Source: Paeniglutamicibacter terrestris
Lineage (GTDB): Bacteria; Actinomycetota; Actinomycetes; Actinomycetales; Micrococcaceae
DNA: 64,000 bases
Assembly (NCBI RefSeq): GCF_012271785.1
Contig: NZ_JAAWVT010000005.1
Location: 62,001 to 126,000, forward strand
Direction of reading: 5' to 3'
The translations under genes were made by a program, and so were the position numbers. Below the pieces are notes generated by a model that saw only the letters and a list, made by a program, of their open reading frames with translations, was not told where the DNA came from and did no database searches. Positions 1-64,000 of the stretch are shown piece after piece (the first letter of the stretch is position 1; each line of letters starts with the position of its first letter).

Positions 1-710
1 AACGTGACGGCGGTCTGGACATCCACCCCGTCATCGTTGACCTCACCGAGGGCTTGCACCGAGGTCGGGAAGCCGAAGGCTGCGATCGCCCAGGTCATGG
101 GGTAAACAGCCAAGTCCAGCAGGGCTCCGCCACCGGCGTCTCGATCCCAGATACGCCACTGTGGATCGTACTCGGCGGTGAATCCCAGATCGGCCTGGAC
201 CCATGTCGGTTCGCCGAGCTCGCCGGAATCCAGAATGTCCAAGGCTCGAGCGAACACCGGGGTGAAGCGCGACCAGACGGCTTCCATCAGGAAGAGGTCA
301 CGTTCGTGGGCCTCAAGAGCCAATGCCCGGGCCTCGGCGGCATTGATGGTCAACGACTTTTCGCAGACCACATGCTTGCCGGCCCGCAGTGCAGCCATGG
401 CGATCTCAAAATGCTGCGCATGCGGGGTGCCGATGTAAACGGCCTCGATCTCCGGCTCGGCAAACATCGCTTCGTAGGAGCCGTAGGCCCATTCAATGTC
501 GTGTTCATCAGCGAACGCGCGGGCACGCTTCTCGGAGCGTGAGGAAACAGCAATCACATTCGCGTCTTCCAGCGACTGCAGATCGGCAACAACCTTGCCG
601 ACGATGCTTCCGGTAGAGACGATGCCCCAATTCAGTGAGCGGCCCGTGGCCTTGATCGGTGAGGGGGCTCCCGGGTGGGCGGTGGGTGGTGCCTGGATGT
701 TGATTTCCAT
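1..710 (-). CDS. Gfo/Idh/MocA family oxidoreductase (3' end outside window)
   Basis: Partial gene; the frame stays open to position 1, so the C-terminus is missing. It encodes an N-terminal Rossmann fold (NWGIVSTGSIVGKVV near residues 20-35), then GTPHAQHFEIAMAALRAGKH and CEKSLTINAAEA, the Gfo/Idh/MocA cofactor signature (EKS instead of the commoner EKP). The start of the sugar-binding domain follows (GGGALLDLAVYPMTW). The family oxidises or reduces sugars, inositols or trans-dihydrodiols with NAD(P); the substrate cannot be told here. Start chosen at ATG 708-710, with AGGGAG about 10 nt upstream. The gamma carbonic anhydrase gene lies 35 nt upstream on the same strand. Confidence 0.88.
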   Translation of the reverse strand, partial: MEINIQAPPTAHPGAPSPIKATGRSLNWGIVSTGSIVGKVVADLQSLEDANVIAVSSRSEKRARAFADEHDIEWAYGSYEAMFAEPEIEAVYIGTPHAQHFEIAMAALRAGKHVVCEKSLTINAAEARALALEAHERDLFLMEAVWSRFTPVFARALDILDSGELGEPTWVQADLGFTAEYDPQWRIWDRDAGGGALLDLAVYPMTWAIAAFGFPTSVQALGEVNDDGVDVQTAVT

Positions 711-745
711 CGCGTGTGTGCTCCCTATGCAGTGGGCGGGTGAAT

Positions 746-1270
746 TTAGAGCGTGGCGTTTGCCTCGCGGTGTTTTGCCGCCAACACCAAGTAGTGGGCG
801 GCGTTTTCCTTCAGGTTCTCAACCTCCTCATCGCTCAACTCACGGCGGACCTTTGCGGGGACTCCTGCCACCAGCGAACGCGGCGGGACGATGGTGCCCT
901 CAAGCACCAAGGCGCCGGCGGCCACCAGGGAGTTCTCCCCAATGACGGCCCCGTTCATGATGGTTGCGCTCATTCCCACGAGGCAGTCATGACCCACGGT
1001 GGCACCATGGACCACTGCCGAGTGACCCACCGAGACGCGCTCGCCGATGGTGCAGGGGTACCCGGTATCGGCATGCAGCACCACGTTGTCCTGGAGATTG
1101 GTGCCTGCCATCACGGTGATGGTGTCCGAGTCTCCGCGGGCCGAAACGCCATAAAAGGCACTAGCGTTTGCGCCCAGTGACACGTCCCCGGACAGCGTTG
1201 CTGTCGGTGCCACAAAAGCCGTGGGGTCAACGATCGGAGTTTTCGAATCAATGGTGATGATGTGAGCCAT
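746..1270 (-). CDS. Gamma carbonic anhydrase family protein (left-handed beta-helix hexapeptide repeat)
   Basis: 174 residues, the usual size of the gamma-CA/PaaY/YrdA group. Hexapeptide repeats run from about residue 12 to 150 (for example NVVLHADTGYP and VSVGHSAVVHGATVGHDCLVG). The histidines in LHADTG, GHSAVVHG and GHDC sit where the trimer-interface metal ligands of gamma carbonic anhydrases lie. It is probably a cytosolic metal-binding trimer; many such homologues have no proven carbonic anhydrase activity. A TAGAGT box (complement of 1277-1282) sits 6 nt before the ATG and there is no Shine-Dalgarno, so the mRNA is probably leaderless. Confidence 0.9.
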   Translation of the reverse strand: MAHIITIDSKTPIVDPTAFVAPTATLSGDVSLGANASAFYGVSARGDSDTITVMAGTNLQDNVVLHADTGYPCTIGERVSVGHSAVVHGATVGHDCLVGMSATIMNGAVIGENSLVAAGALVLEGTIVPPRSLVAGVPAKVRRELSDEEVENLKENAAHYLVLAAKHREANATL

Positions 1271-1534
1271 AACACCACTCTAGCCTGTGCTCAGCACCGA
1301 AAATGGACGCGCGGCACCGGGAGGCCAGCCGCGGTTTTGCTCTCCCGCGGTGGAGCCGTGCAGACAGCGCCCGTGCTGGTGCCGAGCCGAGGATATGATC
1401 GTAGCCAGAGACCGGCACCGGGCCGAGGATGCACCAGACTCAGCACGGCGTTGTGGCTGTCGCCCGCGCGATGCAGGTGAGACAAAGAACGGCGACGATG
1501 TCCGGACGCCAAGAATTCAGGAGCAGCTGGAAAG
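1271..1534. other. Intergenic region between divergent genes
   Basis: 264 nt without a convincing gene. It holds the leaderless promoter of the carbonic anhydrase gene (1277-1282, minus strand), a GC-rich inverted repeat (CCGCGG at 1329-1334 and 1345-1350) and a -10-like TATGAT at 1394-1399 that could serve the 1535 gene. No clear -35 accompanies the latter. Short open frames here have no recognisable product. Confidence 0.4.
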
Positions 1535-2113
1535 ATGTGGCCGCAGCACAAGGTCGAGGTTTACGAGCAGATGGTAGCGGAGCTCCGCGCCACGCTGGAG
1601 CGTAACGCTCCCACCATTAATCCGCAGCTACGGACTCAGCTGAACGGGATCATTAATCACGCGGTGAACGCCGTCAATAACGGAGCCCCGATTGTGGCGA
1701 TCGGCCTGCCTGAGCTGGAAACCGAAGAACTTGGGCTCTCGGTGCCAGCTGCACCATCCGCGACGAGTGCTATTGACGATGCCGAAACGGTAGAGGTTGC
1801 GGCGAAACCCGCCATCGATCCCTTCCGCCATGGTGCCAAGGCCGAGGCCAACAGGATGCTCAAGGCCAAGGATTTGGCTCGCTGGCTCTGGGACAGGGAC
1901 ATCAGCGGGGAACAGATGATGGCCTTCAGCAATAAGTGGCGCAACAAGATGGCTCGAGCCGCGGGTGTTAATCCGCCCTCAACGCTGGAAACCTGGACGG
2001 TGGCGGGGGATCTGATGGAGCGCATGGCACAAATTGATGAGGCCGGGAGCGCTTCCGGGATCAGCAAACGCCATCATCTTGATGAGCACGAGCAATGGGT
2101 CACCGAACGCTGA
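1535..2113 (+). CDS. Unrecognised conserved-looking actinobacterial protein
   Basis: 192 residues, no domain I recognise. The N-terminal ~55 residues are helical (QMVAELRATLERNAPTINPQ). A low-complexity Ala/Glu linker follows (about 60-95), then a second helical, basic domain (RMLKAKDLARWLWDRDISGE, MMAFSNKWRNKMARAAGV) ending in charged residues. There is no signal peptide or membrane segment, so it is probably cytosolic. AGGAG at 1519-1523 supports the ATG, with an 11 nt spacer. It converges on purU, whose stop codon lies 28 nt beyond. The RWLWDRDISGEQ segment could be a small DNA- or protein-binding module, but this is a guess. Confidence 0.7.
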   Translation: MWPQHKVEVYEQMVAELRATLERNAPTINPQLRTQLNGIINHAVNAVNNGAPIVAIGLPELETEELGLSVPAAPSATSAIDDAETVEVAAKPAIDPFRHGAKAEANRMLKAKDLARWLWDRDISGEQMMAFSNKWRNKMARAAGVNPPSTLETWTVAGDLMERMAQIDEAGSASGISKRHHLDEHEQWVTER

Positions 2114-2140
2114 TACAGCCGTCGTGCTGGCTGAGCTGAC

Positions 2141-2989
2141 TTAGGAGAACACCACGGTGCGGTGCCCGTCGAGCATGACCCGGCGTTCGGCATGCCATCC
2201 CACGGCCCGCGTGAGCGTGCGTCCCTCAACGTCCCGGCCCATGGCCACAAATTGTTCGGCCGTGCGAGCATGGCTCACTCGGATCACTTCCTGATCAATG
2301 ATCGGGCCCTCATCGAGGTCCGCCGTCACGTAGTGGGCCGTCGCTCCAATCAGCTTCACGCCGCGGGCGTGGGCCTGGTGGTAGGGCTTGGCTCCCTTGA
2401 AAGAGGGCAAGAACGAGTGGTGGATGTTGATGGCGCGGCCGTTCAGTGCCCGGCAGAGATCATCGGAGAGGATCTGCATGTAGCGGGCCAAAACCACCAG
2501 CTCAATATTGTGCTCAGCAACCAGTTCCAGCAGTTTCGCCTCGGCCTGAACCTTCGTTGCGGCGGTGACGGGGATGTGCACAAACTCGATGCCATGAAAA
2601 TCTGCCAACGGTTTGAGATCCAAGTGGTTGGAGACGATGATCGGAACGTGCACCGGTAGGGTCCCCGCACGCTGGGAGAAGAGCAGGTCATTCAGGGCGT
2701 GAGCTTCCTTGGACACCATGATTAAGGTGCGCAGCAGAGCCCCCGCGGCGGTGAGCTTCAGATCCATGCCAAATTGCTCGCGGACCGGGCCCAATGCTTC
2801 GCGCACCGATTCAATGTCACGATCGGTGGCCACGGCGATGCGCATAAAGAAGTTATGCGTCTCGGGGCTCTCGAATTGTTGCGATTCGGTGATGTTGCAA
2901 CCCACGCTTAACAACGCGCCGGAAACGGCATGGACAATGCCCGGTCGGTCGGGGCAAGACAGGGACACAATAAATTCGTTGGTGCTCAC
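2141..2989 (-). CDS. purU: Formyltetrahydrofolate deformylase
   Basis: Hydrolyses 10-formyl-THF to formate and THF, balancing one-carbon pools in the cytosol. An N-terminal ACT domain (residues ~3-80, starting FIVSLSCPDRPGIVHAVSGA) is followed by a formyltransferase-fold domain with HPNIHHSFLPSF-like sequence (INIHHSFLPSFKGAKPYHQA) and the Asp of VTADLDEGPII. The length, 282 aa, is typical. The start chosen is GTG 2987-2989 because homology begins there. An upstream ATG would add 14 residues that look non-native. TAGCGT (complement of 2997-3002) lies 7 nt before the GTG with no Shine-Dalgarno, so translation is probably leaderless. It sits near glyA-folD, which use the same cofactor. Confidence 0.93.
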   Translation of the reverse strand: MSTNEFIVSLSCPDRPGIVHAVSGALLSVGCNITESQQFESPETHNFFMRIAVATDRDIESVREALGPVREQFGMDLKLTAAGALLRTLIMVSKEAHALNDLLFSQRAGTLPVHVPIIVSNHLDLKPLADFHGIEFVHIPVTAATKVQAEAKLLELVAEHNIELVVLARYMQILSDDLCRALNGRAINIHHSFLPSFKGAKPYHQAHARGVKLIGATAHYVTADLDEGPIIDQEVIRVSHARTAEQFVAMGRDVEGRTLTRAVGWHAERRVMLDGHRTVVFS

Positions 2990-3050
2990 GGTGATTACGC
3001 TACATGCCCAAACCACGGCCGCCGAAACCATGGCGTATTACCTGCGCTCA

Positions 3051-4151
3051 TTAGCCGTGGACGCCAGCGCCTTCCGGGAGACGGGTCAGCAGTTTCCCCG
3101 CGGCCGCTGCCGCAGCACGTCCGGCCCTGGTCGCCCCGATGGTGGAGGCCGAGGCCCCGTACCCCACCATAAATAATCCAGGGACCTTGCTCACGGAAAC
3201 CGAATCTTCGGCCATGAAAATTCCGCCTCCGGCTTCGCGCAGGCCCAGCGGCGCCAGATGGTCTAACGATGCCCGGAAGCCGGTAGCCCACAAGATGACA
3301 TCAATATTCTCGGTGGTGCCGTCGGTGAAGGTGACGGCATGGTCGGCAAGAGATTTAATGCCACCGCGAGAAACCAAGACGCCGGAGTCGATGCCGTCCT
3401 GATAAAAGTCGGTGAGCGGCAACCCCGTCACCGAGACCACCGAGGTGGGCACCAAACCCGAGTGGGTACGTGAATTGACATTGGCTTCTACCTCGATGCC
3501 CCAGGCCTTGTTTTGTGGTGCTTCGCGCCACAGCGGCGGGCGACGGGTGGACCACAGAGTATCGATGCCTAACGAAGCGAGCTGCAGGAGGAACTGTGCG
3601 GCGCTGGTTCCGCCGCCGACCACCAATACCCGCTTATCCGGGAACTGCTCGGGCGCCACGAAGTCGCGGGTGTGTAATTGGGTCCCCGCGAAATCGCGTG
3701 CCCCGGGGTAATAGGGCCAATAAGGCTTATCCCAGGTGCCGGTGGCGTTGATGATGCTCGCAGCATTCAGGACTCGGCCCTGCGTGGACGTCACGGTGAA
3801 TCCGTTGGCTAAAGATCCGGTGACGGTCTTGACCTTAAACGGGCGGATGACCGGTAGCGCGAACGCGGATTCGTAGTCCCCGTAGTAGCGAGTCACTACA
3901 GCGGAGGCCGGCTCGGTTGGATCCGGGGGAGTCAGGTCCATGCCGGGCAGCGAATGGAGGCCGTGGGCTCGATCGAAGGTTAACGAATCCCAGCGGTGGC
4001 GCCAGGCGCCACCGGGTCCATCGTTGGCATCTAGCACCACAAAATCCTGGAACGGCACCAAACCCTTGCGTCGAAGATGATGGGCGGCGGAGAGTCCAGC
4101 CTGCCCGGCACCGATCACGATCGTGGATAGCTGCTCACCGGGGGACGGCAT
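3051..4151 (-). CDS. FAD-dependent monooxygenase / pyridine nucleotide-disulfide oxidoreductase-like flavoprotein
   Basis: 366 residues. The N-terminal FAD site is STIVIGAGQAGLSAAHHLRR (GxGxxG), followed by GGAWRHRWDSL, a hallmark of flavin-containing and YUCCA-like monooxygenases. The NADPH-binding GxGxxx is VLVVGGGTSAAQFLLQLA near the middle, and the C-terminal FAD motif is ILWATGFRASLDHLAPL. The protein is soluble. The start at ATG 4149-4151 has AGGAG 12 nt upstream; earlier in-frame starts add sequence that is antisense to the ZTP riboswitch. The substrate is unknown; members oxygenate N, S or arsenic compounds or act as Baeyer-Villiger enzymes. It is transcribed away from glyA. Confidence 0.85.
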   Translation of the reverse strand: MPSPGEQLSTIVIGAGQAGLSAAHHLRRKGLVPFQDFVVLDANDGPGGAWRHRWDSLTFDRAHGLHSLPGMDLTPPDPTEPASAVVTRYYGDYESAFALPVIRPFKVKTVTGSLANGFTVTSTQGRVLNAASIINATGTWDKPYWPYYPGARDFAGTQLHTRDFVAPEQFPDKRVLVVGGGTSAAQFLLQLASLGIDTLWSTRRPPLWREAPQNKAWGIEVEANVNSRTHSGLVPTSVVSVTGLPLTDFYQDGIDSGVLVSRGGIKSLADHAVTFTDGTTENIDVILWATGFRASLDHLAPLGLREAGGGIFMAEDSVSVSKVPGLFMVGYGASASTIGATRAGRAAAAAAGKLLTRLPEGAGVHG

Positions 4152-4238
4152 GGATGCTGGTGCTCCTTGGACGATTATTGTGACTGAAAATGCAACGGTC
4201 ATCTCCTGTAACAGTCTGGCCCGCGCGCCTATTCCGTC

Positions 4239-4244
4239 TAAGAT
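4239..4244 (+). promoter_or_regulatory. Candidate -10 box of glyA-folD transcript
   Basis: TAAGAT, placed so that transcription would begin at about 4250, at the 5' edge of the riboswitch fold. No good -35 is visible 16-18 nt upstream. Confidence 0.35.
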
Positions 4245-4250
4245 TGGTGA

Positions 4251-4332
4251 CGTGTCGCAACTGGCGTTGGGTGGGGTGAACCACCGGGGAGCGACACAGG
4301 AACACACCACGGACCGCGCGCCTGGGTCTAGG
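4251..4332 (+). ncRNA. ZTP (ZMP/ZTP, pfl-motif) riboswitch
   Basis: The segment matches the pfl-motif consensus as I know it. The first strand of P1 and the conserved stretch are at 4251-4266 (CGTGTCGCAACTGGCG). A GGTGG...CCACC hairpin follows (4269-4285) and leads into the conserved CCGGGGAGCGACAC (4283-4296), which closes P1 with GTGTCGC. A linker then leads to the 3' domain CCGCGCGCCTGGGT (4314-4327). The class binds the purine intermediate AICAR 5'-phosphate (ZMP) or ZTP, which accumulate when 10-formyl-THF is short, and it activates one-carbon or purine genes. Its place 67 nt before glyA fits exactly. No obvious U-tract terminator follows, so control may act on translation. Confidence 0.92.
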
Positions 4333-4398
4333 GATTAATTGAAGTGCACGCTAAATCCCCGCCCGAAGAACAACACTCACCCACTGGAGTTCAACACG

Positions 4399-5685
4399 AT
4401 GAGCAACAATTCCGTGACCAATCAATCCCTGGCCGAGCTCGACCCGGAAATCGCCGCAGTCCTCACCCTTGAACTGGGCCGTCAGCGCGACACCCTTGAA
4501 ATGATCGCCTCGGAGAACTTCGCCCCGCGCGCCGTCCTCGAGGCTCAGGGTTCGGTGTTGACCAATAAATACGCCGAGGGTTACCCGGGCCGCCGTTACT
4601 ACGGCGGTTGCGAACACGTGGATGTGGCCGAGAACCTTGCCATCGAGCGCGTCAAGACTTTGTTCGGCGCCAAGTTCGCCAACGTCCAGCCACATTCCGG
4701 CGCCAGTGCCAACGCCGCAGCACTCTCGGCCATGATCCAGCCCGGGGATAAGATCCTTGGTTTGTCGCTGGCTCACGGTGGCCACCTGACCCACGGCATG
4801 AAGCTGAACTTCTCCGGCAAGCTCTACGCCGTCGCGGCGTACGAGGTGGACCCGGAAACCTTCCGCGTGGACATGGACAAGCTCCGTGCCCAGGCCATCG
4901 CCGAAAAGCCGCAGGTCATCATCGCCGGCTGGTCCGCCTACCCGCGTCAGCTCGACTTCGCAGCCTTCCGCTCCATCGCCGACGAAGTTGGTGCGCTGTT
5001 GTGGGTGGACATGGCTCACTTCGCTGGCTTGGTTGCCGCCGGTCTGCACCCGAACCCCGTGCCGTTTGCCGATGTTGTCACCTCCACGGTGCACAAGACT
5101 CTGGCCGGCCCGCGCTCGGGTTTGATCCTGACCAATAATGCCGATCTTGCCAAGAAGATCAACTCCAACGTCTTCCCCGGACACCAGGGTGGACCGCTGA
5201 TGCACGCGATCGCCGGTAAGGCAGTGGCCTTCAAGATTGCCGCGGGCGAGGAGTTCAAGGAACGCCAGCAGCGCACCCTTGAGGGTGCGAAGCTTCTGGC
5301 CGAGCGACTGACCGCTTCGGATGTCACCGAAGCGGGAGTTTCGGTACTCACCGGCGGCACCGATGTACACCTGGTCCTGGTTGACCTGCGTAACTCGGAG
5401 CTTGATGGCAAGCAGGCCGAAGACCTGCTGCACGAAATTGGCATCACGGTTAACCGCAACTCGGTGCCGTTTGATCCCCGCCCACCGATGACCACCTCCG
5501 GTCTGCGCATCGGTACCCCGGCACTGGCCACGCGCGGTTTCGACGCGGCTGCCTTTACCGAGGTTGCCGACATCATTGGCGTCGCCCTGCGTGACGGCTT
5601 GAGCGCGGACACGGCAGCGCTCTCGACGCGCGTGAAGGCACTTGCTACCAGCTTCCCGCTCTACGAGGGCCTCGAAAACTGGTAA
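4399..5685 (+). CDS. glyA: Serine hydroxymethyltransferase
   Basis: PLP enzyme converting serine and THF to glycine and 5,10-methylene-THF, the main one-carbon source. 428 residues. Family landmarks are the substrate-loop [29 protein letters not shown], the SGASANAAA motif, [13 protein letters not shown], and the PLP lysine in [15 protein letters not shown]. The ATG at 4399 is preceded by GGAG at 4385-4388; an in-frame ATG at 4339 would start inside the leader and is unlikely. It is first gene of the riboswitch-controlled transcript, with folD 76 nt downstream. Confidence 0.97.
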
Positions 5686-5761
5686 ACGGCACCCAGCCAC
5701 CCATGCACCACCCGGCACGATGATGTGCACGAGCGCATTTCTTGAAACGGAGTAACACTTT

Positions 5762-6643
5762 ATGACCGCACAGATTCTTGACGGCAAGGCAACCGCAAAG
5801 GCCATCAAGGCCGAACTGACCGAGCGTGTGGCAGTCCTTGCCGCGCGCGGTGTCACCCCGGGATTGGGAACCATTTTGGTTGGCTCGGACCCCGGATCGA
5901 CCTGGTACGTCGGCGGCAAGCACAAGGACTGCGCCGAGGTTGGCATCAAGTCGATCCGTGTAGACCTCCCCGAGGACACCACGCAGGAGATCCTGCTGGC
6001 TAAGGTCCGCGAACTGAACGAGAACCCGGAATGCACCGGCTACATCGTCCAGCTGCCGCTGCCCAAGCACATTGACCAGGACGTCATCCTCGAGGCCATG
6101 GACCCGGCGAAGGATGCGGATGGACTGCACCCGATGAACCTCGGTCGTCTGGTGGCCAACGTGAACCGCCCGATGACCTCCCCGCTGCCCTGCACCCCCA
6201 AGGGGTGCGTGGAGCTGCTGGCCCGCCACGACATCGACCTGGACGGCAAGAACGTCTTGGTCGTCGGCCGCGGCGTGACCATCGGACGCCCGATCGGCCT
6301 GCTGCTGACCCGTCGCGACGTTAATGCGACAGTTACCCTGGCCCACACGGGCACCGCCGATTTGGCCAGCCACCTGGCGCAGGCAGACGTGGTCATCGCA
6401 GCTGCAGGACAGCCGCACATGATCAAGGCCAAGGACCTGAAGCCCGGCGCGATCGTATTGGACGTCGGTGTCTCACGTGTCAATGACGAAAACGGCAAGG
6501 CCGTTGTGACCGGAGACGTGGAGCCGGCAGCCTACGAGGTCGCCTCCTGGATTTCTCCGAACCCCGGTGGTGTGGGTCCGATGACTCGTGCCATGCTCTT
6601 GGCCAACGTGGTCGAGTCAGCCGAACGCGCGGCCGGAATCTAG
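5762..6643 (+). CDS. folD: Bifunctional methylene-THF dehydrogenase / methenyl-THF cyclohydrolase
   Basis: Converts 5,10-methylene-THF to 10-formyl-THF via methenyl-THF with NADP. 293 residues. Signatures are [20 protein letters not shown] (catalytic Tyr and Lys of the YxxxK motif), [21 protein letters not shown], the nucleotide loop [16 protein letters not shown], and the C-terminal [16 protein letters not shown] lies about 10 nt upstream of the ATG. With GlyA it forms a two-step serine-to-formyl-THF route, while the divergent-side PurU removes the product. Confidence 0.97.
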
Positions 6644-6660
6644 GTACAGCACGGCAAACA

Positions 6661-6716
6661 ACAACGGCTCGGGCGTTCGTTTCTCTGTAAAGGGGGAGGA
6701 ATACCCGGGCCGTTGT
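6661..6716. terminator. Long-loop inverted repeat after folD
   Basis: The arms ACAACGGCTCGGG (6661-6673) and CCCGGGCCGTTGT (6704-6716) pair over 13 bp with one G-U wobble. The loop is 30 nt and contains the purine-rich AGGGGGAGGA. No U-tract follows. It could be a weak terminator for folD, or a structure hiding the ribosome-binding sequence of the next gene. Confidence 0.4.
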
Positions 6717-7457
6717 GGTTTCTCAGCGCGCGACAGGTTTGCCCCAATAAGCTGGCCCGCAAGAGCACGTTAAACGCTCCGATTCTTCGGCGACCCTTCT
6801 CGGTGCGTGTGCGCTGGGGCTGCGGACTACTGGTCTTCGCTGCTAGTTGCTATGCGATCTTCGGATGGCTGTTGAGTGGGTCGTTTCACGATGCGGCCGG
6901 CAACCAACTTCTCTTTTATGCTGGGTTTCATGAAGGCCACATCAGTGTGCTGTCCTTCGTGCTCGGCGGACTTGCTACGGGAGCACTAGTGCTGTTGTTA
7001 CTTGGTCCGTATATCTGGCGACTAAATCTTCGCCATTGGGTGTTGGACCTAACCCTCACGCTTCTGGCAAGTCTGATCGGATTGGCCTTGCTGCTCGGTA
7101 CGGGCAGTGGCCTGCCTCGTGGTTTTTCTGTCGGCCTTCGTGAATCCACTAGAACCGATCATCGCGGCAGACGGGCAGCGCGTGCTGATTGAGCGCAGTG
7201 GATACGATGGGTCTCTTTTGTCTGTGTGGGTTCCCCACTCACGGTTCGTGTTCGTTCAGGACCCGCAGAACGAGGATTTCGGGATCGATGCGGTGCGTCC
7301 CGAAGACTGCGCCCTCAACACAGCCGCACAGCCGTGGGTCCTGAGCTGTGCGGGAACGGATCTGCTCCTTGACGAAGCGAGGACAGCGACTCTGCAGTCA
7401 GACGCGAGGCGACGTACTTCCAGCGAGGTAGACGGGACTACCACCGCGGCCGGATGA
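6713..7457 (+). pseudogene. Membrane protein gene broken by an apparent frameshift
   Basis: The first part (from TTG 6713, with GGGGGAGGA 12 nt upstream, or from a later GTG) encodes three hydrophobic segments (around LLVFAASCYAIFGWLL, VLSFVLGGLATGALVLLLLG and LTLLASLIGLALLLGTGSG). Near 7100 sense continues in the +1 frame (ACLVVFLSAFVNPLEP, then the hydrophilic IIAADGQRVLIERSGYDGSL) to the TAG/TGA region at 7457. The two frames overlap by 86 nt and the second has no Shine-Dalgarno before its only GTG (7107). One continuous four-helix protein of about 245 aa with one extra base near 7100 is the simplest reading. It ends 32 nt before the histidine kinase gene and may have been its partner. Two separate genes, or a sequencing error, remain possible. 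The product is unrecognised. Confidence 0.5.
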
Positions 7458-7489
7458 TCCAAGAGGAGTTCAGCGAGTAGTCTCGTCTC

Positions 7490-8617
7490 ATGATCAACCG
7501 ACGCCGCCCTCCGCTGGCCATCCTGCCGGTCGTCGTGGCGATCATTCAGCTTGTCGGAACGTATTTTGCGGCACTACGCTTCGGCGAGCCACTGACGTGG
7601 TTCGCCGTGCTTCTTCTGCTGGCGGGGCCAGCACTGTTGCTCCTACGACGCCGCGCTCCTGGACCCATGGTTGCCGGAATCGCGCTGGTGAGCTTCGGCT
7701 ACATCGCCGCTGGCTTCCCTTGGGGACCCTTCGCCTTGTGTCTTGCCATCGGGCTGATCGTCTCCGTTGTGGCAGGTGACCGGTGGTGGGCCTGGGGCAG
7801 TGCAGCCGCGGCGGCACTGGCGGGGTGGAGCGTGACGTTGCAGCAGGGTGAGGGCCGACGGTTCGTCTTTGTCCTGGTGTGGTTGGTTGTCATCTTGTTA
7901 GTGGGGGAGCTGGCCCGGAGTTTTAGGATCAGGGGCGAGGAATTCCGTCGGGCCGCCCGGGAAAGAGCCGCGCACCAGCGCGACGAGGAACGCTTGGTCT
8001 TGGCCCGCGACATTCATGATGTTGTGGCACATTCGCTCTCGATGATTCACGTCCAGGCCTCCGTCGCGTTGCACCTAGATAGGAAAGATGCGGACGCAGC
8101 CGGCATGCGCGAAGCCTTGGAAAACATCAAGATCGGATCCAAAGAGGCTCTGGCCGAAGTGCGGGAGGTTCTTGCCGTGTTGCGTCAGGACGCACCCCGC
8201 GTTCCCAGTCAACGCCTCGAACAGCTCGAAGATCTCATTACCAGAGTGCGTGGAGCAAATTTTTTGATCACCTACACACCGCCCATCCTGCCACCCCCGG
8301 ACTGGGTGGATGAACGCGTGGAGAACATCCTCTATCGGGTGGTTCAGGAGTCCCTCACCAATGTTGTACGCCATGCCCACGCCAACCATGTGGAGGTGAA
8401 TGTCGACATCGATGAGGGGCAAGCGAGCATTCGGGTCTCCGATGACGGAATAGGCATGGGGCCGGGACGAGAGGGCAACGGGATCGGTGGCATGCGCGAA
8501 CGTTTGGCGGCCAGAGGAGGATCATTGGTCATCACAAACGCGCGGCCAGCGGCGGCAGAAACCCCGGGCACACTCGTGTCGGTATGGCTTCCCGCCACCG
8601 AGGTACCGCATGCCTGA
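7490..8617 (+). CDS. Two-component sensor histidine kinase, NarL/LuxR-type (HisKA_3)
   Basis: 375 residues. Four to five membrane helices fill residues ~10-140 with little extracytoplasmic sequence, typical of intramembrane-sensing kinases. The dimerisation box LARDIHDVVAHSLSMIHVQA carries the phospho-accepting His176. The HATPase_c domain has the N box (VVRHAHANHVEVN), DDGIGMG and GNGIGGMRERLAARGG. The stop overlaps or abuts the response regulator gene, so the two form a pair. The signal is unknown; similar DesK/LiaS-like kinases sense envelope state, which would suit the nearby desaturase, but this link is inference. Confidence 0.92.
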   Translation: MINRRRPPLAILPVVVAIIQLVGTYFAALRFGEPLTWFAVLLLLAGPALLLLRRRAPGPMVAGIALVSFGYIAAGFPWGPFALCLAIGLIVSVVAGDRWWAWGSAAAAALAGWSVTLQQGEGRRFVFVLVWLVVILLVGELARSFRIRGEEFRRAARERAAHQRDEERLVLARDIHDVVAHSLSMIHVQASVALHLDRKDADAAGMREALENIKIGSKEALAEVREVLAVLRQDAPRVPSQRLEQLEDLITRVRGANFLITYTPPILPPPDWVDERVENILYRVVQESLTNVVRHAHANHVEVNVDIDEGQASIRVSDDGIGMGPGREGNGIGGMRERLAARGGSLVITNARPAAAETPGTLVSVWLPATEVPHA

Positions 8618-8654
8618 AACCACGCCAGCTTTCGACCCAAGGCCAAGGAAAAAC

Positions 8655-9356
8655 ATGATCGGCATTCTCATCGTTGATGACCAGTCACTCATCAGGGCGG
8701 GATTTTCCGCATTACTGAGTGCCGAAGAGGACATGGTGGTTCTTGGCCAAGCATCCAACGGGCTGCAGGGATTAGCCCAGGCCCGAGCACTAAAGCCGGA
8801 TGTTGTACTGCTGGATATTCGCATGCCGCAGGGCGATGGGATTACAGCGGCCGCGGCCATTACGGCTGAGCCGGGTCTTGAACATACGCGAGTCATTATG
8901 CTCACCACCTTTGAGCTAGAGGACTACATCCTTGATTCCATCCGCGCCGGAGCTTCGGGCTTTCTGGTTAAAGACACCGAGCCGGAGGAGCTGATTGCTG
9001 CCGTGCGCATCGTTGTCGCGGGGGATTCTTTGTTATCTCCCTCGGTGACTCGGAAGTTGCTCGCTCAGGTCGCTGCGACCAAACCGGCGCGGATGCCCAC
9101 GCATGCGGCAGCCTTTGACGTCCTGACCGAGCGCGAGCGCGAGGTGCTCTTGCTAATTGGAGCGGGCAAAACCAACGCCGAGATCGCCGAGCAGCTGTTC
9201 ATCACGCCGCTGACAGCAAAAACTCATGTTTCACGCATTATTGGAAAAATGGGGGTGCGTGACAGGACCGGGCTGGTGGTGATTGCTTACGAGAGCGGGC
9301 TCATCACACCCGGCGTGCAGCCCGGTGATACGGCGGCTGGGAAGCACGGGAACTAA
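8655..9356 (+). CDS. Response regulator, NarL/LuxR family
   Basis: 233 residues. The receiver domain has ILIVDDQSLIRAG, phospho-acceptor Asp54 (VVLLDIRMPQGDG), the Thr of IMLTTF and Lys of GFLVKDTEPEE. The C-terminal LuxR HTH (residues ~158-215) begins LTEREREVLLLIGAGKTNAE and includes LTAKTHVSRIIGKMGVRDR. The start at ATG 8655 has AAGGA 5 nt away. An alternative ATG at 8610 overlaps the kinase stop by 8 nt and has GAGG upstream, which would add 15 residues. Partner of the kinase just upstream. Confidence 0.92.
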   Translation: MIGILIVDDQSLIRAGFSALLSAEEDMVVLGQASNGLQGLAQARALKPDVVLLDIRMPQGDGITAAAAITAEPGLEHTRVIMLTTFELEDYILDSIRAGASGFLVKDTEPEELIAAVRIVVAGDSLLSPSVTRKLLAQVAATKPARMPTHAAAFDVLTEREREVLLLIGAGKTNAEIAEQLFITPLTAKTHVSRIIGKMGVRDRTGLVVIAYESGLITPGVQPGDTAAGKHGN

Positions 9357-9512
9357 TTCCGGAGACAGGATCGGCTGCTCCTGCTGGAGTACCGAAGGCC
9401 TTCGCAGGTGTCTCCCACGGGCCGATGCGCCACCGGGTAACCTCGACGGATAGTGGAAATAAGAGGCAAACGCCTTGTAATCCACGATCTGCTCCATAAG
9501 GAGTTACCCACC

Positions 9513-9785
9513 ATGACTACTGCAATTATTCCGGTCCTCACGGCGCTGCCTGCCCACGCTTGGGGAAATGGCAACGGACCGGGCTGGTTTGTCCTGTTCC
9601 CGTTCCTTTGGATCCTGCTCATCGGCTTTTTCATCTTCTTCAGTCGCCGCATGTTCTGGCGTCACCGGATGCAGGGCGATCCCATGAGCGCCGAAGGCGT
9701 ACTGCGCGAGCGCTACGCACGCGGAGAAATCGACGAAACCGAGTACCGTCAACGCCTTGAGGTGCTGCGCATCGGCCGGAAATAG
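9513..9785 (+). CDS. Small membrane protein with C-terminal SHOCT domain
   Basis: 90 residues. The N-terminus is short; a Gly/Trp-rich stretch (AWGNGNGPGW) leads into one membrane helix (FVLFPFLWILLIGFFIFF) and a basic RRMFWRHRM stop-transfer. A SHOCT (short C-terminal) motif follows, LRERYARGEIDETEYRQRLE (residues ~64-83). SHOCT segments are found in many bacterial membrane proteins, often oligomerising. AAGGAG at 9498-9503 fixes the start. It lies behind the two-component pair and may belong to its output. Confidence 0.82.
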   Translation: MTTAIIPVLTALPAHAWGNGNGPGWFVLFPFLWILLIGFFIFFSRRMFWRHRMQGDPMSAEGVLRERYARGEIDETEYRQRLEVLRIGRK

Positions 9786-9806
9786 GGGCAACGGTACGCA
9801 GTAATT

Positions 9807-9847
9807 GGTGCCGATCCGATAACTTTCCGAGCTGGGGGATCGGCACC
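9807..9847. terminator. Hairpin terminator after SHOCT gene
   Basis: Perfect 11-bp stem GGTGCCGATCC (9807-9817) / GGATCGGCACC (9837-9847) with a 19-nt loop, followed by only a short U-poor TTC. Probably the transcript end of the two-component/SHOCT unit. Confidence 0.6.
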
Positions 9848-10131
9848 TTCAACTTAACAATCTGTTGACGTGACGCAGGTAACACATGCTATCTTGGCTA
9901 TATGTCTTTGGTTTGACGCTCGATGAAATTGCACCGTCATCATGCGGAAATGACCATCTTTTCGGACGGTGAGTGAAAAATTCATACGTGGATCTGAATC
10001 CACTAAATGGTGGCATTTCGCAACGATCAGGCGATACACATGCATTGCACGTAAGCTCTGATACATAGGAACCGAGACTTTCAGTTCTTTCGACTGAAAT
10101 TGTCGCCCTACTCGCTACGCGGGAGCCACCC
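9848..10131 (+). promoter_or_regulatory. Promoter and long structured leader of desaturase gene
   Basis: TTGACG (9865-9870) and TATCTT (9890-9895, with an extended TGC before it) form a promoter with a long 19-nt spacer. Transcription from there gives a 5' leader of about 230 nt. It contains GTGGAT-CTGA-ATCCAC (9988-10003) and TTTCAGT-N7-ACTGAAA (10079-10099), the second just before the GGGAG at 10121-10125. No gene is visible in the leader. Long leaders are common in cold-responsive genes; that role here is inference. Confidence 0.5.
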
Positions 10132-11244
10132 TTGAGCAGTATGAGTTCCACTTTGTCCGCCTCGACTTCTGAGCAACGCGTATCGCGTGGTTCCGCCGGG
10201 GCAAACAACTATCGTCATCTGAAAATCCGTGTCCGTGACGCGGGTCTGCTGGGTCGCCGTAAGGGCCACTACATCGGACTCATCAGCGTTTTGGTAGCAC
10301 TGCTGGGCGGTGCAGTCACCGGATTTGTGTTGTTGGGGCACAGCTGGTTCCAGTTGCTGATTGCAGCGGCAATCGGCATTATCCTGACCCAGTTCGCGTT
10401 TCTGGCCCATGAGGCAGCCCACCGTCAAATTCTGACGTCGGGGCCGGCCAACGACAGGTTCGGCCGATTCTTGGCCAATTTCGTGGTTGGCATCAGCTAC
10501 CAATGGTGGATGAACAAGCACAACAAACACCATGCCATGCCCAATACGGTAGGTAAGGATCCGGACATTGAATGGGACACCATTTCATTCCAAACCGAGG
10601 ATGCTCAGAAGCAAAAGGGATTCCTCAAGTGGATCACTGAGCGTCAGGGTTACCTATTCTTCCCATTGTTGACCCTCGAGGGTTTCAACCTGCATATGCG
10701 TTCGATGATTTACCTGTTCACCGGTGACCGGGTTAAAGATCGTCGCCGTGAGATCATTTCCATCATGGTGCGCCTGACCCTCTATGTGGCTGCGATTTAC
10801 ATCTTCTTGCCCGTGGGTATCGCCTCGGCCTTCATTGGTGTTCAGCTTGCCGTCTTCGGCGTGTACATGGGCGCCTCGTTCGCACCGAACCACAAGGGCA
10901 TGCCGATGATCCCCAAGGACTCGCGCATCGACTTCTTCTCGCGCCAGGTCCTGACCAGCCGAAACGTCATGGGTCGCACGCGCTTCGGCAACCGCGTACT
11001 CTCACACGTCTTCGGTGGTCTGAATTACCAGGTCGAGCACCACCTCTTCCCCTCGATGCCGCGCGCCAACCTCGCAGGTGTCGCAGAGATCGTGCGTGAA
11101 TACTGCTTGGAGTTGAAGGTCCCTTACACGGTCACCTCGGTGACCCAGTCCTACGGCCAGGTCATCACCTACTTGAACAAGGTAGGGCTCTCCGCCCGCG
11201 ACCCGTTCGACTGCCCTATGGTTTCTGAGTTCCGCCTCCACTAA
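10132..11244 (+). CDS. Membrane fatty acid desaturase (DesA/acyl-lipid type)
   Basis: Di-iron integral membrane enzyme that introduces a double bond into membrane acyl chains, keeping membranes fluid. 370 residues. Three histidine boxes are visible: HEAAHRQ (93-99), HNKHHAM (130-136) and QVEHHLFP (near 300). Two pairs of hydrophobic segments lie at ~48-90 and ~200-250. TTG 10132 is 6 nt after GGGAG; ATG 10141 in the same frame is the alternative. It needs an electron donor such as a ferredoxin or flavoprotein reductase, not encoded next to it. It has its own terminator and stands alone. Confidence 0.93.
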   Translation: MSSMSSTLSASTSEQRVSRGSAGANNYRHLKIRVRDAGLLGRRKGHYIGLISVLVALLGGAVTGFVLLGHSWFQLLIAAAIGIILTQFAFLAHEAAHRQILTSGPANDRFGRFLANFVVGISYQWWMNKHNKHHAMPNTVGKDPDIEWDTISFQTEDAQKQKGFLKWITERQGYLFFPLLTLEGFNLHMRSMIYLFTGDRVKDRRREIISIMVRLTLYVAAIYIFLPVGIASAFIGVQLAVFGVYMGASFAPNHKGMPMIPKDSRIDFFSRQVLTSRNVMGRTRFGNRVLSHVFGGLNYQVEHHLFPSMPRANLAGVAEIVREYCLELKVPYTVTSVTQSYGQVITYLNKVGLSARDPFDCPMVSEFRLH

Positions 11245-11301
11245 GCGTGCGGAACACTTGGTCGCCTGAGATTGAGTGAGTCTTCTCAGTACACGTAATG
11301 C

Positions 11302-11345
11302 ACAAAGCCCGCGGCGCCAATCGGCGCCGCGGGCTTTGTTCTTTT
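11302..11345 (+). terminator. Strong intrinsic terminator after desaturase gene
   Basis: Perfect 17-bp GC-rich stem (11302-11318 with 11323-11339) around the tetraloop AATC, followed by TTCTTTT. Confidence 0.95.
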
Positions 11346-11705
11346 CATGGTCAATATGTAAATGCGGTTTTGCGGCAATTTATGACGCCGAATTCATTGG
11401 TGGTCTATAGGCATGCGTATCCGGCCACCGCGATGCCTAGTTTTTTGTGAATGACCGAGGTGTCCCCTTGAAGAACAGGCTTTCATAAGGGGGGATCTGC
11501 TCAGCCGGGAGATCTTGAATGCAGTGCATTGTAGGGGTTCTAGTGGCCTTGTGTGCTAATAATGAAAAACTGAAGATGCATTGTTTTGTATTGGCACGCG
11601 TTTTGTTTGGTGAATTATGTAAGTCATACCTAAGCTATGTTGGTGGCCCACCCAAAACCTCCCGGGCCAACCGAATGTTTCACTCCAAAGAGAGTCCCCA
11701 CACTC
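11346..11705 (+). promoter_or_regulatory. Iron operon control region with DtxR/IdeR-like box
   Basis: About 360 nt without a credible gene. At 11615-11633 TTATGTAAGTCATACCTAA matches the DtxR/IdeR consensus TTAGGTTAGGCTAACCTAA at 14 of 19 positions. It lies 73-91 nt before the binding-protein start, where Fe(II)-loaded repressor would block transcription. The AT-rich sequence around 11560-11640 is the likely promoter zone; I cannot fix the -35/-10 pair. The rest, including a short open frame from 11519, shows nothing recognisable. Confidence 0.65.
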
Positions 11706-12740
11706 ATGACAATTCGCAAAAATATGCTGGCTGGCCTGGCCATCGTTGCCACGGCCACCCTCGGCTTGACTGCATGCTCGTCCGGCGCTCCAACCTCGGA
11801 CGCGTCGGACGATGCTGGGATCACCGTGTACAACGCCCAGCATGAAAGCCTGGCCCAGGAGTGGGTCGACGCCTTCACCGCTGAAACCGGCATCAAGGTC
11901 ACCATCCGCAATGGCTCGGACACCGAAATGTCCAACCAGATCATCCAAGAAGGTGCCGCCTCACCGGCGGACGTCTTCTTGACCGAAAATTCTCCCGCAA
12001 TGGCGCAGGTTGAGAATGCAGGTCTCTTCGCGGATGTGGACAAGGCAACCATCGCTCAGGTTCCGGCCGATTTCCGCCCCTCCACCGGCAAGTGGACGGG
12101 TATCGCTGCCCGGTCGACCGTCTTTGTTTATGACTCAAAGAAGATCAGCGCGGACCAGCTGCCGAAGTCCATGCTGGATCTGGCAAAGCCAGAGTGGAAG
12201 GGCAAATGGGCGGCCTCCCCGACCGGAGCTGACTTCCAGGCCATTGTTGCTGCATTGCTGGAGCTCAAGGGTGAAGCTGCCACGACCGAGTGGCTCGCCG
12301 GGATGAAGGAAAACTTCACCGCGTACAAGGGCAACTCCACTGCCATGAAAGCAGTGAACGCCGGCGAAATTGATGCCGCTCTGATCTACCACTACTACTA
12401 CTATGGCGACCAGGCCCAGACCGGGGAAAACTCGAAGAACGTCACCCCGTACTACTTCAAGAACCAGGACCCTGGAGCCTTCGTTTCGGTTTCCGGCGGA
12501 GGTGTACTTAGCTCTTCGAAGCACGCCGAACAGGCTCAAGAATTCCTGAAGTTCGTGACCGGCAAGGCCGGCCAGGAAATCCTGAAAACGGGAACTTCTT
12601 TTGAATACCCGGTTGGTTCCAAGGTGGCCTCCAACGAGAAGTTGGTACCACTGAAGGAACTTCAAGCACCGACGGTTGATGCCGCCAAGCTGAATTCGGC
12701 TAAGGTCACCGAGCTGATGAACACGGCAGGACTTCTGTAA
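11706..12740 (+). CDS. Fe(III) ABC transporter substrate-binding lipoprotein (FbpA/FutA-like)
   Basis: 344 residues. The signal peptide ends in lipobox LTAC, with Cys24 as lipid anchor. Mature protein starts [20 protein letters not shown], typical of ferric-binding proteins of the extracellular_binding_1 family. A tyrosine cluster IYHYYYYGD (Y228, Y230-Y233) sits where FbpA-type proteins coordinate Fe(III) with paired Tyr. It delivers iron to the permease encoded next. ATG 11706 is chosen because the signal peptide starts there, with AGAGAG upstream. An in-frame TTG at 11637 adds non-native sequence overlapping the control region. Confidence 0.92.
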
Positions 12741-12745
12741 CCAAT

Positions 12746-14338
12746 ATGAGCAAGACCAAGTTGGTTCCTAACGCTTTAAAGGAACCGAGTATGGCGGGCG
12801 GGGGAAAAATGCCCCGCCCGCCATTGGGCGTTTCGACGCTGGCACTTCTAGCGACCCTGATCGCTCTGTTCTCTCTTATCCCACTGGGCTACGTGGTCTA
12901 TATGACGGTCGTGACAGGATGGGACACTGTCGTAGAACTTGTCATCCGCCCGCGTGTTGGTGAGCTGTTGCTGAACACTGTTTTGCTGATACTGGTTACC
13001 GTGCCGATGTGCCTCGTGTTGGGAGTCGGTGGGGCATGGTTGGTCGAGCGCACGAACTTGAGAGGACACCGTTGGTGGGCGCTAGCGCTTGCTGCGCCGC
13101 TGGCGATCCCGGCGTTTGTTAATAGCTATGGATGGGCCTCCGCCGTTCCTTCGCTTGCAGGTTTAGGCGCCGGAACCCTCATCGCCACGCTGTCTTATTT
13201 CCCGCTGGTATACATCCCTGTTGCAGCCACGCTCGGACGCTTAGATCCGGCCATTGAACAATCAGCAGCCTCGCTCGGGCTCGGACCATGGACCGTATTC
13301 TTCCGCGTGATTCTTCCGCAGCTGCGCATCGCCATGGCTGGAGGCTCGTTGCTCGTGGCCTTGCACTTGCTATCGGAATATGGCGCCTTTGCGATGATCC
13401 GGTTCGACACCTTCACTACGGCCATCATGGTGCAGTTCCAATCGGCCTTCAGCGGTGCCGCCGGCAACATGCTGGCCAGCGTGCTGGTATTGATGTGCAT
13501 GGTGTTGCTACTCGCTGAGGCCAAAGTTCGCGGCAACGCACGGTATTCCCGAGTCGGGTTTGGGGCACAGGGACTTGCAACCCGACTGCGCCTGAGCTGG
13601 TATCAATTGCCGGCTCAGCTGGCCTTGTTGGCTCTCATTGTTTTGTCGGTAGGGGTTCCTCTGTATTCCGTAGCGCGGTGGACCATTGCCGGGGGAGCAG
13701 AGATCTGGGAACCGGACGAGTTCTTCCCGGCACTCTTCCAAAGCCTGGGTTACGGCTTGGGGGGTGCCTTGGTGACTTGTGTGGTGGCCTTCCCCATGGC
13801 CTTCATTGCTGTGCGTCACCCCAACTGGTTCAGCAGGCTCCTGGAGCTCTCCAACTACGTCACCAGTTCGATGCCGGGCATCGTCGTGGGTCTGGCCTTT
13901 GTTACCGTGGCGATCCGTCTGGTCCCCGGAATCTACCAAAGCTCCTACGTACTGCTTGCGGCCTACGTTCTACTCTTCCTCCCACGTGCGCTGGTGAATT
14001 TGCGGGCCGGGTTGTCCCAAGCGCCCATCGAACTTGAGGAAGCCGCTCGCTCACTGGGAAAGTCGCCCGCACGGGCCTTCTTCCGCGTCACTCTGCGACT
14101 GACCGCCCCCGCTGCGGCGGGTGGGGCGGCGCTTGTGTTCTTGGCCGTAGTTAATGAACTGACGGCGACCTTACTGTTGGCTCCCAACGGCACCCGCACC
14201 TTGGCCACAGCTTTTTGGGCTAAGAGTAGCGAAATCGATTATGCGGGGGCAGCTCCCTACGCCTTGTTGATGATCCTGATTTCCATCCCCATGACCTACT
14301 TGCTCTTCCAGCAGTCAAAGAAAGCGGCCGGACAGTGA
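12746..14338 (+). CDS. Fe(III) ABC transporter permease, two fused domains (FbpB-like)
   Basis: 530 residues, about 12 membrane helices in two BPD_transp_1 halves. Each half carries an EAA-type loop that docks on the ATPase: [20 protein letters not shown] (~170-190) and [20 protein letters not shown] (~432-450). A single chain with both halves is the normal FbpB/HitB form. A polar N-terminal ~25 residues precede the first helix. It starts 5 nt after the binding-protein stop, and its own stop overlaps the ATPase start by 4 nt (GTGA), showing tight coupling. Confidence 0.93.
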
Positions 14339-15447
14339 CCATCCCCGTACCGAAGGCCCACAAGATTCACGGACTCATGCCCTCCGTTAAATTCCTGCGC
14401 ACCAGCAATCTGGTCAAGAGCTTCGGTTCCAAGGACGTCCTTAAAGGTGTTGACCTCGCCCTGAGCGAGGGTGGAACCACCGCTATCGTCGGTCCCTCGG
14501 GTTCGGGCAAAACGACATTGCTGCGCTTGATCGCTGGATTCGAAAATCCCGATTCCGGGACCATCGAGCTAAATAACCGCATGGTGGCCGGAGATGCTTG
14601 GATTCCGGCACACAAACGGGAAATCGGTTACGTCGCTCAAGACGGGGCGCTATTCCCACACCTCAGTGTTGCTCAAAACGTTGCCTTCGGTCTGGGGCCG
14701 GCCTGGAAAATCGCTGGCCGAAAGGCCAATGCCCGCCGTGTGGCCGAATTATTGGACATGGTTTCCCTTGAATCGGACATGGGAGAGCGTCGTCCGCATG
14801 AGATTTCCGGTGGGCAGCAACAGCGCGTAGCTCTGGCTCGAGCCCTGGCTAGGAAGCCAAAATTGATGTTGCTGGATGAGCCGTTTTCTGCGTTGGATGC
14901 CGGGCTGCGCGTGGCTACACGCAAGGCGGTGGCAGATGTCCTGCACGCAGCGGAAATTACCACGATCCTGGTCACCCACGATCAGGGCGAGGCACTGTCC
15001 TTTGCTGACCAAGTCGCCGTCATGCGTGGTGGAACCCTGGCCCAGACTGGAACGCCCTTCGCCGTCTACACTCGGCCGGCAGACCTGGACACCGCGGAAT
15101 TCTTGGGGGACGCCGTCATGCTTGACGCTCAGCTCCAAGGCTCACTAGCCACCTGTTCGCTCGGCGGCATTCCGGTGCGTCACGCCATGATTCAGGGGGC
15201 CGTGCGATTGATGCTGCGTCCCGAGCAGATCCGCATCGTGGCCGATGGGAACATCAAGGGAACCGTTGTTGACACCGTATTCTTTGGTCCAGAAACCACC
15301 GTTCGTATCAGGCTAGCCCCGGTTCCCTCAATTGCCGGTGGTGGGGAAATTATTACCATCCGCCATTGGAATGCCGCTATGGCACGTCCCGGAATGGAGC
15401 TCAGGCTACGGGTCGTGGGCGAGGGCGTGGTCTTCCCGGCCGAGTAG
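14335..15447 (+). CDS. Fe(III) ABC transporter ATP-binding protein (FbpC-like)
   Basis: 370 residues. Walker [15 protein letters not shown]-loop [11 protein letters not shown], signature [15 protein letters not shown], Walker [13 protein letters not shown], and switch His in [10 protein letters not shown]. The C-terminal ~120 residues form a TOBE-like regulatory domain, as in FbpC/PotA. Starts with GTG at 14335 in a 4-nt overlap with the permease stop. A second in-frame ATG (14377) would fit the ABC domain more tightly and cannot be excluded. Powers iron import by the two upstream proteins. Confidence 0.93.
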
Positions 15448-15457
15448 GAAAATCAAT

Positions 15458-15509
15458 TTAACGACGTAGGGTCGGTGTTCCGTGAGGAAGACCGACCCTA
15501 CGTCGTTAA
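15458..15509. terminator. Bidirectional terminator hairpin, 19-bp perfect stem
   Basis: 15458-15476 pairs perfectly with 15491-15509 (arms begin TTAACGACGTAGGG), 14-nt loop. The outer A-T pairs supply short U runs on both strands. It lies between the convergent iron ATPase and MFS genes. Confidence 0.9.
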
Positions 15510-15510
15510 T

Positions 15511-15543
15511 ACCCTGAGACCCGAATGGTTCGGGGCTCAGGGT
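15511..15543. terminator. Second hairpin of a tandem terminator
   Basis: 15511-15525 pairs with 15529-15543 over 15 bp with one mismatch and a 3-nt loop. AGTGTTTTG follows on the plus strand. It is adjacent to the 19-bp hairpin, so each convergent transcript meets two stem-loops. Confidence 0.7.
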
Positions 15544-15552
15544 AGTGTTTTG

Positions 15553-16953
15553 CTACTTGACCGAGGTTGACTGAACCGCGGGGGCAACTCGACGCTTGTC
15601 GAAGATAGTTGCCCCGACCTCCTGCTCGGCCTGGTTACTGATCGAGAGATCAATTCCCGCGCGGTCACGCAGCAAGGAGACCGCGGTCAAAGAGATGAGC
15701 GTCATGAACAACAGATAGACGGATACCGCGGTGGTGGTTCCGGTGGCTTGGACCAGTGCTGTGGCGATCATCGGGGCAAACGCTCCGCCGATGATCGCAC
15801 CAAGAGCGTAGGAAATCGAGACGCCGGAGAAACGGACCGAAGCCGGGAACAGCTCGGAATACAGGGCCGCCTGCGGGCCGTAGGCCAAGCCTAGACCGAC
15901 GGCGAAGAGCGCGAAGGCCAGATACAACATGGGCAGTGAAGCGGTATTAACCAACCAGAACAGTGGGAAGACCACCAACGCCTGCGAAGTAAAACCGATC
16001 TGGTAGGTGCGCTTGCGACCAATTTTATCGGCCAGGTAGCCCGAGAGCAGGGTGAATAAGAACCACATAGTTGCGGCAAAGACCACGGCCACCAGGACGT
16101 CGGTCCGCTCGAACCCGATGGGACCCTCCGGGTTGGTGGTGTAGGCCTGCAGGAAGCCGCCGGTGGTCATGTAGCCCGCGGCATTATTACCGGCGAATAC
16201 CAAAGCAGCAATGATGACCAGTAGCCAGTGCTTGCGGAAGAGCTCAACGATCGGGACCTTGGTCTGCTGCTTCTTGGCGGCGATTTCCTCGAAGATCGGC
16301 GATTCTTCCACGGCGCGACGCACCATGTAGCCGACGGCGATCAGCACGATGCTCAGCAGGAACGGTACGCGCCAGCCCCAGGCCATGAACTCTTCGCCGG
16401 GGGAGATGACTCCCGTCATCAGTGCCATTACACCCGAAGCCAAAAGCATGCCCAGCGGGACTCCGAGCTGCGGGAAGGCGCCAGCACGTCCGCGACGGTC
16501 CTTCGGAGCATGCTCAACCGCCATAAGGACCGCGCCGCCCCATTCGCCGCCAGCGGAGATTCCCTGCAAGATGCGCAACAGCAGCAGCATGATCGGGGCG
16601 ATGACCCCGGCCGTGGCGTAGGTGGGCAAGACTCCAATGAGCGTGGTTGCCGCACCCATCATGATCAGCGTGATCACCAGCATGGCACGGCGGCCAATCT
16701 TGTCCCCGTAATGCCCGGCCAGGAATGCGCCAAGAGGCCGGAAGAGGAAGGAAATACCCACTGAAGCGAAGGCCAGCAAGAGACCAATCTGTGCGCCGGC
16801 GGGCTTAAAGAACAGCTCGGCGAAGATCAGGCCAGCGGCGGTGGCGTAAATGAAGAAGTCGTACCACTCAATGGTGGTGCCGATGATCGTGGCAAACGCC
16901 ACCCGGCGCGAGTTGGCTCGCTGGGCTGGTGTCTGGCTCTGGGCAATGCTCAT
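15553..16953 (-). CDS. MFS transporter, metabolite:H+ symporter (MHS) family
   Basis: 466 residues, 12 membrane helices. The start RRVAFATIIGTTIEWYDFFIY is characteristic of MHS members (ProP, shikimate, citrate, alpha-ketoglutarate carriers). The MFS loop motifs GHYGDKIGRR and LADKIGRKRTYQ follow helices 2 and 8. Imports a small organic acid, betaine or aromatic acid with protons; the exact substrate is unknown. GAGGAG lies 5 nt before the ATG. It is divergent from a LysR regulator and close to the P450 operon, suggesting that it brings in the P450 substrate (inference). Confidence 0.88.
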   Translation of the reverse strand: MSIAQSQTPAQRANSRRVAFATIIGTTIEWYDFFIYATAAGLIFAELFFKPAGAQIGLLLAFASVGISFLFRPLGAFLAGHYGDKIGRRAMLVITLIMMGAATTLIGVLPTYATAGVIAPIMLLLLRILQGISAGGEWGGAVLMAVEHAPKDRRGRAGAFPQLGVPLGMLLASGVMALMTGVISPGEEFMAWGWRVPFLLSIVLIAVGYMVRRAVEESPIFEEIAAKKQQTKVPIVELFRKHWLLVIIAALVFAGNNAAGYMTTGGFLQAYTTNPEGPIGFERTDVLVAVVFAATMWFLFTLLSGYLADKIGRKRTYQIGFTSQALVVFPLFWLVNTASLPMLYLAFALFAVGLGLAYGPQAALYSELFPASVRFSGVSISYALGAIIGGAFAPMIATALVQATGTTTAVSVYLLFMTLISLTAVSLLRDRAGIDLSISNQAEQEVGATIFDKRRVAPAVQSTSVK

Positions 16954-17087
16954 GGTGCTCCTCTTTGAGCGGACTGCTCGGACTGTAAGGACCTGCTCAC
17001 GTTAGCCAGATCACTAACCAGTGTCACAGACCACATAGATTGAGTAAACTTCAAATAGGTGTACAACATTTTTGATTGGACTGAAGA

Positions 17088-18005
17088 ATGGCACGATTCT
17101 CCCTGCGCCAACTTGAACTGCTGGCCGAACTCCCACGGCATTCAACCCTTGGGTCAGCGGCCGCGGAACTAAACATCTCCGAATCCGCACTGTCCCAAGC
17201 GATAACCTCCGTCGAAAGGATCGCCGGAGAACAGCTATGTGTGCGCCGCAAAGCGCACGGAGTACGGATGACCCCGGCGGGACAGTACTTCGCTGCCAAG
17301 GCGGCACGCATCGTGGCCGACGCCGACGAGCTGGGAGATTCCTTTCCCCGCTCAGATGGTTCGTTGCGAGGTCCGGTGTCGATGGGCTGCTTCGCGTCCT
17401 TCGCCAGCCACGTGGTGCCCTCGATTCTCGAAGGCTTTCGCGCCGTCCAGCCGGGGATTGATGTCAGCGTGAGTGTTGGCACTCACGATGATCTGCTTCC
17501 GGCCCTTGATAGTGGGGAACTGGACTTCGCCCTGGTCTACGATCTTTTGCTGCCCAGTGGTTTCACCAAACACACGCTCTATCAGACGAAGCTCGAGGTG
17601 GTGTTGCACCCCGAGCACCCGCTTGCTGCCCAAGACTCGATTACGCTGGCCGAACTGGAGAGCGAACCATTGGTGAACTATGAATCCGAACCCAGTACCG
17701 AAAACACCCGCAGACTTTTTGCCGAGGCCGAGCTGAATCCCACTATTGCCTATTCGCTGCCACAGGTAGTGCTGGTCAACGCCATGATTGGTCGTGGGTT
17801 GGGCTACGGGCTGCTCTATGCTCGGCCCAACAATCCACCGCACACCCTGGACGGACTGCCCGTGGCCATTAGGCAACTTACGCCACCGAACAGTCCCACC
17901 TCGGTGGTGGCGATCTGGCCACGGACCTCCACGCTCGGGCCGCGGGCAGCGGCGTTGCTGGAACACGGAAAATTGGCGATGGATGCTGCCTGGAGCCGCA
18001 ACTAA
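17088..18005 (+). CDS. LysR-family transcriptional regulator (transporter side)
   Basis: 305 residues. N-terminal winged HTH (residues 1-60, FSLRQLELLAELPRHSTLGS and LNISESALSQAITSVERIA) and a periplasmic-binding-like effector domain (from ~90, LRGPVSMGCFASFASHVVPS). It is divergent from the MHS transporter with 134 nt between starts, the standard LysR arrangement, so it probably controls the transporter and itself. It resembles the regulator at 21071 throughout: RRKAHGV after the HTH, the SMGC / SIGC strand, and GRGLGYGLLYARP. Its 3' end converges on the ferredoxin reductase gene with an 11-nt gap. Confidence 0.92.
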   Translation: MARFSLRQLELLAELPRHSTLGSAAAELNISESALSQAITSVERIAGEQLCVRRKAHGVRMTPAGQYFAAKAARIVADADELGDSFPRSDGSLRGPVSMGCFASFASHVVPSILEGFRAVQPGIDVSVSVGTHDDLLPALDSGELDFALVYDLLLPSGFTKHTLYQTKLEVVLHPEHPLAAQDSITLAELESEPLVNYESEPSTENTRRLFAEAELNPTIAYSLPQVVLVNAMIGRGLGYGLLYARPNNPPHTLDGLPVAIRQLTPPNSPTSVVAIWPRTSTLGPRAAALLEHGKLAMDAAWSRN

Positions 18006-18016
18006 ATACCCGCGAC

Positions 18017-19264
18017 TCACGAGGGGACCGGAATCAGGGTCTTGGCCAGAGCCTTAAGGCTAAATGAGGGGTGGGTCAAGGTGGCTGGATCCACGGAAAT
18101 GTTCTGTCCCACGAGCTTGCGGGCAGCGATGTGATCGGCGGGCGAGTTCACCGACTCCACGGCCGCCAACGCTCCGTTGCGCAGCAGCGCGATGGAGAAT
18201 TTGCCACTGCTGGGATCGCCTAGGATCACCGGTTCATCCGTCGGCTCCGAAATCCCGGCGATTTGCAGCCGTAGTGCCCCTTGGGTGCTCCAAAACCACG
18301 GGAGTTGAGCGTAACTGCTGTTCTCACCCATGATGCTGCGGGCCGCATGGCGTCCCTGATCGGTGGCGTTCTGCACCGATTCAAGCCGGGTCCTTGTACC
18401 GGTGTGCACATTGGGGAACGAGGCGCAGTCACCAACGGCCAACACTCCTGGAACCGAAGTACGAAGCGCTGCGTCCACCAAGACCCCGTTGTCCGTGGCC
18501 ACCCCGGCCGCCTGCGGCACCTCGGTGCGTGGAAGAACTCCCACGCCATAGAGGACAAGGTCCGCCGGATACCGACGGCCGGTGGTGGAGATGACCACCA
18601 GTCCCGCCTCATCACGTTCAATGGAGGCTACCCCCTCGTTCAAACGCAGATCGATTCCATCGGTACGGTGTCGCTCGGCGAACCACTGGGAGGCCGTCGC
18701 CGACAGGGCCCTGCCCATGGGGCGGGAAGCAAATTCCAGCACCGTTACCTCGAGCCCGCGGGCGTGGGCGGCGGCGGCAAACTCTAGGCCAATAAAGCCG
18801 GCCCCGATGACAACAACCCTTTGAGCCGTTGCGAGAGCGCGCTGCAGGTTCAGCGCATCACGCAGTGTACGCAGAGCATGGACACCTTCGAAGGTGGCGC
18901 CCGGGCAGGACAGTGGCCGGTTCGCCGCCCCGGTGGCGAAAACCAGATGGGTGTAGTTCAGTACGGTGCCGCCATCAAGGCTCACCTTACGTGCATCTGT
19001 GTCCACCGCGACGGCGCGGCCGGAGTGCAAAGTGATGTTCTTGGATTCAAAGAAGTCGGGCCCGCGCAGCGGCAGCGCGGTACCCTCGGCGGCAGCGCTC
19101 AAGTAGTCCTTGGACAGTGGAGGTCGCTGGTAGGGAACGGCAGATTCGTCATTAAGAACGGTGACGGCTCCGGGGTAGCCCTCGGCTCGCAGGGAATCGG
19201 CTACCTGGATTCCGGCCTGCCCGGCACCAATGATGACCGTGTGCTCAGCGCGTTTGGCGTCCAT
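18017..19264 (-). CDS. FAD-dependent ferredoxin reductase (P450 electron-transfer chain)
   Basis: 415 residues. FAD-binding TVIIGAGQAGIQVADSLRAE at the N-terminus, PYQRPPLSKDYL typical of putidaredoxin-reductase/rubredoxin-reductase proteins, NAD-binding VVVIGAGFIGLEFAAAAHARG in the middle, and the FAD motif LAVGDCASFPN. Transfers electrons from NAD(P)H to the [2Fe-2S] ferredoxin encoded 5 nt upstream. The ATG follows AGGTG; the tight spacing and order P450-ferredoxin-reductase point to one operon. The C-terminal domain matches the reductase_C fold. Confidence 0.94.
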   Translation of the reverse strand: MDAKRAEHTVIIGAGQAGIQVADSLRAEGYPGAVTVLNDESAVPYQRPPLSKDYLSAAAEGTALPLRGPDFFESKNITLHSGRAVAVDTDARKVSLDGGTVLNYTHLVFATGAANRPLSCPGATFEGVHALRTLRDALNLQRALATAQRVVVIGAGFIGLEFAAAAHARGLEVTVLEFASRPMGRALSATASQWFAERHRTDGIDLRLNEGVASIERDEAGLVVISTTGRRYPADLVLYGVGVLPRTEVPQAAGVATDNGVLVDAALRTSVPGVLAVGDCASFPNVHTGTRTRLESVQNATDQGRHAARSIMGENSSYAQLPWFWSTQGALRLQIAGISEPTDEPVILGDPSSGKFSIALLRNGALAAVESVNSPADHIAARKLVGQNISVDPATLTHPSFSLKALAKTLIPVPS

Positions 19265-19269
19265 AGTGA

Positions 19270-19593
19270 TTACACCTGATCCGCGGGGACATCAACAACG
19301 ATATTCATCAAAGCTGGGGACATCTTGATCTGGCAGCCCAGGCGAGATGAATCGGTGCGCTCGGCGGTGGTGCAATCGAGCATCTCGTCCTCGTCGTCGC
19401 TGAGCTCGGGTAGCTGATCAGTGAACTCCGGGCGAACATAGACATGACAGGTGGCGCACATGCCCTGGCCGCCGCATTCGCCGACAATTCCGTCCACGGA
19501 GTTGGTGACTGCTGCGCGCATGAGGGAGGTACCTTCGGCGACGGTGATTTCGGTGGTTGCACCGCTGGACTGGGCAAAGGTGATGGTGGGCAT
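19270..19593 (-). CDS. [2Fe-2S] ferredoxin, adrenodoxin/putidaredoxin type
   Basis: 107 residues. Cluster ligands Cys40, Cys46 and Cys49 (GECGGQGMCATCHVYV) and Cys87 (RLGCQIKM) follow the C-x5-C-x2-C...C spacing of vertebrate-type ferredoxins that feed class I P450s. The acidic helix LPELSDDEDEMLD is the usual docking surface for the partner proteins. ATG 19593 is chosen with AGGAG 11 nt upstream. Lies 69 nt after the P450 stop and 5 nt before the reductase start. Confidence 0.95.
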   Translation of the reverse strand: MPTITFAQSSGATTEITVAEGTSLMRAAVTNSVDGIVGECGGQGMCATCHVYVRPEFTDQLPELSDDEDEMLDCTTAERTDSSRLGCQIKMSPALMNIVVDVPADQV

Positions 19594-19662
19594 GAGGAAC
19601 AACGCTCCTGAAGTATGGGGAGAAATTCGAGTGGGAAGAATTGCTGGGCGTGGAGGGACGGA

Positions 19663-20955
19663 CTATCCCCAGGTCACGGGCATTTTGGTCAGACCGCGGA
19701 AGACCCAACCGGCGTCGATACTTTGACTGGAGGGGTCGAGGCGAAGGTCGGGGATTCGCTCAAAGAGCGCTGGCATGGCGATCTGGGCGACCTGTGCCCG
19801 GGCGATCCACGTGCCGGCGCAGAAGTGCACTCCGCCGCCAAAACCAAGATGTGGCTTCTTGGGACGGAAAATGTTGAACGATTCCGGATCCTCGAAGATC
19901 CTGGGATCCCGGTTCGCCGCACCCAACACCACGCCTAGCCGGGAGCCCTTGGGAAGATGCACTCCCTCGAGCACCACATCCGCGGTGGTTTCGCGGGGGT
20001 ACATGCCGATGGGTGCTACCCAGCGCACCGACTCTTCGAAGGCCACAGCATGCAGCTTGGGGTCGCTCTTGACGGCGGCCAGTTGCTCGGGGTGATTCAG
20101 TAGTGCCCAGACGGTGGTGGCCAGCACGTCGCGTGGCTCGTTCAGCCCACCGCCGATGGTCATCTTCAGGTTGGCTCGGATCGCCTCCAGGGGGATAGGT
20201 AAGGAAGCGAGGCCAGAGAGCAATGAATGGTCAGGGTTAGCAGCTAGGTAGGGGAGCATCTCGTCGATGGCCGCGTTGACCTCTTCCGATGCGGCGGCGG
20301 ACTTGGCCCAGACCTCGGGGTCATCGGCATAGTTTCCCGTTCCATCGATCATGCTCTGGCTCCAGCGCTGCAGGTCCTCTTGCGTTGCGTTGTGGAAACC
20401 GCAAATCAGTCGCAGGTTCTCCGCCGTGTATGGAGCCGCGTAGTCCCAGACGAAGTCGGCTCCTGGTCCCTTGGCGATCAGGGCGTCCAAGGATTTGGCG
20501 TGGTTGGACGCGAAGATCTGGTTCCAGTGCTTTTTGATGGTGCCAGGGCGCAGCGTCGAACCGTAGGAGTCGCGATCCACCTGATGCTTTGGATTGTCCT
20601 TGCGCAGCATCGAATGCCCCATGGCACGTTTCATCAGCGAATTGTTTTCATCGGCAGAGAACCGCGCTTCATCCTGCTCGATCTCGTGGCAGGCAGCGTA
20701 GGAGGTCACCATGTACCTATTAACCGCAGGAACCCAGTGCACGGGCGATTCGGCACGCATTCGCTGGTAGATGGGGAAAGGATCGTTATAAAGGTCAGGG
20801 ATGGTCACCCATCCGGCCACGGGTGCTTCGGCAAAGGTACCGGGTGACGCGGAAATAGGCGGGGCCGCTACCGGTTCAGCTGGTGGGTCCGTTTCCGCTG
20901 GGCCAGTGGCACCGGAGAAGGGGCAAACGCCGGTCGGGGCATTGGATGTACTCAT
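19663..20955 (-). CDS. Cytochrome P450 with atypical I-helix (Asn-Glu-Pro)
   Basis: 430 residues, soluble class I P450. Heme-binding loop HLGFGGGVHFCAG has thiolate Cys379; ExxR is E308-S-V-R311. The I-helix reads TIGGGLNEPRDVLAT. The acid-alcohol pair that normally drives O2 activation (Asp-Thr, as in GGLDT of P450cam) is replaced by Asn272-Glu273, followed by Pro274. A comparable Glu-Pro occurs in the guaiacol O-demethylase P450 GcoA, as I recall it. N-terminal ~45 residues are Pro/Ala-rich. ATG 20955 has AGGAG 10 nt upstream. First gene of the P450-ferredoxin-reductase operon, divergent from a LysR gene. Substrate unknown; an aromatic or ether compound is only a guess. Confidence 0.93.
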   Translation of the reverse strand: MSTSNAPTGVCPFSGATGPAETDPPAEPVAAPPISASPGTFAEAPVAGWVTIPDLYNDPFPIYQRMRAESPVHWVPAVNRYMVTSYAACHEIEQDEARFSADENNSLMKRAMGHSMLRKDNPKHQVDRDSYGSTLRPGTIKKHWNQIFASNHAKSLDALIAKGPGADFVWDYAAPYTAENLRLICGFHNATQEDLQRWSQSMIDGTGNYADDPEVWAKSAAASEEVNAAIDEMLPYLAANPDHSLLSGLASLPIPLEAIRANLKMTIGGGLNEPRDVLATTVWALLNHPEQLAAVKSDPKLHAVAFEESVRWVAPIGMYPRETTADVVLEGVHLPKGSRLGVVLGAANRDPRIFEDPESFNIFRPKKPHLGFGGGVHFCAGTWIARAQVAQIAMPALFERIPDLRLDPSSQSIDAGWVFRGLTKMPVTWG

Positions 20956-21034
20956 GGTGATCGGACTCCTGCGAGATATGGTCGGCTTCTTGACCTCTAG
21001 TGTGAGCTGTCGCATAACATCGGGTAAAGTACGA

Positions 21035-21067
21035 GTTTCAGTGAAGTATCCACGGTTTTAGTGAGGT
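21035..21067 (+). repeat. Direct repeat in LysR/P450 intergenic region
   Basis: GTTTCAGTGAAGT (21035-21047) and GTTTTAGTGAGGT (21055-21067) match at 11 of 13 positions with a 20-bp pitch, about two helical turns. The second copy covers the GAGG ribosome-binding site of the LysR gene. A candidate autoregulatory operator. Confidence 0.5.
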
Positions 21068-21070
21068 GTT

Positions 21071-21982
21071 ATGGCGCGCTATACGTTGCGGCAATTGGAG
21101 TGTTTTATTGCTGTGGGGGAGCACGGTTCCATCGCCGGCGCCGCGGAAGCCATGTTGCTCTCGCCCTCGGCCATCACCGGAGCACTGAATGAACTCGAAC
21201 GTGCCTTCAATTCTCAACTGACGATTCGTCGCAAAGCCCATGGGGTTCTCCTGACACCCTCGGGTCAGTATGTACTTTCTCAGGCACGGGGATTGTTACA
21301 TGCAGCAACGGACCTAGAAGTGATGGCCGGCGAAGCCGGGAACACCTTACGCGGCAAGCTATCCATCGGGTGCTACTCGTCCTTGGCGCCCACCATACTG
21401 ACCGAGCTCATGGCCGAGTACGGTAGCCGCCATCCGGAGGTGGAACTCGACTTCTTCGCCGGAACGCAGCAAGAGATCCACGAGAAATTGATGTCCGGGG
21501 AGCTGGATCTGGCCATTGCCTATGAATTTACTGTTCCACAGGGGTTGAACCGCACACGTTTACGCGAAGCGGTGCCGAGCGTCGTGCTGCCAGCTGACCA
21601 TCGACTAGCAGCCCAAGAACGGATTGCGCTCGCCGAGCTTGTTGGCGAGCCGATGATCCTGCTGGATGTGAATCCGAGCCGAGAGAACACCGAGATGATG
21701 TTCTCGGCAGCTGGTCTGACACCCGTGATTCGATACCGTACTACCGACTTTGAAGTGACCCGTTCGATGGTTGCTCGCGGCATGGGATACGCCATCTTAG
21801 TCCAGCGTCCAGCGTCCGACTTCTCCTACGAGGGCCTGCCACTTGCTGTCCGCCCGATCCATCCGGCCACCCGCAATGTGCCGATTTCCATGATTTGGCA
21901 GGCGAGCGTCAAGCTCTCAAAAAGTGCCGAAGCCATGCTTGATCTTGCCTTGGAGCTACATCGACCGTCTCCGAATCGCTAG
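21071..21982 (+). CDS. LysR-family transcriptional regulator (P450 side)
   Basis: 303 residues. HTH domain YTLRQLECFIAVGEHGSIAG and MLLSPSAITGALNELERAF, linker with RRKAHGVLLTPSGQ, effector domain from ~88 (LRGKLSIGCYSSLAPTILTE). Divergent from the P450 operon, starts 115 nt apart, so it most likely regulates it in response to the substrate. It and the regulator at 17088 are paralogues by eye. GAGG 4 nt before the ATG supports the start. Confidence 0.92.
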   Translation: MARYTLRQLECFIAVGEHGSIAGAAEAMLLSPSAITGALNELERAFNSQLTIRRKAHGVLLTPSGQYVLSQARGLLHAATDLEVMAGEAGNTLRGKLSIGCYSSLAPTILTELMAEYGSRHPEVELDFFAGTQQEIHEKLMSGELDLAIAYEFTVPQGLNRTRLREAVPSVVLPADHRLAAQERIALAELVGEPMILLDVNPSRENTEMMFSAAGLTPVIRYRTTDFEVTRSMVARGMGYAILVQRPASDFSYEGLPLAVRPIHPATRNVPISMIWQASVKLSKSAEAMLDLALELHRPSPNR

Positions 21983-22194
21983 GGGTAGATAGCTGGCGAA
22001 TACAAACGGCTCAGTTCCAGTTCGACGGAGTAGACCACCTTCGATAACGGCGCCCGTCGAAGGATCACGCACGAGAATGAACGCCACCGCGAGACCAGTT
22101 TTTCGAAGGTAGCTCTGGCTGCTTAGTAACAACCGGTGCATACTAATGGGGCAAGAAATCTCCCATAATGTAGGCAACTGAAGGGCGTGCGGAC

Positions 22195-22551
22195 ATGGTT
22201 GGTTCATGGCAAGCGTTGGTGATTGACTGCGAAAATCCGGATTCCTTGGCAGCGTTTTATGAAGAGCTGCTGGGCATGGTTCGTGTTGAAAACGAGGACG
22301 ACTGGGTTGGCATTGGCGACGCCCCGGATCGACCAGCAATCGCCTTTCAGCGGGTGGATCCCTATGTAGCTCCGGAATGGCCAGGGCATGTGCATCCTCA
22401 ACAAGCGCACATTGACGTTCGAGTTAAAGACCTTGATATTGCCGAGTCTCAGGTCCTGTCCATGGGTGCGACATCCATGGCTTCGGGCTCCAAGAGCTTT
22501 CGGGTGTTCCTCGATCCACAGAAACACCCCTTTTGTCTGGTGAGCTGGTAA
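22195..22551 (+). CDS. VOC superfamily protein (glyoxalase/bleomycin-resistance fold)
   Basis: 118 residues, a single VOC unit of paired beta-alpha-beta-beta-beta modules. It starts WQALVIDCENPDSLAAFYEELLGM, the standard glyoxalase-like opening; then AFQRVDPYVAPEWPGHVHPQ and a C-terminal GSKSFRVFLDPQKHPFCLV. Candidate metal ligands are His in HPQQAHID and the Glu/Asp positions. The CENP and KHPFC pattern matches the large actinobacterial glyoxalase-like subgroup of unknown substrate. AAGGG lies ~10 nt upstream. It stands alone behind the LysR gene. Confidence 0.88.
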   Translation: MVGSWQALVIDCENPDSLAAFYEELLGMVRVENEDDWVGIGDAPDRPAIAFQRVDPYVAPEWPGHVHPQQAHIDVRVKDLDIAESQVLSMGATSMASGSKSFRVFLDPQKHPFCLVSW

Positions 22552-22596
22552 CCGGCCAAAACACGGTTCGACACGAATCTGTGATGCAAAATTGCC

Positions 22597-23304
22597 TCAG
22601 TCGTTTTCGAACGTGACGTGTGCGATCAGCGCAGCCTGCACCCGAGAAGAAACACCGAGCTTGCTCATGACTCGCGACACGTGGGTCTTCACCGTGGTCT
22701 CACTGATTCCCAGGCTCCGTCCGATCGCATAATTGGTGCAACCCGTTCGAAGTTCCTTGAGGACATCCAATTCACGGCCGGTCAGTAGTTCGCGTGGATC
22801 GCAATCTGCAGTGCTCTGTGGAGCCGAGGTTTTTGCGTCGAGTGCGGCCCTGACAATGGTGGCAGTGACTTCCGGCGCCAGTACTTGGTCTCCCTCGAGA
22901 ACTGCATGCATGGCCGCGATAATATCGCGTGGGGCTGCACTCTTCAGCAGGAACCCATTAGCTCCCGCTGACAAAGCGCCGAATAGGTAGTCGTCGTGAT
23001 CGAAGGTCGTTAATACCAAGACCTTTGAGATTGCTTGGGCCGAAATAAGCCTTGTGGCCTCAATCCCATCCATGATGGGCATCCGCAGATCCATCAGGAT
23101 GATGTCGGGGCGCACGGCAGTTGCCAGGGTAACCGCATTTACTCCGTTGTTCGCTTCGCCAGCCACTTCGAACCCAGCCGCCGATTCCACTACCATACGC
23201 ATGCCTAAACGGATGGCTTCATGGTCATCCACTAGCAGGACTCTGATGGTTTGCTCCCGCACCCCTGGGGCATGAGTGCACTGCTCGTCTGTCTCATCGG
23301 TCAT
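22597..23304 (-). CDS. Response regulator, NarL/LuxR family
   Basis: 235 residues. A ~19-residue polar lead precedes the receiver domain (IRVLLVDDHEAIRLGM, phospho-acceptor Asp72 in IILMDLRMPIMDG, VLTTFDHDDYL, GFLLKSAAP). The LuxR HTH is LTGRELDVLKELRTGCTNYA and ETTVKTHVSRVMSKLGVSSR. ATG 23304 follows AAAGG at 7 nt and overlaps the kinase stop as ATGA, so the pair is translationally coupled. Effector of the kinase at 23301-24656. Confidence 0.93.
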   Translation of the reverse strand: MTDETDEQCTHAPGVREQTIRVLLVDDHEAIRLGMRMVVESAAGFEVAGEANNGVNAVTLATAVRPDIILMDLRMPIMDGIEATRLISAQAISKVLVLTTFDHDDYLFGALSAGANGFLLKSAAPRDIIAAMHAVLEGDQVLAPEVTATIVRAALDAKTSAPQSTADCDPRELLTGRELDVLKELRTGCTNYAIGRSLGISETTVKTHVSRVMSKLGVSSRVQAALIAHVTFEND

Positions 23305-24656
23305 TGTGGGGCCTTTCGACGTGCGAGAGGGAGGCCCTTGTTGTTTTCGGCCACTGAATCGGACGCATCCGTGGATAATCCGCCCTGTATCGGCAGTTGC
23401 ACGCAAAGAGTGAACCTGTTGTTTTCCGTTGCGGAGTCAAAGAATCCCCCCATTTCGGTGGCGCGTGCGCGCATGCTTCGCAGGCCGGTGCCCGTGCCCT
23501 GCATTGTCCGAGAACCATCGTGGGTGTCCTTTACCGTGTTGCTCGCCGTGAAGTGCACGGAGTCATCGAGGCGAGCCAACTCCATGGTCAGTTCCCCGTC
23601 GGGTGCATGTTTTGAAAAGTTGATGAGGACCTCGTTGATGCTCAGATACAGCGTTGCCTGAACTAGTGCATGGGCAATCACATCGCGTGGTGCAAGGTGA
23701 TTGTTATAGGTGATGTTGAGGCCGGTGCCGCTGTAGGTCTGGATAAGTGCTGGCACATCTGCAAGGGTTCCGGCCGGCTCCAGCGGAACTCCGTCATGGA
23801 GTAAACGAATCATCGTCCTGAGTTCTTCGATTCCCTGCACGCTCTGCGCGCGGATCTGTTCCATGGCTCGATCGTTGAGCGCCGTATTCTGCGGAGCATT
23901 TAATGCCGCGCCACTTTGCAGAGCGATGGCGGAGAGCCTGGCCGACAAAACATCATGAACTTCGCGGGCCATAACGCTTCGTTCCAGAGTCATCAACCGC
24001 TCGTGTTCGGCATCTTGGGCCGCCGCACGTGCTGCCGCTGCCTCGGTGACTGCCGCAGCGGTTTTGGCCTCGCTGGATGCGAGCTCACGTGCATGGCGAA
24101 CATTTGCTGCCCATTGAGCGGGCATGACCAGAGTGAGGGTTGCGGCCAAGCCAAGAGTCACACTGATACCCGCTGACCCGGTGACAAAGTACATCCCCAC
24201 GGCCAGCAACAGCGTCAGCACCAAGGCTCCATGTTCGGTGAGCTTTGACGTTCTTTGACCACCCAGTAAAACGAGCGTGAAAATGCACTCAAAAATCAGG
24301 AAGAAACCACCGGTGCTTCCGATCAGCAACAACACAATGCCAGTGAAAGCCATGACGGCAGCGCACGTGGGCGCATGCCATCTCCGAAGGATGATGGCGA
24401 GGCAACCAACGCCGAGTACTACTGGCCACCATCCGCCAAAGATACTGAATCCCCACAGGGCGTCGTTGCTCATCGACAGTGCATGGAGCAACCACGTAAT
24501 GCCAACGTAGACCAACGCCGGTCCGAGATCCTCGTAACGCATCAAGTGGAAAAGCCGTGGCCGGCCCTTCGCTGGGGTGTATGTATCGGCTGGCACCCCT
24601 TCATCGTCGTACGTCAGCGCGTATTTACCAAGGACTATTCTGGCCCTGTTGTTCAT
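23301..24656 (-). CDS. Two-component sensor histidine kinase (HisKA_3 type)
   Basis: 451 residues. A polar N-terminal ~45 residues (KYALTYDDEGVPADTYTPAK) precede about six membrane helices (residues ~45-180). An Ala-rich coiled coil (SSEAKTAAAVTEAAAARAAA) links to the H box MAREVHDVLSARLSAIAL with His234. The ATPase part has N-box-like INEVLINFSKHAPDGE and G-box GTGTGLRSMRARATEMGG. Divergent from a GAP-family membrane protein gene. The signal is unknown. No Shine-Dalgarno is visible before ATG 24656. Confidence 0.88.
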   Translation of the reverse strand: MNNRARIVLGKYALTYDDEGVPADTYTPAKGRPRLFHLMRYEDLGPALVYVGITWLLHALSMSNDALWGFSIFGGWWPVVLGVGCLAIILRRWHAPTCAAVMAFTGIVLLLIGSTGGFFLIFECIFTLVLLGGQRTSKLTEHGALVLTLLLAVGMYFVTGSAGISVTLGLAATLTLVMPAQWAANVRHARELASSEAKTAAAVTEAAAARAAAQDAEHERLMTLERSVMAREVHDVLSARLSAIALQSGAALNAPQNTALNDRAMEQIRAQSVQGIEELRTMIRLLHDGVPLEPAGTLADVPALIQTYSGTGLNITYNNHLAPRDVIAHALVQATLYLSINEVLINFSKHAPDGELTMELARLDDSVHFTASNTVKDTHDGSRTMQGTGTGLRSMRARATEMGGFFDSATENNRFTLCVQLPIQGGLSTDASDSVAENNKGLPLARRKAPQ

Positions 24657-24745
24657 GGGTTGCCACAGAGTGGAGTCTTATGGTGGCTCGGTGATGCTGT
24701 CCGCAGGCCCAGCAAGTACCGCATATCAGCCGTGGATCCAGCCAT

Positions 24746-24767
24746 CGTGAGGCCCAGATATCTCACG
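24746..24767. promoter_or_regulatory. Palindrome between kinase and GAP-family genes
   Basis: CGTGAG (24746-24751) and CTCACG (24762-24767) are perfect inverted arms with a 10-bp spacer, in the 222-nt gap between divergent starts. It could be an operator for the response regulator. Confidence 0.3.
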
Positions 24768-24878
24768 TTTCCTTGATCGCGGCTGCCCAGAATTGAACGG
24801 TCCATCCTACGAAGGTATGACACCAGATGAGTCGAACGCAGGACGCTGTCTTGTCGCATCGCGGTGGATGCTTGAGTC

Positions 24879-25703
24879 ATGATGCTAGGAACCGTTGGAT
24901 TGTTTGCTTCCCTAAGCGTGCTCGCCCTGATCGATGCCACCAGCATTGGAACTCTGGTGATCCCTCTCTGGCTGGTCCTGCGCGCCAGGAAGCGCGGCGA
25001 TCTACGTGCCGCCGTGCTTTATTTATGTGTCATAGGTGCCTTCTATCTCGCCATCGGGCTGGCACTGCTGCGTGGCGTACATTTCTTAGAAGACGTCATC
25101 ACCGGGTCCTTGGCGCAGTCGCCGGTGATCCGTTGGATGATGCTGGTGCTCGGGGGAGTCATGCTCATCTGGGCGATCTGTAAAAACCCTCGGAAGCAGG
25201 ATCAGGGGGCGCAGGGCATCATGGCGCCCACGAGCGGGCGGGTCGCATCATCAGGTTCCACGCTGGCAAGCGAGCCTCACGGCAGTGCCGCCACGGAGTT
25301 TCCGAAAGCTGAAGGACGATGGGCGTGGCGAATCGATACGGCACTCGGTAGTACGTGGGGAATTGTTGGACTGGGAATCACCGCAGGTCTCTTGGAACTG
25401 CCCACCATGCTGCCGTACCTCGGCGCCATGGGCCTCCTGGCTCAGAGCTCGTACGGCTTAGCAGCCCAAGCCGGGCTATTGACCGCCTACTGCCTGGTGA
25501 TGCTCATTCCTGGGTTCCTTGCCATTGGTGTACGGGCCGCCGCCGGTGAGCGCCTACAAGGACCATTGGACAGGCTGTCGTCGTGGCTTACTCGCGCCTC
25601 GGGCGAGACGCTGCTTTGGGTTGTGGGAATCGTGGGCTTCCTGATGGCACGCTCTTCGCTAGGATTTCTGTTTCCGGCGGCGGCGTGGAACCCGTTCAAA
25701 TAG
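24879..25703 (+). CDS. GAP-family (SfLAP/Sap-like) integral membrane protein
   Basis: 274 residues, six predicted helices in two halves separated by a ~70-residue polar loop (~105-155). The N-terminal half begins LALIDATSIGTLVIPLWLVL, typical of the actinobacterial GAP (Gap/Sap) family, distantly related to LysE-type exporters. In mycobacteria relatives help move glycopeptidolipids or sulfolipids to the surface. Here the cargo is unknown. ATG ATG at 24879/24882; the ribosome site is weak. Divergent from the two-component kinase. Confidence 0.8.
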   Translation: MMLGTVGLFASLSVLALIDATSIGTLVIPLWLVLRARKRGDLRAAVLYLCVIGAFYLAIGLALLRGVHFLEDVITGSLAQSPVIRWMMLVLGGVMLIWAICKNPRKQDQGAQGIMAPTSGRVASSGSTLASEPHGSAATEFPKAEGRWAWRIDTALGSTWGIVGLGITAGLLELPTMLPYLGAMGLLAQSSYGLAAQAGLLTAYCLVMLIPGFLAIGVRAAAGERLQGPLDRLSSWLTRASGETLLWVVGIVGFLMARSSLGFLFPAAAWNPFK

Positions 25704-25706
25704 TGA

Positions 25707-25741
25707 CCGGCGGTGAAAGGAACGAACGTCCCTTTCGCCGG
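25707..25741 (+). terminator. Terminator-like hairpin after GAP-family gene
   Basis: CCGGCG-(GTG bulge)-AAAGG pairs with CCTTTCGCCGG; 10-nt loop. No U-tract. Confidence 0.4.
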
Positions 25742-25849
25742 CTGTTCGCTGCTCATTATTCTCACGGTGGGCCGCGCGGCAATTAAGCTAACAATCGCAA
25801 TTCTTACGCGAATTCGGTCCAGCCCGCGAGCATTTGAGAGAATGGATTC

Positions 25850-26371
25850 ATGGAACCCCTTGGTAGTAGCTCGGCCCCCGCGCAGGGCAAAAAAATCACC
25901 CTCAACGCATCGACGCTTTCGCTGGCCGTCATGGTCACGATCTTCTTAGTTGCTGTGGTCTTCGCCGCGAACCAAAACGACGTTATTGGTTGGCTCGTCG
26001 TGGTGATTTCCCTGGGCTGGCTCTTGCTTTCTGCCTTCTTGGTCTTTGGTCTAAAGCGTGGCGCAGCAAAAATGACGACCCAGCTCAAGGCCGCCACCGC
26101 TGCAGCCGCATCCCGCGGACAGGGTGGTGCCACCAGCCCCGTCACGGTTGACGAGGCAACACGCAACCGCGATCTGAAACTCGACCACTCGTTCAAGATC
26201 ATTCAGGTGCAGACCAAGGTTGTGAATGAGTACCGCGTGCAAGAAGGTGCCGAGGCAGCAGGCATGGTGGACCGCGCCCTGGAGACCATTGAGATCACTG
26301 CCTCCAACGCCCGCGACATGATGAAGCCATCGGGTCGCAGCGAGCCAATGACTGGCGAAGTTATCGACTAG
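25850..26371 (+). CDS. Small membrane protein of unknown function
   Basis: 173 residues. A polar N-terminal ~20, then two adjacent hydrophobic helices (LSLAVMVTIFLVAVVFAANQ and IGWLVVVISLGWLLLSAFLV). A ~100-residue cytosolic tail follows: Ala-rich helix (KAATAAAASRGQGG), then conserved-looking LDHSFKIIQVQTKVVNEYR and DRALETIEITASNARDMM. No family recognised. No strong Shine-Dalgarno; GAGAAT lies 6 nt before the ATG, so it may be leaderless. It precedes xth by 81 nt and may be independent. Confidence 0.75.
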   Translation: MEPLGSSSAPAQGKKITLNASTLSLAVMVTIFLVAVVFAANQNDVIGWLVVVISLGWLLLSAFLVFGLKRGAAKMTTQLKAATAAAASRGQGGATSPVTVDEATRNRDLKLDHSFKIIQVQTKVVNEYRVQEGAEAAGMVDRALETIEITASNARDMMKPSGRSEPMTGEVID

Positions 26372-26452
26372 TTCGGCACCGTTTCGTCACTCTGGCGACA
26401 CCCCGGCAACGTAGCCGTGAAGCCTTAGACAACTATCTGTAAGGTTGATGGC

Positions 26453-28346
<1,894 letters not shown>

Positions 28347-28348
28347 CC

Positions 28349-28906
28349 ATGGGCACCGAGGCAGGGCAACAGACTCCCAGCGACGCCGCATCAGCGACGG
28401 CGCTGGGGGTCGTCATCGAGATCCCTGCCCCGCTTGAGGACTCACTGCGGAGCTGGCGCCAGCGCTACGGTGGGGAAAAATCTGCCCTCATCGCCCCGCA
28501 TATCACCCTGGTCTCCGGCTACACCACCGACTGGGCTGCTGCGGTTAAGCACGTACATCGGGTAGCTGCCGAGGCCTCGAGATTTACCGTGCACCTGCAC
28601 GGCACCGGGACTTTTAGGCCCATCAATCCGGTGGTGTACTTGAACGTCAAGGAAGGCGCGGAGGTATGTGAAGGGCTGCACGCGGCGCTGGTTGCCGGCC
28701 CCATTGAGCACGAGGTCAGCTATGGATACCACCCACATCTGACGATCGCCCACGAGGTCGACGAAGCGGCAATGGATCTGGCACAAGAAGAATTGAGCGA
28801 CGAATCCTTGAGCTTCACCGTTGATTCCATTGGCCTCTTTGGCCTTGATGCCAGTGGTGCATGGGCACTGCGCGAGGAGCTGGGCCTTGGCGGGCCGGCG
28901 AACTAA
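28349..28906 (+). CDS. 2'-5' RNA ligase / 2H phosphoesterase family protein
   Basis: 185 residues. Two HxT/S motifs mark the 2H active site: PHITLVSGYT (~50) and YHPHLTIAHEV (~130). A strand GTFRPINPVVYLNV lies between them. 2H proteins hydrolyse or ligate cyclic phosphates of RNA or nucleotides; the substrate is unknown. A Ser/Ala-rich lead of ~18 residues precedes the fold. The yihY-like gene starts inside its 3' end. Confidence 0.85.
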   Translation: MGTEAGQQTPSDAASATALGVVIEIPAPLEDSLRSWRQRYGGEKSALIAPHITLVSGYTTDWAAAVKHVHRVAAEASRFTVHLHGTGTFRPINPVVYLNVKEGAEVCEGLHAALVAGPIEHEVSYGYHPHLTIAHEVDEAAMDLAQEELSDESLSFTVDSIGLFGLDASGAWALREELGLGGPAN

Positions 28907-30044
28907 GCAGGCCACCGAGCCCGACTGGGACGTAGCGTCGGACGGACTCGCACTCGAGGACTCCAACACCACTACTATTGACCCCGTTGCTGCCGAGCTG
29001 GGCACGCGGGCACCGGGCTTGGTGGCTCGACGATTTATTGGCGCGCCCGTGGTGGCCCCGCCATCTCCACTGGACCCTCGAGCCCTTGACTCCTTTATTC
29101 GAGTTAAGGCCCAAGAACTTTATATGGCCCGCGCCTCGGGATCTTCATGGCAGCGAATCAAGGCCTTCTTCATCCTGCTTACGGCCAAAAGCTATGCGCT
29201 GTACCCAATGCGCGTGTGGAACTTGTATGTCAGACGCCGCGGTCCGCTATTGGCGGCCGGCGGCGCTTACCGCATGTTCTTCTCCATTGCCGCGATGTTG
29301 GTCGCGGGCTTTTCTCTCTTGGGCATCTTTGCCGCGGACAACCCGGTGCTGCGCGATGGCATCATCAACATGGTCGCCGCGAGTACACCGGGACTCATCA
29401 ACACCGGGCACGGTGGTTTAGCTAAGCCCGAAGATCTTCTGGGGCTTGGCGGCTTTGGGCTGACCCTGATGATTTCGGTGGGAGCCTTAATCTTTACTTC
29501 GCTGGGCTGGCTGGCGGGGTTGCGCGAGGGCATTCGCACCATTTTCGGATTGCACCGCGACCGCTCTAACCCCGTCATCTCCAAGCTGCGTGATGCGTTG
29601 TTATTGCTGCTCTTGGCTGTGGCCCTGGTGACATCCAGTGCGTTGGCCGTCGTCTCATCCTCAATGATCGATTCACTGGGACACTTGTTGAATCTCGGTG
29701 GCTGGTGGACCAGCGCGTTGAGTCGGGTTGGTTTTATCGTGGCAATGTTTGCCTTGGACTGCGCCACCGCCTGGGTCCTGTTGCGGGTCGCCTCGCGGGC
29801 CAAGATCATTGATGGGGGACTGGTGGCCGGTGTGCTTCTGGCAGGGGCCGGGGCCACGGTACTGCGCTTCCTCTCGGCCACGCTCCTGGCCTCACTGACC
29901 AATAACGTGGTCCTGGCGCCCTTCGCGGTGATCCTAGGACTCTTTGTCTGGTTCAACCTGCTGGGCCAGACATACTTGCTTTCAGCCTCGATCGTGGCTG
30001 TGCGGTCGGCAGACGTTCAGCGACTGCGAGCCAAGCGCAACTAG
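28887..30044 (+). CDS. YihY/BrkB-family inner membrane protein
   Basis: 385 residues. A polar N-terminal ~100, then about six membrane helices (from LAAGGAYRMFFSIAAMLVAG to LFVWFNLLGQTYLLSASIV), the YihY/virulence factor BrkB core, formerly called ribonuclease BN. Function unsettled. TTG 28887 is chosen because GAGGAG lies 7 nt upstream and gives a 20-nt overlap with the 2H gene. An upstream in-frame ATG at 28821 adds residues that duplicate the coding of the neighbour. Terminated by the 17-bp hairpin at 30215. Confidence 0.88.
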   Translation: MAGRRTKQATEPDWDVASDGLALEDSNTTTIDPVAAELGTRAPGLVARRFIGAPVVAPPSPLDPRALDSFIRVKAQELYMARASGSSWQRIKAFFILLTAKSYALYPMRVWNLYVRRRGPLLAAGGAYRMFFSIAAMLVAGFSLLGIFAADNPVLRDGIINMVAASTPGLINTGHGGLAKPEDLLGLGGFGLTLMISVGALIFTSLGWLAGLREGIRTIFGLHRDRSNPVISKLRDALLLLLLAVALVTSSALAVVSSSMIDSLGHLLNLGGWWTSALSRVGFIVAMFALDCATAWVLLRVASRAKIIDGGLVAGVLLAGAGATVLRFLSATLLASLTNNVVLAPFAVILGLFVWFNLLGQTYLLSASIVAVRSADVQRLRAKRN

Positions 30045-30214
30045 GCGCGCCCATCGATCGGCGCGGCCGGTTCAGTCGTGCCCTGAGGTGGCCACTGGCG
30101 CCCTAAAGACAAGATCATTTCTGCAGCACCGCGATGCAGCGAGGTCTTTTCCACTTCCTCACCCGGTTCCCCGACCAAGTCCCCACGAAAGGGGCGGGAA
30201 TACTGGTTAAAGCA

Positions 30215-30252
30215 GTGTGGTCCGGTTTCCCCCAAGGGAATCCGGACCACAC
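30215..30252. terminator. Bidirectional terminator between yihY-like gene and sdhB
   Basis: 30215-30231 pairs with 30236-30252 (17 bp, one mismatch) around CCAA. Convergent genes end on both sides. Confidence 0.85.
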
Positions 30253-30269
30253 TAGGGTCTAGTTAGAAA

Positions 30270-31052
30270 CTAGATGGAGCGAGCCAAGATGGCCTGCTTG
30301 ACCTCGGCAATTGCCTGGGTCACCTGGATGCCACGCGGGCATGCTTCGGTGCAGTTGAAGGTCGTGCGGCAGCGCCACACACCTTCCTTGTCATTGAGGA
30401 TCTCCAAACGCATATCCCCTGCATCGTCGCGCGAGTCGAAGATGAAGCGGTGAGCGTTGACGATTGCTGCCGGGCCGAAGTACTGACCATCGGTCCAGAA
30501 GACCGGGCAGGAAGAGGTGCACGCGGCGCAGAGGATGCACTTGGTGGTGTCCTCGAACTTGGCGTGGTCCTCTGCCGACTGGTAGCGCTCCGCCGAAGGC
30601 TCGTGGCTCTTGTTGATCAAGAACGGCATGATCTCGCGGTAGGACTGGAAGAACGGCTCCATGTCAACGATGAGGTCCTTTTCAAGGGGCAGGCCCTTGA
30701 TGGCTTCAACGGTGATCGGCTTGGAGTGATCCAGGTCCTTGAGCAGGGTCTTGCAGGCCAGACGGTTGCGACCGTTGATGCGCATGGCATCGGAGCCGCA
30801 AACGCCGTGGGCGCAAGAGCGGCGGAATGACAGCGAGCCGTCGTGGTCCCACTTGACCTTGTGCAAGGCATCGAGCACACGGTCGGTGCCGTACATGGTC
30901 AGCTCAAAGTCTTCCCAGTACGCGTCTGCGGTGGTCTCCGGCAGGTACCGGCGAACGCGCAAGGTGATGTTGAACTGCGGGATTTCTCCGCCGCCGCCAA
31001 CGCCTGGCTTCAGCTCAATCTTCGATGCTGGTTCCGGAAGTTCCGTGCTCAT
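30270..31052 (-). CDS. sdhB: Succinate dehydrogenase iron-sulfur subunit
   Basis: 260 residues. N-terminal [2Fe-2S] ferredoxin domain (RRSCAHGVCGSDAMRING ... LAC) and C-terminal helical domain with CILCAACTSSCPVF and CRTTFNCTEACPRGI for [4Fe-4S] and [3Fe-4S]. Passes electrons from SdhA FAD to quinone in the membrane. The start overlaps the sdhA stop by one base (TAATG), so translation is coupled. Last gene of sdhCDAB. Confidence 0.98.
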   Translation of the reverse strand: MSTELPEPASKIELKPGVGGGGEIPQFNITLRVRRYLPETTADAYWEDFELTMYGTDRVLDALHKVKWDHDGSLSFRRSCAHGVCGSDAMRINGRNRLACKTLLKDLDHSKPITVEAIKGLPLEKDLIVDMEPFFQSYREIMPFLINKSHEPSAERYQSAEDHAKFEDTTKCILCAACTSSCPVFWTDGQYFGPAAIVNAHRFIFDSRDDAGDMRLEILNDKEGVWRCRTTFNCTEACPRGIQVTQAIAEVKQAILARSI

Positions 31053-32839
31053 TAGTACTTACGCTCCATCGGCTGGTAACGGGTGAAGATAACGGGCTTG
31101 GTTTCCATGCGGATACCGGAAATGCCCTCGGTGGATGCCGAATCGTCCTTGTATGACATCGAGTGCTTCATGAAGTTCTCGTCGTCGCGGTTCGGGAAAT
31201 CTTCGCGGTAGTGTCCGCCGCGGGATTCCTTGCGGTACATGGCGGCCGCGGTCATGACCTCGGCCATGTCCAGCAGGAAGCCAAGTTCAATGGCTTCGAG
31301 CAGATCCAGGTTGAAGCGTTTGCCCTTGTCCTGGACGGAAACGTTCTTGTAGCGCTCGCGCAGTTCCTCAATGACCACCAGTGCACGGTCCATCGAGTCC
31401 TTGTCGCGGAACACCTGAACATTGGCGTCCATGATTTCCTGCAGTTCCTTACGCAATACTGCTACGCGCTCGGTACCCGTGGAGGAAAGCATGGCTTCGA
31501 TCTGGTTGGCCGTGAAGGCTTCCGGATCTTCCGGAAGTTCTACGAACTCGGCGCCCAGTGCATACTTGGCGGCCGAGATACCTGCGCGCTTACCGAACAC
31601 GTTGATGTCCAGCAGCGAGTTGGTGCCCAGACGGTTTGAACCGTGGACAGAAACGCAGGCAACCTCGCCAGCGGCGAAGAGACCCGGGATGACGGTGTCG
31701 TTGTCCTGGAGGACCTCGGCATCGATGTTCGTGGGAACGCCACCCATGACGTAGTGGGCGGTCGGGAAGACCGGAACCGGCTCCGTGTAGGGCTCGACGC
31801 CCAGGTAGGTGCGTGCGAACTCGGTGATGTCCGGGAGCTTGGCATCGATGTGAGCCGGCTCCAGGTGGGTCAGGTCGAGCAGGACGTAGTCCTTGTTCGG
31901 GCCGCAACCGCGACCTTCGCGGACCTCATTGGCCATCGACCGGGCGACGATGTCACGAGGTGCGAGGTCCTTGATGGTCGGTGCGTAGCGCTCCATGAAG
32001 CGCTCACCTTCGGAGTTACGAAGGATTGCGCCTTCGCCACGTGCAGCTTCGGAGAGCAGGATTCCCAAGCCGGCAAGACCGGTCGGGTGGAACTGCACGA
32101 ATTCCATGTCTTCCAGCGGGATGCCCTTACGGAAGGCGATACCCATGCCATCACCGGTGAGGGTGTGCGCATTGGAAGTGGTCTTGAAGACCTTGCCGGC
32201 GCCGCCGGTAGCAAAGATGACGGACTTGGCCTGGAAAACGTGAAGTTCGCCGGTGGCCAGGTCGTAGGAAACAACGCCAGCAACGCGCTTCTGCTTGTAG
32301 GCGGTGCCGTCTTCGCGGAAGGCATCTTCCTCGACGGTGAGCATGTCCAGAACGTAGTACTCGTTGTAGAACTCAACGTTGTGCTTGACGCAGTTTTGGT
32401 ACAGCGTCTGCAGAATCATGTGGCCGGTGCGGTCTGCTGCATAGCAGGCGCGGCGCACGGCGGCTTTGCCGTGGTCGCGGGTGTGGCCACCGAAGCGGCG
32501 CTGGTCAATCTTGCCTTCGGGGGTTCGGTTGAACGGAAGGCCCATTTTTTCCAGGTCGAGTACCGCGTCAATGGCTTCCTTCGCCATGACTTCGGCCGCG
32601 TCCTGGTCAACGAGGTAGTCGCCACCCTTGACAGTGTCAAAGGTGTGCCATTCCCAGTTGTCTTCTTCTACGTTGGCCAAAGCCGCACACATGCCACCCT
32701 GCGCTGCACCGGTGTGCGAACGAGTTGGGTAAAGCTTGGTGAGAACGGCCGTACGTGCGCGCTGGCCGGATTCGATGGCTGCGCGCATGCCTGCGCCGCC
32801 TGCTCCGACGATCACGACGTCGTACTTGTGTACCTGCAT
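31052..32839 (-). CDS. sdhA: Succinate dehydrogenase flavoprotein subunit
   Basis: 595 residues. FAD-binding VVIVGAGGAGMRAAIESGQ; covalent-FAD histidine in TRSHTGAAQGG; active-site region FVQFHPTGLAGLGIL, LRNSEGERFMERY and catalytic Arg in DLAPRDIVARSM; C-terminal RESRGGHYREDFPNRDDENF. Oxidises succinate to fumarate on the cytosolic face (TCA cycle and respiratory chain). Gap of 53 nt from sdhD. Confidence 0.98.
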   Translation of the reverse strand: MQVHKYDVVIVGAGGAGMRAAIESGQRARTAVLTKLYPTRSHTGAAQGGMCAALANVEEDNWEWHTFDTVKGGDYLVDQDAAEVMAKEAIDAVLDLEKMGLPFNRTPEGKIDQRRFGGHTRDHGKAAVRRACYAADRTGHMILQTLYQNCVKHNVEFYNEYYVLDMLTVEEDAFREDGTAYKQKRVAGVVSYDLATGELHVFQAKSVIFATGGAGKVFKTTSNAHTLTGDGMGIAFRKGIPLEDMEFVQFHPTGLAGLGILLSEAARGEGAILRNSEGERFMERYAPTIKDLAPRDIVARSMANEVREGRGCGPNKDYVLLDLTHLEPAHIDAKLPDITEFARTYLGVEPYTEPVPVFPTAHYVMGGVPTNIDAEVLQDNDTVIPGLFAAGEVACVSVHGSNRLGTNSLLDINVFGKRAGISAAKYALGAEFVELPEDPEAFTANQIEAMLSSTGTERVAVLRKELQEIMDANVQVFRDKDSMDRALVVIEELRERYKNVSVQDKGKRFNLDLLEAIELGFLLDMAEVMTAAAMYRKESRGGHYREDFPNRDDENFMKHSMSYKDDSASTEGISGIRMETKPVIFTRYQPMERKY

Positions 32840-32892
32840 ACCTGATGCTCTCTTTTCTTGAATTCGTTACTTCGGCGAACGGGTGCCGAAGA

Positions 32893-33339
32893 TTACTGGC
32901 AGACCGGAAGGGTGCTACCGGGGATGCACGGATCGAAGGTGAAGATCACCAGGGTGCCCAGGACCACAATGACGATGGTGGCAACGTAGAGGATGCCCTT
33001 GAGCCACGTGCGAGTGGCAGGCTTCTCGGCGTAATCATTGATGATGGTGCGAACACCATTGGTGCCGTGGAGCATAGCGAGCCAAAGCATCGCCAGGTCC
33101 CAGAACTGCCATACCGGATCGGCCCACTTGCCAGCTACAAAGCCAAAGTCGATGGCGTTAATACCGTCGCCGAGCATGAGGTTGGAGAAGAGGTGCCCGA
33201 AGATCAAAATGACCAGAGCGACACCGGAGAGACGCATGAAGAGCCATGCAACCATTTCGAAGCTGCCGCGCGAGGTGCGTGCGCGGTTGTACTTCGGATC
33301 GATTCGTTGGCTGCGCGGAGCAGCAATATCTGCCGACAT
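32893..33339 (-). CDS. sdhD: Succinate dehydrogenase membrane anchor subunit
   Basis: 148 residues, three membrane helices (AWLFMRLSGVALVILIFGHL, the LAMLWLAMLHGTNGVRTIIN helix and LKGILYVATIVIVVLGTLVI). His in FGHLFSN and LHGTN are candidate heme b / quinone-site residues. A basic N-terminal ~25 residues face the cytosol. Its GGAGG ribosome site lies in the last codons of sdhC. Confidence 0.93.
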   Translation of the reverse strand: MSADIAAPRSQRIDPKYNRARTSRGSFEMVAWLFMRLSGVALVILIFGHLFSNLMLGDGINAIDFGFVAGKWADPVWQFWDLAMLWLAMLHGTNGVRTIINDYAEKPATRTWLKGILYVATIVIVVLGTLVIFTFDPCIPGSTLPVCQ

Positions 33340-33342
33340 GGC

Positions 33343-33723
33343 TTAGTGACCTCCAAAGGCGAGTGACAGGTGGCGGATCGAGAATGCCAACATGGTGATG
33401 ACCCACAGGGCCAAAACGCCCCAAAGCATCTGGCGGTGGTACTTTGTTCCCGACTTCCAGAAGTCAACCAGGATCAGGCGCAAGCCATTGAACGCGTGGA
33501 AGACGATGGCGGCGACCAGAGCGGTTTCGCCCAGTGCCATCAGCGGGTTCTTGTAGGTACCCATGATGGCGTCATAAGCGCCCGGGGAAACCCGGACCAA
33601 TGACGTATCCAACACGTGAACCAAAAGGAATAAGAATATTACGACACCCGTTACGCGGTGTCCTACCCAAGACCACATGCCTTCATGGCCGCGGTAGAGG
33701 GTGCCTGACGAAGTCTTCGACAC
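33343..33723 (-). CDS. sdhC: Succinate dehydrogenase cytochrome b556 subunit
   Basis: 126 residues, three helices; SdhC signature GHEGMWSWVGHRVTGVVIFL and LLVHVLDTSLVRV with heme-ligand histidines. GTG 33721-33723 is chosen as start because GGAGG lies 8 nt upstream. An ATG five codons earlier (33738) overlaps that GGAGG and has no ribosome site. First gene of the operon; a Crp/GlxR-like site lies 131 nt upstream. Confidence 0.93.
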   Translation of the reverse strand: MSKTSSGTLYRGHEGMWSWVGHRVTGVVIFLFLLVHVLDTSLVRVSPGAYDAIMGTYKNPLMALGETALVAAIVFHAFNGLRLILVDFWKSGTKYHRQMLWGVLALWVITMLAFSIRHLSLAFGGH

Positions 33724-33755
33724 TGAATTAACCTCCATGACTCACAAGGGCGCAT

Positions 33756-33772
33756 GTGTATCTTCCACACAA
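33756..33772. promoter_or_regulatory. Palindrome close to sdhC start
   Basis: TGTGT-N7-ACACA, 33 nt upstream of the sdhC start. The 7-nt spacer departs from Crp-type 6-nt sites, so another repressor or chance is possible. Confidence 0.25.
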
Positions 33773-33853
33773 AAAATTGACGCCGTAGTGCGAGCGTTCC
33801 TTGCCCGATCTTAGACCACCATAGGTAGGCATGCCCATTCATTGCGGCAAGCC

Positions 33854-33869
33854 TGTGAGTAGGGTCACG
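33854..33869. promoter_or_regulatory. Crp/GlxR-like operator between sdhC and manC
   Basis: TGTGA-GTAGGG-TCACG matches the Crp-family consensus TGTGA-N6-TCACA at 9 of 10 positions. It lies 131 nt before sdhC and 120 nt before manC, which are divergent. GlxR, the actinobacterial Crp homologue, is known to act on sdh in corynebacteria. Confidence 0.6.
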
Positions 33870-33988
33870 AGATGAGGGCATTAATTGCCTAAATATCCAT
33901 GAAATCAGCGAAATACAAAAGGTTTAAGTACCCTATTTTCAATGGGGCAATCGGGCATTGTTCGGTTTCATCCACTAGCCTTAGTCGG

Positions 33989-35101
33989 ATGAACGCTGAA
34001 CTCTTAGCACGATTCCACGGGGTTATCCCCGCTGGAGGTGTCGGTACTCGACTGTGGCCGCTCTCGCGTGCCGCGGCCCCCAAATTCCTTCACGACCTGA
34101 CCGGCTCAGGATCGACACTGATTCGCGCCACCTACGAGCGGTTGATTCCGTTGGCGGGTGACAACATCATGGTGGTTACCGGACGGGCCCACCGTACCGC
34201 CGTGCTGGCGCAACTGCCCGAGATCAGCGAACTGAATCTGGTCTTAGAACCGGATCCCAAGGACTCAGCTGCAGCCATTGGTCTGGCCGCAGCGATTCTC
34301 TACCTGCGTGACCCCGAGACGATCATGGGATCATTTGCCGCCGACCAGGTCATCGTCCCGGTTGCCGTCTTCCAAGATGCCGTACGTGAGGCCATCCACA
34401 CGGCTGCAACGGGAAAGATCGTCACCATCGGCATCCGCCCAACACTTCCGTCCACTGGCTTCGGATACATCCGAGCCGGGGAACGCCTGAACGTTTCCGG
34501 GGCCCCGACCGCACGCGATGTGGTCGAATTCGTGGAAAAGCCTGATGAGGACACAGCGCGCCGCTATTTGGCCGACGGAGGATACCTCTGGAATGCAGGC
34601 ATGTTTGTTGCGCCGGTATCCCTGATGCTCAAGCACCTGGAAGCCAGCGAGCCATTGCTCTACGCGGGTGTGATGGAAATAGCTGCGGCCTGGGAATCTG
34701 GTGACCGGGTTGAGACCATCGACCGGATCTGGCCCACCTTGCCCAAAACCGCGATCGACTATGCCGTGGCCGAACCCGCAGCAGCAGCAGGGGATGTCGC
34801 GGTGATTCCCGGGGTCTTCAACTGGGACGACGTCGGAGACTTTGCGGCCATTGGCCGCCTGAACCCGGCGAGTGAGAAGACCGGTGTGACGGTGGTCGGC
34901 GCCAATGCACGTGTTTACTCGGATAACGCCACCGGTGTGGTCGTTACCGACTCCAAGCGCGTGATAGCCCTTATTGGTATCCATGACGTGGTGGTGGTTG
35001 ATACTCCGGATGCGCTCTTGGTGACCACCAAGGAACACGCTCAGTCGGTTAAAAGCACGGTGGAGAAACTCAAGAAAGACGGCGCCGTCGACGTCCTATA
35101 G
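33989..35101 (+). CDS. manC: Mannose-1-phosphate guanylyltransferase
   Basis: 370 residues. Forms GDP-mannose from mannose-1-P and GTP, donor for mannosylated lipids and glycans. Nucleotidyltransferase signature GVIPAGGVGTRLWPLSRAAA with PKFL (normally PKQF). Others: FAADQVIV, TGFGYIRAG, VVEFVEKPDEDTA, WNAGMFV, IDYAVAEPAA and GVFNWDDVGDFAAI. It lacks the C-terminal cupin isomerase domain, so it is monofunctional. ATG 33989 has TAGCCT 7 nt upstream and no Shine-Dalgarno, so probably leaderless. Monocistronic. Confidence 0.92.
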   Translation: MNAELLARFHGVIPAGGVGTRLWPLSRAAAPKFLHDLTGSGSTLIRATYERLIPLAGDNIMVVTGRAHRTAVLAQLPEISELNLVLEPDPKDSAAAIGLAAAILYLRDPETIMGSFAADQVIVPVAVFQDAVREAIHTAATGKIVTIGIRPTLPSTGFGYIRAGERLNVSGAPTARDVVEFVEKPDEDTARRYLADGGYLWNAGMFVAPVSLMLKHLEASEPLLYAGVMEIAAAWESGDRVETIDRIWPTLPKTAIDYAVAEPAAAAGDVAVIPGVFNWDDVGDFAAIGRLNPASEKTGVTVVGANARVYSDNATGVVVTDSKRVIALIGIHDVVVVDTPDALLVTTKEHAQSVKSTVEKLKKDGAVDVL

Positions 35102-35272
35102 CTTGAGGCAGCCGGCAAATTGCGGGTCTCTCCGCGGCCCCGTACCTATTTCAGTGAAGGATCGTCCCTTGAAATTTCTGGCGCGGCGACTCCAGGATGG
35201 TGCGGGGCTTTTGTCTGCCTAAAACCCAAAACCTACCTGCTACTAACAAGTTTCCGGCGCGGTTGCAAGACC

Positions 35273-35288
35273 CGTGAAGATTCTCACG
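35273..35288. promoter_or_regulatory. Crp/GlxR-like palindrome upstream of betT
   Basis: CGTGA-AGATTC-TCACG, a perfect GTGA/TCAC palindrome with 6-bp spacer, 68 nt before the betT start codon. Confidence 0.5.
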
Positions 35289-35355
35289 ATAGCTCATATG
35301 GTATACGCGCCCCAGTGGGTGCGTGCGCACGAAAGGCTTGCTAGGCTCTCGAAAC

Positions 35356-37557
35356 ATGAGTGCCGTCAAAAATTCCGAAGGCCCTGTACGACCCACAGAC
35401 AACACCGAAAATTCCATTCCACCGGATGCGGGCCCAAACCGCATCAATAAAGTGGTGTTCTTTGGCTCCGCCGCGGCGATCCTGAGCTTTGCGCTTTGGG
35501 CCATGCTGGACCAAAAGGGCGCCGACCGCGTCATCAGCGCGGTCGTCGGTTGGGTCGGCTCCACCTTCGGCTGGTGGTACTCGCTGGTGGTCGTGGCCGT
35601 CCTGGCCTTTGTTATAGCGATCGCCATCTCTAAGGTCGGCAAGACCAGACTGGGCCCCGACCACTCGCGGCCCACTTTCAATCTCTTTACCTGGACAGCA
35701 ATGCTCTTTGCTGCGGGCATCGGTATCGACCTGATGTTCTTCTCGGTTTCCGAGCCGGTGGCCCAATACCTTGCCCCTCCCACAGGGGACGGCAGCACCG
35801 TCGAAGCTGCCCGACAGGCAATGGCCTGGACGCTGTTCCACTACGGCCTGCTCGGCTGGGGACTCTACGCCCTGATGGGGCTGGCCCTGGGCTACTTCGC
35901 CTACCGTCACAACCTGCCGCTGTCGATCCGCTCGGCGCTCTACCCCATCCTGGGCAAGCGCATCCACGGACCGCTGGGCCACGGAGTGGATATCGCCGCG
36001 GTGCTGGGCACTATCTTCGGCATCGCTACCTCACTGGGCATCGGCGTCGCCCAACTAAACTTCGGTCTGAACTTCATGTTCGGCATCGAGGAAACCCCCG
36101 CGGTGCAGATTGTGCTCATCGCCATTGCCGTGGTGATGGCCACGATCTCGGTGCTGACCGGGGTGGAAAAGGGCATCCGCCGGCTTTCCGAACTCAACGT
36201 GATCCTGTCTATCGGCCTGATGCTCTTTGTGCTCGTCGCCGGCAACACCCGTTATCTGCTTGACGGCATCATCCTGAACATCGGAGATACGCTCTCGCGC
36301 TTCCCGGGCATGGCGCTGAACACCTTCGCCTACGATCGCCCCGATGACTGGCTCAACGGCTGGACCCTGTTCTTCTGGGCTTGGTGGATCGCCTGGGCCC
36401 CGTTCGTCGGGCTCTTCCTGGCCCGCATCTCACGCGGCCGGACCATCCGCCAGTTCGTCACCGGTGTGCTTGTAGTCCCCTTCGCCTTCATCCTGTTGTG
36501 GATCTCGATCTTCGGCAACAGCGCCCTTGAATTAGTTCGCGGCGGCAATACGGCCTTCGGCGATGTCGCCATGAACCACCCCGAACAGGCGTTCTATGCC
36601 CTGCTGGCCCAATACCCGGCAGTGCCACTGATCGCGGCGATCGCCACCTTCACCGGCCTGCTGTTCTACGTCACCAGCGCCGACTCGGGCGCCCTGGTCA
36701 TGGCCAACTTCACCTCACACCTCAAGGACGCAGAGTCCGACGGTCCGAAGTGGGTCCGCGTCTTCTGGTCGGTTGCCACCGGCCTACTGACGCTGTCCAT
36801 GCTCTTGGTCGGCGGGGTGCCGACACTGCAGAATGCGACCGTGATCATGGGGCTGCCGTTCTCGGTGGTGTTGGTGTTCATCATGCTCGGGCTCTACAAG
36901 GCGCTGCGTGTCGAGCGTGCCCTGGCTGGCAGCTATAAGAACTCTCTGCACACCGTGCTCACCTCGCGTCCCGGTTCGACGGGCGTGGACCAGCGACGCA
37001 GTTGGCGACAGCGACTGGCCCGCACCATGTCCTACCCGGGACAGCGTCAGGCGCAGCGTTTTATGCAGGAAATTGTCCGTCCCGCCCTGGAAGAAGTGAA
37101 CAACGAGTTCGCCCAATCCGGAGTCATTGGCGTGCTGGTGGACGAGCCGGTCGGCAAGCTGGGTGTCAAGTCTGTGGACCTGGTGGTGCAGCACGGCGGG
37201 GAGCGCCCCTTCAAGTACCAGGTGTATCCGGTGCAGCTCAAGGTGCCCAGCTTCGCGCGGGATTCCTCCACCGGGGAGCAGTACTACCGCATGGAGGTCT
37301 TCTCCCAGGAGGGCAGCCACGGGTACGACCTCATGGGCTGCACGCGAGAACAGATCATCTGCGATGTCCTTGACCAATACGAAATTCACCTCTCGTTCCT
37401 GCGAGAGCAAGAAAATGCCGACGGGCCCAGCCGGATCGCCGAAGCCACCATTCCCAAGACCGATTGGGATTCCGACTTTGAGAACGTGCAGGACACCGCG
37501 GCACCACAACAAACCCCCGAAAACCCCGAGACCACCAAGGAAGAAGCAACGCCATGA
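35356..37557 (+). CDS. betT: BCCT-family choline/betaine transporter with long C-terminal domain
   Basis: 733 residues. Twelve membrane helices (~35-520) with the BCCT trademark around WTLFFWAWWIAWAPFVGLFL (aromatic substrate site) and GIGIDLMFFSVSEPV. About 200 hydrophilic residues follow, including QEIVRPALEEVNNEFAQSGV and YQVYPVQLKVPSFA, as in E. coli BetT, whose tail senses osmotic stress. The choline specificity is inferred from cotranscription with betB and betA. ATG 35356 is preceded by TAGGCT at 8 nt (leaderless type). The stop overlaps betB as ATGA. Confidence 0.9.
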   Translation: MSAVKNSEGPVRPTDNTENSIPPDAGPNRINKVVFFGSAAAILSFALWAMLDQKGADRVISAVVGWVGSTFGWWYSLVVVAVLAFVIAIAISKVGKTRLGPDHSRPTFNLFTWTAMLFAAGIGIDLMFFSVSEPVAQYLAPPTGDGSTVEAARQAMAWTLFHYGLLGWGLYALMGLALGYFAYRHNLPLSIRSALYPILGKRIHGPLGHGVDIAAVLGTIFGIATSLGIGVAQLNFGLNFMFGIEETPAVQIVLIAIAVVMATISVLTGVEKGIRRLSELNVILSIGLMLFVLVAGNTRYLLDGIILNIGDTLSRFPGMALNTFAYDRPDDWLNGWTLFFWAWWIAWAPFVGLFLARISRGRTIRQFVTGVLVVPFAFILLWISIFGNSALELVRGGNTAFGDVAMNHPEQAFYALLAQYPAVPLIAAIATFTGLLFYVTSADSGALVMANFTSHLKDAESDGPKWVRVFWSVATGLLTLSMLLVGGVPTLQNATVIMGLPFSVVLVFIMLGLYKALRVERALAGSYKNSLHTVLTSRPGSTGVDQRRSWRQRLARTMSYPGQRQAQRFMQEIVRPALEEVNNEFAQSGVIGVLVDEPVGKLGVKSVDLVVQHGGERPFKYQVYPVQLKVPSFARDSSTGEQYYRMEVFSQEGSHGYDLMGCTREQIICDVLDQYEIHLSFLREQENADGPSRIAEATIPKTDWDSDFENVQDTAAPQQTPENPETTKEEATP

Positions 37558-39056
37558 CTAGCACCATCTACATCAACGGGGCTTGGGCCCCGGCAGCGCT
37601 CGGCGGAACCAGGGACATCACCTGCCCGGGCACCGGAGAGCACGTCGCTACCGTCTCCGAAGGCAGCGCCGCAGACTCAGAGCGCGCCATCGCAGCGGCG
37701 CGAGCCTCCTTCGACTCAGGTGTCTGGGCCTCGGTCCCCGCCCCCGAGCGCGGGAACTTCCTGCTGAAGGTCGCCGACCGGCTGCTCGAACGTCAGGAAG
37801 AATTTGCCCGCGCCGAGGCCCTTGATACCGGCAAGCGCATGTACGAGGCACGCCTAGACATCGAGGACATCGCCGCGAGCTTCAGGTACTTCGGCAAGCT
37901 TTCTGGCCAGGAATCGGGCCGGGTCGTGGACGCCGGGGACCCCAACGTGGTCTCGAAGATCGTCTACGAGCCGGTGGGCGTGGTCTCGATGATCACCCCA
38001 TGGAACTACCCGTTGCTGCAGGCCGCCTGGAAGATCGCCCCCGCTCTGGCAGCCGGTTGCTCCTTCGTGCTCAAGCCCGCCGAGCTGACCCCCTCCACCG
38101 CCATCTTGATGATGGAGGTGCTCGAAGAACTTGGCCTGCCGGCTGGCGTGGCCAACCTAGTCACCGGCGCTGGGTCCGAGGTCGGCCCGCCACTGTCGAC
38201 TCACCGCGACGTGGACATGGTCTCCTTCACCGGGGGACTGGTCACCGGGCGCGTTATCGCCGCCTCCGCGGCAGGCACCGTCAAGAAGGTCGCCCTGGAA
38301 CTGGGCGGCAAGAACCCCAACGTGATCTTCGCCGACGCCGACTTCGACGCCGCGGTGGACAACGCCCTGAACGGCGCCTTTGTCCACTCCGGCCAGGTCT
38401 GCTCCGCCGGGGCCAGGCTGGTGGTGGAGGAATCCATTGCGGAGGCCTTCGTTGATGAACTGGTGCGACGCGCCCAGCTGATCCGCTTGGGCGGGCCCTT
38501 CGACGAAAATACCGAGAGCGGCCCGTTGATTTCCGCAGCTCATCTGGCCAAGGTCGACGCCTACGTGCAGGCCGGCATCGCCGAGGGCGCACGACTGCGC
38601 TGCGGTGGCCGCGCGGCCACCAATCAAGACGGCAAGGACCTGGAATCCGGGCACTTCTACCTGCCCACGATCCTGGATCAGGTCACAGGGGAGATGAGCG
38701 TAGCCCACGACGAGGCCTTCGGCCCGACGCTGACGGTGGAGACTTTCCGTACCGAGGACGAGGCCGTGGCCATCGGCAACGACACCGAGTACGGGCTGGC
38801 CGGGGCGCTCTGGACCCAGGACGCCGGACGCGCCCAGCGTGTTGCGGGGCGTCTGCGCCACGGCACCATCTGGATCAACGACTTCCACCCGTACCTGCCG
38901 CAGGCAGAATGGGGCGGCTTCGGCGCCTCCGGCGTGGGCCGCGAGCTGGGCCCCACGGGCCTGGCCGAATACCAGGAAGCCAAACACATCTACCAGAACC
39001 TCGACCCTCAGGTCACCGGTTGGTTTGGCGCACAGGCACAGGATACGGACAGCTAG
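37554..39056 (+). CDS. betB: Betaine-aldehyde dehydrogenase
   Basis: 500 residues, NAD(P)-dependent aldehyde dehydrogenase. Motifs: SMITPWNYPLLQAAWKIAPA (cofactor site), catalytic Glu in LELGGKNPNV, nucleophile Cys in FVHSGQVCSAGARL, and EAFGPTLTVETFRTEDEAV. The C-terminus GRELGPTGLAEYQEAKHIYQ is typical of betaine-aldehyde dehydrogenases. Oxidises betaine aldehyde to glycine betaine, second step after BetA. Starts in a 4-nt overlap with betT. Confidence 0.93.
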   Translation: MTSTIYINGAWAPAALGGTRDITCPGTGEHVATVSEGSAADSERAIAAARASFDSGVWASVPAPERGNFLLKVADRLLERQEEFARAEALDTGKRMYEARLDIEDIAASFRYFGKLSGQESGRVVDAGDPNVVSKIVYEPVGVVSMITPWNYPLLQAAWKIAPALAAGCSFVLKPAELTPSTAILMMEVLEELGLPAGVANLVTGAGSEVGPPLSTHRDVDMVSFTGGLVTGRVIAASAAGTVKKVALELGGKNPNVIFADADFDAAVDNALNGAFVHSGQVCSAGARLVVEESIAEAFVDELVRRAQLIRLGGPFDENTESGPLISAAHLAKVDAYVQAGIAEGARLRCGGRAATNQDGKDLESGHFYLPTILDQVTGEMSVAHDEAFGPTLTVETFRTEDEAVAIGNDTEYGLAGALWTQDAGRAQRVAGRLRHGTIWINDFHPYLPQAEWGGFGASGVGRELGPTGLAEYQEAKHIYQNLDPQVTGWFGAQAQDTDS

Positions 39057-39073
39057 GAATGGAGAACCTCAAC

Positions 39074-40663
39074 GTGGGCAACAACAACGCATCGACTCCT
39101 GAGACCGAATTCGACTACATCATCGTGGGTGGCGGATCTGCCGGCGCAGCAGTGGCAGCCCGGCTTTCCGAGGACCCGTCCGTCACGGTCGCGCTCATCG
39201 AGGCGGGTCCGGATGACCGCGGCATTGATGAAGTGTTGCAACTGGATCGCTGGATGGAGTTACTCGAGTCGGGCTACGACTGGGACTACCCCATCGAAGA
39301 GCAGGAAAACGGCAACTCGTTCATGCGCCACTCGCGCGCCAAGGTCATGGGTGGATGCTCGAGCCATAATTCCTGCATCGCGTTCTGGGCTCCGGCCGAG
39401 GACCTGAACGCCTGGGAAACCGAGCACGGGGCCACCGGGTGGAACGCAGAAACCGGGTACCGGCTCTACAAGCAGCTGGAAAATAACGAAGATGCCGGGC
39501 CCGAGGCTCCCCACCACGGGGACTCGGGACCGGTGAAACTGATGAACGTGCCGCCGAATGACCCCTGCGGGGTTGCGGTGCTCGATGCCTGCGAACAGGC
39601 AGGAATCCCGCGGGCCACGTTTAACAACAATCAGACGGTGCTCAACGGGGCAAACTTCTTCCAGATCAACAGGTTGGAAGATGGAACCAGGTCCTCCTCC
39701 TCGGTTTCTTACATCCACCCGATCGCGCAGCGGGAGAACTTCACGCTGCTCACCGGGCGCCAAGCCAGCAAGCTGCGCTTCAACGAGGCCAAGGCCTGCA
39801 TCGGCGTGGATGTTCTCGAGGGTGCCTTCGGGCGCACCACACAGCTGAGCGCCCGCCGCGAGGTCATCCTCTCTGCCGGCGCCATCGACTCGCCGAAGCT
39901 GCTGATGCTCTCGGGCATCGGCCCGGCAGCGCACCTGGCCGAGCACGGGATCAAGGTGCTCGCCGATTCCCCGGGCGTCGGCTCGAACCTGCAGGATCAC
40001 CCCGAGGGTGTGATCCAGTGGGAAGCCAAGAAGCCCATGGTCACCGAATCCACCCAGTGGTGGGAAATTGGGATCTTCACCCACACCGTGGCGGGCCTGG
40101 ACCGCCCCGATTTGATGATGCACTATGGCTCGGTGCCCTTTGACATGCACACGCTGCGCCAGGGCTACCCGACCTCGGAGAACGCCTTCTGCCTGACCCC
40201 CAACGTGACCCGGGCCAAGTCCCGCGGCACGGTACGGCTGCGCAGTAGGGACTTCCGCGATAAGCCCAAGGTCGACCCGCGCTACTTCACCGATGAGCAG
40301 GGCCACGACATGGAGGTGATGATCGCCGGAATCCGCAAGGCCCGCGAGATCGTCTCCCAGCCGGCCATGGCCGAATGGGCCGGAACCGAGCTGTACCCGG
40401 GGCCGGAGGTGCAGAGCGATGAGCAGATCGCCGACTACATCAAACGCACCCACAACACCGTGTACCACCCGGCAGGGTCGGTGCGCATGGGGGCGGACGA
40501 CGATGAGATGTCCCCGCTTGATGCGCAACTGCGCGTGAAAGGCGTTTCGGGCCTGCGCGTGGCCGATGCCTCGGTGATGCCGGCCCTCGTCACGGTGAAC
40601 CCGAACATCACGGTGATGATGATCGGTGAGCGGTGTGCCGAACTGATCAAGGCCAACGGCTAA
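39074..40663 (+). CDS. betA: Choline dehydrogenase, GMC oxidoreductase
   Basis: 529 residues, FAD enzyme oxidising choline to betaine aldehyde. GMC signatures: YIIVGGGSAGAAVAARLSED (FAD), KVMGGCSSHNSCIAFWA, SAGAIDSPKLLMLSGIG, C-terminal HPAGSVRMGADDDEMSP (catalytic His) and VNPNITVMMIGERCAELI (Asn). Start GTG 39074 is supported by GGAG at 39061-39064 with a 9-nt spacer; ATG 39059 (five more residues) is the alternative. Last gene of betT-betB-betA. Confidence 0.92.
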   Translation: MGNNNASTPETEFDYIIVGGGSAGAAVAARLSEDPSVTVALIEAGPDDRGIDEVLQLDRWMELLESGYDWDYPIEEQENGNSFMRHSRAKVMGGCSSHNSCIAFWAPAEDLNAWETEHGATGWNAETGYRLYKQLENNEDAGPEAPHHGDSGPVKLMNVPPNDPCGVAVLDACEQAGIPRATFNNNQTVLNGANFFQINRLEDGTRSSSSVSYIHPIAQRENFTLLTGRQASKLRFNEAKACIGVDVLEGAFGRTTQLSARREVILSAGAIDSPKLLMLSGIGPAAHLAEHGIKVLADSPGVGSNLQDHPEGVIQWEAKKPMVTESTQWWEIGIFTHTVAGLDRPDLMMHYGSVPFDMHTLRQGYPTSENAFCLTPNVTRAKSRGTVRLRSRDFRDKPKVDPRYFTDEQGHDMEVMIAGIRKAREIVSQPAMAEWAGTELYPGPEVQSDEQIADYIKRTHNTVYHPAGSVRMGADDDEMSPLDAQLRVKGVSGLRVADASVMPALVTVNPNITVMMIGERCAELIKANG

Positions 40664-40676
40664 GAGCTGCCCCAAC

Positions 40677-40733
40677 CCAGATGCCCCGGTGCCTCCATGA
40701 ATGATCTTCGTGGTTTGGCATCGGGGCATCTGG
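40677..40733 (+). terminator. Hairpin after betA
   Basis: 40677-40693 pairs with 40717-40733 over 17 bp with one G-U wobble; 23-nt loop; no U-tract. The probable end of the bet transcript. Confidence 0.6.
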
Positions 40734-40844
40734 CATGAGGGACGGGGCGTGGTTTGGAGCTAAAGAAGTGATCGGAGCAACAATAGGAAGCGCACTGCAC
40801 AAGCGTGGGCAGAAACGCGTATTGTCGGTTAGGTGCGCACGAGT

Positions 40845-42065
40845 ATGAATCAAGACCTGACATTGCCTTCCGTCAAGCCCTGGGTGAAGCCCATGCTCGA
40901 CGAACTGGTGGACTTCCGTCGCGAAGTCCATGCCAACCCTGAGCTGTCGTTTGTGGAGTACAAGACCACCGAACGCATCATGAGCAAGCTTCGTGCGGCG
41001 GGTCTGACGCCCGTGACCCTGGCCGAGATCGGGGATGCGGAGACCGGCGGGTACGTTGACATCGGCACCGGGCCCATCGCCATGGGATTGCGCGCCGACA
41101 TTGATGCCTTGCCGATTCTTGAAGAAACCGGGCTCGACTACGCATCGGTTGTTGCCGGGGTGGCCCATTCCTGTGGCCACGATATTCACACCACCGTGAT
41201 GCTCGGGGTGGCCCTGACGCTGAAGGCCATGGATGACCAGGAGCCACTGGGCGCACGAATTCGGGTGATCTTCCAGCCGGCCGAGGAAAAGATGCCAGGT
41301 GGCGCGTTGTCGGTGATTGCCGCCGGCATCCTGGACGAGGTCCCACGCATTTTGGCTTTGCACTGCGAACCACGCATCGATGCCGGGAAAATTGGCACAC
41401 GTATTGGTGCCATCACCAGCGCCTCGGACACCATCAAGATTGAACTCACCGGTCGTGGCGGGCACACCTCCCGTCCGCACCTGACCGAAGACCTGGTCTT
41501 TGCCATGAGCCAGATCGCTATCAATGTGCCGGCGGTCTTGAGCCGACGCATCGACGTGCGTAGTGCCGTCTCGGTGGTCTGGGGACAGATCCACGCCGGC
41601 AGCGCACCCAACGCGATCCCCGCCACCGGATACTTGGCGGGCACCATGCGCTGCCTCGATGGCGAAGCCTGGGCCGGAGCAGGGGACTTGCTGGACGAAG
41701 TGGTACGTCAGGTCGCCAGTCCCTACGGGGTTGAGGTGAAGCTCGAACACATCCGCGGTGTGCCCCCAGTGATCAACACCGAAGAGGAAACCGACCTGAT
41801 TGAGGACTCGGCCCGTGCCGAGATAGGGTCCGCGGCCATTGTTCTGACGCCGCAATCCATGGGCGGGGAGGACTTCGCCTGGATGACCAACAAGGTTCCC
41901 GGTGCCATGATGCGCTTGGGCACACGTACCCCGGGAGGCGAAGATTATGACCTGCACCGCGGGGACTACATTCCCGACGAGGCAGCCATCGAGGTCGGCG
42001 TGACGGTGATGGCAGCGGCATCACTGCGGGCGATCGCGCAGCTGAAGTTGGCGCAGGAGAGTTAG
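40845..42065 (+). CDS. M20-family amidohydrolase
   Basis: 406 residues, zinc-type amidohydrolase of the M20D (hippurate hydrolase / N-acyl amino acid amidohydrolase) group. Metal and active-site motifs: AHSCGHDIHTTVMLG, FQPAEEKMPGGA, LALHCEPRIDAG, GRGGHTSRPHLTED (lid domain) and QSMGGEDFAWM. The protein is cytosolic. The substrate, probably an N-acylated amino acid or peptide, is not defined. ATG 40845 is chosen; GTG 40833 in frame is possible. It precedes the nucleoside block by ~270 nt and probably is not part of it. Confidence 0.88.
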   Translation: MNQDLTLPSVKPWVKPMLDELVDFRREVHANPELSFVEYKTTERIMSKLRAAGLTPVTLAEIGDAETGGYVDIGTGPIAMGLRADIDALPILEETGLDYASVVAGVAHSCGHDIHTTVMLGVALTLKAMDDQEPLGARIRVIFQPAEEKMPGGALSVIAAGILDEVPRILALHCEPRIDAGKIGTRIGAITSASDTIKIELTGRGGHTSRPHLTEDLVFAMSQIAINVPAVLSRRIDVRSAVSVVWGQIHAGSAPNAIPATGYLAGTMRCLDGEAWAGAGDLLDEVVRQVASPYGVEVKLEHIRGVPPVINTEEETDLIEDSARAEIGSAAIVLTPQSMGGEDFAWMTNKVPGAMMRLGTRTPGGEDYDLHRGDYIPDEAAIEVGVTVMAAASLRAIAQLKLAQES

Positions 42066-42336
42066 AGCGGTCCCGGAGCGTTATCTGCTTGTAACACTTT
42101 CTTTATCGACTCGGTCACAATGGGCGCTAGGCTATGTAGTTGTGAAGCCGTTCTTTCCGAATGTGCTGGGGGCCACCCGGTGGTTCCCAGCGCGTACCGA
42201 AGGATCCCGGATTCATGTCAGCACCACAGGTTGCTGGCGGCAATGACCCCCATCGTGAGCAAGAACTCGGAACGGTAACTCCTGAGACTTCGAAGCCACG
42301 GTACTTGTAGCTCGTAACTCAATGGAGGAAACCCAT
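42066..42336 (+). promoter_or_regulatory. Leader of nucleoside transporter operon
   Basis: TAGGCT at 42128-42133 is a good -10; no clear -35. The resulting leader of about 195 nt holds a stem-loop (CTGGGGGCCACC / GGTGGTTCCCAG, 42167-42191) and a short open frame with a ribosome site (42215-42310). Confidence 0.4.
42215..42310 (+). CDS. Possible 31-residue leader peptide / small protein
   Basis: ATG 42215 with AAGGA ~10 nt upstream, reading MSAPQVAGGNDPHREQELGT and ending PRYL, stop TAG 42308-42310. Hydrophilic, no membrane helix. Third codon positions are not GC-rich, unlike the neighbours, so coding evidence is weak. It sits 26 nt before the BMP lipoprotein gene in its leader and could be a regulatory upstream frame. 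Confidence 0.3.
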   Translation: MSAPQVAGGNDPHREQELGTVTPETSKPRYL

Positions 42337-43407
42337 ATGCGCATCATCAAGCGCAAGGCCGGCATGGCCGCAAGCATTCTCGGCATTTCTGCCCTCGTTC
42401 TTTCCGGCTGCGGTGCGGCCCCCGAGGCAAGTACGTCTAGTTCCTCGGCTCCGACCGTCGACTACACGGCTTGCATGGTTTCCGATGAGGGTGGATTCGA
42501 CGACAAGTCGTTCAACCAGGCGTCCTACGAGGGCCTCGTGAAGGCCCAAACCGACTTGGGTGTCAAGATCAACAAGGCCGAGTCCAACTCCGCCACCGAC
42601 ATGAAGCCGAACATTGAATCGATGGTCAGCGCAGGCTGCGACATCGTGGCGACCGCCGGCTTCAACATCGGCGATGCCACCTTGGAAGCTGCCAAGAAGT
42701 ACCCAGAAGTTAACTTTGCCATCGTCGACTACGGGTACAAGACGCTTCCGGCAAACCTTCGCTCGTTGAGCTACAACACCGACGAAGCCGCCTTCTTGGC
42801 CGGCTACTCGGCAGCCGCATACTCCAAGACCGGGAAGGTCGGGACCTTTGGTGGTGCCGAAATCCCGACCGTCACCATCTTCATGGAGGGCTTCCTGCAG
42901 GGCGTCAACCACTTCAACGAGGTCAAGAACAAGGACGTCAAGGTTGTTGGATGGGGTAGCTCCAAGTCCTTCGTCAACGACTTCACCGACACCGTGAAGG
43001 CCCGTCAGATTTCTGACAACCTGTTGGCCGATGGCGTGGACGTCATCATGCCGGTGGCAGGTCCGCTGGGTCAGACGGCAGTAGATGCCGTCAACGAGTC
43101 TGCTTCCACGACCGACGCCGTTGTCTGGGTTGACACCGATGGGTTCGACTACGCCAAGAACGGCAAGGATGCCGTCTTGACCTCGGTCATCAAGGAAATG
43201 GGCAAGACCGTCGAAGAATCCATCGAGATGGGACTGAACGATAAGTTCAAGTCCGAGGCCTACGTGGGTACCCTGTCCAACGGCGGAGTTTCACTCTCGC
43301 CGTTCCACAACTTCGCCGACAAGGTCCCCGCCGATCTGCAGTCCGAGGTTGATGCACTGAAGCAGGACATCATTGACGGCAAGATTAAGATGTCCGCCGC
43401 CAAGTAA
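42337..43407 (+). CDS. BMP-family nucleoside-binding lipoprotein
   Basis: 356 residues. The signal peptide ends with lipobox LSGC (Cys about 24). BMP/Med fold: YTACMVSDEGGFDDKSFNQA, SYNTDEAAFLAGYSAA, VGTFGGAEIPTVTIFMEGFL, DVIMPVAGPLGQTAVDAV and VWVDTDGFDYAKN. BMP proteins (BmpA, PnrA, RnsB) bind purine or other nucleosides for RnsABCD-type ABC importers. ATG 42337 follows GGAGG at 8 nt. The ATPase and two permeases follow after a strong hairpin. Confidence 0.94.
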   Translation: MRIIKRKAGMAASILGISALVLSGCGAAPEASTSSSSAPTVDYTACMVSDEGGFDDKSFNQASYEGLVKAQTDLGVKINKAESNSATDMKPNIESMVSAGCDIVATAGFNIGDATLEAAKKYPEVNFAIVDYGYKTLPANLRSLSYNTDEAAFLAGYSAAAYSKTGKVGTFGGAEIPTVTIFMEGFLQGVNHFNEVKNKDVKVVGWGSSKSFVNDFTDTVKARQISDNLLADGVDVIMPVAGPLGQTAVDAVNESASTTDAVVWVDTDGFDYAKNGKDAVLTSVIKEMGKTVEESIEMGLNDKFKSEAYVGTLSNGGVSLSPFHNFADKVPADLQSEVDALKQDIIDGKIKMSAAK

Positions 43408-43423
43408 CACGTACACCGAGCAC

Positions 43424-43462
43424 GGCTTTGGCCGGGAGGGCTGCGCCCTCCCGGCCAAAGCC
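43424..43462 (+). terminator. Intercistronic hairpin after BMP gene
   Basis: Perfect 17-bp stem (43424-43440 / 43446-43462) with loop CTGCG and no U-tract. More likely a partial terminator or 3'-end stabiliser that keeps binding-protein mRNA in excess over transporter mRNA than a full stop. Confidence 0.65.
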
Positions 43463-43521
43463 GCCTCATCGGTAAGCTGAAAACGAACCACGCAACCCAC
43501 CTTCCAAGGGCGGAACACGGA

Positions 43522-45102
43522 ATGAAGTTGGAATTACAAGGGATCACGAAGTCTTTTGACGGATTCGTGGCCAACGACAGTGTTGATCTCGTCGTAGAAC
43601 CGGGACAGGTCCACTGTCTGCTGGGGGAAAACGGTGCTGGCAAGTCGACCCTGATGAATGTGCTCTTTGGGCTCTACGAGCCCACTGCGGGCAGGATCTT
43701 GGTGGACGGGAAACCGGTAGTCTTCCGTGGCCCCGGCGATGCCATGGCGGCAGGAATCGGCATGGTGCATCAGCACTTCATGCTGATTCCAGTATTCACC
43801 GTTGCCGAAAATGTTGCCCTAGGCAACGAAAGTACCGGGGTCGGCGGCATCCTGAATCTCGAGGAAACGCGCCGTTCGATCAAGGAAATCTCCGACCGCT
43901 ACGGCTTCGACGTTGATCCCGACGCGCTGGTTGAGGACCTGCCGGTAGGCGTCCAGCAACGAGTTGAAATCATCAAGGCTCTGGTTCGCAAGGCGAACCT
44001 ATTGATCTTGGATGAGCCAACAGCCGTGCTGACTCCTCGGGAAACCGACGAGCTGATCTCCATCATTGGCCAGCTCACGGATTCCGGAACCTCCATCATC
44101 TTCATTTCCCACAAGCTCCGGGAGGTCAAAGCCGTCTCGGACAAGATCACCGTGATTCGCCGTGGCAAGGTCGTGGGCACCGCGAACCCGGATGCGCCCG
44201 CCACCGAACTGGCATCGCTGATGGTCGGTCGAGCCGTGGATCTCTCCCTTGGTCGCACCCCGGCCATCCCCGGAGATGCCATCTTGCAGGTACGCGGGCT
44301 CAACGTCCTGAGCGAAACCGGCATCCCCGCGGTTGATCAGGTGTCCTTCGACGTGCATGCTGGGGAAATCCTCGCCGTTGCCGGTGTCCAAGGAAACGGA
44401 CAGACCGAACTTGTTGAGGCCATCATGGGGCTGCAAGACAAGGCCACCGGATCCATCTTGCTGGGCGGCGCTGAACTGCTAGGCCGTAACGTCAAGGACA
44501 TCATCAATTCCGGTGTTGGTTACGTCCCAGAAGATCGCAGTACCGACGGGCTGATCTCTTCCTTCACCATCGCCGAGAATCTGATCTTGAACCGCTACGA
44601 CCACGCGCCGATGGCTCAGGGCGTGGCACTCAAGCTGCCGGCGATTGCCGCCAACGCCAAGGAAAAAGTTGCCGAATACGACATCAGAGCAGGGTCCTCG
44701 CAGGCCCTCGCCTCAACACTCTCCGGTGGCAACCAGCAAAAGATCGTTTTGGCCAGGGAATTTTCACGCCCGCTGAAGCTCTTCATCGCTGCCCAACCCA
44801 CCCGCGGCGTGGACGTCGGCTCGATCGAGTTCCTGCATCGCCGGATCTTGGCCGAACGCGATGCCGGCACCCCGGTCATCATTGTCTCCACCGAACTCGA
44901 TGAGGTCATGGAGCTTGGGGACCGCATCGCTGTGCTCTTCCACGGGCAATTGATGGGCATCGTGCCGGGTAACACCAGCCGCGATATTCTTGGCCTGATG
45001 ATGGCCGGGGCAAATGCCGAAGAAGCCCTCGCCGAGGTCGCTGCGCAGCAGGTTCCGACCACGATCAAAGACGAACCGACGTTGCCGGGAGGCATCGCAT
45101 GA
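43522..45102 (+). CDS. Nucleoside ABC importer ATPase (two fused ABC domains)
   Basis: 526 residues, sugar/nucleoside-type tandem ATPase. First domain: Walker A GENGAGKSTLMNVLFG, Walker B LLILDEPTAVLTP, degenerate signature PVGVQQRVEI. Second domain: degenerate Walker A GVQGNGQTELVEAI, full signature LSGGNQQKIVLAREF, variant Walker B FIAAQPTRGVDVG. Such asymmetric pairs are normal in the RbsA/RnsB class. The stop overlaps the first permease start (ATGA). Confidence 0.94.
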   Translation: MKLELQGITKSFDGFVANDSVDLVVEPGQVHCLLGENGAGKSTLMNVLFGLYEPTAGRILVDGKPVVFRGPGDAMAAGIGMVHQHFMLIPVFTVAENVALGNESTGVGGILNLEETRRSIKEISDRYGFDVDPDALVEDLPVGVQQRVEIIKALVRKANLLILDEPTAVLTPRETDELISIIGQLTDSGTSIIFISHKLREVKAVSDKITVIRRGKVVGTANPDAPATELASLMVGRAVDLSLGRTPAIPGDAILQVRGLNVLSETGIPAVDQVSFDVHAGEILAVAGVQGNGQTELVEAIMGLQDKATGSILLGGAELLGRNVKDIINSGVGYVPEDRSTDGLISSFTIAENLILNRYDHAPMAQGVALKLPAIAANAKEKVAEYDIRAGSSQALASTLSGGNQQKIVLAREFSRPLKLFIAAQPTRGVDVGSIEFLHRRILAERDAGTPVIIVSTELDEVMELGDRIAVLFHGQLMGIVPGNTSRDILGLMMAGANAEEALAEVAAQQVPTTIKDEPTLPGGIA

Positions 45103-46346
45103 CCAGCACCATAAAGAAACACAACACCACCCTGGGGACGCGTCTGCGCGGCTCATTCTTCTTGGTGTCGCTGCTCGCCATCGTGCTTTCCCTGATCGTC
45201 GGTGGACTCTTGATCGCCGTGACCGATGAGGAGACCGCCAAAGCGGCAAAGTACCTCTTTGCCGCCCCCGGCGACACCCTCAGCGCGGCATGGAAGGCAG
45301 CGGCAGGTGCCTACGCAGCCATGTTCCGCGGCGCCATCTTCAACTATCAGGCCGAATCCTTCACCGGCATGATCAAACCGATCACCGAAACCCTGACCAT
45401 GGCAACCCCGCTGATCACTGCGGCGCTGGGTGTGGCTCTGGCCTTCAGGGCCGGTTTGTTCAACATTGGTGCCCAGGGTCAACTGATTATCGGTGCTGTG
45501 CTCGCCGGCTACATTGGCTTCACCTTGAACCTGCCGTGGCCGCTTCACATCCTACTGGTGGTTCTTGCCGCGGCACTCGGTGGCGCCCTCTGGGGCGGCA
45601 TCGTGGGCTTGCTCAAGGCTCGCACCGGTGCCCACGAGGTGATCGTGACCATCATGCTCAACTACGTGGCCGTATACCTGTTGGCCTTCCTGCTCAGTAC
45701 GCCGATGATGCAACGCCCCGGTTCCAACGACCCGGTCAGTCAGATCATTCACGATTCGGCAAAATACCCGCTGATCTTCGGACCCGACTTCCGGGTTCAC
45801 TTCGGACTCATCCTTGGCCTGCTGGCAACGTGGGGCGTCTGGTGGCTGCTTGAACGCTCCACCCTCGGCTTTGAACTCAAGGCAGTGGGCGCCAACCCTT
45901 CGGCATCACGCACCGCGGGCATCAATACCACCCGCGTGACAATTCTTGCCATGGTGCTGGCCGGTGCTCTGGCCGGCATGGCCGGAGCATCCCAAGTCAG
46001 CGGCACCGAACACTTTGTGGTGGGCGGTGTGGCGGCAAGTATCGGCTTTGACGCCATCACCGTTGCACTGCTGGGCCGTTCCCGCCCGCTGGGTGTACTG
46101 GTAGCTGCCCTACTCTTTGGTGCCTTCCGCGCCGGCGGCGTGGCCATGCAAACTCAAACCGGCACACCCATCGACATTGTGCTTGTGGTTCAATCACTGA
46201 TCGTGCTCTTCATTGCGGCGCCGCCGCTGGTGCGTTCGATCTTCGGAATGAACGCCCGCAAGGCACGCGCGGCAGCAGCCGATGATTCCAAGAACACCAC
46301 ACCGACCCCGCCGAGCGGCACCGTCACCTCCGGGAGCACCCTGTGA
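45099..46346 (+). CDS. Nucleoside ABC importer permease 1
   Basis: 415 residues, BPD_transp_2 family. An N-terminal signal-anchor-like helix, a ~70-residue external loop (FAAPGDTLSAAWKAAAGAYA), then about eight helices with FRAGLFNIGAQGQLIIGAVL and GAHEVIVTIMLNYVAVYLL. The C-terminal tail is Thr/Pro-rich (TTPTPPSGTVTSG). Pairs with the second permease as a heterodimer. Overlaps both neighbours by 4 nt. Confidence 0.92.
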   Translation: MTSTIKKHNTTLGTRLRGSFFLVSLLAIVLSLIVGGLLIAVTDEETAKAAKYLFAAPGDTLSAAWKAAAGAYAAMFRGAIFNYQAESFTGMIKPITETLTMATPLITAALGVALAFRAGLFNIGAQGQLIIGAVLAGYIGFTLNLPWPLHILLVVLAAALGGALWGGIVGLLKARTGAHEVIVTIMLNYVAVYLLAFLLSTPMMQRPGSNDPVSQIIHDSAKYPLIFGPDFRVHFGLILGLLATWGVWWLLERSTLGFELKAVGANPSASRTAGINTTRVTILAMVLAGALAGMAGASQVSGTEHFVVGGVAASIGFDAITVALLGRSRPLGVLVAALLFGAFRAGGVAMQTQTGTPIDIVLVVQSLIVLFIAAPPLVRSIFGMNARKARAAAADDSKNTTPTPPSGTVTSGSTL

Positions 46347-47659
46347 AAACCACCGAATCAACTCACGCTGCCCCCGGGCACCGCGCCTCCGGCAAAAACA
46401 CCGGAACCGTCGTCCCGGTCTTGGTGCGCGATAGGAAACCCGTGATCGGTTACGGGATCGGCGCATTAATCGCACTGCTGTTCTTTGCCATCGGTGCCCC
46501 CTCGGCGTTGGCCACCTTCAGGCTTTCCTCTGCCGGGGACGCCGTTGAATTACCGCCGCTGGCGATCCCCTCGGCGGCGGCCGGTTGGGTACTGGCGGCT
46601 CTGCTGGTGGCAGCCACCGTGTATGCCTGGCTCAATCTGCGCGCCGGGCGGAAGAACCCTGGCTGGCTGGCTTTAACCTACGGCCTGGCTTTCCTGATGG
46701 CCTTCCTGATCTGGGTGGTGGGTTCGGCGAATAACCCGAACATTTCCCTGATCACACTCCTGGGCGGTTCGATCGCCTTGGCCCTGCCGATGGTCTTCGG
46801 CTCGCTCTCCGGCGTCTTGTCCGAACGCTCCGGCGTGGTGAATATTGCCATCGAAGGTCAGCTGCTGCTTGGTGCCTTCGCCGCAGCCGTCGGCGGATCG
46901 ATCACGCAGAACGTTTATGTGGCCCTGATCTGCGCAGCAGTCGGCGGTGTGGTGGTTTCGGCACTGCTGGCCCTGTTCGCCATCAAGTATCTGGTCAACC
47001 AAATCATCGTGGGCGTGGTGCTCAACGTGCTGGTATCGGGTCTAACGGCGTTCTTGTTCGGTACGCTGCTGGCTCCGAACGCCGACGCGCTCAATTCCCC
47101 GCCGCGGCTGCGTAGCTTCTCGATCCCCGGCCTGGCCGACATTCCCATCCTGGGACCGTTGCTGTTCCGTCAGACCCTGCTGGGCTACCTCATGTTCGTT
47201 GCCGTGGCCATCGTCTGGTTTGCGCTGTACAAGACGCGCTGGGGACTGCGGGTGCGTGCCGTGGGTGAGCACCCCAAGGCTGCAGACACCGTGGGTATCA
47301 ATGTGAATCGGACCCGCGTCATCAACGTGTTGATCGGTGGTGCCGTGGCCGGACTGGGTGGTAGCTATTACACGCTGGTCTCGGTCAGCCAGTTCTCCCG
47401 AGACATGACTGCCGGTGCGGGCTTCATCGCCTTGGCGGCGCTGATTTTCGGCCGCTGGAACCCGCTCGGCGCGTTCTTCGCCGCCCTGCTCTTCGGCTTC
47501 GCCACCAACCTGCAATATGTTCTGGCGCAGGCGGGAACCGCCGTACCCAGCCAGTTCATGGCGATGCTGCCCTACGTGGTCACCATCTTCGCCGTGGCCG
47601 GGCTGGTCGGTAAATCACGGGGCCCGGCGGCCGCCGGCGAACCCTATGTGAAGGGCTAG
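46343..47659 (+). CDS. Nucleoside ABC importer permease 2
   Basis: 438 residues, BPD_transp_2. About ten helices; landmarks GVLSERSGVVNIAIEGQLLL, NQIIVGVVLNVLVSGLTAFL and VGEHPKAADTVGINVNRTRV. A polar lead of ~30 residues precedes helix 1. Starts in a 4-nt overlap with permease 1; cdd follows 7 nt later, linking import with salvage. Confidence 0.92.
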   Translation: MKTTESTHAAPGHRASGKNTGTVVPVLVRDRKPVIGYGIGALIALLFFAIGAPSALATFRLSSAGDAVELPPLAIPSAAAGWVLAALLVAATVYAWLNLRAGRKNPGWLALTYGLAFLMAFLIWVVGSANNPNISLITLLGGSIALALPMVFGSLSGVLSERSGVVNIAIEGQLLLGAFAAAVGGSITQNVYVALICAAVGGVVVSALLALFAIKYLVNQIIVGVVLNVLVSGLTAFLFGTLLAPNADALNSPPRLRSFSIPGLADIPILGPLLFRQTLLGYLMFVAVAIVWFALYKTRWGLRVRAVGEHPKAADTVGINVNRTRVINVLIGGAVAGLGGSYYTLVSVSQFSRDMTAGAGFIALAALIFGRWNPLGAFFAALLFGFATNLQYVLAQAGTAVPSQFMAMLPYVVTIFAVAGLVGKSRGPAAAGEPYVKG

Positions 47660-47666
47660 GCCTAGC

Positions 47667-48086
47667 GTGATCACCGATGCGACTAGTTCCCTGCCGCCCG
47701 TGGATGAAGCAGCTTGGGAGGTGCTGCGCTTGGCCGCCATCACGGCCAGAGACCGCGCCTACGCACCATATTCGAAGTTCAAGGTGGGCGCCGCGGCGCT
47801 GACCGAGGACGGACGGGTGATCTCCGGCTGCAACGTGGAGAACGCCGCCTACGGGGTGACGCTGTGCGCCGAATGCTCGATGATTGGTGAACTCTTTGCC
47901 ACCGGAGGCGGTAAATTGCACGCGTTCTACTGCGTGGATGCCAGCGGCACCGCGCTGATGCCCTGCGGACGCTGCCGGCAGCTGCTCTCCGAGCATCGCG
48001 GTGAGAACATGAGCCTGATGACCCCACGCGGCATCATGTCCATGGACCAGGTGCTTCCCGACGCCTTCGGCCCGCACAACCTATAA
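47667..48086 (+). CDS. cdd: Cytidine deaminase
   Basis: 139 residues. Converts cytidine and deoxycytidine to uridine forms. Zinc site: CNVENAAYGVTLCAECSMIG (Cys-Ala-Glu core, catalytic Glu) and CGRCRQLL. N-terminal YAPYSKFKVGAAAL is the substrate region. GTG start with AAGGG ~11 nt upstream. Followed by an intrinsic terminator before deoA. Confidence 0.95.
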   Translation: MITDATSSLPPVDEAAWEVLRLAAITARDRAYAPYSKFKVGAAALTEDGRVISGCNVENAAYGVTLCAECSMIGELFATGGGKLHAFYCVDASGTALMPCGRCRQLLSEHRGENMSLMTPRGIMSMDQVLPDAFGPHNL

Positions 48087-48092
48087 ATCATC

Positions 48093-48134
48093 TGCCCCGC
48101 CCGCCACAGAATGGCGCGGCGGGGCAACTTTTTT
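48093..48134 (+). terminator. Intrinsic terminator / attenuator between cdd and deoA
   Basis: TGCCCCGCCCGCCA (48093-48106) pairs with TGGCGCGGCGGGGCA (48112-48126) with one bulged G, followed by AC and six T (48129-48134). It ends 17 nt before the deoA ATG, leaving no room for a separate promoter. Confidence 0.85.
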
Positions 48135-48151
48135 ACAGAAACGGAGCATTC

Positions 48152-49465
48152 ATGAGCACCGAGACCTTCGACGCCGTTGACATCATCCGCGTTAAGCGCG
48201 ACCGCGGCACCCTTTCGCCAGAACAGATCGACTGGACCATCGACGCCTACACCCGTGGTGTCATCGCCGAGGAACAGATGGCGGCGCTGAACATGGCCAT
48301 TTTGCTCAACGGCATGGACCGCGCGGAGATCTCGCGCTGGACCACCGCCATGATCAATTCGGGGGAGCGCATGGATTTCTCCACGCTGCGCACTCCGGCC
48401 GGGTTGGCGCTGCCCACCACCGACAAGCACTCCACCGGCGGTGTGGGGGATAAGATCACCCTGCCGCTGGCCCCATTGGTTGCCGTTTTCGGTGTGGCGG
48501 TCCCGCAGCTCTCGGGCCGTGGACTCGGACACACCGGTGGCACGCTGGATAAGCTCGAATCAATCTCCGGCTGGCGGGCCGAGCTGTCTAACGCGGAGAT
48601 GATGGCTCAGCTTTCCGAAGTGGGCGCGGTCATCTGCGCCGCCGGCGCCTCCCTGGCCCCGGCCGATAAGAAGCTCTACGCGCTGCGCGATGTTACCGGC
48701 ACGGTGGAGTCGATCCCATTGATCGCCTCCTCGATCATGAGTAAGAAGATCGCCGAGGGCACCGGTGCCCTGGTCTTGGATGTGAAGGTCGGCTCTGGTG
48801 CCTTCATGAAAAAGCTTGAGGACGCCCGGGAATTGGCCCGCACCATGGTGAACCTTGGCACCGACGCCGGGGTGCGCACCGTGGCACTGCTGACCAATAT
48901 GGACACCCCGCTGGGACTCACCGCCGGCAACGCCATCGAGGTCCAGGAATCCCTGGAGGTACTCGCCGGCGGGGGACCGGCGGACGTGGTGGAACTGACC
49001 ATCAGGCTAGCCACCGAGATGCTTGAGGGCGCCGGGGTGCGCGATGTTGACGTGGAGGCCGCCCTGAAAGACGGCCGAGCCATGGATAAGTGGCGTGCCA
49101 TGATCTCCGCCCAGGGCGGGGACAACGACGCGCCGCTGCCGGTGGCCAAGGAATCCGAAACGATCTACGCCCAAGCCGATGGGGTGCTCACCGGCCTAGA
49201 TGCGATGGATGTGGGCGTTGCGGCGTGGCGCTTGGGTGCCGGGCGTGCCCGCCGGGCGGACCCGGTGCAGGCGGGTGCCGGGGTGCGATTGCACGCCAAG
49301 CCCGGGGATGTGGTGCGCCGTGGTGCACCATTGGCCACGATGCTCACCGACACGCCGGAGCGCTTCGAGCGGGCACGAGACTTGCTGATCGGGGCGGCCA
49401 CCATCTCCCCGGAGGGCAGCCGTCCGGAGATGAGTCTGGTGCTCGATCGCATCGATGCCTCCTAA
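48152..49465 (+). CDS. deoA: Thymidine (pyrimidine nucleoside) phosphorylase
   Basis: 437 residues. Splits thymidine/deoxyuridine with phosphate to base and deoxyribose-1-P. Glycosyltransferase family 3 motifs: LPTTDKHSTGGVGDKITLPL (phosphate site), GRGLGHTGGTLDKLESI (the family signature), SIPLIASSIMSKKIAEGTGA and LDVKVGSGAFMKK. The C-terminal PYNP domain includes RADPVQAGAGVRLHAKPGD. GGAG precedes the ATG. Works downstream of cdd; expression must read through the terminator at 48093. Confidence 0.95.
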   Translation: MSTETFDAVDIIRVKRDRGTLSPEQIDWTIDAYTRGVIAEEQMAALNMAILLNGMDRAEISRWTTAMINSGERMDFSTLRTPAGLALPTTDKHSTGGVGDKITLPLAPLVAVFGVAVPQLSGRGLGHTGGTLDKLESISGWRAELSNAEMMAQLSEVGAVICAAGASLAPADKKLYALRDVTGTVESIPLIASSIMSKKIAEGTGALVLDVKVGSGAFMKKLEDARELARTMVNLGTDAGVRTVALLTNMDTPLGLTAGNAIEVQESLEVLAGGGPADVVELTIRLATEMLEGAGVRDVDVEAALKDGRAMDKWRAMISAQGGDNDAPLPVAKESETIYAQADGVLTGLDAMDVGVAAWRLGAGRARRADPVQAGAGVRLHAKPGDVVRRGAPLATMLTDTPERFERARDLLIGAATISPEGSRPEMSLVLDRIDAS

Positions 49466-49478
49466 AGCGGTGAACAAC

Positions 49479-49510
49479 CATCCCTCCGTGATCCGCAAGG
49501 AGGAGGGATG
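49479..49510 (+). terminator. Hairpin after deoA
   Basis: CATCCCTCC (49479-49487) / GGAGGGATG (49502-49510), 14-nt loop, no U-tract. Confidence 0.45.
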
Positions 49511-49656
49511 CGCCACACTATTCAGCCTGCGGAATGATGCGCCGGGTACACAAAGTGCGGGAGAATAAGAGTCACGTGGCTCTTGGGACCACGCTTGTGT
49601 GCACCGGCTATCTCTTCCCGGAGCACACATCACCGTTATGGAAAGCCGGTTTGTGA

Positions 49657-50376
49657 GTGGACCTGATCAATGAAGCCATCGTGCACGCGGCAAATGCGTG
49701 GTGGATCCTTCCGGTGGTGTGCCTATTCTGTTTCATCGACGGATTTTTACCGATCCTGCCCTCCGAGACGTTGCTGGTGGCACTGGGCGTTGTTGCAGCG
49801 GGGACCGGGATCCCGAATGTCTACTTGCTGATCCTGGCCGGTGCCGTCGGGGCGATCGTGGGAGACCAGGTGGCCTACCGCTTGGGTCGGCGGATCGGGA
49901 CCGAACGTTTTGGGTGGATGCGCAGACCGCGCACCCAAAAGCTCTTTGCCTTTGCCCGGCACGAGCTGAACCGGCGCGGGGCCATGCTCATTTTTACCGC
50001 CCGCTATGTGCCCATCGGGCGTGTGGTGGTAAACCTCAGTGCCGGCGCCACCGGATTCTCGCTGCGCCGCTTTACCCTGCTTGATGTTATTGGCTGCCTG
50101 ACCTGGGCCAGCTATTCGGTGGCCATCGGTGTGGTGGCAGGTGCCTGGTTCCACGACAACCAACTCTTAGGCATCATCCTTTCGGTCGCTCTGGCAATTG
50201 TGATGGGAACACTGATCGACAAGCTCAGCCACGCCATATTGGTCCGGCTCGGACGTCGCAGCCACGGTGGAGGACAGACCAGCGACGGTATCCCGCAGAC
50301 GGGTACGCTCGATCGCCCGGTGCGAGTTCCGGGCGACGAAAATGGTGAACTGGGCCTCGGGCCCGGCGGCCAGTAG
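49657..50376 (+). CDS. DedA-family membrane protein
   Basis: 239 residues, about five helices. DedA/SNARE-associated core: FIDGFLPILPSETLLVALGV, GAVGAIVGDQVAYRLGRRIG, and ARYVPIGRVVVNLSAGATGF with the conserved Arg and Gly residues. DedA proteins act in lipid scrambling and proton-dependent envelope homeostasis. A ~35-residue polar tail follows the last helix. GTG start with GGAAAG upstream. Lies between deoA and add but is probably not part of nucleoside use. Confidence 0.9.
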   Translation: MDLINEAIVHAANAWWILPVVCLFCFIDGFLPILPSETLLVALGVVAAGTGIPNVYLLILAGAVGAIVGDQVAYRLGRRIGTERFGWMRRPRTQKLFAFARHELNRRGAMLIFTARYVPIGRVVVNLSAGATGFSLRRFTLLDVIGCLTWASYSVAIGVVAGAWFHDNQLLGIILSVALAIVMGTLIDKLSHAILVRLGRRSHGGGQTSDGIPQTGTLDRPVRVPGDENGELGLGPGGQ

Positions 50377-50463
50377 AACAGCTGCACGGCCTTGGGTGAA
50401 CATTTGGTCCAACACTGCACCTACCCACTGTCGGAAGCCGCATTGCCCCGATAGGCTGGGCAG

Positions 50464-51672
50464 GTGACTGACGAGCTGATTCACCTTGCCTATGACCCTT
50501 CCTTCGACTTCCGGGCGCTGCCCAAGGTTTCGTTGCATGACCACCTAGATGGGGGATTGCGCCCGCAAACCATCATCGAGCTGGCCGAAGCAGCGGGACA
50601 CCAACTTCCTTCCACCGACGCCGAGGAACTTGGCGCCTGGTTCCGGGCTGCGTCCGACTCCGGTTCGCTGGAGCGCTACCTGGAAACCTTTGACCACACC
50701 ATTGCCGTGATGCAGACCAAGGACGCGCTGCGTCGGGTAGCTAGCGAATTTGTTGAAGACCTTGTTGACGACGGTGTGGTTTATGCCGAGGTCCGCTGGG
50801 CTCCGGAACAGCACCAGCGTGAGGGACTCTCCCTTGACGACGTGGTGGAGGCTGTTCAGGACGGACTCGAAGAAGCTTCGCTGCGGCTCACCGAGGCCGG
50901 CACCCCGATCCAGGTCGGTCAGCTACTGATCGCCATGCGCCACGCTGATCGTGGCACCGAGATCGCTCAGTTGGCCCTGCGTCATCGCTCGCGCGGCGTG
51001 GTTGGATTCGACATCGCCGGTGCAGAAGACGGTTTCCCGCCCTCGAATTTGAAGGAAGCCTTCGACCTGCTGGCCGAGAATTTCTTCCCCACCACCGTCC
51101 ATGCCGGTGAGGCAGCGGGGTTGGATTCCATCAAGGACGCACTGCTGGTGGGTCGCGCTCAGCGCCTGGGCCACGGCGTGCGTATCGCCGAAGACATCGA
51201 GATCCAGTACGGCGGCATTGATGACGACGGCGAAGAGGTTGATGAGGACACCGGATTGGTGAACCTCGGCCCGGTGGCCAACTGGGTTCGCGATCGCGGC
51301 ATCGCCCTGGAAATCTGCCCGTCCTCCAACCTGCAGACCGGCGCTACCGCCGCCTTCGGCGAGGGCATCGAGACCCACCCCGTGGATCTGTTGGTGCAGA
51401 CCGGATTCAACGTCACCATCTCCCCGGATAATCGGCTGATGAGCGGCACCACCCTGTCCGACGAATTTGAGCTCCTGGTGGAGGCCTTCGACTACGACCT
51501 CGAAGACATCCTTGACCTCACCCTGAACGCCGCCGAGGCAGCGTTCCTCCCGTTGGAGGAACGCGAAGCACTGGTTGATTTCATCAACGAGGCCTACGAC
51601 GCGCTGAACGACGAGGACGAGGATGACCTTGAGTACGAGGGCATCGAAGATGAGGACGACGACGAGGACTAG
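50464..51672 (+). CDS. add: Adenosine deaminase with acidic insert and tail
   Basis: 402 residues. Converts adenosine to inosine with a zinc ion. Ligands and catalytic residues: LHDHLDGG (His25, His27), TVHAGEAAG (His213, Glu216), LGHGVR (His237) and SPDNR (Asp322). Two oddities: an acidic insert YGGIDDDGEEVDEDTGLV (~249-265) and a C-terminal tail from ~382 made almost wholly of Asp/Glu. Start GTG 50464 follows TAGGCT at 6 nt, so leaderless. Ends the salvage block with a strong terminator. Confidence 0.93.
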   Translation: MTDELIHLAYDPSFDFRALPKVSLHDHLDGGLRPQTIIELAEAAGHQLPSTDAEELGAWFRAASDSGSLERYLETFDHTIAVMQTKDALRRVASEFVEDLVDDGVVYAEVRWAPEQHQREGLSLDDVVEAVQDGLEEASLRLTEAGTPIQVGQLLIAMRHADRGTEIAQLALRHRSRGVVGFDIAGAEDGFPPSNLKEAFDLLAENFFPTTVHAGEAAGLDSIKDALLVGRAQRLGHGVRIAEDIEIQYGGIDDDGEEVDEDTGLVNLGPVANWVRDRGIALEICPSSNLQTGATAAFGEGIETHPVDLLVQTGFNVTISPDNRLMSGTTLSDEFELLVEAFDYDLEDILDLTLNAAEAAFLPLEEREALVDFINEAYDALNDEDEDDLEYEGIEDEDDDED

Positions 51673-51697
51673 TCCTTAGCGTCGTAGTTCACCGACT

Positions 51698-51743
51698 GCC
51701 GGTGTGTTGGTGCCCGTCTTGGGGCAGCAACACACCGGCTTTT
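51698..51743 (+). terminator. Intrinsic terminator after add
   Basis: GCCGGTGTGTTG (51698-51709) / CAACACACCGGC (51728-51739), perfect 12 bp, with an inner TGCCC/GGGCA stem, then TTTTGTGTTTTTT. Confidence 0.92.
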
Positions 51744-51931
51744 GTGTTTTTTCAGCAGTGCCGGGGTCCGCACTGTGACGCAGCTAAAAGCCGTCGCCCC
51801 CACGCGGCGCGGGATGCATCGGATATTCTTGGGTGCGGGCAACGACGCCCGCATCATTTTGCGCCTCACTAGGTCATCCCGCAACGGATAGGTCTAGGCG
51901 GATGCGCGGCGTGCACCAGGGAAAGGCATCC

Positions 51932-52624
51932 ATGAGCCAGCAGGTCGACCGACTCGTTGAGATCATTTCCCTCTTGCGTGAACACTGCGCCTGGACCGCG
52001 GCGCTGAGTCATCAGTCCCTGGTGACCTACCTCCTGGAGGAGTCTTACGAGCTCACCGAGGCCATCGAGACGCATGCTCCGGACACCGAACTTGAGGCAG
52101 AGCTCGGAGATATCCTGCTGCAGGTGGTGCTGCATGCCGCGATTGGCGCGGAGCGTCACTCCTTCGATTTTGATTCCATCGCCGGCTACCTTAGCGCCAA
52201 GATGGTTCGCCGAAATACCCACATCTTTTTCCCCGATGGCAGCCTGCGCGAGTCCTTCCCGAGCTCGATCCAGGAGATCATCGAGTCCTGGGACAAGGCC
52301 AAGCGTGCGGAGAAGCCGCAGAACACCTCGGCCGCCGCCGGGATGCCGGCCAATCTCCCGGCCCTGCACTATGCCCAGATGTTCATTTCACGAACACGTC
52401 GCCATGCGGCCATCACCGAGACGCCCGATATCTTCGAGACATCAGGGCAGCACAACACCAAGAATTCCGTTCCCGATTCGGCGGCCCCCGCGGGGTTCAT
52501 TCCGAAAAATGAACAGGAGCTGGGCGAGCATTTGCTCGCCCTCTGCGCCACGGCAGCAGCACGCGGGCTCGACGCCGAGCGGGCCCTGCGAACCGTGGTG
52601 CAACAACGCGTTGGACGCACCTAG
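51932..52624 (+). CDS. mazG: MazG-family nucleotide pyrophosphohydrolase
   Basis: 230 residues. Hydrolyses nucleoside triphosphates to monophosphates, a house-cleaning role. The single MazG domain (residues ~1-130) has metal-binding EESYELTEAIE and ELGDILLQVVLHAA, then KMVRRNTHIFF. The C-terminal ~100 residues contain a Ser/Pro-poor linker and a short helical end (EQELGEHLLALCATAAARGL). E. coli MazG has two domains, so this is the one-domain actinobacterial form. ATG 51932 follows AAAGG at 5 nt. Confidence 0.9.
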   Translation: MSQQVDRLVEIISLLREHCAWTAALSHQSLVTYLLEESYELTEAIETHAPDTELEAELGDILLQVVLHAAIGAERHSFDFDSIAGYLSAKMVRRNTHIFFPDGSLRESFPSSIQEIIESWDKAKRAEKPQNTSAAAGMPANLPALHYAQMFISRTRRHAAITETPDIFETSGQHNTKNSVPDSAAPAGFIPKNEQELGEHLLALCATAAARGLDAERALRTVVQQRVGRT

Positions 52625-52672
52625 GCCAAAACGCGCAACACAACTTCGTGAACTAGCTCTCATGCAAGCTAG

Positions 52673-54031
<1,359 letters not shown>

Positions 54032-54051
54032 ACAGCCCTAATTACACGTAG

Positions 54052-54091
54052 GCTCGTGGGGGAACTATTCTTGGTTCCCCCACGAGCTTTT
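54052..54091 (+). terminator. Intrinsic terminator after eno
   Basis: Perfect 14-bp stem 54052-54065 / 54074-54087 with loop TATTCTTG and TTTT. Confidence 0.95.
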
Positions 54092-54178
54092 GTGTATCAC
54101 CGGCAAAAAGTTCGTGAACACCAAGATCACGATGGGGCCCTGGAGACAGGAACCCGGCACAACTGGGCAAGGAGTCAA

Positions 54179-55075
54179 ATGGCAGCGCGACGTCCCCCCA
54201 TGCCACGCTCTGGGGCGTCGGGTCACGACCCCCAACAGGCCACCGGCGAGAAGACGGCAGCTTCCGAAGCCCCGCAGCAACGTGCGCGACCGCGCAACGA
54301 GGAACCTCTGAGCGGTGCGCATCCAGCACGACGAGCTTCAGTTCAGGGAACTCCGGCTCGTGAACGCACCGCTGCCGCACGCCCCGCAGAAAACCGAGCC
54401 AAGGTCATTCCGCTGGGCCCGGTGAAATCGGCCGGAACTACGGCCCCCGGGCAGAAACGGACAGCTGCGGCCAAGCCTTCCTCCGGCCCGAAGTCGTCCT
54501 CCAGCCCGAAAGTCACGGCTAAGCCCGCACCTAAATCGGCTGCCAAACCAGCCGCTAAGCCGAAGGTCAAGGCAAGCGCCTCACAACGGCGCATCGAAGA
54601 CCGGAACCTGCTTTCCGGTGCCGTGCGCAAGGACGAGAAGTCGGCGAAGAAGGCCCCGGGCAAGAGTCCCGGTGGCCCCAAGAAGCCCATTCCGGCACGG
54701 AGTTTTTCTGGCCGCTTGCTGGCGTTGAGCATTGCCCTGTCGGTATTCGCCGTGCTACTGGTCCCCAGTATTGGTACGTATTCGCGCCAGCATGACGAAA
54801 TATCGGCGCTACGAACCTCCATCGAGGACAAGCAGGTCGAGCAGGAATCACTCAAGGACCAGATTGCCCGGTGGGATGATCCGTTGTATATCAAACAGCA
54901 GGCGCGCGACCGGATAAACTTGGTTATGCCCGGCGAGCGAAACTATATGGTCGTCGGCACTCAACCGGCAGATGATGTCGAGGGTGAAGTGAACCAGAGC
55001 CCCGAGGAAGTCCGCACGGATTTGCCTTGGGTTGATGCGCTCTTTGACTCGATGCAGCGCGCAGCCACCGACTGA
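54179..55075 (+). CDS. Septum formation initiator (FtsB/DivIC-like) with long disordered N-terminus
   Basis: 298 residues. Residues ~1-175 are low-complexity Ala/Pro/Lys/Arg-rich (repeated SGPKSSSSPKVTAKPAP-type runs) and probably disordered in the cytosol. One membrane helix follows (LLALSIALSVFAVLLVPSIG, ~180-200), then a coiled coil (HDEISALRTSIEDKQVEQES) and the DivIC-type end ARWDDPLYIKQQARDRINLV. Divisome bitopic protein. AAGGAG 4 nt before ATG 54179. FtsB in E. coli is ~100 aa; long N-terminal tails are usual in actinobacteria. Confidence 0.88.
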   Translation: MAARRPPMPRSGASGHDPQQATGEKTAASEAPQQRARPRNEEPLSGAHPARRASVQGTPARERTAAARPAENRAKVIPLGPVKSAGTTAPGQKRTAAAKPSSGPKSSSSPKVTAKPAPKSAAKPAAKPKVKASASQRRIEDRNLLSGAVRKDEKSAKKAPGKSPGGPKKPIPARSFSGRLLALSIALSVFAVLLVPSIGTYSRQHDEISALRTSIEDKQVEQESLKDQIARWDDPLYIKQQARDRINLVMPGERNYMVVGTQPADDVEGEVNQSPEEVRTDLPWVDALFDSMQRAATD

Positions 55076-55129
55076 TCCGCTTCACACACCCTGCCTTGCC
55101 CCCACCGACTCGAGGAGAAGCTCCCCACC

Positions 55130-55849
55130 GTGGACGCTGAGAATACAAACCACGAAGCACTTGATGCTGCGGCCCGAGTGCCCAGCGAATCGGACCTGGA
55201 GACGCTTTCGCGCCAGCTGAATCGCCCGGTGCGTGACGTGGTGGAGATCGGCGCTCGCTGCATCTGTGGAAACCCATTGGTAGCCACCACGGCGCCGCGA
55301 CTATCCTCCGGGATCCCGTTCCCCACCACGTACTACTTGACGCACCCGGTCATCACCTCTGCCGTCTCACGCCTCGAGGCCGCGGGCCTGATGAACGAAA
55401 TGAACGCCGAACTCGGTGAGAACACCGACCTGGCGGCAGCCTATGCGCACGCCCATGAGGCATATCTGGCCGTGCGTGAGGCCATCGGCGAACGCTCCGG
55501 CACCGGTCCGGTCCCGGAGATCGCCGGCGTTTCGGCCGGTGGCATGCCCACCCGTGTGAAGTGCCTGCACGTTCTGGTGGGTCACTCCTTGGCCGCCGGA
55601 AAGGGTGTTAACCCGCTGGGCGATCGAGCACTGGAAGACATTGCCGAGTGGTGGACCAAGGATATCTGCCGGTGCACCGGCGCCTGGGACACACAGGCAC
55701 CGGCCCCGAGCCAGGACCGTTCACGCCATGTGAAGACGCAGGCCATTGATCCGGCGCTCAAGAAGGCCGAACGTGCCGCAGCCCGCGCAGCACGCGAGGC
55801 CGCAGCCCTGGAATCTGACGCAGCTTCCCCCAAGGGCACCGAAGTATGA
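55130..55849 (+). CDS. DUF501 family protein
   Basis: 239 residues, soluble. DUF501 signature: VVEIGARCICGNPLVATTAP with paired Cys, then SGIPFPTTYYLTHPVITSAV and VSAGGMPTRVKCLHVLVGHS. The last ~45 residues are Lys/Ala-rich and helical. Function unknown; the family is almost confined to actinobacteria and sits between ftsB-like and ppx genes. GTG start with GAGGAG upstream; the stop overlaps the ppx start (ATGA). Confidence 0.9.
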   Translation: MDAENTNHEALDAAARVPSESDLETLSRQLNRPVRDVVEIGARCICGNPLVATTAPRLSSGIPFPTTYYLTHPVITSAVSRLEAAGLMNEMNAELGENTDLAAAYAHAHEAYLAVREAIGERSGTGPVPEIAGVSAGGMPTRVKCLHVLVGHSLAAGKGVNPLGDRALEDIAEWWTKDICRCTGAWDTQAPAPSQDRSRHVKTQAIDPALKKAERAAARAAREAAALESDAASPKGTEV

Positions 55850-56802
55850 GGCGTGTCGCAGCGATCGACTGCGGAACCAACTCCATCCGGTTGCTCATCG
55901 CCGATGTCGAGCAGAGTCCAGCGGGTCCAACACTGACCGACGTGGTGCGTGAAATGCGCGTCGTGCGTCTGGGCCAGGGGGTTGATGCCACCGGTGAATT
56001 TGCTCCCGAGGCACTCGTCCGTACCTTCGCAGCGATCGATGAATACGCGGTTTTGATCGCCGAACACGGGGCCGAAGCGATCCGCTTCGTGGCGACCTCC
56101 GCAACCCGAGACGCGAAGAACCGCGCCGAGTTTGTCGCCGGGGTTAGCGCCCGGCTGGGAGTTGAGCCGGAAGTTGTTCCGGGCCAGGTGGAGGCCGCTT
56201 TGTCCTTCGCCGGTGCCACCTCCGTGGCGCCGCCGGAACCGGGTAGCAACATTCTTGTTGTTGATTTGGGTGGGGGATCCACCGAATTTGTTCTGGGCAA
56301 CCAGAGTGGACCAATCGCCTCGTGCAGTATGGATATGGGCAGTGTACGACTGACCGAGCGCTTCTGGCGTTCGGAACAGCCCACGCTCGAGACCATCACC
56401 GAGGCACGCGTCCAGATCAATGCGGTTCTCGACGAGGCTGCCACAATGGTTGATTTTTCCCGGGTCGATCGCCTCGTGGGAGTGGCTGGAACCATCACCA
56501 CGCTCACGGCCGCCGCGCTGGAACTAGAAAAATACGAATCGGCAAAGATTCACGGTGCCGAGGTGGCATTCGAGAAGCTCGAAAACGCCATTGCCTGGAT
56601 ACTCGCCGCGGACCGTGAATCTCGCGCCTCACTTGGATTCATGCATCCTGGTCGGGTGGATGTTATTGCAGCTGGTGCCTTGATTTACGCATGCATCCTC
56701 GAACGCTTGGCCACTGCCACTACCGGGGCCATCAACACGGCCACTGCATCCGAACACGATATTCTGGACGGAATCGCCTTGGGCCTCGCGCCCACGAGCT
56801 AA
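55846..56802 (+). CDS. ppx: Ppx/GppA family exopolyphosphatase
   Basis: 318 residues, ASKHA fold. Phosphate loops RVAAIDCGTNSIRLLIADVE and LVVDLGGGSTEFVLG; also RFVATSATRDAKNRAEFV, VAGTITTLTAAAL and HPGRVDVIAAGALI. It lacks the C-terminal HD-like extension of E. coli Ppx and matches the short actinobacterial form, which releases phosphate from polyphosphate or hydrolyses pppGpp. Translationally coupled to DUF501. Confidence 0.94.
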   Translation: MRRVAAIDCGTNSIRLLIADVEQSPAGPTLTDVVREMRVVRLGQGVDATGEFAPEALVRTFAAIDEYAVLIAEHGAEAIRFVATSATRDAKNRAEFVAGVSARLGVEPEVVPGQVEAALSFAGATSVAPPEPGSNILVVDLGGGSTEFVLGNQSGPIASCSMDMGSVRLTERFWRSEQPTLETITEARVQINAVLDEAATMVDFSRVDRLVGVAGTITTLTAAALELEKYESAKIHGAEVAFEKLENAIAWILAADRESRASLGFMHPGRVDVIAAGALIYACILERLATATTGAINTATASEHDILDGIALGLAPTS

Positions 56803-56848
56803 GCTCCGCTGGGCCCATCGCCGTCTAATAGTCAACGCAGGAGAAAAC

Positions 56849-58342
56849 TTGAGCCAACGATTGAGCCGCATTGCTGCCGCGCTTCTGAGCCTGGCGCTCT
56901 GTTCCTCGATGGTGCTCACCATGGCACCGGCGGCGCAGGCTGACGCCGCCCGTGATGGTCAATGGTGGCTCGAGTCCTCGGGAATCGACAAGGCTTGGAC
57001 GGTTTCCAAGGGCAAGGGCGTCAAGGTAGCTGTCATTGACACCGGCATCGACACCAGCCATCCGGATTTGCGTGGCGTGGTCACTAACGGAAAAGACGTC
57101 TCCGGAGCCGGTGCGGCGGACGGTTCCAAGCCGCTGGGTACATTGCCCGAACACGGAACGCTGGTGGCAACCCTTTTGGCGGGCAGGGGCAACAACAAGG
57201 CCAAAATTGCGGAGGCCAAGGCCGATGCCGCAGCCCAGAAGATCGCCTACGAGAAGGCGGTCGAGACGGCAGTGAAAGAGGAGAAGGATCCGCCCAAGGA
57301 ACCCGAACCCATCAAAATTCCGAAACCTGGTCCGGGCGCCGACGGAATGCGGGGCGTGGCTCCGGAAGCGGAAATCCTCTCGGTGTCGCTGTGGATGGGC
57401 ACGGAGAACCCCGCCGGAATCCCCGTGGAAGACCAGGTTCCCACCGCCGTGAAGTGGGCGGTGGACAACGGAGCCAAGGTCATCAATATTTCCTTGGGAT
57501 CCACGCAGCCAGATTGGCCAACGAGCTGGGACACCGCCTTCAAATATGCCGAGGACAAGGACGTGGTCATCGTGGCCGCGGCAGGAAATCGTGCTGGCGG
57601 CATGCAGCAAGTTGGAGCCCCGGCGACGATCCCGGGTGTGCTCACCGTGGCGGGCATCGACAGCAGTGGCAAGGCCAGTGTTGACTCCTCCACCGAGGGC
57701 ATCAGTATCGGTGTTGCCGCCCCTGCCGATCCTTTGGTCGGTGGCCTGCCCGGCGGCGGCTACGCCGACTGGTCGGGTACCTCCGGTGCTGCGCCACTGG
57801 TCGCCGGCGTCGCGGCAATGATCCGCTCTAAATATCCCCAGATGAAAGCTCCAGAGGTTATCAACAGGATTCTCGCCACCGCGCGGCCTGCCGGTCAGCC
57901 AGGCGTTGACAACCTGTATGGCCATGGCATCCTTGATGCTTATGCGGCATTAACGGCTAAAGTCCCGCAGGTGGAAGCCAACCCGATGAACACCATCACC
58001 GAGTGGATCCGGGTACACCGTAGGGGACCGGAGAGCTTGTCCTCGCCCACCACCGATCCGGGCATTTCAACGGAGAGATCGGATATCAAATCCATCGCCG
58101 CACCAGCGCCACAAGCTCCGCAACAGAGTCTGGGGGCTCTTCCTCCGCTGTTAGTACTGGGATTTGGTGGGCTGCTGTTCGTCACTGCCCTGGGTGGGAT
58201 ATTGCACTACGTCAGGACTCGGCGCCGGGCCACCATTAGCGCATCAACCGCTAGTGATTCCGTCGCTGCACTGCGTTTGGTGGGCTCGAGTGGGGCAAAA
58301 GATATCTTTGATGAGCTGCCCGAATCTGGCTCCGACTCCTAA
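56849..58342 (+). CDS. Membrane-anchored subtilisin-like serine protease (mycosin-like)
   Basis: 497 residues, S8 family. Signal peptide 1-33 (AAQAD cleavage region); catalytic Asp64 (VAVIDTGIDTSHPDL), His102 (PEHGTLVATLLAG), oxyanion Asn247 (AAAGNRAGG) and Ser312 (WSGTSGAAPL). A Lys/Glu/Pro-rich insert (~113-165) follows the His region. C-terminal single helix 429-453 and a ~45-residue cytosolic tail. The layout matches MycP of type VII secretion, but no EccB/C/D/E or WXG100 gene is near, so the client is unknown. TTG 56849 with AGGAG upstream. Confidence 0.9.
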   Translation: MSQRLSRIAAALLSLALCSSMVLTMAPAAQADAARDGQWWLESSGIDKAWTVSKGKGVKVAVIDTGIDTSHPDLRGVVTNGKDVSGAGAADGSKPLGTLPEHGTLVATLLAGRGNNKAKIAEAKADAAAQKIAYEKAVETAVKEEKDPPKEPEPIKIPKPGPGADGMRGVAPEAEILSVSLWMGTENPAGIPVEDQVPTAVKWAVDNGAKVINISLGSTQPDWPTSWDTAFKYAEDKDVVIVAAAGNRAGGMQQVGAPATIPGVLTVAGIDSSGKASVDSSTEGISIGVAAPADPLVGGLPGGGYADWSGTSGAAPLVAGVAAMIRSKYPQMKAPEVINRILATARPAGQPGVDNLYGHGILDAYAALTAKVPQVEANPMNTITEWIRVHRRGPESLSSPTTDPGISTERSDIKSIAAPAPQAPQQSLGALPPLLVLGFGGLLFVTALGGILHYVRTRRRATISASTASDSVAALRLVGSSGAKDIFDELPESGSDS

Positions 58343-58389
58343 GCTCCGCTCGTATGTTGAAGAGAGTGTTCTAGAGCTCAAAACTCATT

Positions 58390-58428
58390 AGTGAAGATTT
58401 TCACAATCGACGTTTTTGGGGATAGAAT
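58390..58428 (+). promoter_or_regulatory. ndh promoter with overlapping Crp/GlxR-like site
   Basis: AGTGA-AGATTT-TCACA (58390-58405) matches the Crp consensus at 9 of 10 positions. Its right half contains -35 TTCACA (58400-58405), 17 nt before -10 TAGAAT (58423-58428). The ATG lies 6 nt after the -10, so the transcript is nearly or fully leaderless. Confidence 0.65.
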
Positions 58429-58434
58429 GGAGCT

Positions 58435-59808
58435 ATGCCTATCACTGAACAATTTTCCGATCGTCCGCGCATTCTTGTTGTGGGCGGCGGCTACGTTGGA
58501 CTTTACGTCGCAATGAAGCTGCAGAAAAAGGTTAAGGCGCACGGCGGTATCGTCACCGTTGTTGACCCCTTGCCCTACATGACTTACCAGCCCTTCCTCC
58601 CCGAAGTTGCCGGCGGACAGATCGAGGCCCGTCACGCGGTTGTCTCGCACCGTCAGCACTTGAAGGATTCCGAGCTGATCACCGGCCGCGTTTCGGCCAT
58701 TGATCACAAGAACAACAAGGCAGTTATTGTGCCGGTTGTCGGAGAACCCTTCGAGCTTCAGTACCGCGACGTTGTTATGGCCGCAGGCGCAGTGACTCGT
58801 ACCTTCCCGATCGCCGGCCTGGCTGACGCGGGAATTGGTCTGAAGTCGATCGAGGAAGCCGTTGCCCTGCGCAACAAGGTTCTCGAACGCATCGAATCCG
58901 CGTCGCTGATGACCGACGCCGCTGAGCGTAAGCGCGCGCTGACCTTCGTCGTGGTCGGTGGCGGCTTTGCCGGCATCGAGACCATCGCCGAAATTGAGGA
59001 CATGGCTCGCCACGCGGCCGACCTCAACGGTCGTATCGCCAAGGGTGAGCTGCGCTTCGTTCTGGTTGAAGCCATGGGCCGCATCATGCCGGAGGTCACC
59101 GAAGACCAGGCGCTGTGGGTTGTTGACCACCTGCGTAGCCGTGGCATCGAGGTCCTGCTGAACACCTCCCTGGCGAACGCCGAGGGCGGTGTCATGCAGT
59201 TGATGAACATGGCAGACAAGTCTCCGGGCGAGACCTTCGAGACCGACACCCTGATCTGGACCGCTGGCGTCATGGCCAACCCGATGGTTCGCTCCACCGA
59301 CTTCCCGATCGAAGCTCGCGGTCGTGTCATGACCGGAACCGACCTGCGTATCACCGGAGAAGACGGAGTTGCCATTGAGGGTGCTTGGGCTGCGGGCGAC
59401 GTCTCGGCAGTGCCCGATGTTACCGGCGGCCTGCCCGACGGTACCTGCGTTCCGAACGCACAGCACGCAGTGCGCCAGGCCAAATTGCTGGCACACAACC
59501 TGTACGCCACGCGCTACGGTGTTGGCCAGGTCAAGAACTACAAGCACAAGAACCTCGGCGCAGTTGCCGGTTTCGGTGCTAACAAGGGCGTGGCCAAGGT
59601 TGTCGGCATCAAGCTCAAGGGCTGGCCAGCCTGGATGGCACACCGTGGCTACCACGGTATGGCCATGCCGACCTTCGAGCGTAAGTTCCGCGTCTTGGGC
59701 GACTGGATGGTTGCGATGGTCTTCACGCGCGACACCCTGCAGCTGAACAACCTCGAGACCCCGCGCGCTACGTTCGTCGAAGCCGCGACCCCGAAGCCGC
59801 GCGCATAG
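58435..59808 (+). CDS. ndh: Type II NADH dehydrogenase
   Basis: 457 residues. Single-subunit, non-proton-pumping NADH:quinone oxidoreductase on the cytosolic membrane face. FAD site RILVVGGGYVGLYVAMKLQ, NADH site FVVVGGGFAGIETIAEIEDM, quinone/FAD region AQHAVRQAKLLAHNL. PLPYMTYQPFLPEVAGGQIE is typical of actinobacterial Ndh. No full helix; a C-terminal amphipathic end (TFERKFRVLGDWMVAMVF) attaches it to the membrane. Confidence 0.96.
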   Translation: MPITEQFSDRPRILVVGGGYVGLYVAMKLQKKVKAHGGIVTVVDPLPYMTYQPFLPEVAGGQIEARHAVVSHRQHLKDSELITGRVSAIDHKNNKAVIVPVVGEPFELQYRDVVMAAGAVTRTFPIAGLADAGIGLKSIEEAVALRNKVLERIESASLMTDAAERKRALTFVVVGGGFAGIETIAEIEDMARHAADLNGRIAKGELRFVLVEAMGRIMPEVTEDQALWVVDHLRSRGIEVLLNTSLANAEGGVMQLMNMADKSPGETFETDTLIWTAGVMANPMVRSTDFPIEARGRVMTGTDLRITGEDGVAIEGAWAAGDVSAVPDVTGGLPDGTCVPNAQHAVRQAKLLAHNLYATRYGVGQVKNYKHKNLGAVAGFGANKGVAKVVGIKLKGWPAWMAHRGYHGMAMPTFERKFRVLGDWMVAMVFTRDTLQLNNLETPRATFVEAATPKPRA

Positions 59809-59822
59809 TTATTTGCACTAAG

Positions 59823-59913
59823 TAGGGGCGGCACCACCGCACCGACGATCACGGGCCAATAGTGATAGGCCACGGTTCGTGAGTTGGAACGACTGGTGGT
59901 GCGGCCCCTATTT
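59823..59913 (+). terminator. Long branched hairpin after ndh
   Basis: 59823-59838 pairs with 59895-59910 (16 nt, one mismatch) enclosing 56 nt with a smaller GGCC-type stem; TTT follows. Confidence 0.55.
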
Positions 59914-59976
59914 CGGGCAATCGCCGACGTCTCGTTTCATTACTAGTGAAACGATCTTGTAGGCTTGGATATGTAG

Positions 59977-60058
59977 GCCCCTATGGTGGAATTGGCATAC
60001 ACGGCTGACTTAAAATCAGCTTCCGAAAGGATTGTGGGTTCGAGTCCCACTGGGGGTA
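59977..60058 (+). tRNA. tRNA-Leu (anticodon TAA)
   Basis: 82 nt, class II with long variable arm. Acceptor GCCCCTA / TGGGGGT with G1-U72 wobble and discriminator A at 60058; anticodon stem GCTGA/TCAGC with loop CTTAAAA; variable arm TTCC-GAAA-GGAT; T arm GTGGG-TTCGAGT-CCCAC. CCA is not encoded as such (CA only). Confidence 0.95.
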
Positions 60059-60067
60059 CAAAACATG

Positions 60068-60110
60068 AGGCTCCTACTTCTCCGTGATAACGGGGGAGTA
60101 GGAGCCTTTG
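60068..60110 (+). terminator. Terminator after tRNA-Leu
   Basis: AGGCTCCTACT (60068-60078) / AGTAGGAGCCT (60097-60107) then TTGT. Confidence 0.8.
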
Positions 60111-60135
60111 TCGTGCCCCTCATGCCGACTTTGGG

Positions 60136-60549
60136 CTACGGTGCCGGGTTTTCTGCCGCGTAATCAATAATCGTTTGAAGTGACGGTCGAGAATCGATAC
60201 CCAAGATCTCGGGATAGACCAAGGTATCTGAGCCCTCCACAACAAGCGAGTAATTTAAACCCGCAGAGCGCCTGTCGTTCTTGATCAAAAGCGGTGCCAG
60301 TGCGCGCATGGAATTGGCCATGACCTCTTCCGGAGTGCGGTCGCCTGGCTTCATGGTGACCTGCACCATGCCACCTTGGCTCATGCCAGGGGTGATGTGA
60401 TAGCTTGACCGTGCATTGATGACGCCGGGAGCTGTCAACAACGCCTCGGTCCACCCGGCGGAGATCCTCTCCGCACGTTCATCGGCACTACAGCCACTAA
60501 GACCGCACAGCAGCGCCAAAGCCAAAAGAAGCGAGAATATCCTTTTCAT
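60136..60549 (-). CDS. Small lipoprotein of unknown function
   Basis: 137 residues. Signal peptide MKRIFSLLLALALLCGLSGC with lipobox LSGC (Cys20). The mature part resembles nothing I recognise; it is a soluble alpha/beta domain (TEALLTAPGVINARSSYHIT, VQVTMKPGDRTPEEVMANSM, VEGSDTLVYPEILGI). GGAG 10 nt upstream fixes ATG 60547-60549; longer in-frame starts would put non-signal sequence before the signal peptide. Convergent with the tRNA terminator. Confidence 0.8.
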   Translation of the reverse strand: MKRIFSLLLALALLCGLSGCSADERAERISAGWTEALLTAPGVINARSSYHITPGMSQGGMVQVTMKPGDRTPEEVMANSMRALAPLLIKNDRRSAGLNYSLVVEGSDTLVYPEILGIDSRPSLQTIIDYAAENPAP

Positions 60550-60880
60550 CGACACTAACTCCATTGGTTGGAATATCTTTGAGTTGATATTAGCAGCGAA
60601 ATGAGTCCCGTGAGCATGGGGGGAGCATCGAAGCTGCTTCCCGCTGACCTTGAGAAAAACCCGGACAGCTTTTGGCGGGCGCTGCCATTTTGATTCACCA
60701 TCAGCCGCATGGATGCGGAAAATCACTGGCCGGGAGCGTAGAAACGCGGCAGTGACTTCTCAAAAACCGTTGATTGCACGAAAAGTTGTTGAAATGTAGT
60801 CAGAATGGGATTTATTCGGCGCTGCCAACCGTTGAACCAACGTAGGCTATTTGTAGACAACCCTACCGAGGAGAATAATC
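60550..60880. other. Intergenic region before Bax-inhibitor gene
   Basis: 331 nt, no gene found. TTGAAC (60832-60837) with TAGACA (60854-60859, 16-nt spacer) or TAGGCT (60843-60848) are candidate promoter elements for the + strand gene. The rest shows no repeat or motif I can name. Confidence 0.4.
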
Positions 60881-61693
60881 ATGGCCCTGGGCGGAAACCC
60901 GGTCTTTAATTCCAAGAATTACCGCGAGCAGACCCGTGCGGCCGGCGCAACGGGTGCCGCGTCCACGACTTATGCTCAGCCGATGAGCTCGCAAGCGTTG
61001 CAGGATATGTACTCGCAGCCGTCTGCTTCGCCGCAGGACACCGGCCGTATGACCTACGCCGATGTCATCAACAAGACGCTGCTTAGCCTCGGCCTAGTGC
61101 TCATTGGTGCAGGCATTGGCTGGCAGATGTCCGGTCTAATGCTCGTTGGCGCTATTGTCGGCTTGGTCCTTGGCCTGGTCAACTCGTTTAAGCGTCAGCC
61201 GTCGCCGGTGCTGATCATGTTGTACGCAGGCTTTGAGGGCTTGTTCCTCGGCGGCCTCTCAAGGTTCTTTGAGAACATGTACCCGGGCATTGCCGTCCAA
61301 GCTGTGCTCGCTACTTTCTCGGTCTTCGCCGTGACCTTGGTCCTCTACCGCTCCGGTAAGTACCGTGCAACCCCGAAGATGACCCGCATGTTCATGATCG
61401 CGATGATCGGCTACGGCGTATTCTCGCTGCTGAACTTCGTGCTGATGATGACCGGGACCATCGACGGTATGTTCGGTATGCGCAGCGGCCTGTTGGGCCT
61501 GGGTATCGGTGTGCTGGCAGTGTTGCTGGCCACCTACGCGCTGGTTCTTGACTTCACCAATATCTCCGACGGTGTGCGCCAGGGCGCTCCGGCCAAGATG
61601 GCGTGGTCTGCGGCGTTCGGGCTGACCGTGACCCTCATTTGGCTGTACGTGGAGATTCTGCGCATTCTGGCCATCCTGCGTGGCGACGACTAG
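60881..61693 (+). CDS. Bax inhibitor-1 / YccA family membrane protein
   Basis: 270 residues. Polar N-terminal ~60 (Gln/Ser/Ala-rich), then seven membrane helices from INKTLLSLGLVLIGAGIGWQ to VTLIWLYVEILRILAILR. LEGLFLGGLSRFFENMYPGI-type sequence and DFTNISDGVRQGAPAKMAWS carry the conserved acidic residues linked to calcium leak and pH sensing in bacterial BI-1 (BsYetJ). GAGGAG ~7 nt before the ATG. Monocistronic, with terminator. Confidence 0.92.
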   Translation: MALGGNPVFNSKNYREQTRAAGATGAASTTYAQPMSSQALQDMYSQPSASPQDTGRMTYADVINKTLLSLGLVLIGAGIGWQMSGLMLVGAIVGLVLGLVNSFKRQPSPVLIMLYAGFEGLFLGGLSRFFENMYPGIAVQAVLATFSVFAVTLVLYRSGKYRATPKMTRMFMIAMIGYGVFSLLNFVLMMTGTIDGMFGMRSGLLGLGIGVLAVLLATYALVLDFTNISDGVRQGAPAKMAWSAAFGLTVTLIWLYVEILRILAILRGDD

Positions 61694-61708
61694 TCAATTT
61701 GCTGTGTG

Positions 61709-61753
61709 ACCGCGGGGCAGTACCCATTATTTGGGTACTGCCCCGCGGTTTTT
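61709..61753 (+). terminator. Strong intrinsic terminator
   Basis: Perfect 18-bp stem 61709-61726 / 61732-61749, 5-nt loop, then a run of five T. Confidence 0.97.
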
Positions 61754-61852
61754 CTGCAATATGGGCGTCATCTTTGCCGCACAGGTAACTTCCAAGGGAT
61801 ACCGTATGTTCATGGCTAAGTTAGGCAGAGTACCTGCAAAGAGGAACCAGCG

Positions 61853-63202
61853 GTGCTTATGCGCAGATTCAAGTGGGGGAGTGCTATGAAACTGCCGAAC
61901 TTTTTTCATCGCCTGACGCTGGCCGAGGCCGCGAAGCGAGTTGCAGAATCCGCCGGACCAAAAGCAGTGCTGAACGACTACATGATCGACTACGCCGAAC
62001 CGGTTGAAGCCGAAGATTTGCCTTACGGTGTGCGCATCGCAGCCTCCTGGGCTTGGCGACTGATTGTTATCGTCATTGCCGTTGGCATCTTTGTTTGGCT
62101 GCTCTCGCACGTATCTCTCTTAGTGATCCCGCTGATGATCGCCGCATTGTTGGCCGGGCTGCTCAGCCCCGTGGTGAAGTTCCTGAACCGCAACCTGCGT
62201 TTCCCCAAGGGACTCGCCGTGGGTGTGACAATGCTGGCCTTCCTGAGTCTGGTGGTGGGGGGCCTGTCGTTGGTCGGTCATCGCCTGGCTACGGGATTCA
62301 ACTCGTTATGGGCCCAAGCGCTCACCGGCATCGGTCAAATCCAGAACTGGATTTCGACGGGTCCGCTGGGCCTGAGCAACCAAGACATTGATGGGCTCTT
62401 CCAAGATGCGTTGAATCAACTCAAGGATAATTCTTCCTCCATCCTCTCCGGCGCTCTGTCGTGGGGAACCACCCTCGGGCACCTGGCAGCCGGGATGCTT
62501 CTGGTGTTCTTCTCGCTGATTTTCCTGTTGCTCGACGGCCAGATGATCGGACGCTTCTTCGTCAACATCCTGCCGCGTAAAGCACGTCCGGCAGCGCACG
62601 GCGCCATGCGCCGCGGCTGGACCTCGATGGTCACCTACGTTCGCGTACAAGTATTTGTTGCCTTCATCGATGCCGTGGGCATCGGTGTTGGCGCACTGAT
62701 TCTCGGTGTTCCGTTAGCGCTCCCGCTGGGCGTGCTGGTCTTTGTCGGTTCCTTCATCCCCGTGGTCGGTGCCTTGCTTACCGGCGCAGTAGCGGTGTTG
62801 TTGGCCCTGGTGGCTAACGGCCCGGTCAACGCCATGATTATGCTCTTGATAGTTCTCTTTGTTCAGCAGGCCGAATCGCATATCCTCCAGCCGCTGATCA
62901 TGGGTAAGGCAGTCAGTTTGCACCCACTGGCGGTTGTCATGGCGGTTACCGGCGGGTCGATCGTCGCCGGTGTGGCAGGGGCGTTGTTTGCCGTTCCCGT
63001 GTTGGCAGTGGCTAACACCGTGGTCAAATACATTGCCGACCGAGGCTGGGAGCACGATCCGCTCTTTGGCCCAGAGGCCGCCGCCGCGGCCATGGCCACC
63101 AATGGGGGCGAACGAATTACCAAGCCGGTCCGCACTGCGGAACCGGCTCCCGCCGACCTTGATGGAGAAGAGCCGGACCCGGCAGCTGATCCGCGGCAAT
63201 AA
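61853..63202 (+). CDS. AI-2E family transporter (PerM/TqsA-like)
   Basis: 449 residues. A ~65-residue soluble lead, then about eight helices in the UPF0118 pattern (LLVIPLMIAALLAGLLSPVV, GVLVFVGSFIPVVGALLTGA, FVQQAESHILQPLIMGKAVS). Ends with an acidic Pro-rich tail. TqsA exports autoinducer-2; most relatives have unproven substrates, including Na+/H+ antiport and PerM-like roles. GTG 61853 with AGAGGA upstream; the ATG at 61859 is the alternative. Confidence 0.9.
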   Translation: MLMRRFKWGSAMKLPNFFHRLTLAEAAKRVAESAGPKAVLNDYMIDYAEPVEAEDLPYGVRIAASWAWRLIVIVIAVGIFVWLLSHVSLLVIPLMIAALLAGLLSPVVKFLNRNLRFPKGLAVGVTMLAFLSLVVGGLSLVGHRLATGFNSLWAQALTGIGQIQNWISTGPLGLSNQDIDGLFQDALNQLKDNSSSILSGALSWGTTLGHLAAGMLLVFFSLIFLLLDGQMIGRFFVNILPRKARPAAHGAMRRGWTSMVTYVRVQVFVAFIDAVGIGVGALILGVPLALPLGVLVFVGSFIPVVGALLTGAVAVLLALVANGPVNAMIMLLIVLFVQQAESHILQPLIMGKAVSLHPLAVVMAVTGGSIVAGVAGALFAVPVLAVANTVVKYIADRGWEHDPLFGPEAAAAAMATNGGERITKPVRTAEPAPADLDGEEPDPAADPRQ

Positions 63203-63297
63203 CGCTCCACTGGTTATTGCCCAAGGCCTGGCCCATAGGTACTCGCCCCCGAATGCATTTGCGTGTTTGCACCCCACGCCCTGAAGAAAGTCATCCC

Positions 63298-64000
63298 ATG
63301 ATCCAGAAGACCACACTCCCGGTGAGCCTGTCAGACATCGAAGACGCGCGGGACCTACTCGAGGGCATCATCGTCCGTACTCCCATGGAGCACTCGCGGG
63401 CACTTTCGCTTGCCATCGGCTCCGAGGTGTACCTCAAATGCGAGAACCTGCAACGCGCGGGATCTTTTAAAGTCCGTGGCGCGTACGTGCGCATGGCCAA
63501 ACTTAGTGCCGAGGAGCGCGCCCGTGGCGTCGTGGCAGCTTCCGCAGGTAACCACGCCCAGGGCGTCGCCCAGGCCGCTCGTCGGCTGGGCATCAAGGCC
63601 CGCATCTACATGCCGCTGGGCGTGGCACTGCCCAAGCTCACCGCGACCCGTGACCACGGAGCCGAGGTCATCCTCCACGGTCACAATGTTGACGAGGCCC
63701 TCGCCGAGGCCGAACGTTATGCCACGGCGACTGGAGCGGTCTTCGTTCACCCCTTTGATAACCCAGACATCATCGCCGGTCAGGGCACCATCGGCCTGGA
63801 GATTCTTGACCAGCTGCCGGACGTCGACACCGTATTGATGGGCGTGGGCGGCGGCGGACTGCTGGCAGGGGTAGCAGTGGCCATCAAGAGCCGCGCCAAG
63901 GAACTTGGCCGCGAGATCAAGATCATCGGAGTGCAGGCTGAGAACGCCGCTGCCTACCCTCCGTCGCTGGCCGCCGACGCCCTGGTCCCGCTAGATACCG
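63298..64000 (+). CDS. ilvA: Threonine ammonia-lyase (dehydratase), 3' end outside window
   Basis: Partial; 234 codons visible. PLP fold type II: PLP lysine in AGSFKVRGAYVRM, SAGNHAQGVAQAARRLGI, GHNVDEALAEAERYA, IIAGQGTIGLEIL and the phosphate-binding GVGGGGLLAGV. Converts threonine to 2-oxobutanoate. Whether it is the biosynthetic IlvA with a regulatory C-terminus or the catabolic TdcB type depends on the missing part; the start SLSDIEDARDLLEGIIVRTP fits the shorter IlvA/TdcB group with an ACT tail. Weak AAGAAAG before the ATG. Confidence 0.93.
   Translation, partial: MIQKTTLPVSLSDIEDARDLLEGIIVRTPMEHSRALSLAIGSEVYLKCENLQRAGSFKVRGAYVRMAKLSAEERARGVVAASAGNHAQGVAQAARRLGIKARIYMPLGVALPKLTATRDHGAEVILHGHNVDEALAEAERYATATGAVFVHPFDNPDIIAGQGTIGLEILDQLPDVDTVLMGVGGGGLLAGVAVAIKSRAKELGREIKIIGVQAENAAAYPPSLAADALVPLDT

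What the first reader, a model, noticed from the sequence alone, without database searches (positions are those of the whole stretch)
15553..21982. Three-component P450 module with acid-alcohol-less I-helix, transporter and twin LysR regulators
P450, adrenodoxin-type ferredoxin and FAD reductase form one operon divergent from a LysR gene. A second, related LysR gene sits divergent from an MHS transporter next door. The P450 I-helix has Asn272-Glu273-Pro274 in place of Asp-Thr. The layout suggests an uncharacterised uptake-and-oxidation pathway for one compound. As I recall, GcoA (aromatic O-demethylase) has a similar Glu-Pro, but its reductase is a single fused protein, unlike here.
Basis: partly seen in the sequence, partly recalled or inferred. 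Interest (0 to 1): 0.7.

Follow-up and report, generated by a model that had tools for sequence, protein, structure and literature searches.

The report
Aromatic-demethylating P450 module with paired importer
A soil actinobacterium carries a small, apparently jointly controlled gene set that probably imports a methoxylated aromatic acid and clips off its methyl groups with a cytochrome P450; the enzyme belongs to a known family (CYP1232), so the module itself is ordinary, but its relatives show how one P450 family swaps and fuses its electron-supply proteins.

Summary
In detail: P450, ferredoxin and FAD reductase form an operon divergent from LysR2, and an MHS-type transporter is divergent from LysR1. 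The I-helix has Asn272-Glu273-Pro274. The P450 is not an orphan: its nearest solved structure is CYP1232A24 of Arthrobacter (6g71, 53.8% identity), with the same GGGLNEPRD helix; GcoA is remote (29%). Putative substrate-contact segments are 76% identical to CYP1232A24, against 47% elsewhere. CYP1232A24 has a role in papaverine metabolism (paper title seen; its O-demethylation of methoxyphenylacetates is recalled). In 8 of 80 related loci the P450 lies near homoprotocatechuate-cleavage (hpa) genes, in 1 of 80 near pcaH. Best reading: a LysR-controlled importer plus class I O-demethylase for a methoxylated aromatic acid, most likely an arylacetate; the substrate is unproven. New member of a known kind. 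In passing: in 33 of 37 loci of a sister clade the P450 is one chain with an FprA-type FAD reductase and a cindoxin-like flavodoxin, an architecture I found in no paper listing searched.

The parts
15553..16953 (-). MHS-type MFS transporter (predicted proton-coupled aromatic-acid importer)
   Evidence: Pfam MFS_1/Sugar_tr; best NCBIfam TIGR00883, below its cut-off; homologue of at least 50% identity within 5.5 kb of the P450 in 32 of 43 three-gene relatives
17016..17060 (-). transporter promoter with shared element TGAAG-TTTACT (-35-like 17048-17043) and GACACT (-10-like 17025-17020)
   Evidence: found by a matrix trained only on P450 promoters, first rank in the window outside the P450 promoter; weak with the stricter profile R2 (E=2.7); alignment; -35/-10 roles inferred
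17088..18005 (+). LysR1 regulator
   Evidence: Pfam HTH_1 + LysR_substrate; 34% identical to LysR2
18017..19264 (-). FAD-dependent ferredoxin reductase (putidaredoxin-reductase type)
   Evidence: Pyr_redox_2 + Reductase_C; 3fg2 E=1.2e-99, putidaredoxin reductase 1q1r E=3.5e-78
19270..19593 (-). [2Fe-2S] ferredoxin, putidaredoxin type; Cys-X5-Cys-X2-Cys-X37-Cys read from the translation
   Evidence: putidaredoxin 1gpx E=2.7e-30; translation; the ORF as called runs to 19602
19663..20955 (-). cytochrome P450 of the CYP1232 family; I-helix GGGLNEPRD, haem-ligand motif FGGGVHFCAG
   Evidence: 6g71 CYP1232A24 E=2.5e-144, 53.8% over 390 aa, Foldseek rank 1, tree
20997..21038 (-). P450-operon promoter element AAACTCGTAC-TTTACC-N18-CACACT in the LysR2/P450 gap
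   Evidence: conserved across clade A relatives; R2 match 37.3 bits, E=8.5e-9 in the genome search; -35/-10 roles inferred
21071..21982 (+). LysR2 regulator, divergent from the P450 operon
   Evidence: Pfam; divergent LysR in 42 of 43 three-gene relatives

Best explanation
The six genes form one substrate-induced catabolic module. An MHS-type importer (under LysR1) brings in a methoxylated aromatic acid. A CYP1232-family P450 (under LysR2) removes its O-methyl group(s): NADH, FAD reductase, [2Fe-2S] ferredoxin and haem pass the electrons, and the methyl carbon is hydroxylated and lost as formaldehyde. The resulting phenol or catechol goes to ring cleavage encoded elsewhere, most likely the homoprotocatechuate (3,4-dihydroxyphenylacetate) pathway, for which this genome has genes on another contig. 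Both promoters carry a similar TTTAC-centred element (TGAA(C/G)TTTAC in most relatives; CGTACTTTAC and TGAAGTTTAC in the window), so the two related LysR proteins probably answer to the same or a related inducer. Shown by sequence: gene identities, family, class I partner set, conserved linkage, similar promoter element, hpa genes near some relatives and elsewhere in this genome. Inferred: O-demethylation, arylacetate substrate, transport direction, activation by the LysR proteins, NADH as co-substrate. The Glu-Pro I-helix is read as the proton-delivery variant of this clan in place of acid-alcohol; that is inference.
For: Family: 53.8% identity to CYP1232A24 over 390 aa, Foldseek rank 1 with TMt 0.92 and the PDB title naming CYP1232A24, joint clade apart from paralogues. 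Active site: segments that I placed as SRS1-6 are 69/91 identical to CYP1232A24 against 137/293 elsewhere; the Micrococcaceae paralogue L114, of similar overall identity (50%), shows only 50/91. Pathway: at least two of HpaD/HpaE/HpaG homologues lie in the same fetched locus in 8 of 80 relatives: two three-gene loci and six fused ones, in Agrococcus, Microbacterium, Saccharopolyspora and a Nocardiopsaceae bacterium; pcaH in 1 of 80. The own genome has HpaD and HpaE over their cut-offs and an HpaG-like protein (FAH family NF009399). Co-regulation: matrix from 39 P450 promoters, transporter promoter at rank 1 in 16 of 17 loci; 15 of 17 when the 16 tested relatives are left out of training; column-shuffled matrices give at most 6, mean 1.4. 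Linkage: transporter near the P450 in 32 of 43, in 16 with no LysR gene between.
Against: No activity data; the CYP1232A24 reactions are recalled, and only the paper's title and one sentence about its redox partners were seen. Two more distant relatives in other settings (L088, L089; 49-50% identity) also keep 61/91 and 62/91 of the substrate segments, so that conservation is not special to CYP1232A24. In this genome the hpa cluster is on another contig and holds no comparable copy of the promoter element. P450 presence does not track HpaD among 149 family genomes (35 of 40 carriers, 99 of 109 others; p=0.55) but does track PcaH (38 of 40 against 56 of 109; p=2e-7), although within genera the PcaH link falls to p=0.057. 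In 72 of 80 relatives no hpa pair was found in the fetched stretch (10 of the 80 are shorter than 15 kb). What I call HpaG and HpaI score under the curated HpaG and HpaI cut-offs. A stricter profile of P450 promoters alone finds only the P450 promoter in the genome at E up to 10 (150 of 812 candidates scored), and in the window gives the transporter promoter second place with E=2.7.
Confidence: 0.6

Rival explanations
1. The P450 O-demethylates a methoxybenzoate (vanillate, isovanillate, veratrate or p-anisate) and the product enters the protocatechuate pathway instead of the homoprotocatechuate pathway.
For: PcaH is present in 38 of 40 carriers against 56 of 109 others. The own genome has PcaH.
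Against: Stratified by genus the link is weak (p=0.057). PcaH is in 1 of 80 neighbourhoods, hpa genes in 8 of 80. Substrate segments match CYP1232A24, recalled as a methoxyphenylacetate demethylase.
Confidence: 0.22
2. The P450 hydroxylates a C-H bond of a non-methoxylated compound (terpenoid, steroid, alkaloid), as the reader's list of test substrates allows.
For: The camphor-type P450/ferredoxin/reductase set is typical of such catabolic P450s; 54% identity does not fix a substrate.
Against: The Foldseek matches at ranks 1-21 are all CYP1232A24, GcoA or SyoA, by title or recollection aromatic O-demethylases. Substrate segments are conserved with CYP1232A24. I did not search the neighbourhoods for terpene or steroid genes.
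Confidence: 0.1
3. A GcoA-like guaiacol O-demethylase (CYP255A type).
For: Glu-Pro I-helix in both; same overall fold.
Against: 28-30% identity to GcoA and SyoA; Asn- instead of Gln-Glu-Pro; substrate-segment identity to SyoA only 28/90; separate ferredoxin and reductase genes.
Confidence: 0.03
4. The transporter and LysR1 are a separate unit that merely lies next door.
For: Separate promoter and own regulator; 11 of 43 three-gene relatives lack it within 5.5 kb, 3 of these on short or early-ending contigs (L009, L029, L047); the stricter promoter profile does not call the transporter promoter.
Against: Linkage in 32 of 43, in 16 directly downstream with no LysR gene between; shared promoter element by the positional matrix with shuffle control.
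Confidence: 0.07

Closest known systems
CYP1232A24 (PDB 6g71), Arthrobacter sp., papaverine pathway
   Same: Family by identity (53.8%), GGGLNEPRD I-helix, substrate segments (69/91), fold.
   Different: Different clade (A against B); a review says that its authors proposed a cluster with flavodoxin and flavodoxin reductase as partners (passage in PMC9687028), whereas here it is ferredoxin plus FAD reductase; identity just under the usual 55% subfamily line.
GcoA / AgcA / SyoA (CYP255A; grouping seen in a passage of PMC13101465)
   Same: Aromatic O-demethylase P450s; GcoA and SyoA have Glu-Pro in the I-helix.
   Different: 28-30% identity; Gln-Glu-Pro; one reductase partner protein (recalled for GcoB); other substrates.
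P450cam system (putidaredoxin reductase / putidaredoxin / P450cam)
   Same: Class I layout: FAD reductase, putidaredoxin-type [2Fe-2S] ferredoxin, P450.
   Different: Different P450 family; substrate class and regulators differ (recalled).
P450cin with cindoxin
   Same: Relevant only to the sister clade, whose C-terminal domain matches cindoxin best (for L043).
   Different: The window's module uses ferredoxin, not flavodoxin.

Membership tests
CYP1232 (P450 family) | at least 40% amino-acid identity to a member (nomenclature rule, recalled) | tested here: met
   53.8% over 390 aa to CYP1232A24
CYP1232 (P450 family) | groups with a named member in a tree, paralogues outside | tested here: met
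   98/96 support for clades A+B (102 rows) with CYP1232A24 in B; nine paralogue rows form a sister clade
CYP1232A (subfamily) | at least 55% identity (rule of thumb, recalled) | tested here: inconclusive
   53.8%; some other clade A members reach 55-57% to CYP1232A24 in the same call
CYP1232 (P450 family) | O-demethylation of methoxylated phenylacetates (recalled from the 2019 paper) | not testable with these tools
   needs enzyme assay
CYP255A (GcoA/AgcA/SyoA) | at least 40% identity to GcoA or SyoA | tested here: not met
   28-30%
CYP255A (GcoA/AgcA/SyoA) | single reductase partner protein | tested here: not met
   separate ferredoxin and FAD reductase genes
Class I bacterial P450 system | separate [2Fe-2S] ferredoxin with four Cys ligands and FAD reductase encoded with the P450 | tested here: met
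   spacing of Cys read from the translation
MHS family (TIGR00883) | score over the curated cut-off | tested here: inconclusive
   392.1 against 443.45 bits, still the best family hit
LysR-type regulators | HTH_1 and LysR_substrate domains | tested here: met
   both proteins

The most novel reading that the evidence does not exclude
Within one aromatic O-demethylase family the electron-supply chain has been replaced outright: from the class I ferredoxin system kept in the window, through separate flavodoxin partners (CYP1232A24, as a review reports), to a natural single chain P450 - adrenodoxin-reductase/FprA-type FAD domain - cindoxin-like flavodoxin in many Actinomycetota of the order that holds the window's family. 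That would be an undescribed class of self-sufficient P450 with the flavin order reversed relative to P450 BM3 (order in BM3 recalled). The architecture is shown by sequence (in-frame in 33 of 37 loci, a 34th cut by its contig end; domain matches for L043); activity, and being undescribed, are not.
Probability: 0.5. Interest if true: 0.62.

Novelty: new member of a known kind. Interest (0 to 1): 0.36.

Why it matters
It turns an apparently odd P450 into a testable catabolic module: a defined family, a short substrate list, a matching importer and a recognisable promoter element. Methoxylated aromatic acids are common lignin and alkaloid breakdown products (general knowledge), and a co-regulated importer plus O-demethylase is useful for their conversion. 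The wider family offers a natural series in which related P450s are paired with different electron-supply layouts, so the cost and benefit of fusing them can be compared directly.

Tried and rejected
Co-occurrence as a guide to the lower pathway: HpaD is in 134 of 149 family genomes, so it cannot discriminate; homogentisate dioxygenase is in 0 of 149; the PcaH link is mostly genus structure. In one search two genomes with only sub-50% P450 matches (G051, G087) counted as non-carriers and one with a broken fragment (G098) as a carrier. A stricter profile of P450 promoters alone (R2) does not find the transporter promoter genome-wide (150 of 812 candidates scored); the positional matrix with column-shuffle controls was the more sensitive test, and both results are reported. 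A pooled profile (R1), trained on both promoters and so circular for them, finds no third site in the genome at E up to 10 (150 of 402 candidates scored). The 3D model (residues 1-58 of low confidence) added little beyond confirming the fold and an unbroken I-helix 276-307. My first ORF clustering used longest ORFs and so picked some antisense frames in GC-rich genomes; counts in this report come from the tblastn maps, save where one search is named. The rough chance estimate for hpa linkage printed used assumed numbers and is not relied on.

Literature, all in the held open library: 'CYP1232' and 'CYP1232A24' are in no paper; the 2019 CYP1232 paper is not held. Searches on papaverine, Arthrobacter and homovanillic acid and on GcoA/SyoA were read as listings. 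Searches for a P450-FAD-flavodoxin natural fusion listed nothing recognisably of that kind; only listings with the start of abstracts were read, apart from passages of PMC9687028, PMC13101465 and PMC9477822 (Gulosibacter; its passages describe separate P450 and FprA genes, no such fusion) and a term search without hits in PMC12857756 (only its first 300,000 characters are held).
Full report
What is there. The region holds six genes in two divergent pairs. On the minus strand P450 (19663-20955), ferredoxin (19270-19593) and FAD reductase (18017-19264) follow each other and face LysR2 (21071-21982, plus strand). An MHS-type transporter (15553-16953, minus) faces LysR1 (17088-18005, plus). Domain scans agree. 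The own genome has 4.34 Mb in 31 contigs; a search with the P450 finds itself and two remote P450s at 28% and 24% identity.

Family of the P450. The closest solved chain is 6g71 (E=2.5e-144; next best 1.4e-52), titled 'Structure of CYP1232A24 from Arthrobacter sp.' in the fold search, where it ranks first with 53% identity; ranks 2-21 are GcoA and SyoA at 28-30%. A direct comparison gives 53.8% over 390 residues. CYP1232A24 carries the same GGGLNEPRD helix, while GcoA, SyoA and 9ia1 read Gln-Glu-Pro. Asn-Glu-Pro is invariant in the 25 sequences, window included, aligned; one further paralogue, L115, has Ser-Glu-Pro. So the acid-alcohol-less helix is a trait of the family. [quoted passage not shown] That it reports O-demethylation of 3,4-dimethoxyphenylacetate and homovanillate is recalled.

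Tree. With 117 rows the window lies in clade A (47 rows, 96/88); the related loci of this clade have a ferredoxin gene behind the P450 in every case and the reductase in all but two (L009, cut by its contig end, and L048). CYP1232A24 lies at the base (100/99) of a 54-row group; its other 53 rows all show an FprA-type reductase behind the P450. A Gordonia three-gene locus (L072) is basal to that group, and nine Micrococcaceae or Rhodococcus paralogue rows form a separate clade (100/100). Since 13 of 14 outgroup loci and the Gordonia locus have a ferredoxin gene, the class I set kept in the window is probably ancestral (inference).

Substrate. Segments that I placed as substrate recognition sites 1-6, from the model's secondary structure and general P450 topology, are 69/91 identical to CYP1232A24 against 137/293 for the rest; the paralogue L114, of similar overall identity to the window, has 50/91 against 141/293. 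Two other relatives, L088 (Agrobacterium) and L089 (Rhodococcus), keep 61/91 and 62/91 at 43-44% for the rest, so the contrast is one of degree. At least two of HpaD, HpaE and HpaG homologues lie in the same fetched locus in 8 of 80 relatives (L035, L039, L046, L054, L057, L058, L065, L066). Of the proteins checked, HpaD passes its family cut-off in L057 and L035 and HpaE in L057 and L054; the HpaG-like and HpaI-like proteins score under the HpaG and HpaI cut-offs. PcaH is in 1 of 80. The own genome has HpaD, HpaE and the HpaG-like protein on C12, with a transporter 50% identical to the window's nearby. Against this: carriage of the P450 is not linked to HpaD in 149 family genomes (35/40 against 99/109), while PcaH is (38/40 against 56/109, p=2e-7), falling to p=0.057 when labels are shuffled within genera. 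I therefore favour a methoxylated arylacetate without excluding benzoates.

Linkage and co-regulation. Of 80 related loci, 43 are three-gene and 37 fused. Three-gene: ferredoxin 43/43, reductase 41/43, divergent LysR 42/43, transporter within 5.5 kb 32/43 (16 directly downstream with no LysR gene between), second LysR downstream 16/43. Fused: divergent LysR 33/37, transporter 15/37. The P450/LysR2 gap holds a conserved block, TTTAC(C/T)-N(14-20)-(C/G)ACACT, in 32 of 42 three-gene and 0 of 33 fused loci. A 27-base matrix built from 39 P450-side sites, with no transporter-side site and without the window, was scanned over whole loci, both strands. The transporter/LysR1 gap holds the best site outside the P450 promoter in 16 of 17 loci (window included; L005 is second); 16 of 17 when nine irregular training sites are dropped; 15 of 17 when all tested relatives are left out of training; 100 column-shuffled matrices reach at most 6 (mean 1.4). 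The loci are related, so these are not 17 independent cases, but they span Paeniglutamicibacter, Arthrobacter and Sinomonas. A 45-base profile of P450 promoters alone is stricter: it finds only the P450 promoter genome-wide at E up to 10 and puts the transporter promoter second in the window with E=2.7. I read this as a shared but diverged operator/promoter, in line with two related regulators (34% identity).

Mechanism. Import, O-demethylation with electrons via FAD and [2Fe-2S], and passage of the (di)phenol to ring cleavage follow from the protein families. NADH as donor, transport direction and LysR activation are inferred. The I-helix with Glu-Pro is unbroken in the model (276-307).

Relatives. 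In 33 of 37 fused loci one open frame runs from the P450 through the reductase to the flavodoxin; a 34th (L052) is open to its contig end, before the flavodoxin; L056, L067 and L083 show breaks. For L043 the middle domain matches adrenodoxin reductase (1cjc, E=4e-43) and FprA, and the last domain matches cindoxin best (4oxx, E=1.7e-19). Searches of the held library for such a natural fusion listed nothing recognisably of that kind.

Verdict. Ordinary as a module, useful as a prediction, with the most novel part in the relatives.

Noticed in passing
L043:9998-13039 and 32 further related loci: The sister clade's P450 is fused in one chain with an FprA/adrenodoxin-reductase-type FAD domain and a cindoxin-like flavodoxin (domain matches made for L043).
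   Followed up: partly
L045:9387-10025 and similar genes in other fused loci: A protein with an HtaA (haem-transport-associated) domain (Pfam shown for L045) has homologues in 25 of 37 fused loci, in the loci viewed next to the P450 or LysR gene; a possible haem-handling partner.
   Followed up: no
L127 (G000:C1:663001-681000): A third LysR gene (35% to LysR2) beside FAD-binding, luciferase-like, MFS, HpaB-type hydroxylase, MmgE/PrpD and flavin-reductase genes: perhaps another aromatic module.
   Followed up: partly
L039:8943-21032: P450, ferredoxin, reductase, then HpaG, HpaE and HpaD homologues all on one strand in a Nocardiopsaceae genome, as if one transcription unit.
   Followed up: no
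L056, L067, L083: The fused gene is broken by stops or frame changes in these three loci; assembly error or decay.
   Followed up: no
window 11637-15447: ABC importer genes (binding protein, 530-aa permease, ATPase) just before the transporter gene; similar genes lie in a few relatives' loci (clusters c27, c26, c10).
   Followed up: no
window 22597-24656 and 7490-9356: Two histidine kinase/LuxR-type response regulator pairs, one on either side of the module.
   Followed up: no
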